Part shown: one piece after another, positions 1 through 42,278 of the stretch
Position numbering within the stretch: position 1 is the stretch's first letter
Layout: each line of letters opens with the position of its first letter
Origin: Gemmatimonadales bacterium
GTDB taxonomy: Bacteria > Gemmatimonadota > Gemmatimonadetes > Gemmatimonadales > GWC2-71-9
Length of the DNA: 42,278 bases
Assembly: GCA_036265815.1 (NCBI GenBank)
Contig: DATAOI010000049.1
Coordinates: forward strand, 76,126 to 118,403
Direction of reading: 5' to 3'
Position numbers and translations under genes: made by a program
Notes under the pieces: generated by a model
What the model was told of the DNA's origin: nothing
Databases searched by the model: none
The model's input: the letters and a program-made list of their open reading frames with translations, nothing else

Positions 1-746
1 TCGCTCCCGGCGTCGGTGCTGTAGGTCTCGGCGTCGAGATCCTCGGACACCTCGCGCATCGGCATCTGGGCGCGGGCCTCCTTGATCACGTCGGAGAGCG
101 CGGCCGTGATGAGGGAAACCGACCGGATGGCGTCGTCATTCCCCGGAATCGGCACGGTGATGACGTCGGGATCGGCGTTGGTGTCCACGATGGCGACCAC
201 CGGGATGCCGAGCTTGTTGGCCTCGGCCACCGCGATCTTCTCCTTCTTGGCGTCCACCACGAACAACGCCCCCGGCAGCCGGCCCATCAGCTTGATGCCT
301 TCGAGGTTGCGGCTCAGCTTCACCCGCTCCCGCTCGAAGAGCAGCTTTTCCTTCTTGGTGTAGTTCTCGAAGTCGCCGTCCGCCGCGCCCTGCTCCAGCT
401 CCCGAAGCCGGCGAATCTGCTTCTTCAGGGTCTGGAAGTTGGTGAGCATGCCGCCCAGCCAGCGCTCGGTGACGTAGAACGCGCCGCTGTCGGCGGCCTC
501 CGCCTGCACGATGGCCTTGAGCTGCTTCTTGGTGCAGACGAACAGGACCCCTTCGCCTTTGAGCACGACGCTCTTGAGCAGCTCCTGGGCCTTCTGAATT
601 TGCCGCAGGGTCTTCTGGAGGTCGATGATGTAGATGCCGGAGCGCTCGGCGAAGATGAAGCGCCGCATCTTGGGATTCCACCGGCGGGTCTGGTGACCGA
701 AATGCACGCCGGCTTCGAGCAGGTCCTGCAGTTGAGGCTGTGCCAT
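1..746 (-). CDS. rpsB: 30S ribosomal protein S2 (3' end outside window)
   Basis: Ribosomal protein S2 of the small subunit, needed for docking of S1. The reading frame starts at an ATG at 746 and stays open for 248 codons to the window edge, so the C-terminus is missing. The N-terminus (MAQPQLQDLLEAGVHFGHQT) and the following RRWNPKM, ERWLGGMLTNF and VVAIVDTNADP segments are S2 hallmarks. It is the last gene seen of a rplM-rpsI-rpsB run on the minus strand; elongation factor Ts often follows rpsB, but that would lie outside. An unusually long 176-base spacer separates it from rpsI, so it may have its own leader or promoter. Confidence 0.97.
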   Translation of the reverse strand, partial: MAQPQLQDLLEAGVHFGHQTRRWNPKMRRFIFAERSGIYIIDLQKTLRQIQKAQELLKSVVLKGEGVLFVCTKKQLKAIVQAEAADSGAFYVTERWLGGMLTNFQTLKKQIRRLRELEQGAADGDFENYTKKEKLLFERERVKLSRNLEGIKLMGRLPGALFVVDAKKEKIAVAEANKLGIPVVAIVDTNADPDVITVPIPGNDDAIRSVSLITAALSDVIKEARAQMPMREVSEDLDAETYSTDAGS

Positions 747-808
747 GCGGGTCTGCGTGTCCTGTCTGATGAGGGTTAAGCGTCCATCGCGTTCATCTCC
801 GGGCGCGA

Positions 809-827
809 TCCCGGCTCGAAGCCGGGA
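809..827 (-). other. hairpin in the rpsI-rpsB spacer
   Basis: In the 747-922 spacer there is an 8-bp inverted repeat (TCCCGGCT / AGCCGGGA) with a 3-base loop. It has no T-run after it on the minus strand, so it is not a standard terminator. It lies 63 bases upstream of the rpsB start and could be part of an rpsB leader; S2 is known to regulate its own mRNA in other bacteria. No other element is clear in this spacer. Confidence 0.3.
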
Positions 828-922
828 CACCCACGCCAGGATCCCGCGATGTGCGAGGTCGAGTTCCCTGAGCAAAGCGAACGGGCCATGCTCCCACGAA
901 TGCCCCCTCCGCTGCGCTCAGC

Positions 923-1324
923 TTACCGCTTGCTGAACTGGAACCGCTTCCGGGCGCCCGGCCGGCCCGGCTTCTTCCGCTCCACGGCGCGCGGATCCCG
1001 GGTCAGCAGCCCCGCGGTCCGCAGCTTGGCCCGGTGCTGCCCATCCGCTTCGACCAGCGCGCGGGCAATGGCGTGCCGGAGCGCTCCCGCCTGCCCCGCC
1101 TGGCCGCCGCCGTTCACATGGGCCTTCACGTCGAACGCACCCAGCGTGTCCGTGGCCGTGAACGACTGCTGGATGTGCTGCACCAGCGACGGCCGGGGGA
1201 AATAATCGCCGAGGGTCCGGCCGTTGATGGACCACTTGCCGGTACCGGGGGTCAGGTAAACCCGGGCCACGCTGGTCTTCCGGCGGCCCACCGCCTGCCA
1301 GCGAAATTCGGGTGCTGCGGTCAT
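923..1324 (-). CDS. rpsI: 30S ribosomal protein S9
   Basis: Small-subunit protein S9, whose basic C-terminal tail reaches the tRNA P site. At 133 residues it has the usual length. Visible hallmarks are GRRKTSVARVYL near residues 13-24, VNGGGQAGQAGALRHAIARAL near 70-90, the DPRAVERKKPGRPGARK stretch, and the typical end RFQFSKR. The ATG start overlaps the rplM stop by four bases (ATGA), so the two are translationally coupled, the conserved rplM-rpsI order. Confidence 0.97.
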   Translation of the reverse strand: MTAAPEFRWQAVGRRKTSVARVYLTPGTGKWSINGRTLGDYFPRPSLVQHIQQSFTATDTLGAFDVKAHVNGGGQAGQAGALRHAIARALVEADGQHRAKLRTAGLLTRDPRAVERKKPGRPGARKRFQFSKR

Positions 1325-1773
1325 GCGCCCACCTTCGAGGGAGTGACGGAGAACGGCTTGGGCTGCTGCGCGGCGTGCGGGTGCTCGGCGCCCGCGTAGA
1401 CCTTGAGCTTGCCGCGCATCTTCTGCTTGGCCAGCGAGGTCTTGGGCAGCATGCCGAACACCGCCTTCTCGATGACCCGGTCCGGGTGCTTGGCGAGCAG
1501 ATCGCGCGCGGCGGTGAAGCTCTCGTGCCCCATGTACCCGGTATGCGAGAAGTAGCGCTTGTTGCTCAGCTTCCGGCCGGTGAGCCTGACCTGCGCGGCG
1601 TTGATCACCACGACGAAGTCCCCGCCGTCCATGTGCGGGGTGTAGGTGGGCTTATGCTTGCCCCGGATGAGCTGGGCGACCCCGCTGGCCAGACGACCGA
1701 GTGGCACGCCCGCGGCATCCACGACGTGCCACTCGTGGCTGATGTCGTCGGGCGTGGCGGTAAAGGTTTTCAT
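1321..1773 (-). CDS. rplM: 50S ribosomal protein L13
   Basis: Large-subunit protein L13, 150 residues. The ATG at 1773 was chosen because the protein then begins MKTFTATPDDISHEWHVVDA, as L13 does, and because an AGAGGA sequence sits immediately before it. An upstream in-frame ATG at 1827 would only add residues encoded by a tandem repeat in the leader. Conserved segments are VPLGRLAS, LIRGKHKPTYTPHMDGGDFVVV, YFSHTGYMGHE and AVFGMLPK. It is the first gene of the ribosomal unit and has a recognisable promoter. Confidence 0.97.
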   Translation of the reverse strand: MKTFTATPDDISHEWHVVDAAGVPLGRLASGVAQLIRGKHKPTYTPHMDGGDFVVVINAAQVRLTGRKLSNKRYFSHTGYMGHESFTAARDLLAKHPDRVIEKAVFGMLPKTSLAKQKMRGKLKVYAGAEHPHAAQQPKPFSVTPSKVGA

Positions 1774-1785
1774 TTCCTCTGCTGC

Positions 1786-1815
1786 CTCAAACGAGCGTGG
1801 CTCAAACGAGCGTGG
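1786..1815. repeat. 15-bp tandem duplication in rplM leader
   Basis: The unit ctcaaacgagcgtgg occurs twice in exact tandem (1786-1800 and 1801-1815), between the rplM promoter and its start codon. It lengthens the 5' leader by one unit. No function is evident. Confidence 0.9.
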
Positions 1816-1843
1816 GCCGGGGGTCAAACCGAAACAGACTCAC

Positions 1844-1873
1844 AAGATAGAGGGTCGGGAGGAGGAGGGTCAA
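1844..1873 (-). promoter_or_regulatory. rplM-rpsI-rpsB promoter
   Basis: Read on the minus strand, a -35 element TTGACC (1868-1873) and a -10 element TATCTT (1844-1849) are separated by 18 bases. They predict a start near 1837 and a leader of about 65 bases. The -35 overlaps the stop codon of the upstream biotin carrier gene, so the ribosomal unit can be transcribed apart from the carboxylase operon. Confidence 0.6.
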
Positions 1874-2376
1874 GGGCCCGGATCGAACTCCGCCAGTACC
1901 TGACCCTTCTCCACCGCCTCGCCCGGCCGAACGCGGATGGCTCTGACCCGAGCGGCGGCGTGGGCCCGCAGCTCGTTTTCCATCTTCATGGCTTCCAGCA
2001 CCAGCACGCCCGCGCCAACCGCAAGCACCTGCCCCGGTTCCACCAGTACCCGGACCACCAGGCCAGGCATGGGGGCACGGAGCACGCCGGGTCCTGCCGG
2101 GCGGGAGCCGGCGCCGGCGAGACTGCGCACGTGCCGGGTCCGTTCGTCCACCACCTCCGTCTCCCAGCGCTCCGCCCGGAGCGTGACGGTCCAGCGGCCC
2201 GGTCCCCCGCTCTCCAGCGCGAGACCCACGGGCCGCCCGCTCAGCAGCAGCTGGCGGAGCGGCGTGCCCGACGCCGCGGTGAGCGAGGCGGTGTACTCTC
2301 TGCCGTCGGCGACCACCCGCTCCCCGTCGATCTCGACTTCCACCTCGCGTCCGGCGACGCTCACGAAATATTTCAC
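1870..2376 (-). CDS. biotin carboxyl carrier protein of acyl-CoA carboxylase
   Basis: Carries the biotin that moves carboxyl groups from the biotin carboxylase to the carboxyltransferase. In 168 residues there is an N-terminal region of about 95 residues with no clear motif, then a biotinyl domain (about 98-165) with APMPGLV at 101-107 and the acceptor sequence EAMKM at 129-133 (biotinylated Lys131). The GTG start overlaps the stop of the RNA methyltransferase gene (GTGA), which places the carrier in the same operon as the biotin carboxylase at 3590-5077. In many propionyl- or methylcrotonyl-CoA carboxylases this domain is fused to the biotin carboxylase; here it is a separate gene. Confidence 0.9.
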   Translation of the reverse strand: MKYFVSVAGREVEVEIDGERVVADGREYTASLTAASGTPLRQLLLSGRPVGLALESGGPGRWTVTLRAERWETEVVDERTRHVRSLAGAGSRPAGPGVLRAPMPGLVVRVLVEPGQVLAVGAGVLVLEAMKMENELRAHAAARVRAIRVRPGEAVEKGQVLAEFDPGP

Positions 2377-3593
2377 GAGGCACGATCCAGCACGGCCACC
2401 GTCTCGACGTGCGCGGTCTGGGGAAAGAGATCGAACGCGCGCACGCCGGCCAGGCGGAACCCGGGAAGCCGGCCGAGGTCGCGGGCGAGCGTGGCGGGAT
2501 CGCAGGAGATATAGACCAGACGGGCCGGCCCCAACCGCTCGAGCGCCGCGGTGACCCGGGCGTCCATGCCGGTCCGTGGAGGGTTGACGACGACGAGCTC
2601 GGGCCGGTGCAGCTCGCCCAACACGTCCTCTACCCGTCCCACGTGCCGGCGGGCCGGCGGGCCCCGTCGCTCCGCCTCCGCCACCGCCCGCGGATCCGAT
2701 TCCACGCTCTCCACCTCGGCACCGGCTTCCAGCAGGGCCACCGTGGTCTCGCCCACGCCGGAGTAGAGGTCCCAGACCCGCTTCGCCGCCACGTCGCCCA
2801 GTTGCTCCAGGGCATCGGCCCGGACCTGGTCGCCCATTCCGGGATGCACCTGCTCGAACACCGTGGCGGGGTACGCCTCCTCGCACCCGGCCACCGCGCG
2901 GGCGGCCCCGCCCTCCGGCTGCCACCAGACGGTCACCCGCGGATGCTGTCCGGCCAGCTCGGCGTGGAGACGCCGAGCACCGGACCAGACCTCGGCGCCT
3001 CCGGACCGGAGCAGGAGATGGCGGCCGCCGCTCCGGTCGCGCCGGAGCACCACCTGGGTGAGGTGCGGCGGCAGCAGCGCACGAAGTGGCCGCACGGTCT
3101 CCCAGAGTGCCATGAGCTCGGGAACGGTGATGTGGCACCACTCCAGATCGAATACCTGGTCCGCTCGATCGTAGCGGTGCAGCCCGATGCGCCGATCCTG
3201 GCTCACGGCGAGCGTCAGCTTGGTGCGGTAGTCGTAGGCCTGTTCCGCCGCCACCAGCTCGGGGTCGGCCACGTCGAGATGCGCCAGCCGTCGGAGCGCG
3301 TCGCCGACGAAGCTGCTCCGGGCGGCCCGCTGAGCATCGAGATCGAGGTGCTGCATCTGGCAGCCGCCGCAGTCGTCCCGCGAGTAGTGCGGACAGCGCG
3401 GCTCGGTCCGATTCGGTCCGGGCTCGACCAGCCGTCCGATGCGGGCGCGGGCGAAGCGCTTGTGCTCGCGCACGGCGGCGAGCTCCACCAGATCACCAGG
3501 GGCGGTGCGGGGCACGAACACGGTGCGGCCATCGGCCAGCCTGGCCACGCCGTCTCCCCCAGCGGCCAGGCGGAGGATGCGAACCGCGCTCAC
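2373..3593 (-). CDS. 23S rRNA/tRNA (uracil-C5)-methyltransferase, RlmD/TrmA family
   Basis: SAM-dependent enzyme that methylates C5 of a uridine in 23S rRNA or tRNA. Its 406 residues contain, in order, a TRAM-like RNA-binding segment (about 1-55), an iron-sulfur cluster site with Cys67, Cys75, Cys78 (CGGC) and Cys153, the SAM-binding DLYSGVG at 275-281, NPPRTG at 337-342, and the catalytic ISCDP with Cys364. The Fe-S cysteines favour RlmC/RlmD-type rRNA enzymes over E. coli-type TrmA, but the exact target cannot be read from the sequence. The GTG start overlaps the biotin carboxylase stop, and its own stop overlaps the carrier-protein start, so it is embedded in the carboxylase operon. Confidence 0.92.
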   Translation of the reverse strand: MSAVRILRLAAGGDGVARLADGRTVFVPRTAPGDLVELAAVREHKRFARARIGRLVEPGPNRTEPRCPHYSRDDCGGCQMQHLDLDAQRAARSSFVGDALRRLAHLDVADPELVAAEQAYDYRTKLTLAVSQDRRIGLHRYDRADQVFDLEWCHITVPELMALWETVRPLRALLPPHLTQVVLRRDRSGGRHLLLRSGGAEVWSGARRLHAELAGQHPRVTVWWQPEGGAARAVAGCEEAYPATVFEQVHPGMGDQVRADALEQLGDVAAKRVWDLYSGVGETTVALLEAGAEVESVESDPRAVAEAERRGPPARRHVGRVEDVLGELHRPELVVVNPPRTGMDARVTAALERLGPARLVYISCDPATLARDLGRLPGFRLAGVRAFDLFPQTAHVETVAVLDRAS

Positions 3594-5077
3594 TCGACCG
3601 CTTCCAGCCGGGCCTGCCTCAGCCAGACTTCGCTCGCGTGATCGCCGGCGGCGACGGTGGGAATACGCGAGCGGCGGGCCTCGTCTTCGGCCAGCGCGGC
3701 GGCCACGGCAATGTCCAGCGCCGCGTCGCCGGCGGGCTGGAGCAGGTCGGCGCGGCGATCGAGGAACTGGATGTCGATGTCGCCCTCCCGGAATGCTGCG
3801 TCGGCCATCAGGCGCCGGTGAAAGCCCTGGTTCGTGGCGAGCCCGATGATGGCCAGCTCGTCCAGCGCTCGCGCCATCCGGGTCACTGCCTGGGGCCGGT
3901 CGGGCGCGTGGACGATGAGCTTGGCCAACAGCGAGTCGTAGTGCAGGGTGACCTCGTCGCCCACCTCGACGCCGCTGTCCCAGCGCACCCCGGGACCGCC
4001 GGGGATCCGGAGGTACTGCAGCTGTCCAGTCGAGGGAAGGAATCCGTTGGCCGGGTCCTCGCTGGTGATGCGGCACTCGAGCGCCCAGCCGCGAGGGTTG
4101 AGCCAGCCCTGGTGGATCCGCATCGGCTCGCCCGCCGCGATGCGCAGTTGCTCCCGGACCAGGTCCACACCGTAGACCAGCTCGGTCACGGGGTGCTCCA
4201 CCTGGATCCGGGTGTTCATCTCCAGGAAATAGAACGACTGGTCTTCGGCCAACAGGAACTCGCAGGTGCCGGCCCCGCGGTAGGCCACCGCCTCGGCGGC
4301 CGCCACGGCCGCCGCGCCCATCCACTCGCGGAGATCCTGCGAGACGGCGCTCGACGGGGCCTCCTCCACCAGCTTCTGATGCCGCCGCTGGATCGAGCAC
4401 TCCCGCTCGCCCAGGTGGATGGTACGCTCGTGGTCGGCCAGGACCTGGATCTCGATGTGCCGGGGTCGCTGGATGAACTTCTCCAGGTAGACGCCGGAAT
4501 CGCCGAAGGATTTCAGTGCCTCGGAGGCGGCGGTCTCGAGCGCCCCGGCCAGTTGGTCGGGCGTCTCGACCACTCGCATGCCCTTGCCGCCGCCTCCGGC
4601 CGTCGCTTTCACCATGACCGGGTAGCCCACCTCCCGGGCGAGCTCCAGTGCGGGGCCGAGGTCGTCGATCGGCGCGCTGGCGCCGGGGACGATCGGCACC
4701 CCGGCGGCCTTCATCCGGCGCCGCGCCTCCGTCTTGTCGCCCATGGCGCGGATGGCGGCGGACGAAGGGCCCACGAAGATCAAGCCTGCCCGCTCGACCG
4801 CCTCCGCGAACGCGGCGCGCTCCGCCAGGAATCCGTAGCCCGGATGGATGGCATCGGCCTCCACCTCCGCCGCGGCCTGGATGAGACGTTCGATATGGAG
4901 ATAGCTCTGGGCAGGTGCCGCGGGGCCGATCGCCACCGCGCGATCGGCAGCCCGGACGTGCGGGCTCATCCGGTCAGCGGCGGAGTAGACCGCCACCGCC
5001 TCCAGTCCTTCCTCATGACAGGCGCGAACGATCCGCAGGGCGATCTCCCCGCGGTTTGCCACCAGCACCCGCTTCAC
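3590..5077 (-). CDS. accC: biotin carboxylase subunit of acyl-CoA carboxylase
   Basis: ATP-grasp enzyme that carboxylates biotin with bicarbonate. The 495 residues match a stand-alone biotin carboxylase: VANRGEIALRI (7-17), HPGYGFLAE (78-86), the glycine-rich ATP loop GGGGKGM (161-167), and the catalytic EMNTRIQVEHPVTE (286-299). The GTG at 5077 was chosen because it follows GGAGGG at good spacing and yields the standard start VKRVLVANRGE. An upstream in-frame ATG would add 47 low-complexity residues. With the carboxyltransferase at 6157-7710 and the carrier at 1870-2376 it should form an acyl-CoA carboxylase. Confidence 0.95.
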   Translation of the reverse strand: MKRVLVANRGEIALRIVRACHEEGLEAVAVYSAADRMSPHVRAADRAVAIGPAAPAQSYLHIERLIQAAAEVEADAIHPGYGFLAERAAFAEAVERAGLIFVGPSSAAIRAMGDKTEARRRMKAAGVPIVPGASAPIDDLGPALELAREVGYPVMVKATAGGGGKGMRVVETPDQLAGALETAASEALKSFGDSGVYLEKFIQRPRHIEIQVLADHERTIHLGERECSIQRRHQKLVEEAPSSAVSQDLREWMGAAAVAAAEAVAYRGAGTCEFLLAEDQSFYFLEMNTRIQVEHPVTELVYGVDLVREQLRIAAGEPMRIHQGWLNPRGWALECRITSEDPANGFLPSTGQLQYLRIPGGPGVRWDSGVEVGDEVTLHYDSLLAKLIVHAPDRPQAVTRMARALDELAIIGLATNQGFHRRLMADAAFREGDIDIQFLDRRADLLQPAGDAALDIAVAAALAEDEARRSRIPTVAAGDHASEVWLRQARLEAVE

Positions 5078-5093
5078 CGCCGGCCCTCCGGGA

Positions 5094-6110
5094 TTACGGC
5101 CGGCATGCCAGCGGCGGCGTGTCTCCGAATAGCGTGAGCAGGCTGGTGCAAAGGAGGGTGTTGTAGCGGGCGGCGTTGTCGTAGACCCCGCGGACGTCGT
5201 CGACCCAGGGCGAGCCATCCTGGAGCATGGCCTTGAGCAGCTCGGTGGTACTCAGGGCCCCCGCGTCCTGCGGGGCCGGCCGGCTGACCCGTACCAGACG
5301 GAACGGCACCCAGGCCAGTGCCGGCACCGCGGCGCTGTCGGTGCCGGGGCTCAGGCAGAGCGTGCGTCGCGGGGCGACGGCCGCCAGAGCGCGCTGGACC
5401 GGGAGCGTGGGATCGACGCCCATCGCTGCGGCCATGCGAGAGCGGTACAGCGAGTCGGTGGCGTAGAGGTCGGGGCGAAGCGGAAGGATATCGAGTGAAG
5501 CGCGGTCGAGGCTGCCGGACCAGACGGAGAGCGCTTCGAGCTCGCTTCCCGTCAGCAGCACGCCCCCCGCCGGACACGACGTCAGCAGGTTACTCCCCAG
5601 CTCGACGATGAAGCCCGGCATGCTGGGCAGGCCGGCCTGGACGTGGGAGTAGTGGGGCGCGCTCCACCCCGAGTCCTCCACCAGGATGAGCCCACGCTCC
5701 ACTTCCGCGACGCCGCGGAAGACTAGACCGGAGTCCACCGAAAGCCGGCGCGACTGGTCCAGGGCGGTCGCGGCGAAGTCGAGATAGAGAGTGCCGTCGG
5801 GGTCGCCCCGGTGGCCGTGCAGGTGCCACTCCCGAGCGTCGTACAGGTAGAAACGGCCGAGCTGCAGCCAGGCCCGCCCGTCGTCCGGGGCGGTGGCCAG
5901 ATAGCGGCCGAGCAGGTCGATGGCCGCCTGGCGCTCGCCCTCCCGCTCCAGCGCGGCCGCGCGCGGGGGGATGTTGGGATCGATGGCGCCCTGGGCTGGG
6001 AGTCGCAGGGGCGTGCCCGTCCCGACCAGAAGGACGGTCATTGCGCATCGAAGCGCCGCGCGAGCCCAGGGGGGATAGGACCTGATCGCGGGCTGAGGGG
6101 CCGGGTGCAT
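5094..6110 (-). CDS. secreted protein of unknown function with a TPR-like segment
   Basis: 338 residues, not recognised as a named family. The start at 6110 gives a long, arginine-containing N-terminus and a hydrophobic stretch (AMTVLLVGTGTPLRL) ending in LPAQG, consistent with a signal peptide. Residues about 50-110 (EREGERQAAIDLLGRYLATAPDDGRAW in parts) resemble a tetratricopeptide repeat. The remainder has several Cys residues (for example SCPAGG and the C-terminal LLCTS and LACRP). It lies between the carboxyltransferase and biotin carboxylase genes with gaps of 46 and 16 bases, so it is co-transcribed, though a link to carboxylase function is unproven. Confidence 0.75.
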   Translation of the reverse strand: MHPAPQPAIRSYPPWARAALRCAMTVLLVGTGTPLRLPAQGAIDPNIPPRAAALEREGERQAAIDLLGRYLATAPDDGRAWLQLGRFYLYDAREWHLHGHRGDPDGTLYLDFAATALDQSRRLSVDSGLVFRGVAEVERGLILVEDSGWSAPHYSHVQAGLPSMPGFIVELGSNLLTSCPAGGVLLTGSELEALSVWSGSLDRASLDILPLRPDLYATDSLYRSRMAAAMGVDPTLPVQRALAAVAPRRTLCLSPGTDSAAVPALAWVPFRLVRVSRPAPQDAGALSTTELLKAMLQDGSPWVDDVRGVYDNAARYNTLLCTSLLTLFGDTPPLACRP

Positions 6111-6156
6111 GTATCTCAATAATGCCAATGGAGTTCGATCTTGGCTAGGTCCAGGG

Positions 6157-7710
<1,554 letters not shown>

Positions 7711-7718
7711 GGCGAGAC

Positions 7719-7724
7719 AAGATA
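7719..7724 (-). promoter_or_regulatory. possible -10 element of the carboxylase operon
   Basis: On the minus strand TATCTTGT reads into the pccB start, with only 8 bases between TATCTT and ATG. The same 8-mer is the -10 of the rplM promoter. No good -35 is seen at 16-18 bases. If used, transcription would begin at or next to the start codon and the mRNA would be leaderless. Confidence 0.35.
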
Positions 7725-7757
7725 GTCGGACCGGTGGGGTTCCGCCTATACGCGCGA

Positions 7758-7782
7758 AACGGGCCCCTCGCCGGGGCCCGTT
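7758..7782 (-). terminator. intrinsic terminator after rpsA
   Basis: A perfect 10-bp stem (AACGGGCCCC / GGGGCCCGTT) with a 5-base loop lies 27 bases past the rpsA stop and ahead of pccB. On the minus strand it is followed only by a short T stretch (GTTTC), so termination may be partial. It separates the tyrA-aroA-cmk-rpsA unit from the carboxylase operon. Confidence 0.7.
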
Positions 7783-7808
7783 CGCTCTCCGCGATTGCTC
7801 AGTCTGAC

Positions 7809-9515
7809 CTACTCGGCCTTGGTCTCCTCGTACACCGGCCGGACCGGCGGGATGATCGGCTCGTCGGGGTACCCCACCACGGCGAGCACGATGCGGTGGT
7901 GGATGGGATCCACCTCGAGCACCTTGAGATCGAGCGCCTGGCCTTCCTTCACGGCGTCGCCCGGGTTCTCGATGTTGGCCACGCCGAGCTGCGACATGGG
8001 GACGAACCCCTCGATGTCGTTGCCCAGATCGACCACCACGCCCTTGTCCATCAGGCGGACCGAGCGTCCCCGGAGCTCCATCCCGATGGGATAGGTCTCG
8101 CCGATGCGGAGCCAGGGATCTTCCTCGGCCTGCTTCAGGCCCAGGGAGATCCGCTTGTTCTCGGCGTCGATGTTGAGGATGACGACATCGACCCCATCGC
8201 CCTTCTTGACCACCTCTGAGGGATGCTGCACCCGCTTGGTCCAGGACATGTCGGAGATGTGGATCAGGCCGTCGATGCCCGGCTCGATTTCCACAAAGGC
8301 GCCGAAGCTGGTGAGGTTCCGGACCTTGCCGGAGATCCGGGTGCCCACGGGATACTTGAGCGGCAGCACCATCCAGGGATCCTGTTCGGTCTGCTTCATG
8401 CCGAGGGAGATCTTCTCCTCGGCCTCGTCCACCTTGAGCACCACGGCCTCGATGGTCTCGCCGATGCTGACGATCTTGGACGGGTGGCGGACGTTGCGGG
8501 TCCAGCTCATCTCCGAGATGTGGACCAGCCCCTCGATGCCGGGCTCGATCTCGACGAAGGCGCCGTAGTTGGTGATCGAGACCACTTTGCCCTGCACGCG
8601 GGTGCCCACGGGGTACTTGGCGGCGACGTTCTGCCAGGGATAGGACTGGAGCTGCTTCATGCCCAAGCTGATGCGCTCGCGCTGCCAGTCGATGTCGAGG
8701 ATCTTGACCTCGACTTCCTTGCCGATGGCCACCATCTCGGTGGGGTGCGAGACCCGGCCGTAGGACATGTCGGTGATGTGGAGCAATCCGTCGACGCCGC
8801 CCAGGTCGATGAAGGCGCCGAAGTCGGTGATGTTCTTGACCACGCCCTTCCGCACCTGGCCGACGGCGAGCTCCTTCATCAGGTGCTCGCGCTTGTGGGC
8901 GCGCTCGTTCTCGAGGATGACGCGGCGGCTCACGACGATGTTCCGCCGGCGCTTGTTGAGCTTGATGATCTTGAACTCGTAGGTGGAGCCCAGCAGCTCG
9001 TCGATGTTCGGCACCCGGCGGAGCGCGATCTGGCTGCCCGGGAGGAACGCGTCGACGCCCATCAGGTTCACCACCACGCCGCCCTTGATCTTCTTGACCA
9101 GGGTGCCCTCCACCGGCTCATCGCTCTCGTGCGCCACGCGGATCTTCTCCCAGACCCGCATGAAGTCGGCCTTCTTCTTCGACAGGACGACCGCGCCCTC
9201 CTGGTCTTCCAGATGCTCCAGGAAAACCTCGACCTCATCGCCTTCCTTCAGGGACTGCGGGTCCTTGAACTCGTCAAGCGGGACCGAGCCCTCGGACTTG
9301 AATCCGACGTCGAGAATGACGGCGTTCTCGGTGACGCGCAGGACCTTGGATTTGACGATCTCGCCCTCGACAATCTGCGCCATGGTGCCCTCGTACATCG
9401 AGAGCATCTGCTCGTAGTCTTCGTCGGAGTAGTCTTCGTCGTAGAGGTCCTGGCGGACGCGGAGGCCCGTGGGGGAGGCGAACTGCTGAGTCGAGGGTTG
9501 GAGTTGATCGAGCAT
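7809..9515 (-). CDS. rpsA: 30S ribosomal protein S1
   Basis: S1 binds mRNA and helps load it on the 30S subunit. The 568-residue protein carries six S1 (OB-fold) repeats at about 50-114, 135-197, 219-287, 304-375, 391-461 and 478-546. Repeats 3-5 are the most canonical ([27 protein letters not shown] with [16 protein letters not shown] and LIHISDMS). The first 45 residues are acidic ([14 protein letters not shown]). The ATG at 9515 was preferred over one at 9608 because the extra 31 residues look unlike S1; an AAAAGGA lies 13-14 bases upstream. It follows cmk, a conserved pairing in many bacteria. Confidence 0.95.
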
Positions 9516-9610
9516 GCGGTGCCGGCCATCCTTTTGTGCTACCGCGCCGTCGGGGCCGCGGGAGAAAGTGATCTCCCCGGGGCGGAAGTGCCGGGGGGAG
9601 GAAGCCACGT

Positions 9611-9639
9611 AGGATAATGGGCGGTCGAGGTCAACGCAA
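9611..9639 (-). promoter_or_regulatory. possible rpsA promoter
   Basis: In the 152-base spacer between cmk and rpsA, minus strand, TTGCGT (9634-9639) and TATCCT (9611-9616) are 17 bases apart, predicting a start near 9604 and a leader of about 90 bases. This would allow S1 expression independent of the aromatic-amino-acid genes. Confidence 0.4.
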
Positions 9640-9667
9640 GGCTGGACAAGCGGTTGGCCCCGAGCAC

Positions 9668-10378
9668 CTAGCCGGGGGAAAAGCGGGGCCGGGCAAGCGC
9701 GACGATGCGCGTGACCTGGTCTTCGAAGCTCAGCGAGGTGGTATCGAGGCGCACCGCGTCGTCCGCGACCCTGAGCGGCGCCACGGCGCGCGTGGAATCG
9801 GCGTGGTCCCGGGCGGCGAGCGCCTCCGTCTCCGCACCGAGGAGGGCCGGATCGTGCGCGGCGCCACGCTGGCTGAGCCGCCGCCGCGCCCGCGCCTCGG
9901 GCGCGGCCGTCAGAAACACCTTGAGGTCGGCATCGGGAAACACCACCGTCCCGATGTCCCGCCCGTCCACCACCACGTCACGGCCGGTCCGTACCATGGC
10001 GCGGAGCCGGCTGTTCACCCACTCCCGGACGACCGGCACGGCCGACACCGCGGAGACGGCCGCGGTGACCGGTCCGGCGCGAATCTCGGCGTCCACCGGC
10101 TCGCCCTCCAGGTAGGCGGCGAACCCCGCACCATCGGGCTGGAGCATGAGTCCCCGGTCCTCCGCAGTCCGGAGAATGGTCTCGGGATCCAGCACCTGGA
10201 GCGGATCCTCGCGCCGGCGGCCGCGCCGGGCAACCTCCCGCAAGGCCACCAGCGTCACCCCGCGATACAGCGCCCCTGAATCCAGGTGAGCGAAACCGAG
10301 CGCCTCGGCAACGGCCCGCGCCGTGCTCGATTTGCCGGAGGCCGCGGGCCCGTCGATCGCGATAACCGCTCCCTTCAC
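9668..10378 (-). CDS. cmk: cytidylate kinase
   Basis: Phosphorylates CMP and dCMP using ATP. 236 residues from a GTG that overlaps the aroA stop (GTGA). Visible are the P-loop GPAASGKSS (10-18), LDSGALYRGVTL, and the NMP-binding DGRDIGTVVFPDADLKVFLTA, followed by the arginine-rich lid RARRRLSQRG. Length and motif order are standard. It sits between aroA and rpsA in a common bacterial arrangement. Confidence 0.95.
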   Translation of the reverse strand: MKGAVIAIDGPAASGKSSTARAVAEALGFAHLDSGALYRGVTLVALREVARRGRRREDPLQVLDPETILRTAEDRGLMLQPDGAGFAAYLEGEPVDAEIRAGPVTAAVSAVSAVPVVREWVNSRLRAMVRTGRDVVVDGRDIGTVVFPDADLKVFLTAAPEARARRRLSQRGAAHDPALLGAETEALAARDHADSTRAVAPLRVADDAVRLDTTSLSFEDQVTRIVALARPRFSPG

Positions 10379-11646
10379 GGACGCGCCCGCCGGGCGAGTC
10401 CGCGCAACACTTCCGGAAAGCGGGGAAAGCTGACCGCAGCGCACCCCATGTCGTCCACCCGGATGCGTGCGCCGGCGACGGTCCCGAGTACGGCGAACGC
10501 CATGGCGAGGCGATGGTCACCCGCGCTCCGGACCGGGCCGCGCGGCGGCTCCGACCCGCCCTCAACGTACAGGTCCTCGCCTGCCACCTCGGCCTGGGCA
10601 CCGACCGATCTGAGATTCTCGGCGATCAGCCCGAGGCGGTCGCTCTCCTTGACGCGAAGCTCGCCCACCTGGCGGAAGATCGTCGTCCCTTCGGCGCGCG
10701 ATGCCAGCACGGCCAGCATCGGGATCTCGTCGATCAGGCCGGGAATCTCGCCCGCCTGGACCTCGGTGGCGCGGAGCGCGGCGGGCCGGGCCACCAGGTC
10801 GCCCACGGGCTCGCCGAAATGCTCGGAGACGTCCTCCAGGGAAATCCGCGCGCCCATTCGTTCGAGCACGCCGAGGAAGCCGGTCCGCGTCGGGTTCACC
10901 CCCACCTGGGCGATCCGGAGCTCGCCGGCTTCCGCGAGGACGGCCGCGCCGACCAGGAACGCCGCGGACGAAGGGTCGCCCGGCACCTGGAGCTCGAAGG
11001 TCCCGACCCGGCCGGTGGGGCCGAATCGGATCCAGCCGTCGTCCTCGTCTACCCGATAGCCGAAGGCCCGGAGGAGCCGCTCGGTATGGTCGCGCGAGCG
11101 GCCGTGCGGCTCCCGCAGCTCGACCTCGACCCCGCCCGCGAGACCGGCGAGCAGGAGCGCGCTCTTGAGCTGGGCGCTCGAGACCGGCAGTTCGTAGCGG
11201 AGCGGGACGAGCGGTCCGCCACGGATCGTGAGCGGCAGCCCGTCGCCGGAGGTCTCGCTGAAACGCGCGCCCATCTGCGCCAGCGGCACGGTGACCCGGC
11301 GCATCGGCCGGCGGCGAAGCGAGCCGTCGCCCGTGAGCGTCGCCCCGAAGCGGTGCCCGGCGAGCAGGCCGAGGAGGAGGCGTGCCGTCGTCCCCGAGTT
11401 GCCGCAGTCGAGTACCGCCTCCGGCCGCCGCAGGCGCCCGCGTCCCTCGATCGTGACGACGCTCTCCGGCCGCAGGGGCGAGAGGCCGGCGCCCAGTTGC
11501 CGGAGCACCCGGGCCGTGCTGCGTGCGTCGAGCGAGGTAAGGGCACCGCCGATGCGGCTCGTGCCTTTCGCCATGGCGGCCAGGAGGAGCGTGCGGTGCG
11601 TGATGCTCTTGTCGCCAGGCACCCGCGTGATCCCGCCCACGATCAT
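10375..11646 (-). CDS. aroA: 3-phosphoshikimate 1-carboxyvinyltransferase (EPSP synthase)
   Basis: Sixth step of the shikimate pathway: joins phosphoenolpyruvate to shikimate-3-phosphate. 423 residues with PGDKSITHR (10-18), DCGNSGTTARLL, RRRPMRRV, the LPVSSAQLKSALLLAG segment, IDEIPMLAVLA, RVKESDR and GDHRLAMA, all in the expected order. The ATG at 11646 overlaps the tyrA stop (ATGA). An upstream in-frame ATG would add 138 residues read out of frame through tyrA and is rejected. Confidence 0.96.
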   Translation of the reverse strand: MIVGGITRVPGDKSITHRTLLLAAMAKGTSRIGGALTSLDARSTARVLRQLGAGLSPLRPESVVTIEGRGRLRRPEAVLDCGNSGTTARLLLGLLAGHRFGATLTGDGSLRRRPMRRVTVPLAQMGARFSETSGDGLPLTIRGGPLVPLRYELPVSSAQLKSALLLAGLAGGVEVELREPHGRSRDHTERLLRAFGYRVDEDDGWIRFGPTGRVGTFELQVPGDPSSAAFLVGAAVLAEAGELRIAQVGVNPTRTGFLGVLERMGARISLEDVSEHFGEPVGDLVARPAALRATEVQAGEIPGLIDEIPMLAVLASRAEGTTIFRQVGELRVKESDRLGLIAENLRSVGAQAEVAGEDLYVEGGSEPPRGPVRSAGDHRLAMAFAVLGTVAGARIRVDDMGCAAVSFPRFPEVLRGLARRARP

Positions 11647-12491
11647 CGGTCCATTCCTTCCCGGAAGCGCTGCGCGACCGCGAGGTAGCGGCGGAGCCCG
11701 TCGGCATCGCCCGCGGTCACGAGCCGCCGGAGCTCGGCCAGGCTCGCCTCGGTAGCGTCCAGCGCCTCCGTCACGGCCGCGCGATTGTAGAGCAGGATGT
11801 CGATCCACATATCCGGACTGCTGGCGGCCAGCCGAGTGGTGTCCCGCGCGCCGGTGCCGAACGACAGGCCGGCCAGCCCGCGATCGGCGAGCGCCCTGGC
11901 GAGCGCCGACGCCACGGCCTGCGGCAGGTGGCTGGTCCAGGCGAGCTGGCGGTCGTGTGCCGCGGCGTCGATCAGGACCGGCTGCGCCTCGAGCACCTGT
12001 TCCCAGAATCGCATGATCCCGCGTGCCGCCCGGTCGCCTCCCGGCGCGCCGGTCTCGCACACGTAGACCACGCAGCCCCGGAGGCGATCCGGGCGAGCCG
12101 CCGCGAAACCGCTCGCGTGGGTGCCGGCGAGGGGGTGCGCACCCGCGAAGCGGTCGCCCAGACCGGCCGCGGTGGCGCTGGCCAGCACCGGGCCCTTGAT
12201 ACTGCAGACGTCGGTGAGCACCGCCCCGCCCTCGAGCGAGGACGGCAGGCGCTCGATGAGATCGAGCGTGGCGCGCGCGGGCACCGCCAGCACCACCAGC
12301 TCGGCGCCCTGCATGGCGCGCGGAGCGCTGTCGGCGAGCTCCGTGATCGCGGACGCGCGCAGCGCCTGCACCCCGTCCGCGCGGGAGGGCGAGAAGCCCA
12401 CCACGCGCGGGACGCCCGCGAGGCGCGCCTGCCAGGCCAGCGAGCCGCCGATGGCCCCCAGGCCGATTACCGCGAGCGAGGACGGCCGCAC
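11643..12491 (-). CDS. tyrA: prephenate dehydrogenase
   Basis: Oxidative decarboxylation of prephenate to 4-hydroxyphenylpyruvate in tyrosine synthesis. 282 residues, with the NAD-binding GLGAIGGSLA near the N-terminus, LVVLAVPARATLDLI, VLTDVCSIKGPV, the conserved GAHPLAGTHASGF, and a helical C-terminal half with DAAAHDRQLAWTSHLPQAVA. No ACT or chorismate mutase domain is present. The start is a GTG with no clear ribosome-binding site. It is the first gene after the promoter at 12556-12584. Confidence 0.93.
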   Translation of the reverse strand: MRPSSLAVIGLGAIGGSLAWQARLAGVPRVVGFSPSRADGVQALRASAITELADSAPRAMQGAELVVLAVPARATLDLIERLPSSLEGGAVLTDVCSIKGPVLASATAAGLGDRFAGAHPLAGTHASGFAAARPDRLRGCVVYVCETGAPGGDRAARGIMRFWEQVLEAQPVLIDAAAHDRQLAWTSHLPQAVASALARALADRGLAGLSFGTGARDTTRLAASSPDMWIDILLYNRAAVTEALDATEASLAELRRLVTAGDADGLRRYLAVAQRFREGMDR

Positions 12492-12845
12492 GGATTCAGG
12501 TGCCGTTCGCGCGAGTGAGACAGGTCATGCGGCCACCGCGATGAGGACGGCCCGCATTGTACCGTGCCCGGGTCCGATTCTCAACGCCGCTGCACTGCAC
12601 GACCGTGCCCGCAAAAGTCGCCGAATTTGCGAGAGCCCGAGCGCATCCGCCCGCGCCTCGCCGGCGGCCCGGCCATGCTGTCCCGCACCGGCGGCGCGCG
12701 TTTCAACGGCCGGACCGGCAACTACTTGTCGCGGGGGCCGGCGCGCGGCCCGCGCGCCCGAGCCCCTTCACTGGCGTGCTTCTTGCCCCCACGCGGGCGA
12801 TCCGTGCCCCATGCCGCGGTCCACCGCCGGAGCGCCCACGAGCCG
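12492..12845. other. divergent intergenic region tyrA / anchored pilin-like gene
   Basis: 354 bases between the minus-strand tyrA start and the plus-strand gene at 12846. It holds the tyrA promoter at 12556-12584. I could not find a convincing plus-strand promoter. A plus-strand frame open across 12564-12845 joins the next gene but encodes Arg/Pro-rich, unstructured-looking sequence and is taken as non-coding. Confidence 0.6.
12556..12584 (-). promoter_or_regulatory. tyrA-aroA-cmk-rpsA promoter
   Basis: Minus strand -35 TTGAGA (12579-12584) and -10 TACAAT (12556-12561) are separated by exactly 17 bases, close to the sigma70 consensus. Predicted start is near 12549, giving a leader of about 58 bases before the tyrA GTG. 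It is the best-matching promoter in the window. Confidence 0.7.
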
Positions 12846-13376
12846 ATGAGTCCAGAGACCAAACCGGTGCCCGCCGCGCCCCCCGCCCCCGCCGCCCAGA
12901 AGCAGGCGCTGCTGGAGGCATTCGACACCGTTCTCAAGGCGCAGGCTGATCAGCGGGACGCGGAGCGCGCGGCCGCGGAAGCGCGTCGCCGGGGACGCGG
13001 CGCCTCGCGGCTGATCATGGTCCTCTGCACCACCATCGTGGTCTTCACGTCGGTCTACCTGTACGTGGAGCGGCCGGACTGGGTGTTCCCGGCGCCCGCG
13101 CCCCCGGAATCGCTCGCGGTGCGCGAGGCGAGTCTCCGGATCATGGTAGCCAACGCGGCCCAGCACGTCGAGCAGTATCACCAGCGGACCGGCCAGTGGC
13201 CCCAGACGCTGGAGCAGGCCGGCGCTCGCGGCGCGGGCGTGCGCTACGAGCGCGTCGGCACCGGATACCGCCTGCACGGCGAGAGCGGCGAGGTGCGGCT
13301 CCGGTTCGATTCCACCGAGCCGCTCCCGCGGTTCATCGGCAACAGCTTCGAAGTCATCGCCCGGAGATCACGATGA
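12846..13376 (+). CDS. membrane-anchored protein partnered with a pseudopilin
   Basis: 176 residues. A Pro/Ala-rich cytoplasmic N-terminus (1-50, with a charged helix) is followed by one membrane segment (about 55-73, RLIMVLCTTIVVFTSVYLYV) and a periplasmic domain. The latter contains a long helix with QHVEQYHQRTGQWPQTLEQAG, a pattern seen in the globular part of pseudopilins, and a short beta-rich end. It lacks a prepilin cleavage site. The ATG at 12846 begins MSPETKPVPA; the ribosome-binding site is weak. Its stop overlaps the start of the pseudopilin gene (ATGA), suggesting the two act together. Family not recognised. Confidence 0.8.
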   Translation: MSPETKPVPAAPPAPAAQKQALLEAFDTVLKAQADQRDAERAAAEARRRGRGASRLIMVLCTTIVVFTSVYLYVERPDWVFPAPAPPESLAVREASLRIMVANAAQHVEQYHQRTGQWPQTLEQAGARGAGVRYERVGTGYRLHGESGEVRLRFDSTEPLPRFIGNSFEVIARRSR

Positions 13377-13840
13377 GGCGCCGCCGAGCCGGCTTCACCA
13401 TCGTCGAGCTCCTGACGGTAATGATCGTGATCGGCATCCTCGCCGGGATGGCGCTGCTCAAGTACATCGACCTCCGGCATCGTGCACGCACGGCGGAAGC
13501 CATCGCGGACCTCGAGGCGATCCGCCTCGCCGCCTACGGCGCCTGGTACGAACACGGGACATGGCCGGGGGAAGTCGGGCCGGGCATCGTGCCGCCCGCC
13601 CTGGTGGAATACCTGCCGGGGAACTTCAGCTTCGCCAAGCCCGAATACACGCTCGACTGGGAGAACCTGCTCCCGCCCGCCGGGGCGCCGCCGAACGGCG
13701 GGACACTGAGCGTCGTCGTGACCGCCTCGGATCCGCGGTTGCAGAGCGCCCTGGCGCGGATGCTGGGCAACAAGGGACCGTACGTCGACGTGAACGGCAC
13801 CCTGGTCTTCTTCATCGTGGACGCGACCGGCAGGAGCTGA
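13373..13840 (+). CDS. type IV pilin / type II secretion pseudopilin
   Basis: 155 residues with a class III prepilin leader: basic MRRRRAG, cleavage expected after Gly7, then FTIVELLTVMIVIGILAGMAL with Glu at position +5 of the mature protein. The hydrophobic helix is followed by YIDLRHRARTAEAIADLEAIRLA and a small globular domain. Leader-peptidase processing and assembly into a pseudopilus are known for the family. No prepilin peptidase or secretion ATPase lies in the window, so the system it serves is elsewhere. Confidence 0.88.
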   Translation: MRRRRAGFTIVELLTVMIVIGILAGMALLKYIDLRHRARTAEAIADLEAIRLAAYGAWYEHGTWPGEVGPGIVPPALVEYLPGNFSFAKPEYTLDWENLLPPAGAPPNGGTLSVVVTASDPRLQSALARMLGNKGPYVDVNGTLVFFIVDATGRS

Positions 13841-13842
13841 CC

Positions 13843-14649
<807 letters not shown>

Positions 14650-14655
14650 GGGCGC

Positions 14656-16677
14656 CTACCGAAGCTGGAGGAGCACCAACGAGTGGGGGGCGAGCGTCAG
14701 CCCGGCGCTGGCGGGCCGCGATCCGTCGTGGGCCGTATCCAGCACGACGGTCCACGGCCCGGCCGGCTCCGCCGGCAGCACGACCGGGCGGGAGCGGCCG
14801 CCGCCGTTCAGCAGCAGCAGCGCCGGCCGCTCGCCGTCGAGCAGCAGACCCAGGAAATGGCCGCCGGAAGCGTCCGGTGCATCGGACGTCAGCGGCCCGC
14901 CGTCGGGGCCGAGCCAGAGCACGCCGGGCCCGAGCGGCGGGAGCTCGCGTCGAAGGGCAAACACGGCGCGCACGAAGCCGAGGAGTGACTGCCCGTCGGG
15001 AGTCGGGCTCCAGTCCACCCAGGTGAGCGGCCCATCCTGACAGTAGGCGTTGTTGTTGCCCCGCTGCGTCCGGCCCAGCTCGTCGCCATGCGAGAGCATC
15101 GGCACACCCCGGGACAAGGCCAGGGTCGCCAGCATGCTGCGGGTGACGCGTTCCCGGACCCGTGCGACCTGGGTCGTGGTCGCGGGACCCTCCACCCCCC
15201 AGTTCCGGCTCAGGTTGTGATCGCTCCCGTCCCGATTCCCTTCCCCGTTGGCCTCGTTGTGCTTCTGCTCGTAGCTCACGAGATCGTGGAGGGTGAAGCC
15301 GTCGTGGCAGGTCACGAAGTTGACGCTCGCGAGCGGCCCCCGCCCCGGTCCGGCGAACAGATCGCTGCTGCCGGTCAGACGGGAGGCGAGCTCGCCGGCG
15401 ACGCCGGGATCGCCGCGCCAGAAACGGCGCACACTGTCCCGAAACTGCCCGTTCCACTCGGCCCAGCCCGCGGGGAACCTCCCCGCCTGATAGCCATCCG
15501 GCCCCAGGTCCCAGGGTTCCGCGATCAGCTTCAGTCGGGAGAGCACCGGATCGGCGCGTATACGGGCGAAAAAGGGCGCGGCCGGATCGAACTCCGGATC
15601 GCCTCTTCCCAGGACCGGCGCGAGGTCGAACCGGAAGCCATCGACCCGCATCTCCTCGGCCCAGTAGCGAAGGCTGTCGAGCACGAGATCGAGGACCGGC
15701 CCCTGCCGCGTGTCGAGCGTATTGCCGCAGCCGGTGAAGTCCTCGTAGCGCGCCGGATCGGCCGGGTCGAGCCGGTAATACGTGGCGTTGTCGATGCCGC
15801 GGAAACTGAGCGTCGGACCGAGACACCCTCCTTCCGCCGTGTGGTTGTACACCACGTCGAGCAGGACCTCGAGACCCGCCGCATGCAGCCGGCGGACCAT
15901 GGTCTTGAACTCCGCGACCTGCTGCCCGAGCCCGCCGCGCGCGAAGCGCACGTCCGGGGCAAAATAGGCGATCGGGCTGTACCCCCAGTAATTCACCAGG
16001 CCGAGTGCGGCCAGCCGGGCCTCGCTCGCCTCCTGATGGACGGGAAGCAGCTCCACCGCGGTGACGCCGAGCGAGCGCAGGTGCCGGATCACGGGCTCGC
16101 TCGAGAGGCCGAGGTAAGTGCCGCGGAGCTCCTTCGGCACCTCGGGGTGGAGCATCGTCATGCCCTTGACGTGGCATTCGTAGATCAGCGTCCGATCCCA
16201 CGGGGTGGCCGGCGGCCGATCGTCACCCCAATTGAACGCGGCGGCGATGACCACGCACTTGGGCATGGCGCCGGCACTGTCCCGCCGATCGGCCGAGCGG
16301 TCCGGGATGGCGCCGGGCGGACCATCGGGATGGCTCGCCAGCGAGGGATTCCACCCGACCGACCCGCTCAGCGCACGGGCGTACGGATCGAGCAGCAGCT
16401 TGGCCGGATTGAAGCGATGTCCCCGCTCAGGGGCGTAAGGACCGTGCACGCGGTACCCGTAGAGCTGGCCATGACCGATACCCGCGACGGCAATGTGCCA
16501 GACGCCCTCCGGGCCGCGGGTGAGCGGAATCCGCTCGGCCTCGAGGGCGTCGGATGGCTGGTGGAAGAGACACAGATCGACGGCGGTGGCGTGCGCGGAG
16601 AAGAGCGCGAAGTTGGTCCCGTCGCCGGTCCGGCTTGCGCCGAGCGGGGACGGCCGGCCGGGCCCGAGGCGTGGCAC
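14656..16677 (-). CDS. glgX: glycogen debranching enzyme (GH13 isoamylase type)
   Basis: Hydrolyses alpha-1,6 branches in glycogen. 673 residues from a GTG at 16677, just after the upstream stop. An N-terminal CBM48-like domain (about 1-140, with GTNFALFSAHATAVDLCLF and YGYRVHGPYAP) precedes the GH13 barrel: VVYNHTAEG, VDGFRFDLA with the nucleophile Asp351, LIAEPWDLG with the acid/base Glu387, and FVTCHDGFTLHDL with Asp459. A C-terminal beta domain follows. GlgX-type sequence features (GRGDPEFD, NGQFRDSVRRFW) support the call. Translation and transcription probably couple it to ppk2. Confidence 0.94.
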   Translation of the reverse strand: MPRLGPGRPSPLGASRTGDGTNFALFSAHATAVDLCLFHQPSDALEAERIPLTRGPEGVWHIAVAGIGHGQLYGYRVHGPYAPERGHRFNPAKLLLDPYARALSGSVGWNPSLASHPDGPPGAIPDRSADRRDSAGAMPKCVVIAAAFNWGDDRPPATPWDRTLIYECHVKGMTMLHPEVPKELRGTYLGLSSEPVIRHLRSLGVTAVELLPVHQEASEARLAALGLVNYWGYSPIAYFAPDVRFARGGLGQQVAEFKTMVRRLHAAGLEVLLDVVYNHTAEGGCLGPTLSFRGIDNATYYRLDPADPARYEDFTGCGNTLDTRQGPVLDLVLDSLRYWAEEMRVDGFRFDLAPVLGRGDPEFDPAAPFFARIRADPVLSRLKLIAEPWDLGPDGYQAGRFPAGWAEWNGQFRDSVRRFWRGDPGVAGELASRLTGSSDLFAGPGRGPLASVNFVTCHDGFTLHDLVSYEQKHNEANGEGNRDGSDHNLSRNWGVEGPATTTQVARVRERVTRSMLATLALSRGVPMLSHGDELGRTQRGNNNAYCQDGPLTWVDWSPTPDGQSLLGFVRAVFALRRELPPLGPGVLWLGPDGGPLTSDAPDASGGHFLGLLLDGERPALLLLNGGGRSRPVVLPAEPAGPWTVVLDTAHDGSRPASAGLTLAPHSLVLLQLR

Positions 16678-16681
16678 GGGC

Positions 16682-17080
16682 TCAGAACGCGCCGGCGCTG
16701 GGCCACGGCGGCGGGAGCGCGGCACACCAGGCCACCTCGACCTCCAGCCGAGCGATTTCCTCGCGCGCCTCGGCCAGGCATTCCTGCAGGTCCCGCCCGC
16801 CCGCGCTCGAGTCCAGCGCCGCCACCACCTCGCGCAGCCCGGCCAGCTCGTAGCTCAGCAACTGTCGGTACCGCTCGGCGGCGTCGCGCCGGTGCGGCGC
16901 GAGGCGGCGGAGATCCGCCTTCCGGTCGAGCGTGTGCTCGATCGAATGGCGGGCGGCGTAGTCCTCCGCGGCAATCCGGGGGCGACGGCGCTCCACTGCC
17001 GGTGTGAGGAACGGCAGCCCTCGGCGGTGCTGCCTCCCGAGTCTGTCGAGCGCCTCCGCAAGGTGGCGGAGGAGACTCAC
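16682..17080 (-). CDS. small alpha-helical protein of unknown function
   Basis: 132 residues, GTG start, rich in Arg, Leu, Ala and Glu, predicted largely helical: AERYRQLLSYELAGLREVVAAL and EARE EIARLEVEVAW segments suggest coiled coil. No catalytic motif is visible. It ends four bases before the glgX start. A 16-bp perfect palindrome lies directly upstream of its start. I do not recognise the family. Confidence 0.6.
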   Translation of the reverse strand: MSLLRHLAEALDRLGRQHRRGLPFLTPAVERRRPRIAAEDYAARHSIEHTLDRKADLRRLAPHRRDAAERYRQLLSYELAGLREVVAALDSSAGGRDLQECLAEAREEIARLEVEVAWCAALPPPWPSAGAF

Positions 17081-17096
17081 GACCGGCGCGCCGGTC
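17081..17096. repeat. 16-bp perfect palindrome gaccggcgcgccggtc
   Basis: A perfect inverted repeat touching both the start codon of the gene at 16682-17080 and the stop of the gene at 17095-17301. It contains the GGCGCGCC octamer. It could form a hairpin that masks initiation of the downstream gene, or it may be chance in GC-rich DNA. Confidence 0.6.
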
Positions 17097-17301
17097 AGTT
17101 CCTACCCCGCCAGGCCGCCCGCAGGTAGAGCCCCGCAGCCAGGAGCATGAAGCCGGCGATGATCGACCCCGGCCCACCGGTGTACTCGAAGGTGAACGGC
17201 AGCGGGCCGGCCTGGCCGTGCGGCGGATGCAGCAGGGTCAGCACCCCCAGCACGATCCCGGCGACACCGATCAGGGCCAGCAGTGCGAACAGGTTCCGCA
17301 T
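17095..17301 (-). CDS. small membrane protein, two transmembrane segments
   Basis: 68 residues: MRNLFALLALIGVAGIVLGV (first membrane segment), a short loop with HPPHGQAG, then GSIIAGFMLLAAGLYLRAAW (second). Basic ends RN and RGRN. GAGGA stands 5 bases before the ATG. It resembles the many unnamed two-helix inner-membrane proteins (for example DUF3185-like); the exact family is not certain. Confidence 0.7.
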   Translation of the reverse strand: MRNLFALLALIGVAGIVLGVLTLLHPPHGQAGPLPFTFEYTGGPGSIIAGFMLLAAGLYLRAAWRGRN

Positions 17302-17368
17302 CGGATTCCTCAGCGAGAGGGAGAAAGGCGCATCACGCCATGGATGAAACCGCGGTCGGGGCGGCGGG

Positions 17369-17638
17369 TCAATCGCCGGGCCCGGCGGCGTACTCGCCGA
17401 GAAACTGCACGGCGGCGTGAGGTCCGCTGTCCGACGTGGCGGCGACCTGGAGCGCGCGGATCAGGAGCGGCGACAGCGCTGCGGCCTGCGCCTCGTCGAT
17501 GGCCCCCACGCCCGGCGTGCGCCGGGCGAGCTGCTGGAGGATCTCCGCCAGCTTGTACGCGAGGTGCTCGGCGGTGACGCTGTTCCACATCGCCATGAAC
17601 TCGCGGGTGTTCTCCGGTGCCCTCAGCTCGTCCGGCAT
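17369..17638 (-). CDS. hypothetical protein, 89 residues
   Basis: Begins MPDELRAPENTREFMAMWNS. The ATG at 17638 is preceded by AGGAGG at ideal spacing, which decides the start over an in-frame ATG 47 codons upstream. Predicted helical and soluble (EHLAYKLAEILQQLARRT; AAALSPLLIRALQVAATS). No known motif. Follows the membrane-protein gene at 17650-18336 by 11 bases. Confidence 0.75.
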   Translation of the reverse strand: MPDELRAPENTREFMAMWNSVTAEHLAYKLAEILQQLARRTPGVGAIDEAQAAALSPLLIRALQVAATSDSGPHAAVQFLGEYAAGPGD

Positions 17639-17649
17639 CGTGCCTCCTG

Positions 17650-18336
17650 TCAGGTGGGGGGCTGCGCATTCCCGAGCTCCGCCGGCCGGGCGCGGAGCCG
17701 GCGCCGGAGGCCCGCGGCCAGCAGGGCCAGCCCGAGCAACTGGATCAGGTGAAACAGACCGTTGTGATCGAACTGCCACACCAGCCGCACCGGGTCGATC
17801 GGCGCGGCCTGGACCGCGCCCGCGATGAGGCTCAACGCGAGCGCGGCGCCCACTGTGCCGGCACCGGGCCGGCGGCCTGTCGCGGCGAGGCCCAGATAGA
17901 TGACCAGCGAGAACAGCAGCGCCGCCGCCTCGTACCCGACGAACACGAGAAAATCACCCCCCGCGACACGGGTGGCCCCCCAGAAGACGAGCGCGAGGGC
18001 GAGCATCGGCCCGAGCGCGCGCCGCGCGATCCAGGCGCCCCACCGTTCAGCCACCGCGCCGACCACGAAGAGCGACATCGTGACTCCGAGCAGGAGATAG
18101 AGCGGCTGCCACAGGAGCTCGCGGAGACCGCCGGACACGGCGAGCCCGTGGGTAATGGCACCGAGCACCGACGCCGCGGCCAGGGATGCGAGGGCACCCT
18201 GCCACACCCAACGGGCGAACGAGGGTGGCGTCTGCTGACTGATCAGCAGAATTGCGGCCGCCGCCGCCAGCGCGAGGAGCGCATCCGTGGCGGCCGTGGT
18301 ACGCTCGACGGCCGTGCCCACCAGCTCCACCCTCAT
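17650..18336 (-). CDS. integral membrane protein of unknown function
   Basis: 228 residues with about seven hydrophobic segments (for example ALLALAAAAAILLI, LYLLLGVTMSLFVVGAVA, MLALALVFWGATR, AALLFSLVIYLGLAA, LFHLIQLLGLALLAAGL). Conserved-looking polar residues in membrane segments are H in ITHGLA and the WQFDHNGLFHLIQ motif, which occurs in unnamed bacterial membrane proteins. Its ATG follows AGGA at good distance, 9 bases past the DinB-like gene. Confidence 0.8.
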   Translation of the reverse strand: MRVELVGTAVERTTAATDALLALAAAAAILLISQQTPPSFARWVWQGALASLAAASVLGAITHGLAVSGGLRELLWQPLYLLLGVTMSLFVVGAVAERWGAWIARRALGPMLALALVFWGATRVAGGDFLVFVGYEAAALLFSLVIYLGLAATGRRPGAGTVGAALALSLIAGAVQAAPIDPVRLVWQFDHNGLFHLIQLLGLALLAAGLRRRLRARPAELGNAQPPT

Positions 18337-18345
18337 GACCGCGTC

Positions 18346-18852
18346 CTAGGAGCGGCCGAGCAGCGCGCGCTCCTGCCAGAGGCGCTTGAGCGACTGAATC
18401 TGGCCCGTGTGGTAGATGTCATGCGCCGCGACCCCGAGCACCAGCTCTCCATAAGTCCACCGCCGCCCCCCGGCCGGCCGCTCGGAAAGTCGCCGCTCGG
18501 GCAGCGCGCGCACCACCTCGACCAACTGCTCGTGCTCGGCCTTGAGCAGCGCCACGTCGCGGCTCCAGGCGCGGTCGTCCACCGGCTCGGGCAGCGCCGG
18601 GAAGTTGGCGGGAGTCCGGGGAAAGCGCGGCCCCGCACCACCCTCGAGACGGCGGCGCACCCGATAGTTCCAGTACGCGATGTGCAGCGTGAGCTCCCAG
18701 ATGGATTTCCGACGCGGTGTCGGACGCCAGGCGGCCTCGTCCGCGGAGACACCGCGTAGCGCGCCCAGCGGAGTGGGACCGCCGTGCCAGTGCCGCCGCT
18801 CGCCCCGCGGCTGCAGGTTCCAGAGCAGCAGCTCCATGCCGACCGTCGCCAT
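18346..18852 (-). CDS. DinB-fold protein
   Basis: 168 residues. The DinB/YfiT four-helix fold usually binds a metal with three histidines; here His57 (LTLHIAYWNY), His144 and His148 (AAHDIYHTGQ) match. Family members are metal-dependent, and some are thiol transferases, so stress or detoxification is possible, but the substrate is unknown. GGAGCAGAT precedes the ATG. One of three DinB-fold genes in the window. Confidence 0.88.
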   Translation of the reverse strand: MATVGMELLLWNLQPRGERRHWHGGPTPLGALRGVSADEAAWRPTPRRKSIWELTLHIAYWNYRVRRRLEGGAGPRFPRTPANFPALPEPVDDRAWSRDVALLKAEHEQLVEVVRALPERRLSERPAGGRRWTYGELVLGVAAHDIYHTGQIQSLKRLWQERALLGRS

Positions 18853-18873
18853 ATCTGCTCCACGAGAGCGGGT

Positions 18874-19392
18874 TCAGGGGAGCGGCCGCTCGAGCACGAG
18901 ATCCCGCTGACGATCCCGGCCGAGCGTGAAGACCTGGGTTCCCGCGTCACGGAAGCCGCACTTCCGGTAGAAGGCGATGGCGCGCTCGTTCCGCTCCCAG
19001 ACACCGAGCCAGAGCGTGCGCGCACCTTCCGCCGCCGCTGCCGCCCGGGCGGCGGCCATCAGGTGCTGCGCCACGCCTCGTCCGTGCCACGGGCGCTCCA
19101 CGTAGAAGCGAGTGACCTCCATCGGCGCCGCGCCCGCGACGCTCGCCGGCGCTTCGCCGCTCGCGAGCTGCACATAGCCGGCCGCCCGGCCGTCCTCCTC
19201 GGCCACCAGCGTCAGCTTTCGGGCGTCACGCAACTCCCCCGCCTGCCGATCCACGCCGAAGTGGGCCGCCACGTAGCTCTCCATGTCTTCCGCGGTGTTG
19301 TGCGCGGCGTAGGTCTCACGAAAAGTGCGCTCGGCGAGCTCGGCCAGCCATGCGGCATCGGAGGGCACCGCCCGGTGGATGGTCAGGCTCAA
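18874..19392 (-). CDS. GNAT N-acetyltransferase
   Basis: 172 residues with the GNAT layout: LTIHRAVPSDAAWLAELAE (beta1-alpha1), AAGYVQLASG, MEVTRFYVERPWHGRGVAQHLMAAA (beta4 and the acetyl-CoA loop, variant of Q/RxxGxG/A), and LGVWERNERAIAFYRKCGFR (motif B). Substrate not predictable. Its ATG overlaps the stop of the upstream gene at 19389-19715 (ATGA). Confidence 0.92.
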   Translation of the reverse strand: MSLTIHRAVPSDAAWLAELAERTFRETYAAHNTAEDMESYVAAHFGVDRQAGELRDARKLTLVAEEDGRAAGYVQLASGEAPASVAGAAPMEVTRFYVERPWHGRGVAQHLMAAARAAAAAEGARTLWLGVWERNERAIAFYRKCGFRDAGTQVFTLGRDRQRDLVLERPLP

Positions 19393-19715
19393 CCCTGCGG
19401 CTCCTCGAGCACTCGATAGACCACCCAGTGCTGCGATCCGGGCACGATCAGCGGCGCGAGCGCATCCGAATGGCGGCGGAACTGCAGGCCCGACATTCCC
19501 GCCAGCGCCGCCTCGAAATCCGCGAGCGAATCGAACTCGTACTCGTCCACGATGTGCGACGCCGAGGGCCCGAGCAGGCCGCAGAGGAGGCGCGCGCCGC
19601 GCGCCCGGCGGAACTCCGAGCTGGCGAACTTTTCAGTCCCCCAGGCGCGCATCACGGCCAGCGCGTCGCCTTGCCGGCCGTATTGCACGTCGAGATGCCA
19701 CTGGCAGACGATCAT
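19389..19715 (-). CDS. small dimeric alpha/beta-barrel-like protein
   Basis: 108 residues. MIVCQWHLDVQYGRQGDALAVMRAWG and DEYEFDSLADFEAALAGM fit a ferredoxin-like dimeric alpha/beta barrel of the NIPSNAP or antibiotic-monooxygenase type, though no catalytic residue identifies a reaction. GGAGA lies 7 bases before the ATG at 19715. Coupled to the downstream acetyltransferase by a 4-base overlap. Confidence 0.7.
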   Translation of the reverse strand: MIVCQWHLDVQYGRQGDALAVMRAWGTEKFASSEFRRARGARLLCGLLGPSASHIVDEYEFDSLADFEAALAGMSGLQFRRHSDALAPLIVPGSQHWVVYRVLEEPQG

Positions 19716-19782
19716 CGGATTGTCTCCGGATGCGTCAATACTACGGCGGCGAGCCCCGGGACCGCCAGCGAACGCGGAACGC

Positions 19783-20322
19783 TCACCCGGACACCGGCCA
19801 GAGGCCATAGCGCGCCCCCAGCACGTCGAGATGGTGCCGCTCGTGGCCCGCGATGATCCAGCCGAGCGCGCGTACGCTCACGGGCTTGCCGCTGGCGATG
19901 CCGCGCCGGAGCCAGGCCTCGGCGGGAAGCAGGCGGAACAGCGAGATGGAGGCCCGCCGCACGACGGCCCACCCCTCCACCAGGTCCGCGAGCGGCTGCG
20001 CGTCCGCCCCCGACTGCGGTACGTAGGCGTTCTCGTCGAAGCCCGGAAGCGGCGTCGCATCGCCGCGCGCGATCCTGAGAGCGCGGTAGGCCATGATGCG
20101 CTCGGTGTCGGCCAGATGGAGCACTACATCCTTCACGCTCCATTTCTCCGGCGCGTAGCGAAACCCGCCACGGGCCTCTGGCACCGCGCGGAGCCGCGCT
20201 GAGGTGGTATCGAGCTGTTCGGCCAGGAGCTGATGCAGATCCGCGCCGAGCGGCACGCGCGCGACGTAGTCGGCATAGGCGGCCGAGTACTCGCCGGGAC
20301 CGGGTGGATCTGGACGTGTCAT
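19783..20322 (-). CDS. DinB-fold protein
   Basis: 179 residues from the ATG at 20322 (MTRPDPPGPGEYSAAYADYV). Putative metal ligands His69 (VVLHLADTERI), His160 and His164 (AGHERHHLDVL). KWSVKDVVLHLADTERIMAYRAL and the C-terminal GWIIAGHERHHLDVL are the pattern of DinB proteins related to YfiT-type hydrolases. It is the first gene of the minus-strand group running to about 17 kb, divergent from the cold-shock gene. Confidence 0.9.
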   Translation of the reverse strand: MTRPDPPGPGEYSAAYADYVARVPLGADLHQLLAEQLDTTSARLRAVPEARGGFRYAPEKWSVKDVVLHLADTERIMAYRALRIARGDATPLPGFDENAYVPQSGADAQPLADLVEGWAVVRRASISLFRLLPAEAWLRRGIASGKPVSVRALGWIIAGHERHHLDVLGARYGLWPVSG

Positions 20323-20358
20323 GGGGCGGGCTTTCTCCGGACGCACCGGGAGACAGGG

Positions 20359-20387
20359 TTGCGCGTACATGGGGCGGTTACTATTTT
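20359..20387 (+). promoter_or_regulatory. promoter of the cold-shock leader RNA
   Basis: TTGCGC (20359-20364) and TATTTT (20382-20387) are 17 bases apart, followed by G at the TAnnTTG position seen in other promoters of this window. Predicted start near 20394, giving a leader of about 210 bases before the cold-shock ATG. Confidence 0.5.
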
Positions 20388-20432
20388 GCACGCTTAAGGG
20401 GAGTGCAGTAGCCTAGGCCAGGGACGTTACAG

Positions 20433-20464
20433 GGGGCCGGCGGAAACTCGCGCCGGCCCCTTTT
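20433..20464 (+). terminator. intrinsic terminator in the cold-shock leader
   Basis: A perfect 10-bp GC stem (GGGGCCGGCG / CGCCGGCCCC, 20433-20442 and 20451-20460) with an 8-base loop is followed by TTTT. It is oriented on the plus strand, although no plus-strand gene lies upstream (the neighbour is a minus-strand gene). It would end a transcript from the promoter at 20359-20387 after about 70 bases, so it is either an attenuator or the end of a small RNA. Confidence 0.7.
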
Positions 20465-20607
20465 GTATGGGCTGCTCGAAGGGATCGCATCCCGTGGGAT
20501 GCACCTCGGCAGCTGCCTCGCGTGAGGGCTTGGTTCACGCACATCGCGTAGTCGGGTTGGTGCGGCATGGCCGGACTCCGATTACAACACACCAAGGAGT
20601 AGGAACA

Positions 20608-20820
20608 ATGCGCACCACCGGCACGGTCAAGTGGTTCAACGACGCCAAGGGCTTCGGCTTCATCACGCCCGAAGGCGGCCAGAAGGACTGCTTCGTCCAT
20701 CACTCGGCGATTCAGGGTCAGGGCTTCAAGAGCCTCGCCGAGGGTGAGCGGGTCGAGTTCGATGTCGTTCAGGGCCAGAAGGGCCCGGCGGCGGAGAACG
20801 TCGTCAAGCTCGGGCGCTAA
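20608..20820 (+). CDS. cspA: cold-shock protein (CSD family RNA chaperone)
   Basis: 70-residue single cold-shock domain that binds single-stranded RNA or DNA. RNP1 is KGFGFITPE and RNP2 is FVHHSAI (the usual FVHFSAI with Phe replaced by His). [14 protein letters not shown] and the end ENVVKLGR are typical. AAGGAG stands 10 bases before the ATG. The long leader with an internal terminator hints at post-transcriptional control, as known for other csp mRNAs. Confidence 0.96.
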
Positions 20821-20855
20821 GACCGCGCACTCGCGGCCCCGCCGCGGACATCACG

Positions 20856-20883
20856 GCCCCGGCCCCCTCAGGGGGACCGGGGC
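20856..20883. terminator. bidirectional terminator after the cold-shock gene
   Basis: Stem GCCCCGG-C-CCCC / GGGG-A-CCGGGGC with one mismatch and a 4-base loop (20856-20883) lies 35 bases past the csp stop and overlaps the 3' end of the converging gene at 20868-21179. The T-run is weak (CTTCGTC). Confidence 0.55.
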
Positions 20884-21179
20884 TTCGTCATGTTCCGGCG
20901 GCGGTACGGACCACAGGGCGGGTCGCCGGGCCGCTGGACGCCGTGCAACGTGGGTCGGATGGAGTCCACCACCGCGGTATCGGCCGCCGTCCTGGCGGAG
21001 GCGTAGCGCTCCCGGCACTCGCCAACCACTTCCGCGAGGTCGTCTCGCATCGTGTGCACCCGGCGGGTGCGCGCGATGATCACCGGCAGCAGCGCCACGA
21101 TGACGGCGCCAACCAGCAGCATGACGATCAGCGCGCGCGAGCCGGGGCCGCTCCGGCCAGGCGGCGGATTCGCGGTCAT
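20868..21179 (-). CDS. small membrane-anchored protein of unknown function
   Basis: 103 residues: a Pro/Gly/Arg start, one membrane helix (ALIVMLLVGAVIVALLPVIIA, about 16-36), then a short periplasmic tail with ECRERYASARTAADTAVVDSIRP and a basic C-terminus. The ATG at 21179 overlaps the stop of the methyltransferase gene (ATGA). Not recognised. Confidence 0.65.
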   Translation of the reverse strand: MTANPPPGRSGPGSRALIVMLLVGAVIVALLPVIIARTRRVHTMRDDLAEVVGECRERYASARTAADTAVVDSIRPTLHGVQRPGDPPCGPYRRRNMTKPRSP

Positions 21180-21961
21180 GGCGCGCCCGCGGGACTGAGC
21201 GGTCGGGCGGACCTGCCCAGACGAAGTGTCAGCGGCCACCGCACCTGGCGACGCACGTCCAGGGCCTGCCCCCAGAGCGGGGCGAGCTCGGCGCCCAACG
21301 GCTCGACCGGATCGTAGCCCTCCGACAGCACGAACCCCGCGGTGGCCGACCAGGTGCGGATGTACGCCAGCAACTCCCCCAGGGTCCACTCGTGCACCAT
21401 CTCGAACGCCTGGGCGACGAGCTCGTCAAACGGGAACGGAAGTGTGCGGTACCCGGTCTCGACCAGCCGCCGCTCGGGAGACCAGTACGGCCCTACGCGC
21501 TCATGGTAGAAGCTCGCCAGCAGGCGGTCCATGCGCTCCTCCCCCACGCGCTGCAGCCCGTAGCACCAGACGGCGAGAACACCGCCGGGCACGAGAGTGC
21601 GCGTGGCTTCCTCATAGAAGGCCGCGACGTCGAACCAGTGGAGCGCCTGCGCGGCGGTCACCAGGTCCATCGAGCCTGACAGGATCCCGCTCGCCTCGGC
21701 CGCGGCCACACGATAAGTCACGTGCCGATGTGCGCTCGCCTCCGCCAACTGTTCGGCGCTCGCGTCGGTCGCCGTCACGTCGTTGAAGAACTCCGCCAGC
21801 CCCAGCGCCGCCTGCCCGCTCCCCGTCCCCGAGTCCCAGGCACGACGGCGCGCGGGCGCGACGCTCGCCAGGTACGCGAACAGCGCCCGCGGGTACGAGG
21901 GGCGGGCCGCCGCGTACGCCGGCGCGAGGGTCGAAAAATGATCGGCAAAGGGCTGCGGCAG
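21176..21961 (-). CDS. class I SAM-dependent methyltransferase, apparent CTG start
   Basis: 261 residues. Family hallmarks are FADHFSTLAPAYAAARPSYP at the N-terminus, the SAM motif I WDSGTGSGQAALGLAEFF, VTATDASAEQL, and ITAAQALHWF-like VTAAQALHWFD, as in the YafE/Methyltransf_11 type. The substrate is unknown. The frame is closed upstream by TAG at 21989-21991, and no ATG, GTG or TTG precedes motif I; the first GTG (21778) would delete it. A CTG at 21959-21961 stands 6 bases after AAGGAG and gives a normal N-terminus, so I call that start. The frame also matches the upstream gene across the TAG. Confidence 0.85.
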   Translation of the reverse strand: MPQPFADHFSTLAPAYAAARPSYPRALFAYLASVAPARRRAWDSGTGSGQAALGLAEFFNDVTATDASAEQLAEASAHRHVTYRVAAAEASGILSGSMDLVTAAQALHWFDVAAFYEEATRTLVPGGVLAVWCYGLQRVGEERMDRLLASFYHERVGPYWSPERRLVETGYRTLPFPFDELVAQAFEMVHEWTLGELLAYIRTWSATAGFVLSEGYDPVEPLGAELAPLWGQALDVRRQVRWPLTLRLGRSARPLSPAGAP

Positions 21962-21988
21962 CGCCGGCTCCTTCCGAAGCTCCAGGTC

Positions 21989-22483
21989 CTACCCCGCCGG
22001 GTCGCTTTCCCGGTCCACGCGATCCATCATGTCAGCGACGTCCTGGGCCGTGAGCCCAACGTCCTGCAGCATCTCTTCCGTGCTGGGCCGGCTGAAGTCC
22101 TCGCGCCGCGCCTCGAAGATGAGCTCGTAGGCGTGGGGTCCGTCGAGGGGCTGCTGCTGGCGAAGTGCCCAGCCGCTCTCGTCCAGGAACAGGTGCATGG
22201 CGTGCCCGAGCGACTCGAAGGAGTTCTCGCTCCACCGGTGCAGGGCCGGATGCCAGAAGCGCGAGAGCAGCACCGTGCCCTGCGGCACCTGGTCGGCGGC
22301 CGTGGCGGCGCGGGTGGTGACCACGACGAGATGCGGCCGACCCGGTCGCCCGGCGGAACGGGCCGACGGATCGGTGGCCGGCTGCGGCTCGAGCACCGCC
22401 TCCTGCGTCTCGAACGGCAGGCGCTCACCCGGACGGGGTAGATCCCGGTCATCGCGAGAAGCGCGTCCTCCCGGCCCACTCAC
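21989..22483 (-). CDS. hypothetical protein, 164 residues
   Basis: GTG start overlapping the stop of the serine hydrolase gene (GTGA). After a charged 35-residue start it has HLVVVTTRAATAADQVPQGTVLLSRFW, SFESLGHAMHLFLDESGWAL and LDGPHAYELIFEARREDFSRPSTEEMLQDVG, which looks like a soluble alpha/beta protein. I do not recognise the family. It ends in TAG in the same frame as the methyltransferase that follows. Confidence 0.7.
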   Translation of the reverse strand: MSGPGGRASRDDRDLPRPGERLPFETQEAVLEPQPATDPSARSAGRPGRPHLVVVTTRAATAADQVPQGTVLLSRFWHPALHRWSENSFESLGHAMHLFLDESGWALRQQQPLDGPHAYELIFEARREDFSRPSTEEMLQDVGLTAQDVADMMDRVDRESDPAG

Positions 22484-23682
22484 GGTGCGACGAGCTCCAC
22501 CGCACGCCCGGTGAGCGCATCCCAGCCTGCTGCCGAGCGCTCCGGATGGGCCTCGTCGGTGGTATTCAGCACTCCGATGACCGCGGTCGTGGAGCGGGGA
22601 TCCAGGTACACAAACGAGCGGAACCCCGATTGCTCACCCGTATGCCCGACGATGGTCGTGCCGCCACGGGGGTACAGGTAGAACGACAGCCCGAAGGCAT
22701 CGCCCCCGGTGCCGCCTGCCGCGAGCGGCACGACGGGGCGCCACATCTCCTCGAGGGTCGCGTGGGCCAGGACGCCATCGTAGCGGCGCGCCACGGCAGT
22801 GTCGCCGCCGTCGGCATGGGTGAGAAAGGCGACCCAGGCGACCAGATCGGCGATGGGGGCGTTCCATCCGCTGTTGGGAATCGTGACCCCCGGATCGAAC
22901 TCCCGCGGATTTGCGTCCACCCGGTCATGGCCGGCGCTGTCGGAATGTACGGTGTAGCTGGGCGCGCGAACCTCGGCGAGCTCATAGGGCGACACGCCGA
23001 CGAAGCTGCGCGTCATGCCGAGAGGCGTCCAGATGTTCTTCTGGATGTAGACCGCCCAGAGGTCACCAGTTACCCGCTCGACTACCTGGGCGAGATAGAT
23101 GAAGGCCGGATTGCTGTAGCCGAAGCGCGTGCCCGGGGCGAACTCAAGCTCCTGGTAGGGCATCATGGCGACGAGCTGTTCCCACCGCGTGGGCTCGAAG
23201 GGCTCCCATGGCCGGCCCTGGCCGTACGGCCACGTCGGGTTCTGGAAGCCGGCCGAGTGTGACAGGAGCATGCGCAGCGTCACCTCGTCCATCGAGCCGT
23301 ACGCGTCGTGCACCTGCCGGAGCTCGGGCACATACCGGGTGATGGGATCGTCGAGCGTGAGGCGCCCCCGATCCCGGAGCTGCATGATGGCGACGGCCGT
23401 GAGCGTCTTGGTGATCGAGGCCCAGTGATAGACCGCGCGCTCGTCCGGCGGGCGGTGCTGCTCGCGGTCGCCGAACCCGTAGTGATGGCGAGCGAGGATG
23501 CGGCCGTGCCCCACCATTACGGCGCTCGCGCCGACGACAGCATCGGCGCGGGCATAGGCATCGAGCGCGGCGGTGAACGCGGGCCAGCGAGCCGGCACGG
23601 GCGGCGCCCCCCGGCTCGCCTGCGCTGTCCCGGAACCGGTGGCCAGCGGCGCGAGGATGAGCAGCGCGATGCCCGCGCGCAG
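22480..23682 (-). CDS. secreted serine hydrolase, beta-lactamase (class C)/DD-peptidase-like, apparent CTG start
   Basis: Serine hydrolase of the penicillin-binding fold. It has SxxK as SITK (nucleophile Ser), the YxN triad as YSN (GTRFGYSNPAFIYLA), and HTGEQSGFRS in place of the KTG motif, all at usual spacing. If started at the first GTG (23598) it has 372 residues and no export signal. Extending the same frame to a CTG at 23680-23682 adds RAGIALLILAPLATGSGTAQA, a complete signal peptide with an A-x-A site, giving 400 residues. No ATG, GTG or TTG exists before that. Substrate unknown; a peptidase or esterase is as likely as a beta-lactamase. Confidence 0.85.
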   Translation of the reverse strand: MRAGIALLILAPLATGSGTAQASRGAPPVPARWPAFTAALDAYARADAVVGASAVMVGHGRILARHHYGFGDREQHRPPDERAVYHWASITKTLTAVAIMQLRDRGRLTLDDPITRYVPELRQVHDAYGSMDEVTLRMLLSHSAGFQNPTWPYGQGRPWEPFEPTRWEQLVAMMPYQELEFAPGTRFGYSNPAFIYLAQVVERVTGDLWAVYIQKNIWTPLGMTRSFVGVSPYELAEVRAPSYTVHSDSAGHDRVDANPREFDPGVTIPNSGWNAPIADLVAWVAFLTHADGGDTAVARRYDGVLAHATLEEMWRPVVPLAAGGTGGDAFGLSFYLYPRGGTTIVGHTGEQSGFRSFVYLDPRSTTAVIGVLNTTDEAHPERSAAGWDALTGRAVELVAP

Positions 23683-23691
23683 GGGAACGGC

Positions 23692-23895
23692 CTACGCCCG
23701 GTAGGCGTCCACCGACACGTTCAGATCCTGGCGCAGCTCCGCGTCGCCGCTCAGCAGCGTCGCCCACGTGATCTCCTGTCCCTTGCGGGCGCCCTTCGGC
23801 GTGATCTTCACGCCCTCGGGGGACATGGTGACCGTGTAGAGCTTCCCGTCCAGGTCCAGCTCGCGCTTGATGGTTTTGTCCAGTTTGGTAGCCAT
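23692..23895 (-). CDS. small protein of unknown function, 67 residues
   Basis: MATKLDKTIKRELDLDGKLY, then TVTMSPEGVKITPKGARKGQEITW: a small beta-rich domain with a charged surface. GAGGAG stands four bases before the ATG at 23895, which decides the start. Similar short proteins are common in soil bacteria without an assigned role. It precedes the serine hydrolase by 9 bases and shares its frame across a TAG. Confidence 0.8.
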   Translation of the reverse strand: MATKLDKTIKRELDLDGKLYTVTMSPEGVKITPKGARKGQEITWATLLSGDAELRQDLNVSVDAYRA

Positions 23896-23968
23896 TCGCT
23901 CCTCGGAGACCAGGGGATTCCGCCGCCGCTGCGACGAGGGGAGGGACGCCGCGGGCGCCCTCCGCCAC

Positions 23969-23974
23969 AAATTA
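23969..23974 (-). promoter_or_regulatory. possible -10 element for the 67-residue protein gene
   Basis: Minus strand TAATTTGT; TTCCTT is 17 bases upstream as a poor -35. It shares the TAnnTTGT pattern with the elements at 1844, 7719 and 25254. Confidence 0.35.
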
Positions 23975-24105
23975 GGCTGTCGGAGGCGCGCAAGGAACCG
24001 TTACAGTGGACGCTCACATCTGAGCCGACGGTTACTGCGCCTGTGGGACTCGACCGGCGCCTCTGAGTGACGGGATCCTGCGCCGCGCTGGCCAGCATGT
24101 CCAAC

Positions 24106-24121
24106 TGTGACGCAAGTCACT
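24106..24121. promoter_or_regulatory. CRP/FNR-family operator
   Basis: TGTGA-CGCAAG-TCACT matches the CRP consensus TGTGA-N6-TCACA in nine of ten conserved bases and contains the symmetric TGAC-N4-GTCA. It is centred at 24113.5, that is 41.5 bases before the start predicted from the -10 at 24143-24148, the position used for class II activation. The regulator is not encoded in the window. Confidence 0.6.
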
Positions 24122-24148
24122 TCAGTGGCTGCGATTGCTCTCTACTAT
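24121..24148 (+). promoter_or_regulatory. promoter of the DUF3072 gene
   Basis: TACTAT (24143-24148) as -10 with a poor -35, TTCAGT (24121-24126), 16 bases upstream. A weak -35 next to a CRP/FNR site is typical of activator-dependent promoters. Predicted start near 24155, leader about 60 bases. Confidence 0.5.
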
Positions 24149-24214
24149 CTCTACTCGTTTCGATCATGTTCGGCTTTTCTTTGGACCAGGTACGACAGGC
24201 AACGGGAGGAGCAT

Positions 24215-24451
24215 ATGAGCCACGCGGGCAAGCCACCCAGGACAACCGATCAGCGCTCGAATGCCGTCAAGGATCCCAGCGAATGGAGCACGGGCGACGA
24301 GCCGATGACGGCAGCGCAGGCCTCCTACCTCCACACGCTGGCAACCGAAGCGGGGGAGGCGGTGGACGGGGAGCTGACGAAGGCGGAGGCTTCCGAAAAG
24401 ATCGACGAGCTGCAGGAGAAGACGGGGCGCGGGAAGGGCGAGCAGCGCTAG
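24215..24451 (+). CDS. DUF3072 family protein
   Basis: 78 residues: a disordered start, then DEPMTAAQASYLHTLATEAGE and LTKAEASEKIDELQEKTGRG, the full DUF3072 signature. The segment resembles a helix-turn-helix-sized SAP/Lsr2-like fold (TKAEASEKID), but a role is not established. GGGAGGAG precedes the ATG at 24215 by 5 bases. It has a putative CRP/FNR-dependent promoter and stands alone, converging with the next gene. Confidence 0.88.
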   Translation: MSHAGKPPRTTDQRSNAVKDPSEWSTGDEPMTAAQASYLHTLATEAGEAVDGELTKAEASEKIDELQEKTGRGKGEQR

Positions 24452-24458
24452 CCTCCGT

Positions 24459-24878
24459 TCATGGGCGGCGCTGCTGCTGGAGCAGCCTGACCAGCATCCC
24501 ACCGAGGTTGGCGCCGGCGAACGCGGTGCCGAGCAGCACGAACCACCGGGCCGCGGCCCTCAGGATGTTGACCTCGCGCACGTCCACGATGACGAGGAGC
24601 ACCTTGGCGCTGAGGAGCGTGGCCGCCATCGAGAAGAGAAGGAGCTGGACCAGCAGCAGGGGCCGGTAACCCATGCCCTTGTACAGCCAGTAGAGCGCGA
24701 GCGCGACCAGGAGCCACGCGAGCAGCCCGATGCGTGTGCTCCGGCCCAGGGGCAGCTCGTGAATCAGCGGTACCACGAGGAGGCCGAGGACCAGGAGCAT
24801 GAGCAGCAGGCGAAGCGACGCCCGGCGGAGCTCGCCCGGCGTCGCTTCCTCGGCGGTGGGCGGCACCTGCGTGCCCAT
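24459..24878 (-). CDS. membrane protein, four transmembrane segments
   Basis: 139 residues: soluble N-terminus (1-20), then LRLLLMLLVLGLLVVPLI, GLLAWLLVALALYWLYKG, PLLLVQLLLFSMAATLLSA and ARWFVLLGTAFAGANLGG, ending RLLQQQRRP. No motif beyond the hydrophobic segments. Family not recognised. Confidence 0.7.
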   Translation of the reverse strand: MGTQVPPTAEEATPGELRRASLRLLLMLLVLGLLVVPLIHELPLGRSTRIGLLAWLLVALALYWLYKGMGYRPLLLVQLLLFSMAATLLSAKVLLVIVDVREVNILRAAARWFVLLGTAFAGANLGGMLVRLLQQQRRP

Positions 24879-24916
24879 CAGCCGCCCTTCCTCACGCGAG
24901 AAGTCATGGACGCCGC

Positions 24917-25216
24917 CTACTCGTAGTTGGTGAACGGCGGGGTCTCCAGCACCTCCCCGGACCGCTGATCGCGAATTCGATGCACCAGGGTGACCTGGTC
25001 CTCGCCCTCGCGGCGGACTCGGGACTCGAGCAGCTCGTACCGGGCCGCATCGCCGTAACCGTCGTCATTCAGCCGCTCAGCCTCTCGACGGCAGACATCG
25101 CCCGGGGTGGGACGGCTAGCGGGGTACGCATCCTCGTGGTGCGCGACGAGTGCGCGCCAATCGTCATCACCGGCTCGCTCGACGGCGGCCCGGACGTCTT
25201 CTCTGGTCAATGGCAT
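24917..25216 (-). CDS. hypothetical protein, 99 residues
   Basis: Acidic, soluble. MPLTREDVRAAVERAGDDDW, then repeated charged helices and RIRDQRSGEVLETPPFTNYE at the end. GCGGAGG stands five bases upstream of the ATG. A -10-like TATCTTGT lies about 40 bases upstream. I do not recognise the family. Confidence 0.7.
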   Translation of the reverse strand: MPLTREDVRAAVERAGDDDWRALVAHHEDAYPASRPTPGDVCRREAERLNDDGYGDAARYELLESRVRREGEDQVTLVHRIRDQRSGEVLETPPFTNYE

Positions 25217-25253
25217 GATGGCCTCCGCACAGCACTGGCCGAGTTGGATTCAC

Positions 25254-25259
25254 AAGATA
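25254..25259 (-). promoter_or_regulatory. possible -10 element for the 99-residue protein gene
   Basis: Minus strand TATCTTGTG, identical over eight bases to the rplM and pccB elements; -35 at 16-17 bases is poor. Predicted leader is about 35 bases. Confidence 0.35.
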
Positions 25260-25323
25260 GCTCAGACTAACTCCGTAAGCATGTACCCGATATAAGCTTG
25301 CCCGGAACAGCTCGAGTCTTAAA

Positions 25324-25803
25324 TCAGGTCTCTCCTGGCGGCTGGCTTCTGGACCGGACCAACGGGACTTTCACGTGCAATGGCTCATTCCGGACCTCGA
25401 TCAACCGCGAACGCGGGTCGTATCGGCCCACCACGACGTCGTACCCACCTGGCGCCAGCGGCCCCACCGTGGCCTGGTACACGATCGTCCGGTATCGTAT
25501 GTCGCGGGGCAGCGGAGCGTCCAGCGGCCACCCGGGCAGCGAATCATATAGCGTGAGCCGGATCGTGCCGGGATCGCTCACGTCCACATCGCCGTAGATA
25601 CCGCCCCCTTCCACCTGGCGCGTGGTCCCGCGGACCATGACCAGCGCGCCCTCCACACTCGCGACCGGCGATCCGGCGTGATCCGGGCCCGGCTCACCAA
25701 GCACGCGGACCCGCGCCTCGGGCACAGGCATCGGCGACGCCCCGTGCGCGCATGCACCGGCCATGAGGGCCAGCAGGGGCACCGCTCGCGACACCTTCAC
25801 CAT
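25324..25803 (-). CDS. exported protein, possible lipoprotein
   Basis: 159 residues from the ATG at 25803: MVKVSRAVPLLALMAGACAHG is a signal sequence with a Cys at its end; the residues before the Cys (AGA) make a weak lipobox, so it may be a lipoprotein or be cleaved by signal peptidase I. The mature part is beta-rich (VRVLGEPG, GALVMVRGTT, GTIRLTLYDSLPGW, PGGYDVVVGRYD) and ends with LHVKVPLVR, suggesting an immunoglobulin-like fold. Not recognised. Confidence 0.7.
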   Translation of the reverse strand: MVKVSRAVPLLALMAGACAHGASPMPVPEARVRVLGEPGPDHAGSPVASVEGALVMVRGTTRQVEGGGIYGDVDVSDPGTIRLTLYDSLPGWPLDAPLPRDIRYRTIVYQATVGPLAPGGYDVVVGRYDPRSRLIEVRNEPLHVKVPLVRSRSQPPGET

Positions 25804-25940
25804 CGGCGCGGTGCCGCGTCCGCAGGCTCGCAGGCCCGGGCAGGCGCCTCGCAAGATGAGAGAGCGAGTGCGAACCCGCGGACATTCCCGGCGGCGGAGG
25901 TGTTGGAGGGCAACGGCTTAGCCCCTGACCCACGCGCGGC

Positions 25941-26378
25941 ATGCCCGTTGCCCCTCGGGCGCGCGTGTCTCTCCGGATCCTGCTGTCCACCGCCGCCCTC
26001 GTTGTCCTCGCCGCCTGCGGATTCGATCCCGGCGATGACTCGCCCATGACGCCGCCGTCCGTCTACCGTGAGTGGTGGGCGAAAACGGAGGCGTGCTCCG
26101 GGCTTCGCGGCGACTTCGATCGGGTCAAGTGGAGCGTCGTCCCGGGACACAGCTTCCCCTGTGCGAGCGGTCGGTGCGCGGGTCACTGGGAGCCGCGGCA
26201 TGAGGTGTTCATCGCCGAGCAGTGGCTGATGAACGAGATGGTAGTGCGGCACGAGATGCTGCACGACCTGCTGGACCGCGCCGGCCACCCCGATCCGCCG
26301 TTCGGCAACCCTTGCCCGCTCACCTGGGCTACCTGGCAGGGCGACCTCGTCGCCACCACGTCCAGTCCCGCATTCTAG
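25941..26378 (+). CDS. lipoprotein with an HExxH zinc-protease-like motif
   Basis: 145 residues. Signal peptide with lipobox LAAC (Cys26). Conserved-looking elements are VYREWWAKTEACSG (a Trp-rich helix seen in several unnamed lipoproteins), then VVRHEMLHDLL with His104-Glu105 and His108 as HExxH, and a further His at 116 (RAGHPD). Four more Cys (52, 74, 79, 125) could form two disulfides. HExxH suggests a metallopeptidase-like zinc site, but the protein is short and activity is unproven. Confidence 0.75.
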   Translation: MPVAPRARVSLRILLSTAALVVLAACGFDPGDDSPMTPPSVYREWWAKTEACSGLRGDFDRVKWSVVPGHSFPCASGRCAGHWEPRHEVFIAEQWLMNEMVVRHEMLHDLLDRAGHPDPPFGNPCPLTWATWQGDLVATTSSPAF

Positions 26379-26478
26379 CGCTCGGATGTGATGCGCGTCC
26401 TACGCGCGCTCCATGCTTCCCGGCCCATGTTGCGGCTCGTCGGGGAAAGCACCCCGGCCCCTTCGAGCGAGGTCTGCC

Positions 26479-26691
26479 ATGTGGGACCCGGGCCCCAGCA
26501 CCCCTTCCGAACCGCTGCCGGAATCAGGCATGGGGGGCGCCTCCGATGCCGGCGCGCACGGCCGCCATCCGGCATCTCACCCCGACGCACCGCCACGCGC
26601 CGACGACACCATCGGCGACGCGGCCATCGAGCGCCGGCGCCATCATGACGCATCCTACCAGGGCCCCGAGCGCCGGCGAGGCCAGCGCTAG
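26479..26691 (+). CDS. small basic C-terminal GPERR protein (tentative)
   Basis: 70 residues, Pro/Gly/His/Arg-rich and probably disordered. It starts MWDPGPSTPSEPLPE after a weak GAGG. The end, SYQGPERRRGQR, contains the YxGPERR tail found on many small bacterial proteins, the main reason to keep it. It overlaps the end of the converging membrane-protein gene by four bases. It could instead be non-coding. Confidence 0.4.
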   Translation: MWDPGPSTPSEPLPESGMGGASDAGAHGRHPASHPDAPPRADDTIGDAAIERRRHHDASYQGPERRRGQR

Positions 26692-27170
26692 GGCGTAGTG
26701 TTCCGGGAGATCGGGGCGCTGGCGGACCGAAGCTCGGTATGCCGAATCTGCCCACCCACAAGCGCGGCCCACGCGAAGAGACCGAAGGACACCACCAGCG
26801 CGGCGCACACCACACCCGACAGGATGGGGCTCGGCGCCGGCGCCCGTCGTCCCAGCCAGAGTGTGAGCACGGCCAGCGCTCCGGTCACGAGCACGGCAAT
26901 GAAGCCGACTTCCGCCCGCTCTTCGTGCTCGTGCGCGAGATCACGGTCCATGTCGGGGACGAGCTCGCGCAGGCGGTGCTCCGCGGGCTCTCCGGTCAGG
27001 TAGACCGGAATCGTCAGGAGCGCCACGAGCACGGCGGCCACGAGACCCAGGCGAGCCACCTCCGCCGACCGGCGAACGAGGCCCCAGCCGAGCAGCAGTG
27101 CCGCCGCGCTGGTACCGAGCAGCGGCATATGATTCAGCATCAGATGCACGTGCAGCGGACTGAGATCCAT
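26688..27170 (-). CDS. membrane protein, four transmembrane segments (DUF2231-like)
   Basis: 160 residues: PLHVHLMLNHMPLLGTSAAALLLGWGL, VLVALLTIPVYLTGEPAEH, EVGFIAVLVTGALAVLTLWLG and ILSGVVCAALVVSFGLFAWAALVGGQIRH. The His in HVHLMLNHMP and the GEPAEH loop resemble DUF2231/cytochrome-b-like proteins that may coordinate haem or metal, inferred only. GGGGAGG precedes the ATG at 27170. Confidence 0.8.
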   Translation of the reverse strand: MDLSPLHVHLMLNHMPLLGTSAAALLLGWGLVRRSAEVARLGLVAAVLVALLTIPVYLTGEPAEHRLRELVPDMDRDLAHEHEERAEVGFIAVLVTGALAVLTLWLGRRAPAPSPILSGVVCAALVVSFGLFAWAALVGGQIRHTELRSASAPISRNTTP

Positions 27171-27240
27171 CGAGCCTCCCCAAGGTATTCTTCCAACGAT
27201 ACACCAGTCTGGGGCGCGTTGCGGCGGCGTCAGCGGCCGG

Positions 27241-27654
27241 TCAATTGCCGAGGGCCGCGTGCCCGGCAGCCGCGACCTCGCCATCCTGAGCCGAGGCCAT
27301 GCCGCTGACGCCGATGGCGCCGATCACGGCCCCGTCGACTCGGATCGGCACGCCGCCTTCGAGCGCGACGATACCGGGAAGCGTGAGCAGGGCTGTGCGC
27401 CCGCCGGCAATTCCGTCCTCGAGCGCTTTCGTGGGACGGTGCAGGAGCGCGGCCGTGCGCGCCTTGCGGACGGCGATTTCCCGGCTCGCCGGCTGGGTGT
27501 CGTCCAGACAGTGGAGAAGGATCAGCCCGCCGCCGGCGTCCACCACCGCAATGGCGACCGTCCAGTCTCGCTCGATCGCAAAGCGCTCGGCGGCAGCGGC
27601 CATCGCCTTGGCAGCGTCGAGGGTGAGCGCGCGAACCGTGCGCAGGTGAGTCAT
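27241..27654 (-). CDS. GlcG/HbpS family haem-degrading-type protein
   Basis: 137 residues: LTLDAAKAMAAAAERFAIERDWTVAIAVVDAGGGLI, ARKARTAALLHRPTKALE-like core, PGIVALEGGVPIRVDGAVIGAIGVSG. This is the GlcG/HbpS fold; HbpS binds haem and GlcG-like members occur with various oxidation operons. The specific role here is unknown. Start at 27654 chosen for MTHLRTVRALTLDAA. Confidence 0.88.
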   Translation of the reverse strand: MTHLRTVRALTLDAAKAMAAAAERFAIERDWTVAIAVVDAGGGLILLHCLDDTQPASREIAVRKARTAALLHRPTKALEDGIAGGRTALLTLPGIVALEGGVPIRVDGAVIGAIGVSGMASAQDGEVAAAGHAALGN

Positions 27655-27694
27655 CCCTGACAATCCTTTCCCTGGTGTGGCGAGTGCCCGGCGC

Positions 27695-28222
27695 TCACGG
27701 CACGTAACGCGCGACAGCCATCGCAACGGTGGCGAGCAGGAGCAGCCCCGCCCCGAGCCCGCTGGCGCGCGCGACCTTCCGCTGGGTGCGTTCGATGGTG
27801 GCGATCTCCTCCGGTGTGGGCGGGCGCCCGGCCGACTGCAGCCGAGCCGTTAGCATGCCGAGCTGTTTCGCCGCGGGGCTGATGATGCCGATCCCGAGGA
27901 GGAGCGCGACCAGCGCCAGTGCGCCGCCCAGGCCGAACACCCGACCCTCACCCGATGCCAGCCACGCCGCCGAGGTGAACCCCGCCGAGTCGCGCCAGTA
28001 GAGCGCGAGCCCGGAGAGCACCGTGAGGGCGCCAGCGCCCAACAACCAGAGCGGCATCCGCCGCACTTCGCCGACCTGGTACATGACAGGCCCGGCAGCC
28101 GGACCGGCCGCGCGGAGACTCGGGAGGAGGAAGGCGGCGAGAAAGACCACCGTGCCCACCCAGAATGCGCCGGAGACGATGTGCGCGATGCGGAGAATGT
28201 GCATGCCGACCAGACTATCCAT
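27695..28222 (-). CDS. membrane protein, four transmembrane segments (CopD-like)
   Basis: 175 residues: ILRIAHIVSGAFWVGTVVFLAAFLLPSL, PLWLLGAGALTVLSGLALYW, GLGGALALVALLLGIGIISPA and LGAGLLLLATVAMAVARYVP. His in RIAHIVSGAFW is the pattern of CopD/DUF2269-like transmembrane proteins. The ATG at 28222 has GGAG at long spacing; an alternative ATG is at 28204. Confidence 0.78.
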   Translation of the reverse strand: MDSLVGMHILRIAHIVSGAFWVGTVVFLAAFLLPSLRAAGPAAGPVMYQVGEVRRMPLWLLGAGALTVLSGLALYWRDSAGFTSAAWLASGEGRVFGLGGALALVALLLGIGIISPAAKQLGMLTARLQSAGRPPTPEEIATIERTQRKVARASGLGAGLLLLATVAMAVARYVP

Positions 28223-28251
28223 GGATGCCGCGCTCCGATGAGGGGAGACCT

Positions 28252-28593
28252 TCAGGATGCCGTGTCGATCGGTTCGACCACGACGGCGGTGCCATAGCAG
28301 AGGACTTCGGTCACGCCCGACATGATCTCGGTCGCGTCGTAGCGCACGCCCACGACGGCGTTCGCCCCGCGCCGCTGCGCCTGGGCGAGGAGAATGTCGA
28401 AGGCATCGGCTCGCGCCCGCTCGCACAGGGTCGTGAGAATGGAGATATGGCCGCCGATGAGCGTTTCGACCTTGGCGCCGATGGTGCCGAGCAAGGAGCG
28501 GGAACGCACAGTGACGCCGCGCACCACCCCAAGCGACCGCACGACGTGATAGCCGTCGAGGGTAAACGCCGTGGAGGTCATTTCTTCGTTCAT
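28252..28593 (-). CDS. YbjQ/UPF0145 family protein
   Basis: 113 residues: TLDGYHVVRSLGVVRGVTVRS, ETLIGGHISILTTLCERARADAFDILLAQAQRRGANAVVGVRYD, TEVLCYGTAVVVEP. The family (YbjQ, often labelled heavy-metal-binding) forms pentamers; its biological role is unsettled. The ATG at 28593 overlaps the stop of the acetyltransferase gene (ATGA). Confidence 0.9.
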   Translation of the reverse strand: MNEEMTSTAFTLDGYHVVRSLGVVRGVTVRSRSLLGTIGAKVETLIGGHISILTTLCERARADAFDILLAQAQRRGANAVVGVRYDATEIMSGVTEVLCYGTAVVVEPIDTAS

Positions 28594-29147
28594 GCGGTCC
28601 ACTCCCGGTCCAGGATTCCATAGATGACGTGATCCACGAAGCGGTCGGTGATCCAGTGCGACTCCCGGCGGATGCCTTCCTCCTGAAAACCGAGCCGCCG
28701 GGCCACGGCCCGGCTGGCGGTGTTCCGCACGGCGCACTGGAGCTCGATGCGATGCACCCGCTCCGCGGTAAAGAGGCGCGCCACCGCCCAGCGCGCGGCC
28801 CCGGTGGCGAGACCGCGGCCGGTGAAGTTTGCGCCCAGCCAGTAGCCTACCTCGGCGTTCCGGTTGTCCCGGTCGATGTACCAGCAGACCACCCCGCCCG
28901 CCAGTGCGCCCCCGACCCGGATGCCGCAGTGGAAGCCGTCTCCGGCGGCGAGCTTGCGCTGGAACCGCGCGATCAGCGCCTCGACATCGGCCAGCGTCCG
29001 GATGGAAGCCGACCAGCGGAGCCAGCGGTCGAGATGTGCCCGGTTCGCCGCGACGAGGGCGTGTACCTCGGTGGCGTCGCGCGCGTCGAGCGGCGTGGGC
29101 TCGATGTCGTTCACCCGGCGCTCACCGGGCGTGAGGAGGCCCGGCAC
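28590..29147 (-). CDS. GNAT acetyltransferase, RimJ/RimL type
   Basis: 185 residues: ATEVHALVAANRAHLDRWLRW, FHCGIRVGGALAGGVVCWYIDRDNRNAEVGYWLGANFTGRGLATGA (acetyl-CoA site GRGLATGA), HRIELQCAVRNTASRAVARRLGFQEEGIRRE. This fits ribosomal-protein N-terminal acetyltransferase relatives; the target is unknown. The GTG at 29147 was chosen because GGGAGAAG lies 8 bases upstream. Confidence 0.9.
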   Translation of the reverse strand: MPGLLTPGERRVNDIEPTPLDARDATEVHALVAANRAHLDRWLRWSASIRTLADVEALIARFQRKLAAGDGFHCGIRVGGALAGGVVCWYIDRDNRNAEVGYWLGANFTGRGLATGAARWAVARLFTAERVHRIELQCAVRNTASRAVARRLGFQEEGIRRESHWITDRFVDHVIYGILDREWTA

Positions 29148-29254
29148 ATCGGCTTCTCCCGGAAGGTGACGGTCGTTACGGTAGACCACGGCGGATGACG
29201 TATCCTGGGCGCAGCCGCCCCTGGTGGGCGCAGACAACTTTCCTGGGGGTGAAT

Positions 29255-29416
29255 ATGGCGAACCGCGATGCTCCGCGTGGCCTGTTCCGCTATGGTGTCG
29301 GCGTCCTGATCCTGATCGTGATCGCCCTGATCATATACGCGGTGACGCGGGGCGCCGTGACGCCCGGACCCCGGGCGGTCGTAGACTCGACCGTCGTCCC
29401 GAAGGTACGGCCGTAG
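29255..29416 (+). CDS. small single-pass membrane protein
   Basis: 53 residues: MANRDAPRGLFRYGV, then a membrane helix VLILIVIALIIYAVT (about 17-31), then a short exterior tail. GGGGGTG lies 5-6 bases before the ATG. No known family. Confidence 0.55.
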   Translation: MANRDAPRGLFRYGVGVLILIVIALIIYAVTRGAVTPGPRAVVDSTVVPKVRP

Positions 29417-29509
29417 CTCGGGCCCGGTCCCCCGCCCCGCGATCCCGCGGCCTTGGCCGGCGCGCGGGACCGGCCTAGCGTTCGGCATCCCCGAACCGGA
29501 GCCCTGGAC

Positions 29510-30022
29510 GTGCGTGCCGACGAGTTGCGTGCCCTGCAGAGTCCCCTCAAGGAACAGTACCGACGTGAGCCGGAGACAGCGGTGGTGACGCTCCGCGCCG
29601 CCGCGCGACTTGATGAAACGGCCGTGAGCTGCCACGTCGACACCGGCCGGGCGATGGTGGAGGCGGGCCTGCATCCCGCCACGGGCGGCACCGGACAGCT
29701 CGCCTGCTCGGGCGACCTGCTGCTGCAGGCGCTCGTCGCGTGTGCCGGCGTGACGTTGCGGGCGGTGGCGACCGCGCTCGGGATCCCGATCCGCGGCGGG
29801 GAGGTGCGGGCGGAGGGTGAGCTCGACTTTCGCGGGACGCTCGGCGTGAGCAAGGAAGTGCCCGTCGGTTTCCGCGCGATCCGGCTCGAGTTCACGCTCG
29901 ACACCGAGGCCGGCGCGGAGCAGCTCGCCAGCCTGCTCAAGCTGACGGAACGGTACTGCGTCGTACTGCAGACCCTGCGCACACCGCCCGAGTTGAGCGT
30001 CGCATGCGATCATGGGCGGTGA
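29510..30022 (+). CDS. OsmC family peroxiredoxin-like protein
   Basis: 170 residues. OsmC/Ohr-fold proteins reduce organic hydroperoxides with two cysteines; here Cys78 (VACAGVTLRAVA) and Cys150 (ERYCVVLQTL) occupy the expected places, with an extra Cys66. DELRALQSPLKEQYR and FRAIRLEFTLDTEA support the family. GTG at 29510 after GGAG gives a standard N-terminus. Overlaps the end of the opposite-strand acetyltransferase gene by 13 bases. Confidence 0.9.
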   Translation: MRADELRALQSPLKEQYRREPETAVVTLRAAARLDETAVSCHVDTGRAMVEAGLHPATGGTGQLACSGDLLLQALVACAGVTLRAVATALGIPIRGGEVRAEGELDFRGTLGVSKEVPVGFRAIRLEFTLDTEAGAEQLASLLKLTERYCVVLQTLRTPPELSVACDHGR

Positions 30023-30546
30023 TGCCGCCCCTGGACGCGCCAGTCCTCGGACAGGAGGGCCCAGTGCTCGTGGTCCCGCCAACGGCCCGCCACCTTCAGG
30101 TACCGGGGCGAACATCCCTCGCGGCGGAAGCCGGCCCGCCGAACGAGCGCGAGCGATGCCGCGTTGCCGGGCTGCACGTTGGCCTCGACGCGATGCAGCC
30201 GCAGGCCGCCGAAGGCGAGCCGGAGCATCAGCCGCAATGCCTCCGTCATGTAGCCCTGGCCCTGGAACGGGGCGCCGATGTAGTAGCCCAGATAGCCGCT
30301 CTGGAACACGCCGCGCACGATCTCGGTGAGATTGATGGCGCCGAGGAGCGCGTCGTCCTCGCGGCGCCAGATGAGCCGGCAGGCCGCCGCCGGCGAGCGG
30401 CTCCGTTCCAGGTACTTCGCGAAGGCCACGGGCGTGCCCTCGGTTCCGACCCAGCCGGTGAAGGCCGTCCGGCTGACCCCGACGAGTGCGCACCACGCAT
30501 CCTCGTCCGCCGGTCGCGGTGGCCGCAGCTCGACCCGGATGGACAT
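30010..30546 (-). CDS. GNAT acetyltransferase, RimJ/RimL type
   Basis: 178 residues: ELRPPRPADEDAWCALVG, LLGAINLTEIVRGVFQSGYLGYYIGAPFQGQGYMTEALRLMLRLAF (acetyl-CoA loop QGQGYMTEA), HRVEANVQPGNAASLALVRRAGFRREG. Typical of RimJ-type acetyltransferases that include N-terminal ribosomal protein modifiers, but the substrate is not known. It converges with and overlaps the OsmC gene by 13 bases. Confidence 0.92.
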   Translation of the reverse strand: MSIRVELRPPRPADEDAWCALVGVSRTAFTGWVGTEGTPVAFAKYLERSRSPAAACRLIWRREDDALLGAINLTEIVRGVFQSGYLGYYIGAPFQGQGYMTEALRLMLRLAFGGLRLHRVEANVQPGNAASLALVRRAGFRREGCSPRYLKVAGRWRDHEHWALLSEDWRVQGRHHRP

Positions 30547-30557
30547 GCGCGAACCGG

Positions 30558-31343
30558 TCAGCCGAGCGGCAGTGCGAGCGGCGCGCCCGGCACGGGGAGG
30601 CGCAGCCGATCCGACATGCCAGCCTCCGCAAACGCCCGCTCGAGCTCCACGCCGGACTCGGAGTAGTGTGCCCAGCCTTCGAAATGCAGGGGTACCACGA
30701 TCGCGTCACTGAACGCCCGAGCCGCGGCGACCGCCTCCGCCGCGCTCAGGGTGAGCGTCGCGGGACCCACCTCCCTGACGCGGGCCGCGCCGGTGAAGAG
30801 CACTGCCACGTCGACGGTGAACCGTTGTCCAACTTCGGCGACGTCCTCGTACCACACGGTATCGCCCGAGACATAGATCGCGTGGTCCGGCCGGTCAATG
30901 AAGGCCAGCGCGAAGCCGATCACGGGCCCACGATCGCCGCCGGCCGGCCCGTGCCGTGCCGGCGTCGCGGTCACCAGGAGCCGGCGGCCGCCGCCGGCGG
31001 GCAGCTCCCGCGTCTCCCAGGCGGCGAGGCCGATCGCATGCCCTCCGAGGCGCCGGGCGCCCTCCGTCGTGGTGAGCACCACGGGCGCGCCGTTGACCAC
31101 GCGGCGGCCGGCGACGTCGAGGTTGTCCGCGTGGTGGTCGTGGCTCAGGAGCACCGCGTCCACCGGTCCGAGCGATTCGGCCGGGAGCGCGGGCCCCCGC
31201 GTCTTCCGGAGCACGTAGGTTGGCGTGGGATATTCGCTGCCGGCGGCGTCGAAGGTCGGGTCCGTGAGGAGGCGGAGCCCGCCAAGGGCCAGCAGCGCCG
31301 TCGGCCCGCCGATGTAGGTCAGGCGGAGCGTGTCCGTCGTCAC
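30558..31343 (-). CDS. metallo-beta-lactamase-fold hydrolase
   Basis: 261 residues of MBL fold, UlaG-like: TYIGGPTALLALGGLRLLTDPTFD at the start, then LLSHDHHADNLD (His68, His70, Asp73), with HDxHxDN replacing the usual HxHxDH, further metal ligands His (PARHGP) and Asp (VSGDTVWYED), and HFEGWAHYSES. Substrate unknown. The GTG overlaps the YciI gene stop by four bases. Confidence 0.85.
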   Translation of the reverse strand: MTTDTLRLTYIGGPTALLALGGLRLLTDPTFDAAGSEYPTPTYVLRKTRGPALPAESLGPVDAVLLSHDHHADNLDVAGRRVVNGAPVVLTTTEGARRLGGHAIGLAAWETRELPAGGGRRLLVTATPARHGPAGGDRGPVIGFALAFIDRPDHAIYVSGDTVWYEDVAEVGQRFTVDVAVLFTGAARVREVGPATLTLSAAEAVAAARAFSDAIVVPLHFEGWAHYSESGVELERAFAEAGMSDRLRLPVPGAPLALPLG

Positions 31344-31654
31344 GCGCCTGGATCCCCGGGTGGGAGCGGCACCGCTGCGAGCGGGCCGGCCACCGTCACC
31401 CAGGGTCGCACCCGCCAGCTCCGCACCAGACCATGCCGGACGTACGGGTCCCCGGCCGCGAACAGCTCGGCGGCGGCGGGACTCTCTCCCTGGAAGAGCA
31501 GCACCGCCGCGTCGACCGGTTCCTGGAGCGCGCCGCCCAGGACGAGCTCCCCGCGCTCGGCGAAGGACCGCGCGTGTGCCAGGTGGGCCGCGCGGTGGGG
31601 CTGGCGGAGTGTCACGTAGTCGTCCACCAGGTCGTAGAAGAGCAGGTAGTGCAT
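31340..31654 (-). CDS. YciI-family protein
   Basis: 104 residues, ferredoxin-like YciI fold: MHYLLFYDLVDDYVTLRQPHRAAHLAHARSFAERGELVLGG and FAAGDPYVRHGLV. The family's conserved His (in RAAHLAHA) and DP (AGDPYV) are present. Reactions are unknown; some are haloacid-like dehalogenase relatives. An in-frame GTG one codon upstream (31657) is an alternative start. Overlaps the MBL gene. Confidence 0.85.
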   Translation of the reverse strand: MHYLLFYDLVDDYVTLRQPHRAAHLAHARSFAERGELVLGGALQEPVDAAVLLFQGESPAAAELFAAGDPYVRHGLVRSWRVRPWVTVAGPLAAVPLPPGDPGA

Positions 31655-31667
31655 CACGCCGAAATTC

Positions 31668-32069
31668 CTATTGGCGACCGAAGTGCCAGTCGGTGAACAG
31701 TCCGATCCAAACCATCACGGCCGACAGGAGCAGATACAGAAACGCGGTGGCCTCGTCGCCGATCAGCCCGCGAAGCCAGCGCGCCTTGTAGTCCTCCCAG
31801 AACCACCATGGGCGGATCACGGTCGAGAGCCCGAGGAGTACTCCCAGACCTGCCCACAGCGCCCGATCCCGCTGCCGGCCGAGCGAGTCGGCCGCGAGCC
31901 ACACAGCGGCGAGCGAGAGCAGGGAGATTCCGGTCAGGATGAGCCTGCCCCGCCACGGACGGCGCTCCGCCGGCGCGGCAACCGTCACCGTCTCCCCTCG
32001 CCAGGCGCGGAGCGCGAGCAGCAGAAAGGCGAGGCTCACGGCACTGAAACCGAAGACCCAAAGCAGCAT
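31668..32069 (-). CDS. membrane protein of unknown function
   Basis: 133 residues with four hydrophobic segments: LLWVFGFSAVSLAFLLLALR, GRLILTGISLLSLAAVWLA, ALWAGLGVLLGLSTVI and TAFLYLLLSAVMVWIGLF. The RPWWFWEDYKARWLRGLIGDEA segment is charged and may be conserved. GGAG precedes the ATG at 32069. Confidence 0.75.
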   Translation of the reverse strand: MLLWVFGFSAVSLAFLLLALRAWRGETVTVAAPAERRPWRGRLILTGISLLSLAAVWLAADSLGRQRDRALWAGLGVLLGLSTVIRPWWFWEDYKARWLRGLIGDEATAFLYLLLSAVMVWIGLFTDWHFGRQ

Positions 32070-32107
32070 CGGTGACTCCGGGGAGGGCGGCGCGTCGCTC
32101 CGACCGG

Positions 32108-32425
32108 TCAACGCCGCAGGCTCAGCACGACCACCGCGAGCACGCCGGCGACGGCGAGGAAGCGAAGCGCGAGCAGGAGCCCGCGCGGCGCGCCCATGAC
32201 ACCGGCGAACACCAGCGCGGTCATCACCACCAGACTCGCGGCCATGCACGCGAGGCGCCAGCCTTCGAGCCGCCAGCGGCTGGCCAGCCGATCCGACCCC
32301 GACGAACCGCCGGGCGGCAGCAGCTCGCGAAGGCGCCGCCACCGGCGGTACCCATGCTGAAGCACCAGCACGCACAGGACCGCGAAGAAGACGAACAACA
32401 TCCACCAGGCCCGGAAGTCGGGCAA
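32108..32425 (-). CDS. membrane protein, probable TTG start
   Basis: 105 residues with three hydrophobic segments (WWMLFVFFAVLCVLVLQ, LACMAASLVVMTALVFAGV, LRFLAVAGVLAVVVLSL) and a basic middle. The first in-frame start is TTG at 32425, 8 bases past the upstream gene's stop; a weaker ATG lies at residue 9. Not recognised. Confidence 0.6.
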   Translation of the reverse strand: MPDFRAWWMLFVFFAVLCVLVLQHGYRRWRRLRELLPPGGSSGSDRLASRWRLEGWRLACMAASLVVMTALVFAGVMGAPRGLLLALRFLAVAGVLAVVVLSLRR

Positions 32426-32432
32426 GCGCCGC

Positions 32433-32855
32433 TCAGACCGCGGGCCGACGGAACACGGCCCGCACTCCCGGCGTGAGCAGCATGGCCACGGCCGCCCCCA
32501 GACACACGAGCGAGCCCGCGAGCACGAGCTGGAAGCCGCTGGGCGGCAGCCAGTAGAGATCGTCCCGCTGCACCACGAGCGTCGTGAGGGCGCCGGCCGC
32601 GAGCCAGAACACTCCCATCACCAACCCGAGCCACCAGGCCCAGCGACGCCCGCGGAGCAGCCCCCACGCGACGATGCCGGCGCCGATCACCTGGATCAGC
32701 ACCGGCACCCATCCCCGGGGCGAACCCCATCCCCCGCCCCGGAGCACCACGGCCGCGTTGACAAAGGCGCTCACGCCGTACAGCGCGAAGAGCGCGGCCG
32801 CGAGCTTCACCCCGCCCGGAGCGCGCCGGTCACTGGCCGTGATGGGCCGCGGCAT
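32433..32855 (-). CDS. membrane protein, four transmembrane segments
   Basis: 140 residues: GGVKLAAALFALYGVSAFVNAAVVL, VPVLIQVIGAGIVAWGLL, WAWWLGLVMGVFWLAAGALTTLVV, FQLVLAGSLVCLGAAVAMLL. ATG at 32855 follows GAGG; it overlaps the preceding lipoprotein gene by 26 bases. Not recognised. Confidence 0.7.
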   Translation of the reverse strand: MPRPITASDRRAPGGVKLAAALFALYGVSAFVNAAVVLRGGGWGSPRGWVPVLIQVIGAGIVAWGLLRGRRWAWWLGLVMGVFWLAAGALTTLVVQRDDLYWLPPSGFQLVLAGSLVCLGAAVAMLLTPGVRAVFRRPAV

Positions 32856-33330
32856 GGTGATCCTCACGCTGAAAGGCCAGGAACGCGTGGATGGCGCGCA
32901 CCGCCTCAGGGTCGCCGCTGCGGACTCGAACGGCGGCGCCGCGCGGAAGCGACTCGACGGTGTAGGTGATGAGATCGCGCCGGGCGCTCATGGCGTCCGT
33001 GCCCGGCACGGCGCGGGCGTGCACGAGGCCGGGCAGTTGGAAGTCGCCGCCGGCGAACTGCCGTGCAATCTGCTCCATGTGCCCGCGGATGCGTGTAATC
33101 CCTGCGGTATCGTCGGTGTCCCGCTCCAGCGCGATCCGGCCGCCGTCGGGCAGTGGCTCGAACACGTGGCTGGAGGTGTACTGGTCCACACCCATCGCGA
33201 CTTCGCCACGGGCCTGAACGCCGGCGTAGGCCGGGTCGTCATGCGCCGCCGCTCGGCGCGCCGCGGCCTGGTCGCCGGCGGGCCGGCACGACACGACTCC
33301 GAACAGCACGGCCGCCGCGAACAGACGCAT
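32830..33330 (-). CDS. lipoprotein of unknown function
   Basis: 166 residues. MRLFAAAVLFGVVSCRPAG has a lipobox VVSC (Cys15). The mature part has HDDPAYAGVQARGEVAMGVDQYTSSHVFEPL, then DDTAGITRIRGHMEQIARQFAGGDFQLPGLVHARAVPGTDAM, and a C-terminus rich in His (EDHHAAAHHGQ). The His-rich tail suggests a metal-related role, and the DxGxxRIRxHMxxIAxQFAxGDF pattern is one I have seen in unnamed secreted proteins. No confirmed function. Confidence 0.72.
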   Translation of the reverse strand: MRLFAAAVLFGVVSCRPAGDQAAARRAAAHDDPAYAGVQARGEVAMGVDQYTSSHVFEPLPDGGRIALERDTDDTAGITRIRGHMEQIARQFAGGDFQLPGLVHARAVPGTDAMSARRDLITYTVESLPRGAAVRVRSGDPEAVRAIHAFLAFQREDHHAAAHHGQ

Positions 33331-33521
33331 CACCTGCCCTCCTCGCACCGCCGGCACTCGAGCGTCGTGCCGAGCCGGCCGGCCCGGCCCTCGGGGGACA
33401 CGACCCAGGGACGGACCTGCCACGGCGGGTCGTGTCGCACATGCTGGGTGTGGCCGCACTCCAGCTCGGCCACCCAATCTCGCTCGTCGTCCTGATGAAA
33501 GCCCACGATCCTGCGCCTCAC
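33330..33521 (-). CDS. DUF3565 family protein
   Basis: 63 residues, GTG start. RRRIVGFHQDDERDWVAELECGHTQHVRHDPPWQVRPWV and a C-terminal LECRRCEEG: the complete DUF3565 signature, with four Cys and several His that suggest a small zinc- or metal-binding domain. Its stop overlaps the lipoprotein start (TGATG). Confidence 0.9.
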   Translation of the reverse strand: MRRRIVGFHQDDERDWVAELECGHTQHVRHDPPWQVRPWVVSPEGRAGRLGTTLECRRCEEGR

Positions 33522-33905
33522 TCAGACGGCACCACTCCGGCCAAGCCGCAGCCATACCCGCAGCGCCGACCAATGTGCCGCTCCGATCGTGATCCCGGTC
33601 AACGCCGCCGCGCCCGTCTCGCGGGTCAGCAGCCATTCGGCGGCGACGAGCTCCATGACGACGCCGGCGCCCAGTCCCGCCAGCGCGAACGGCCACAGCG
33701 CGACATGCGCCGCGCGGCGGCCGAAAGCCACCACGCCGCACGTGTACGCCAGCAGCCCGCTGCCGATGGTGAACACCAGCCGCGACTCGCGCGCGGCAGC
33801 GCTGTACCAGAGCACCATGCCTCCGATCAGCAGTACGACCACCGTCGTCCCGAGCATCTCCACGCTGGTGAGCCAGCCCGGCTCGCGGGGCCGGTCGCCC
33901 GTCAC
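33522..33905 (-). CDS. membrane protein of unknown function
   Basis: 127 residues, four hydrophobic segments (TTVVVLLIGGMVLWYS, LVFTIGSGLLAYTCGVVAF, ALWPFALAGLGAGVVMELVAA, AALTGITIGAAHWSAL). Its ATG overlaps the acetyltransferase stop by four bases, and its stop directly abuts the DUF3565 start. Confidence 0.72.
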   Translation of the reverse strand: MTGDRPREPGWLTSVEMLGTTVVVLLIGGMVLWYSAAARESRLVFTIGSGLLAYTCGVVAFGRRAAHVALWPFALAGLGAGVVMELVAAEWLLTRETGAAALTGITIGAAHWSALRVWLRLGRSGAV

Positions 33906-34354
33906 GCAGCCGGCCCCGGCAGGTGCTTTCGGTAGGCGTGCTGCGTCTTGACCCTCGCGTAGCCCAGGCGTTCATAGAAGGGGTGGGACTCGGACCGTGC
34001 CACATTGCTGCGGACGGCCATCAGCCCCAGGCCGCGTGCCTTCGCCCAGCTTTCGGCCGCGTCCACGAGCCGGCGTCCCAGCCCCTGGCCTCGGTACTCC
34101 GCATCCACGACCAGCCCGAGGATCTCACAGCGCCGGCCGGACTCCAGCAGCTCCTGCTCGGCAGCGTGCAGCCAACCAACGATCCCGCGCGGCGGCAGCT
34201 CGGCTACGAGGAGGAGGTCGTCCGCGCGCCCCAGCAGCCGCTCGAGTCGAGCGCCCATCATCTCCGGGGCGACCGGATAACCCAGGACTCCGCTGAGCTC
34301 CGCGAGCCGAGCGCCATCCCGCGAAACCGCGCGCCGGATGACCGGTGGGCTCAG
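33902..34354 (-). CDS. GNAT acetyltransferase, apparent CTG start
   Basis: 150 residues: VIRRAVSRDGARLAELSGVLGYP (beta1-alpha1), LLLVAELPPRGIVGWLHA, EILGLVVDAEYRGQGLGRRLVDAAESWA (acetyl-CoA site RGQGLGRR), VRSNVARSESHPFYERLGYARVK. The valine before IRR is GTC, not a start codon. CTG at 34352-34354 forms CTGA with the stop of the upstream gene (TGA at 34351-34353), the same architecture as the ATGA/GTGA pairs around it, and leaves only SPP before the domain. Starts upstream would read through that gene in another frame. Confidence 0.85.
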   Translation of the reverse strand: MSPPVIRRAVSRDGARLAELSGVLGYPVAPEMMGARLERLLGRADDLLLVAELPPRGIVGWLHAAEQELLESGRRCEILGLVVDAEYRGQGLGRRLVDAAESWAKARGLGLMAVRSNVARSESHPFYERLGYARVKTQHAYRKHLPGPAA

Positions 34355-34701
34355 GCCGCCTGCCCCGTATGCACGGCGATGGTGGCCTGGAGCCGCGCGG
34401 CGGCCTGCTGGACCTCGGGCCACTCCGGGTACCCTGCCCCCACGGCACCCGTGCTCAGCTCGGTCGTGAGCGCCCGACACATTTCGGCGGCGCGACGGAG
34501 CCGGAAGCGCTCGGCCACGGCGCGCGGCTCCTCGGTGCCGGCAGCGCTGAGCAGACTCCAGACCCGAAGCCTGATATCGTCCACGACGCTCTTGAACTCC
34601 GGCAGACCTTCCGGGGCCACCTCTCCTCGCTCCAGGCGGGCCTCCAGCCCATGCAGAATGTTGCGCATGCTGGAGAGCTCGTCCTGCACGCTGTGCGACA
34701 C
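34351..34701 (-). CDS. hypothetical helical protein, 116 residues
   Basis: GTG start 8 bases after GAGGAGG: MSHSVQDELSSMRNILHGLEARLERGE. Entirely helical in appearance, resembling a histidine-kinase-independent four-helix protein, with no recognisable motif. Coupled to the following acetyltransferase gene. Confidence 0.72.
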   Translation of the reverse strand: MSHSVQDELSSMRNILHGLEARLERGEVAPEGLPEFKSVVDDIRLRVWSLLSAAGTEEPRAVAERFRLRRAAEMCRALTTELSTGAVGAGYPEWPEVQQAAARLQATIAVHTGQAA

Positions 34702-34818
34702 GCCATGACCTCCTCGGAGTATTGTGAGGCTTGCGATAACGCGATCGGGAGCGCCCTTCAGCCTAGCGGCGCCAGCGGCGGGCGGAAAGGGGCCGGCCTG
34801 CCGGATGGGGCGTGCCCC

Positions 34819-35193
34819 TCAGTCGCCGAGCGAGCTGAGCGGCACCAGGCTCTCGAACGGCTCGTAGACGAACGTGAGGCTCTCATCCGTCAGCAGCCAG
34901 CGGCGCGCGAGGAGCGCCCGGACGGCGCGCTGTGCCGCCTCCAGCATGGTCGGCGGCAGGCGGAGTGATGCGAGTTGGGCATCGAGCTCCTCGAGCAGCC
35001 CACCGAGCCGCTCCCGGTCGGGCTCGGGAGCGTTGCCGAGCGCCGCCGCGACGTTGTTCCAGGCACTCAGGTACGGATCACGCCCGGGCGTCGGCGGAAC
35101 GGCGGGCCGCAGCTCGCCGCTCGAGCGCCGCGAGAGGCGCTCGACGAACTGGCGGGCCGCCGCGGCCTCGGCCCATGCGCTCTCCCAGTTCAT
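34819..35193 (-). CDS. hypothetical protein, 124 residues
   Basis: From the ATG at 35193: MNWESAWAEAAAARQFVERLSRRSS, then a helical region AWNNVAAALGNAPEPDRERLGGLLEELDAQLASLRL and an end with LTFVYEPFESLVPLSSLGD. Not recognised. A GTG at 35217 is an alternative start, which would overlap the MOSC-fusion gene. Confidence 0.65.
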   Translation of the reverse strand: MNWESAWAEAAAARQFVERLSRRSSGELRPAVPPTPGRDPYLSAWNNVAAALGNAPEPDRERLGGLLEELDAQLASLRLPPTMLEAAQRAVRALLARRWLLTDESLTFVYEPFESLVPLSSLGD

Positions 35194-35203
35194 TTTGGCC
35201 GGC

Positions 35204-35383
35204 CTAGGCCGGGCCACGCTGGAGCTGGTCCAGGAGACGCTCTCCGAGCTCCTGCCGGCGCACGAGGACGTGTCGCAGATCGTGCTGCTCGGTCCGTGCG
35301 ATCTCGCGCTGGAGCTCGGGCAGATAGGCCTCGAGGAGCTCGCGGAGCGTGACGGTCTCCCGGTCGTCGAGTACGAGCTGCAT
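35204..35383 (-). CDS. nested 59-residue protein within the MOSC gene
   Basis: Starting at the ATG at 35383 in the same frame as the MOSC protein, with AGGAGA 8 bases upstream. MQLVLDDRETVTLRELLEAYLPELQREIARTEQHDLRHVLVRRQELGERLLDQL is a common free-standing small helical protein in related bacteria (recalled pattern, not searched). The strong internal ribosome-binding site suggests it is still made separately. It shares its stop (TAG at 35204) with the larger protein. Confidence 0.7.
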   Translation of the reverse strand: MQLVLDDRETVTLRELLEAYLPELQREIARTEQHDLRHVLVRRQELGERLLDQLQRGPA

Positions 35384-36103
35384 GGATCGATCTCCTGTTC
35401 TGGGGGCGCTGGGTGATGGATGCTCAGCGAGCCGGTCCCGGCGAAACCCCTCCTTCGCGAGGCGGTACCGCCAGTCGGCGGCGAGCGCGGGACAGTTGAG
35501 CAGGACGATCGCCTCGCGCGGCTCGCGCTCGCGGTTGGCCATGGCCGCCGCGGCCCGGCGCACCGTCAGCTCGGGATGGCTGCGAGCCGCGAGCACGACC
35601 GGCGCGCCCACCTCGAGCGCCCCCGGCGTCAGCACCCGCAGGTACCAGCCGGACCGGCCGGTGGCGCGGATGCGCCGCATCAGGTCGTCTCGCCGGTTGT
35701 GCCACGCCACGCGGTTGCAGGGGCTCCGGGGCTTGCTGACCTCGAGGAGCGCGTCGCCGATCGCCCACTGGTCTCCGAGGCACACGCTCTCCTCATCCGC
35801 ACCCGCGACGGTCAGGTTCTCGCCGAAGCTGCCGATCGGCACCTCGGCCCGGCCCCACTCCGCGCACCAGCGGGGGTAGTGGCTCGCCGCATAGGCCAGC
35901 ACCGCCTGTTCCGGTCCGCCGTGGGCTCGATGGTCGGCGACCTCGTCACCCGCCAGTCCGTGTCTGTCGAGCCAGACCGGTCCGGCCACCGGCTCCTTCC
36001 CGATGGCGCTCGTGAAGACCTCGTGCGCGGGATCCTCGGCGCCGGGAATCACGTAGGTCTTCGGCCGGCCGACCCGCAGGGAGACGATCCGCAGGTCGGC
36101 CAC
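35204..36103 (-). CDS. MOSC-domain protein with in-frame C-terminal helical extension
   Basis: 299 residues, GTG start. Residues 1-about 235 are a YiiM-like MOSC domain: VWLDRHGLAGDEVADHRAHGGPEQAVLAY (47-70), GSFGENLTVAG (91-101), and EVSKPRSPCNRVAWHN with the conserved Cys129. MOSC proteins handle sulfur carried by cysteine, as in molybdenum cofactor sulfuration and YiiM-type reduction of N-hydroxylated compounds. The frame then continues without stop through a 10-15-residue linker (PSPSAPRTGDRS) into the 59-residue unit that also has its own start at 35383. YiiM proteins normally end around residue 230, so this is a fusion or a lost stop codon. Confidence 0.85.
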   Translation of the reverse strand: MADLRIVSLRVGRPKTYVIPGAEDPAHEVFTSAIGKEPVAGPVWLDRHGLAGDEVADHRAHGGPEQAVLAYAASHYPRWCAEWGRAEVPIGSFGENLTVAGADEESVCLGDQWAIGDALLEVSKPRSPCNRVAWHNRRDDLMRRIRATGRSGWYLRVLTPGALEVGAPVVLAARSHPELTVRRAAAAMANREREPREAIVLLNCPALAADWRYRLAKEGFRRDRLAEHPSPSAPRTGDRSMQLVLDDRETVTLRELLEAYLPELQREIARTEQHDLRHVLVRRQELGERLLDQLQRGPA

Positions 36104-36106
36104 GGG

Positions 36107-36340
36107 TCAGGCGTGGTCCGCGACGGCGGTGACACCCTCGTGCCGCGCGCAGTGCGCGCAACAGTAGAAGGTATTGTTGGCCTCGATCCCGTGCCCCAGG
36201 ATCCTGCAGCCGCAATGGGCGCAAATGGGCGCGAGCCGGTGGATGGCGCACTCGAAGCTGTCGAACGTATGCGTCTGGCCCGCCGCGACGACCTGAAAAG
36301 ACAGATAGTAGTCGTTGCCGCAGACTTCACACTGAGCCAT
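36107..36340 (-). CDS. small zinc-ribbon / metallothionein-like protein
   Basis: 77 residues with ten Cys: AQCEVCGNDYYLSF, HTFDSFECAIH, CAHCGCRILGHG, and FYCCAHCARHEG. The arrangement is that of prokaryotic metallothionein-like or zinc-ribbon proteins and implies binding of two or more zinc ions. GAGGAGG stands 6 bases before the ATG. It ends 3 bases from the MOSC GTG. Confidence 0.88.
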   Translation of the reverse strand: MAQCEVCGNDYYLSFQVVAAGQTHTFDSFECAIHRLAPICAHCGCRILGHGIEANNTFYCCAHCARHEGVTAVADHA

Positions 36341-36423
36341 GAGACCCTCCTCGGTGCCGGGCAGCCCCGCGCCGCCCCTCCTGGAAGAGTGAACCAGCCG
36401 AAGCGCGCGCGCCAGCCATCGGC

Positions 36424-36630
36424 CTATGCGTCCGGCTCGCGAACCACTCCGGGCACCTGGCGGAGATCGAGATCCCGCATGGCCCCCACGGCGACTTCCC
36501 AGGCGCCCTCGCAGCAGAGCCCCCGGAGCGCGGCGTCCTCGTAGGCTTCGAGCGCGGCCTGGAGAAGCGTGGTCCGCACCCGCTCGGCCACGCGGCCACG
36601 CTCGTGCTCGTCCCACGGAGGCTTGGTCAT
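36424..36630 (-). CDS. hypothetical protein, 68 residues
   Basis: MTKPPWDEHERGRVAERVRT, then LEAYEDAALRGLCCEGAWEVAVGAMRDLDL. Probably one small helical domain; the pattern ALEAYEDAxxRGLCxEGAWExAVGAxRxLDL recurs in small proteins of related bacteria (recalled, not searched). AGGAA precedes the ATG; it overlaps the DUF488 stop by four bases. Confidence 0.75.
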   Translation of the reverse strand: MTKPPWDEHERGRVAERVRTTLLQAALEAYEDAALRGLCCEGAWEVAVGAMRDLDLRQVPGVVREPDA

Positions 36631-37160
36631 GGATTCCTGTCCGGCTCGGGCGTCGCCGAGGCATAGCTCAGGCGGCCCCGGCGGATCGAGGCTGCCGAAG
36701 TGTAGGGGTGCAGCGCGGTAGTCCCCGGTCCCAGGATATGCCAGACGTCGCCCCCACTCCACCGGAGGACATCGGCGATGAGGCCGCGGTGGCAACGCCA
36801 CCAGAGCGCCTCCGCGCACATGATCGCGGTCCGGAGCCCGAAGGCCATGCTTACCAGTTCGGTGAGGCCGTCGGCAAAGGGCTCCGTCAGCAGGTAGTCA
36901 GCGTATCCCCGAAAGCCGGCGTTGCGCCAGGCGGTGCTGGCGGAATCGGGCGCGGGGCGGCGGCGCCCGCCGAGCTCCGGGAGCCACCGGTACGCCAGCC
37001 CGTGCACGTCGAGGGCCGCGGCGAGCCGGTCGCGCCCGAATTGCGGCAGCCGGCGCGACCCGGGGTAGCGCCGCACATCGGCCACCGCCTCGATCTCGTG
37101 CTCGGCCAGCAGCGCGAGAAACTCGGCCTCGGTACGGGTCGAATGCCCGATGGTCCACAC
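36627..37160 (-). CDS. DUF488 family protein
   Basis: 177 residues. MWTIGHSTRTEAEFLALLAEHEIEAVADVRRYPGSRRLPQF, LPELGGRR, and MCAEALWWRCHRGLIADVL: all DUF488 hallmarks including the CAE...CHR pair. Function is not established for the family. GTG start. Coupled to the 68-residue gene. Confidence 0.93.
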   Translation of the reverse strand: MWTIGHSTRTEAEFLALLAEHEIEAVADVRRYPGSRRLPQFGRDRLAAALDVHGLAYRWLPELGGRRRPAPDSASTAWRNAGFRGYADYLLTEPFADGLTELVSMAFGLRTAIMCAEALWWRCHRGLIADVLRWSGGDVWHILGPGTTALHPYTSAASIRRGRLSYASATPEPDRNP

Positions 37161-37204
37161 GCGAAGCCCTGCCAGCGGCTCGACGGGCCCCCGGACGCTC
37201 CCGC

Positions 37205-37534
37205 TCAGAAGGTCGTCGTCTCCTCGTCCGCGATCAGGAAGACGGGCGGTCCCCCGCTGGAGATCGAGATGGCGTGCGCCACCGCGCGTCCCGCCGGCTC
37301 GCCCGAAGCCGCCGCCTGCAGCGCCTGCAATGAGGGGAAGTGCAGCTCGGCAATCCGGGAGTACGGCGCCGGACCGCCGTCGGCCGTGCCCGTGATTCTC
37401 GACGCGACGAACTTGGTCATGCCCTTGAAGTTCGCCGGCGTCACCATGGGAGAGTGCTCTTCGCGATACAAGCGTTCGAACGTCGCCGGGTCGCGCGGCG
37501 TCGGGTAGAGGACGACCAGCTTCGCTCCTGGCAT
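37205..37534 (-). CDS. EthD family protein
   Basis: 109 residues, dimeric alpha/beta-barrel fold. KLVVLYPTPRDPATFERLYREEHSPMV and ISISSGGPPVFLIADEE fit EthD, whose members occur with ether-degrading or polyketide-cyclising enzymes; here no such partner is nearby. GGAGGTGTT before the ATG. Confidence 0.85.
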   Translation of the reverse strand: MPGAKLVVLYPTPRDPATFERLYREEHSPMVTPANFKGMTKFVASRITGTADGGPAPYSRIAELHFPSLQALQAAASGEPAGRAVAHAISISSGGPPVFLIADEETTTF

Positions 37535-37571
37535 AACACCTCCGTCGTGGGGATGAGGACGATCTCGCCGA

Positions 37572-38144
37572 TCAGCGGCGCCGCGTCACGAAGCGTCGCA
37601 GCGCTCCGAACGCCTCCGCCAGATCGGCGAGCTGGTGGTTCGCATTCAGTCCGCTGGGATTGGGCAGCACCCAGAGAGCCGCCGGGCCCAGCGACTCGGG
37701 CTGCCGGCCCACCACCGCGCCGGCCCGGCCGAACGCGGAGCGATAGGCGCCGATGCCCAGGACGGACACGCACGCCGGCCGATAGCGGCGCACCTTGCGC
37801 GCCAGCCGCGCGCGGCCGGCGCGCAGCTCGTGCGGACTCAGCTCGGCGGCAGTAGCCGTGGCGCGGGCGACGAGATTGGTGATGCCGAGGGCGCGCTCGA
37901 GCAGGCGGCGCTCCTCCCACGGCTGGAGCACGCGATCGGTGAAGCCGCTCGCATGCAGCGCCGGCCAGAACCGGTTCCCCGGCCGGGCGAAGTGGTGACC
38001 CGTCGCGCCGGAGTAAAGCCCCGGGTTGATTCCGCAGAAGAGCACGGCGAGTCCCGGGGCAATGAGATCCGGCACCGTTCGATTGGCGGCGGCCGCGACC
38101 TCCGCCCGGCTCGGCCGCCTGCCCTGACCGATGCCGGACCGCAC
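37572..38144 (-). CDS. mug: G/U mismatch-specific uracil-DNA glycosylase (Mug type)
   Basis: Excises uracil or thymine opposite G. 190 residues: FCGINPGLYSGATGHHFARPGNRFW with the catalytic GINPG (Asn40), then ERALGITNLVARAT, VSVLGIGAY and the minor-groove-reading loop LPNPSGLNA (160-168). The order and spacing are those of Mug/TDG. GTG start. It immediately follows the VOC-flavin reductase gene. Confidence 0.94.
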   Translation of the reverse strand: MRSGIGQGRRPSRAEVAAAANRTVPDLIAPGLAVLFCGINPGLYSGATGHHFARPGNRFWPALHASGFTDRVLQPWEERRLLERALGITNLVARATATAAELSPHELRAGRARLARKVRRYRPACVSVLGIGAYRSAFGRAGAVVGRQPESLGPAALWVLPNPSGLNANHQLADLAEAFGALRRFVTRRR

Positions 38145-39061
38145 TAGAACCGCGCGGGAAACAGCGCGCTGCTCCCGTCCATGTCACCGGTATCGGCGTA
38201 GCACAGCGGCCTCGCGTCCGGATCGAGGATCTGCCCGCCGAGCACGCGGCCCAGCACCAGCTCATGATCTCCGCTCTGCATGCGGCCGGCGGGTGCGCAC
38301 TCGAGCCAGGCGAGCGCATCCTCCAGCATCGGCGCGCCGGTGCGGCCCGGGCGCCAGCGGACCCCTGCGAGCTTGTCCTGCTCCCGGCCGGAGTGGGTGC
38401 CGAACCGCCGAGCCAGGTCGAGCTGACCCTGCTTCAGCACGCTGACGGCGAAGCCCTCGCCCTCGGACAGGAGTCGATAGGACGCATTCTGCGGGTTGAC
38501 GCTCAGTGCCACCAGCAGGGGATCGAACGATACCTGCATGAGCCACGCGGCGGTAAAGCCGTCGCGCTGTCCGCCGTGGGCGACGCCGACGACGTGCACG
38601 CCGACGGTCAAGCGGCCGAAGAGCGCCGCGATCGCGCCGCCGGTGTCCGTTTGCTCCGGTGCCCCGTGGCCGGGACGACTCACGGGCTGGAACAGCTCGA
38701 TCGGATTGCCGGCGGGATCCTCCAGCAGGATCTGGCTCCCGCCGACGCCGGTCACGATGTCGTTGCGGAAGTGGGCGCCTGCCTTCCGCAGGGTCTCCAC
38801 CTCACCGGCGAGATCGCCCACCTCGAGCTGAATGCGATTCCATCCACCGGGCTCGGGTCTCCGGCCATCGGGCATCGGCTGGGCACCGCCGCCCTGCCCG
38901 ACCGGCGCGCTGAGGAGAAGCCGCAACGCTCCGCGCGAGAGCATCGCGAACGGCGGCGCCGGATGCATGTCGAGATGGAAGCCGAGGTGGCGAGTGTAGA
39001 ACTCGATCGCGGAGTCCACGTCGTCCACGATGTAGCGGACGCTCGAGCCGGCCATGGTCAT
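38144..39061 (-). CDS. VOC (glyoxalase-like) - flavin reductase fusion protein
   Basis: 305 residues in two clear halves. Residues 1-125 are a VOC domain: VRYIVDDVDSAIEFYTRHLGFHLD (8-31), WNRIQLEVGDLAGEVETLRKAGAHF, and LLEDPAGNPIELFQP (112-126), the closing metal-ligand Glu included. From about 143, IAALFGRLTVGVHVVGVAHGGQRDGFTAAWLMQVSFDPLLVALSVNPQNASYRLL is the FMN-binding flavin-reductase domain, with its GRVLGG and end. The ATG overlaps the stop of the NTF2-like gene (ATGA). The fusion implies that the reduced flavin is used by, or on, the VOC domain's substrate. Confidence 0.9.
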   Translation of the reverse strand: MTMAGSSVRYIVDDVDSAIEFYTRHLGFHLDMHPAPPFAMLSRGALRLLLSAPVGQGGGAQPMPDGRRPEPGGWNRIQLEVGDLAGEVETLRKAGAHFRNDIVTGVGGSQILLEDPAGNPIELFQPVSRPGHGAPEQTDTGGAIAALFGRLTVGVHVVGVAHGGQRDGFTAAWLMQVSFDPLLVALSVNPQNASYRLLSEGEGFAVSVLKQGQLDLARRFGTHSGREQDKLAGVRWRPGRTGAPMLEDALAWLECAPAGRMQSGDHELVLGRVLGGQILDPDARPLCYADTGDMDGSSALFPARF

Positions 39062-39525
39062 GTGCCCGGCACCCCCATGTCGGCCCAGATCCTCCAGCCG
39101 CCGTCCGCCTGCCGCTTCCAGAGCGTCACGTACCGGCCGCCGATGCGCTGTTCGGCCTTGCCCTTCGGGTGGAAGGCGTACGACCACGCTCCGGTCTCGT
39201 AGGCGACGTCGTCCACCAGCCAGACTTCGGCGGTCTCGATGCCCACCCGCACCGCACCGACCTCGGCGAGAAAGCGTGCGACATCGCTCGCGATCGCCTG
39301 GCGGCCCCGGATCACCTTGCCGCCCTCGTTCAGCCGCGCGCCGCCCGCATCGTAGACTCTGGCCAGCGCCTCGGCGTCGGATGCCAGAAACGCAGCCTTG
39401 TACGCGACGTTGCCGGCTTCGATGGCCTTCCGGGCGGCGGCGAGCTCGGCGGGCGGAGCCGTCTGCCCGGCCAGAGGGGGAGCGCACGCGAGGAGCAGCA
39501 GGAGCGTTCGGTACATGAGATTCAT
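39058..39525 (-). CDS. secreted SnoaL/DUF4440-like protein
   Basis: 155 residues. Signal segment MNLMYRTLLLLLACAPPLAG (LLAC could be a lipobox, or cleavage after AG), then an NTF2-like domain: AELAAARKAIEAGNVAYKAAFLASDAEALARVYDAGGARLNEGG, WLVDDVAYETGAWSYAF and WKRQADGGWRIWADMGV. GAGGG lies 8 bases before the ATG at 39525, chosen over an upstream one. No enzyme function can be read. Confidence 0.87.
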   Translation of the reverse strand: MNLMYRTLLLLLACAPPLAGQTAPPAELAAARKAIEAGNVAYKAAFLASDAEALARVYDAGGARLNEGGKVIRGRQAIASDVARFLAEVGAVRVGIETAEVWLVDDVAYETGAWSYAFHPKGKAEQRIGGRYVTLWKRQADGGWRIWADMGVPGT

Positions 39526-39664
39526 CGTTCGGCCCTCGCTGGATGGCCCGGACGGGGCGATTCGTGCCTGGCGCCGGCGCATGCGGGCCGGCCGTGGACC
39601 TCCCCAGGGACGCCGCAAGCCGTATCGGCTTCACACGTCTCCGAGGGAATTCCGGCCCGGGGCA

Positions 39665-40279
39665 TCAGGTGGCGCCCTCCCCCAGTTTCACCTCGGCCCC
39701 ATCAGGGAGGCCGTGGAGCCGGCGCGCCAGTTGGGCGAGCAATCGGCGCTGCTCGAGCGCGTCGACCGCCCGGAGCTCGCGAGTCGAGCCCTCCGCCTGG
39801 AGCACGAATGGCGGGAACGCCGCCAGCAACTGCCCGGGCCGGAGCTCGCCCCCAGCCTGGCGAAAAGTCAACAGAGGCTGATAGTCGAGCACCCGCTCGG
39901 GGTCGGTCGCAAGGGCCGTGAAGAACCCATCGAGTGACTCGGCGGCGTCGCTGATCTCGCCGAGCTCGCCATGCAGGCGAACGACGGCGCGTTCGCGCAG
40001 GAGAAACTGGTCGCCGAACGCATCCTCCGCGAACGGCACGTCCGAGGGCTGCACCTCCGCGAAGAGGTGGTGCAGCGCATCGGCCCCGTGCCACGCGTGA
40101 CGAAGGGAGTGCCAGGCCGGGCCACGACAGGCGCCGCGCACGTGGAGACCACCCAGGTAGGCGACACAGCCGTTCCGGCCACGGAGCGCGTCCGCGAGTC
40201 CGGCGGGGAGCTGCGCCAGGACTTCCGGGTCATCGAGTGCCGGTCCACTGTACAGCAGGTGGGGCAGATCGAGGTGCAT
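39665..40279 (-). CDS. SMI1/KNR4-like protein
   Basis: 204 residues from the ATG at 40279 (MHLDLPHLLYSGPALDDPEVLAQLP). Conserved: NGCVAYLGGLHVRGACRGPAWHSLRHAWHG, DVPFAEDAFGDQFLLRERAVVRLHGELGE, AESLDGFFTALATDPERVL. This is the bacterial SMI1/KNR4 superfamily with the GDQFLL motif; relatives include immunity proteins and proteins of unknown role. No toxin gene is adjacent. The upstream extension is not protein-like. Confidence 0.85.
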   Translation of the reverse strand: MHLDLPHLLYSGPALDDPEVLAQLPAGLADALRGRNGCVAYLGGLHVRGACRGPAWHSLRHAWHGADALHHLFAEVQPSDVPFAEDAFGDQFLLRERAVVRLHGELGEISDAAESLDGFFTALATDPERVLDYQPLLTFRQAGGELRPGQLLAAFPPFVLQAEGSTRELRAVDALEQRRLLAQLARRLHGLPDGAEVKLGEGAT

Positions 40280-40502
40280 TCCCTGAGCTTTCGGGTCGGG
40301 GCAGGTCGTCACCCGCCACCGTCGCGGCACCCGGGGGTGGCGGCCACGTTGCCGCGGGTGCGATTTGATGCTCGGTTGACGGTCCATCTCCAGGTTCAAG
40401 TGCCAGCGTGATCGGTCACGGTCGGCCGCACCGTTGCCCGACACACGCAACGCAATCCGTCCCACCTCCAGCCCAGCTCCTCTCCTTCGCACGGACGCCC
40501 AC

Positions 40503-40727
40503 GTGCCCGACGGCGATGCGCCGGCCGACCGTACCTTCCGCATCCGGCTCGCCAACCGGCTCACGGAGTTGCGCCTCGCGATCGACCTCGGCGAGATCAG
40601 AACCCGAGCGGCGTTCAAGGCGGCGCTCGAGCGCGACGGCAGCTTCACGGCGGGTGATCCACGCGTCCTGAAGGCATGCCGCGAGGCTGGCCTCACGGCA
40701 TGGCTCCGCGGGCCCGGCTTTCCGTAA
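40503..40727 (+). CDS. small protein of unknown function (tentative)
   Basis: 74 residues from a GTG at 40503: VPDGDAPADRTFRIRLANRLTELRLAIDLGEIRTRAAFKAALERD. The central part is helical and charged like a real protein; the end GLTAWLRGPGFP is odd. An in-frame ATG at 40434 would add 23 residues. Opposite-strand frames are worse. I do not recognise it. Confidence 0.45.
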   Translation: MPDGDAPADRTFRIRLANRLTELRLAIDLGEIRTRAAFKAALERDGSFTAGDPRVLKACREAGLTAWLRGPGFP

Positions 40728-40806
40728 ACGAAATGAACCTCAGGCGAAAGCACCAGCCTGGCCGTGCCCTGGTTCTCCGCCATTTCTCCGCCATTAGATT
40801 GCACCC

Positions 40807-41328
40807 ATGAGTTCCCCACCCGAGGCGTGGCTTCGCGGTCCGCTGCCCGACATCCCGCTCGCGCTCATGCCGGCCGCGCACGCGCTGGTCCAGGCCCGCG
40901 AGGACATCACCGACGCTACCGCGGGCGCGGACGAGTCCGACCTCTGGGTCCGCCCCGGCGGCGCCGCGTCGGCGGGATTCCACCTTCGGCACCTGGCCGG
41001 GAGCCTCGACCGGCTGCTCGCGTACGCGCGCGGCGAGCGGCTCACCCCGGATCAGCTCGCCGCGCTCCGCCGAGAGGGTGAGGCGGGAGAGGAGACGATC
41101 GGCGAGCTCACCGCCGAGGCAACGGCTGCGATCGGTCGCGCGCTCGACCAGCTCCGCCGGACCCCGGCCACGGCGCTCGGTGAGAGCCGCCCCGTCGGCC
41201 GGGCAGCGCTGCCGGCCACCGTCATCGGCCTCCTGGCGCACGCCGCCGAGCACACGTCGCGGCACACGGGACAGCTCATCACCACGCTGAAAGTAGTCCG
41301 TGGTCTCCGCGCTATTCCGTCACCCTGA
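40807..41328 (+). CDS. DinB-fold protein
   Basis: 173 residues. Predicted metal His: His62 (FHLRHLAGSLDRLL), His149 and His153 (LLAHAAEHTSRHTGQL). DinB-type helices LTPDQLAALRREGEAGEETIGELTAEATAAIGRAL. Function unknown. Plus strand, first of three overlapping or close plus-strand genes ending the window. Confidence 0.88.
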   Translation: MSSPPEAWLRGPLPDIPLALMPAAHALVQAREDITDATAGADESDLWVRPGGAASAGFHLRHLAGSLDRLLAYARGERLTPDQLAALRREGEAGEETIGELTAEATAAIGRALDQLRRTPATALGESRPVGRAALPATVIGLLAHAAEHTSRHTGQLITTLKVVRGLRAIPSP

Positions 41329-41341
41329 GCGCGGACGCACG

Positions 41342-41854
41342 ATGCCCGGCGAAGCTCTTGCCATCTACCTGAACGACCACCTCGCCGGCTCGGTTGCTGC
41401 GCTCGAGCTGATCGATGGTCTGCTGGCCCACGAGGAAGGCCGGCCACTCGAGCGGACCCTCATCGGGCTCCGGCAGGAAATCACGCAGGACCAGGAGACC
41501 CTCAGCGGGATCCTGAGCCAGCTCGACGCGGACGAAAGCGCGCTCAAGCGCGCGGCGGCATGGCTTGCCGAGAAGGCGGGCCGGGCGAAACTGTCCCTCG
41601 CCGCCAGAGAACACCCGGCGCTGGCGCGACTCGAAGGGCTGGAGTCGCTCGCGCTGGGCATCCAGGGGAAGGCCGGACTCTGGCGCGCGCTGGCGGAGGT
41701 GGCCACGCACGATGCGCGGCTCGGCGGACACCAGTTCGGCACGCTCGAGATCCGCGCGGTGGCGCAGCACGCCATCGTGGAGCGCGAGCGCATCGCGGCG
41801 GCGCGCGAGGCGCTGGTGCAGCGGAGCGGGCCGGGCGAGGCGTTTCCAGGGTGA
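41342..41854 (+). CDS. ferritin-like helical protein of unknown function
   Basis: 170 residues, mostly amphipathic helix: LAIYLNDHLAGSVAALELIDGLLAHEE, LERTLIGLRQEITQDQETLSGILSQL, and the last helices LEIRAVAQHAIVERERIAAAREALVQR. This is typical of bacterial ferritin-like four-helix proteins; potential ligands (His13, Glu26...) exist but no clear di-iron set. The next gene starts in its stop codon (GTGA). Confidence 0.75.
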   Translation: MPGEALAIYLNDHLAGSVAALELIDGLLAHEEGRPLERTLIGLRQEITQDQETLSGILSQLDADESALKRAAAWLAEKAGRAKLSLAAREHPALARLEGLESLALGIQGKAGLWRALAEVATHDARLGGHQFGTLEIRAVAQHAIVERERIAAAREALVQRSGPGEAFPG

Positions 41855-42278
41855 CCGCTGCTTCGATTCGCGGTCGGCTCACCACGGCGGTGCTGGCCGG
41901 ACTGCTGAGTCTGCCGGCCACCGCCGGCGCGCAGACCGCCGCCGACTCGGCGGCGAGCGCGGCCACCGGCGTCTACCCCGCCCCGCCTGTCGCTCCGGAC
42001 ACCGGCCGGTCTGCCGGCGATACCGCGCGCGCCCAATCACCGGCCCCGAGCGGTCCGCTCGTCGTGAACGTCGCGCCGCCCGACACGATCCTTATCGCCG
42101 CGTGTGCCGGCGCGCCGCCGGGCTCCATGGCCGAGGGCATCCTCGCCGTCGTGTTCCGGAACGGGAGCACGGACCGCGAAAAAGCCGCGGCGGCGAAGCT
42201 GGTCGGTGGCGTGCTGGCCGGCCCGGCCCCCGGAACCGGCGAGGAGTACGTGAGGCTGACCGCCGATGCTCCTCCCGC
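41851..42278 (+). CDS. secreted protein, N-terminal part only
   Basis: 142 codons to the window edge, GTG start overlapping the previous stop. RLTTAVLAGLLSLPATAGAQT is a signal peptide with cleavage after AGA. A Pro/Ala/Asp-rich linker (TAADSAASAATG...) follows, then DTILIAACAGAPPGSMAEGILAVVFRNGSTDREKAAAAKLVGGVLAG. The latter resembles the propeptide-like (I9-type) segment found in subtilisin-like secreted peptidases, so an extracellular peptidase is possible; the catalytic part would lie beyond the window. Confidence 0.75.
   Translation, partial: MTAASIRGRLTTAVLAGLLSLPATAGAQTAADSAASAATGVYPAPPVAPDTGRSAGDTARAQSPAPSGPLVVNVAPPDTILIAACAGAPPGSMAEGILAVVFRNGSTDREKAAAAKLVGGVLAGPAPGTGEEYVRLTADAPP

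Follow-up and report, generated by a model that had tools for sequence, protein, structure and literature searches.

A probable CTG start codon in a methyltransferase gene of a Gemmatimonadales bacterium and putative CTG starts elsewhere in its GTDB family

A methyltransferase gene lies on the minus strand of the window, as we call the whole 42,278-nucleotide stretch of Gemmatimonadales DNA analysed here, and no canonical start codon precedes its conserved N-terminus, which raises the question of where its translation begins. An earlier note on this DNA had proposed initiation at a CTG, reporting two CTGs and no canonical start between an upstream TAG and the conserved N-terminus. Direct reading of the window bore this out: the codons from the TAG to the conserved N-terminus run GAC CTG GAG CTT CGG AAG GAG CCG GCG CTG CCG CAG CCC TTT, and no ATG, GTG or TTG occurs in the methyltransferase frame between TAG (21991-21989) and GTG 21778. 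The placing of the second CTG at 21959-21961, 6 bases from AAGGAG, was likewise confirmed, the spacer being ccggcg. The features concerned are as follows, G008 being a congener described below.

22480..23598, minus strand: serine hydrolase / beta-lactamase family gene (PF00144, E 6e-63), with a GTGA overlap with the next gene
21989..22483, minus strand: upstream gene, with 18 synonymous and 4 nonsynonymous differences; its stop lies 27 nt before the CTG
21989..21991, minus strand: in-frame TAG, stop of the upstream gene, kept in G008 but there in a different frame relative to the methyltransferase
21968..21973, minus strand: Shine-Dalgarno AAGGAG (GGAAGGAG, 21975-21968), read directly and identical in G008
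21959..21961, minus strand: putative CTG start codon of the methyltransferase (predicted to be read as fMet), the only NTG/ATN codon sensibly placed, kept in G008
21776..21778, minus strand: first canonical in-frame start codon (GTG), the 60 codons preceding it being coding
21176..21961, minus strand: class I SAM-dependent methyltransferase, 261 aa (Methyltransf_11; Pfam PF08241, E 1.4e-15)
20868..21179, minus strand: small membrane-type ORF, downstream, with an ATGA overlap with the methyltransferase stop and omega 0.13

The predicted protein scores 58.1 bits against PF08241 (cut-off 21.2) and carries SAM motif I as WDSGTGSGQ. Its closest solved relative is PDB 4hg2, a Methyltransferase type 11 (E 1.4e-61, residues 4-251), and the two share a family over nearly the full length; to our knowledge, the substrate is known for neither. 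Against the NCBIfam model for the BioC malonyl-ACP methyltransferase it reached 39.7 bits, far below the curated cut-off of 184.95. A start at GTG 21778 would cost the protein SAM motif I, as the earlier note had said, and 61 residues in all, whereas initiation at the CTG would give the predicted N-terminus (M)PQPFADHFSTLAPAYAAAR. The upstream gene 21989..22483 gave no match in Pfam or NCBIfam and, to judge from its sequence, is under purifying selection; 22480..23598 is the first gene of the probable operon.

The earlier note had taken the strong Shine-Dalgarno as support for the CTG. It is spaced 6 nt from the CTG and retained in G008, but the pattern itself is not above chance, since AAGGAG-N4-9-CTG occurs twice in the window against 1.12 matches expected, and a survey of about 1 Mb from the window's genome revealed no enrichment of CTG downstream of Shine-Dalgarno-like sites. 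We therefore rejected the combination as statistical evidence and count the Shine-Dalgarno as supporting evidence only; the SD-CTG pattern being unremarkable alone, the case must rest on comparison. RNA structure around the methyltransferase start was nothing unusual (z 0.45).

Among related genomes we found one close orthologue, with 93% protein identity, on contig JAICLE010000130.1 of G008, an independent assembly of a Gemmatimonadales bacterium (cov 14.7). Window and G008 DNA are 95.7% identical over 4.8 kb, and the Shine-Dalgarno and the CTG are identical and the frame is open in both. Since the two CTG copies differ by 4.3%, conservation of the 9 key bases is weak evidence alone. The comparison nevertheless narrows the possible start sites, because G008 has one inserted base at 21977 that shifts the frame of the upstream gene relative to the methyltransferase, with the upstream TAG retained. 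Everything upstream of this indel is therefore ruled out as a shared start, including the first CTG (21987-21985), which is out of frame in G008. On this alignment, initiation must be confined to the short stretch shared with G008, in which, of all codons ahead of the conserved N-terminus, the second CTG alone is NTG or ATN.

Substitutions between the two copies indicate that the N-terminus is coding. The whole gene shows 28 synonymous and 17 nonsynonymous differences without indels (dS 0.15, omega 0.20), and the 60 codons from the CTG to GTG 21778 show 9 synonymous and 0 nonsynonymous differences. Judged by this pattern, the gene is not in decay and its N-terminus ahead of GTG 21778 is translated, from a start that must lie no more than about 20 nt upstream. 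In a scan of aligned blocks between G008 and the window's genome (G000), which covered 65 and then 78 coding ORFs, the methyltransferase ranked first in evidence that coding sequence extends ahead of the first canonical codon (p ~7e-5 over 70 codons).

The 71 homologues compared, drawn from the GTDB family, the order to which it belongs and four outgroups, place the start in the same region. A canonical start lies 2-13 codons before the D-H-F motif in 61 of the 71, and the window CTG lies 7 codons before it, in agreement with the claim that the CTG stands where family members begin. The other 10 have no canonical start there, and 7 of these are coherent cases: the window and G008 with CTG, G076 and G077 with CTG, and G033, G085 and G078 with ACG. 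In G076 and G077, of genus g47, the CTG runs into the TGA that ends a conserved gene upstream, in a CTGA overlap. In three species of genus g25 (G033, G085, G078; loci L012, L043, L044), ACG (ACGCCGCCG), preceded by GAGG-type Shine-Dalgarno sequences, seems to be the start codon of the orthologues; very few native ACG starts in bacteria are known to us. On the protein tree, the non-canonical starts of window/G008, g47 and g25 fall as three separate gains among ATG/GTG lineages. One further ACG candidate, L042, was dropped because it looks like a 1-nt deletion. Two other loci, L033 and L059, have no canonical, CTG or ACG start, and both show a GTA near the expected position.

Taken together, it is highly likely that the methyltransferase is translated from CTG 21961-21959, positioned by the Shine-Dalgarno, with the ordinary initiator tRNA presumably reading CUG and giving fMet. 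The other explanations fare much worse. Loss of the start codon, leaving either a decaying pseudogene or a short form made only from GTG 21778, would account for the absence of a canonical start, and a 200-aa product from that GTG is possible in principle; against this stand an omega of 0.20, an ORF free of indels and purely synonymous differences before the GTG, and the short form would be without SAM motif I, so that we regard this explanation as very unlikely. Readthrough of the TAG or frameshifting from the upstream gene, yielding a fusion protein, is suggested by the window itself, where the upstream gene shares the methyltransferase frame at a distance of 27 nt. In G008, however, the upstream gene is one frame off and the TAG is kept, and a single readthrough mechanism cannot fit both arrangements; the 1-nt indel therefore speaks for excluding stop readthrough or fusion, and since homologues own canonical starts near the D-H-F motif as well, we rate a fusion as even less probable.

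A sequencing or assembly error that conceals an ATG or GTG, or a wrong frame, could be suspected in a metagenome-type assembly, the more so as the homologue L042 resembles a 1-nt deletion. The earlier note had named such an error among the things that would overturn its proposal, yet the same CTG, Shine-Dalgarno and open frame in the independent G008 assembly, amid ordinary divergence, make it extremely improbable. We give just as little credence to a start at some other non-canonical codon of the same short stretch, such as the AAG within the Shine-Dalgarno or a codon just downstream of the CTG. Initiation must indeed fall within a few codons, and the evidence that separates them is that of sequence only; but no alternative is NTG or ATN, the AAGGAG spacing suits the CTG, and relatives put CTG or GTG at about the same point of the methyltransferase gene.

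The AAGGAG would place ribosomes at the CTG, perhaps assisted by ribosomes terminating at the TAG just upstream, and the ordinary initiator tRNA would pair imperfectly with CUG to put fMet at position 1. The yield from CUG would probably be low, and by analogy with infC and sigR, IF3 would be expected to discriminate against the methyltransferase CUG, so that the weak start would keep the enzyme at a low, IF3-dependent level. We also considered an altered, CUG-tolerant initiator tRNA, an idea taken from PMC11497404, and rejected it: G008 and six further relatives carry an initiator tRNA whose anticodon stem is the normal GGG/CCC. There is therefore no special machinery to point to, which counts against the CTG start. 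No initiator (fMet) tRNA was found in the G000 assembly, which is called 99% complete, whereas 82 of 102 family genomes gave a tRNA match; the missing tRNA is most likely an assembly gap.

CTG starts recur elsewhere in the GTDB family. The infC gene, which encodes IF3 and is the textbook example of a non-canonical start, has a CTG start behind a GGAGG-type Shine-Dalgarno in 20 of the 21 genomes of the family examined (L082 on contig C11 of G000; L203-L231), while all 9 genomes from two sister families within the order have ATT. The unbiased scan of G000/G008 blocks also brought up a brkB/yihY gene (L248:15323-16321, minus strand; PF03631) with the arrangement GAGGAG-8 nt-CTGA. Its CTG is retained in 16 genomes (L257-L272 among the loci), the other 15 at 52-78% protein identity, and in three more distant members GTG takes exactly its place, behind the same Shine-Dalgarno. 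In seven genomes, six with CTG and one with GTG, we verified that the brkB/yihY start overlaps the stop codon of a conserved gene upstream. In the source's family, CTG thus very probably works as a conserved start codon. The earlier note had called native CTG starts rare in bacteria; they are indeed a known rare kind, but with those of infC and brkB they look less exceptional here than across bacteria as a whole, and what is new, as read from these alignments, is their repeated and conserved use in one family. We consider it possible, though rather doubtful, that CTG serves family-wide as a regular, selection-kept start for a set of IF3-sensitive, weakly initiated genes (infC, brkB/yihY, the methyltransferase and probably more) that is invisible to gene finders, with ACG perhaps serving likewise in one genus.

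Known systems offer partial parallels. As cited in PMC5472188, infC starts at ATT in E. coli and at ATC in Streptomyces, and like the methyltransferase these genes combine a non-canonical start, a strong Shine-Dalgarno, a conserved gene and misannotation by gene finders; infC, however, is autoregulated by IF3 and has been studied experimentally, whereas the IF3 link of the methyltransferase is drawn by analogy. Streptomyces sigR, whose GTC start is repressed by IF3 (PMC5472188), resembles the methyltransferase in being a gene other than infC with a conserved non-canonical start and an extensive Shine-Dalgarno, but it encodes a sigma factor, uses GTC rather than CTG and has a proved regulatory role, which for the methyltransferase would be a guess. 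In prokaryotes, switches to CUG have been counted at 2 of 61,358 ancestral AUG, 1 of 5,080 GUG and 1 of 2,468 UUG starts, a rate of 3e-5 to 4e-4 per ancestral start (PMC5622118). Those switches are isolated, unlike the source's family with at least three genes starting at CTG, two of them conserved across genera.

Such starts matter for annotation. Gene finders accept only ATG, GTG and TTG, and CTG starts are therefore misplaced: CTG-started genes are truncated or lost, and the methyltransferase would be left without its SAM-binding motif and infC without its conserved N-terminus. With CTG conserved across genera in infC and brkB, and ATT or GTG taking its place in more distant relatives, the family would form a natural system for asking why selection keeps a start codon this poor and whether the control exerted by IF3 reaches further genes.

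The close match to G008 is itself peculiar to part of the contig. Window positions 8582-42278 are about 95% identical to G008 (contigs C12, C34, C36, C44), whereas most of what was sampled elsewhere in the genome, contig C49 ahead of that point included, is about 74-83% identical; along C49 the change, from about 80% to about 95%, is abrupt. A second aroA is also present in G000, whose contig C11 ends in a second, diverged copy of the syntenic block (cmk, aroA, glgX region). Recent transfer, recombination, a chimeric assembly or contig exchange between bins are possible origins, among which composition does not decide; mis-binning of the window contig by GC was dropped as a candidate when the apparent difference proved to come from masked N stretches and vanished. 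The lineage argument is independent of this question, because infC and brkB CTG starts are present in both G000 and G008.
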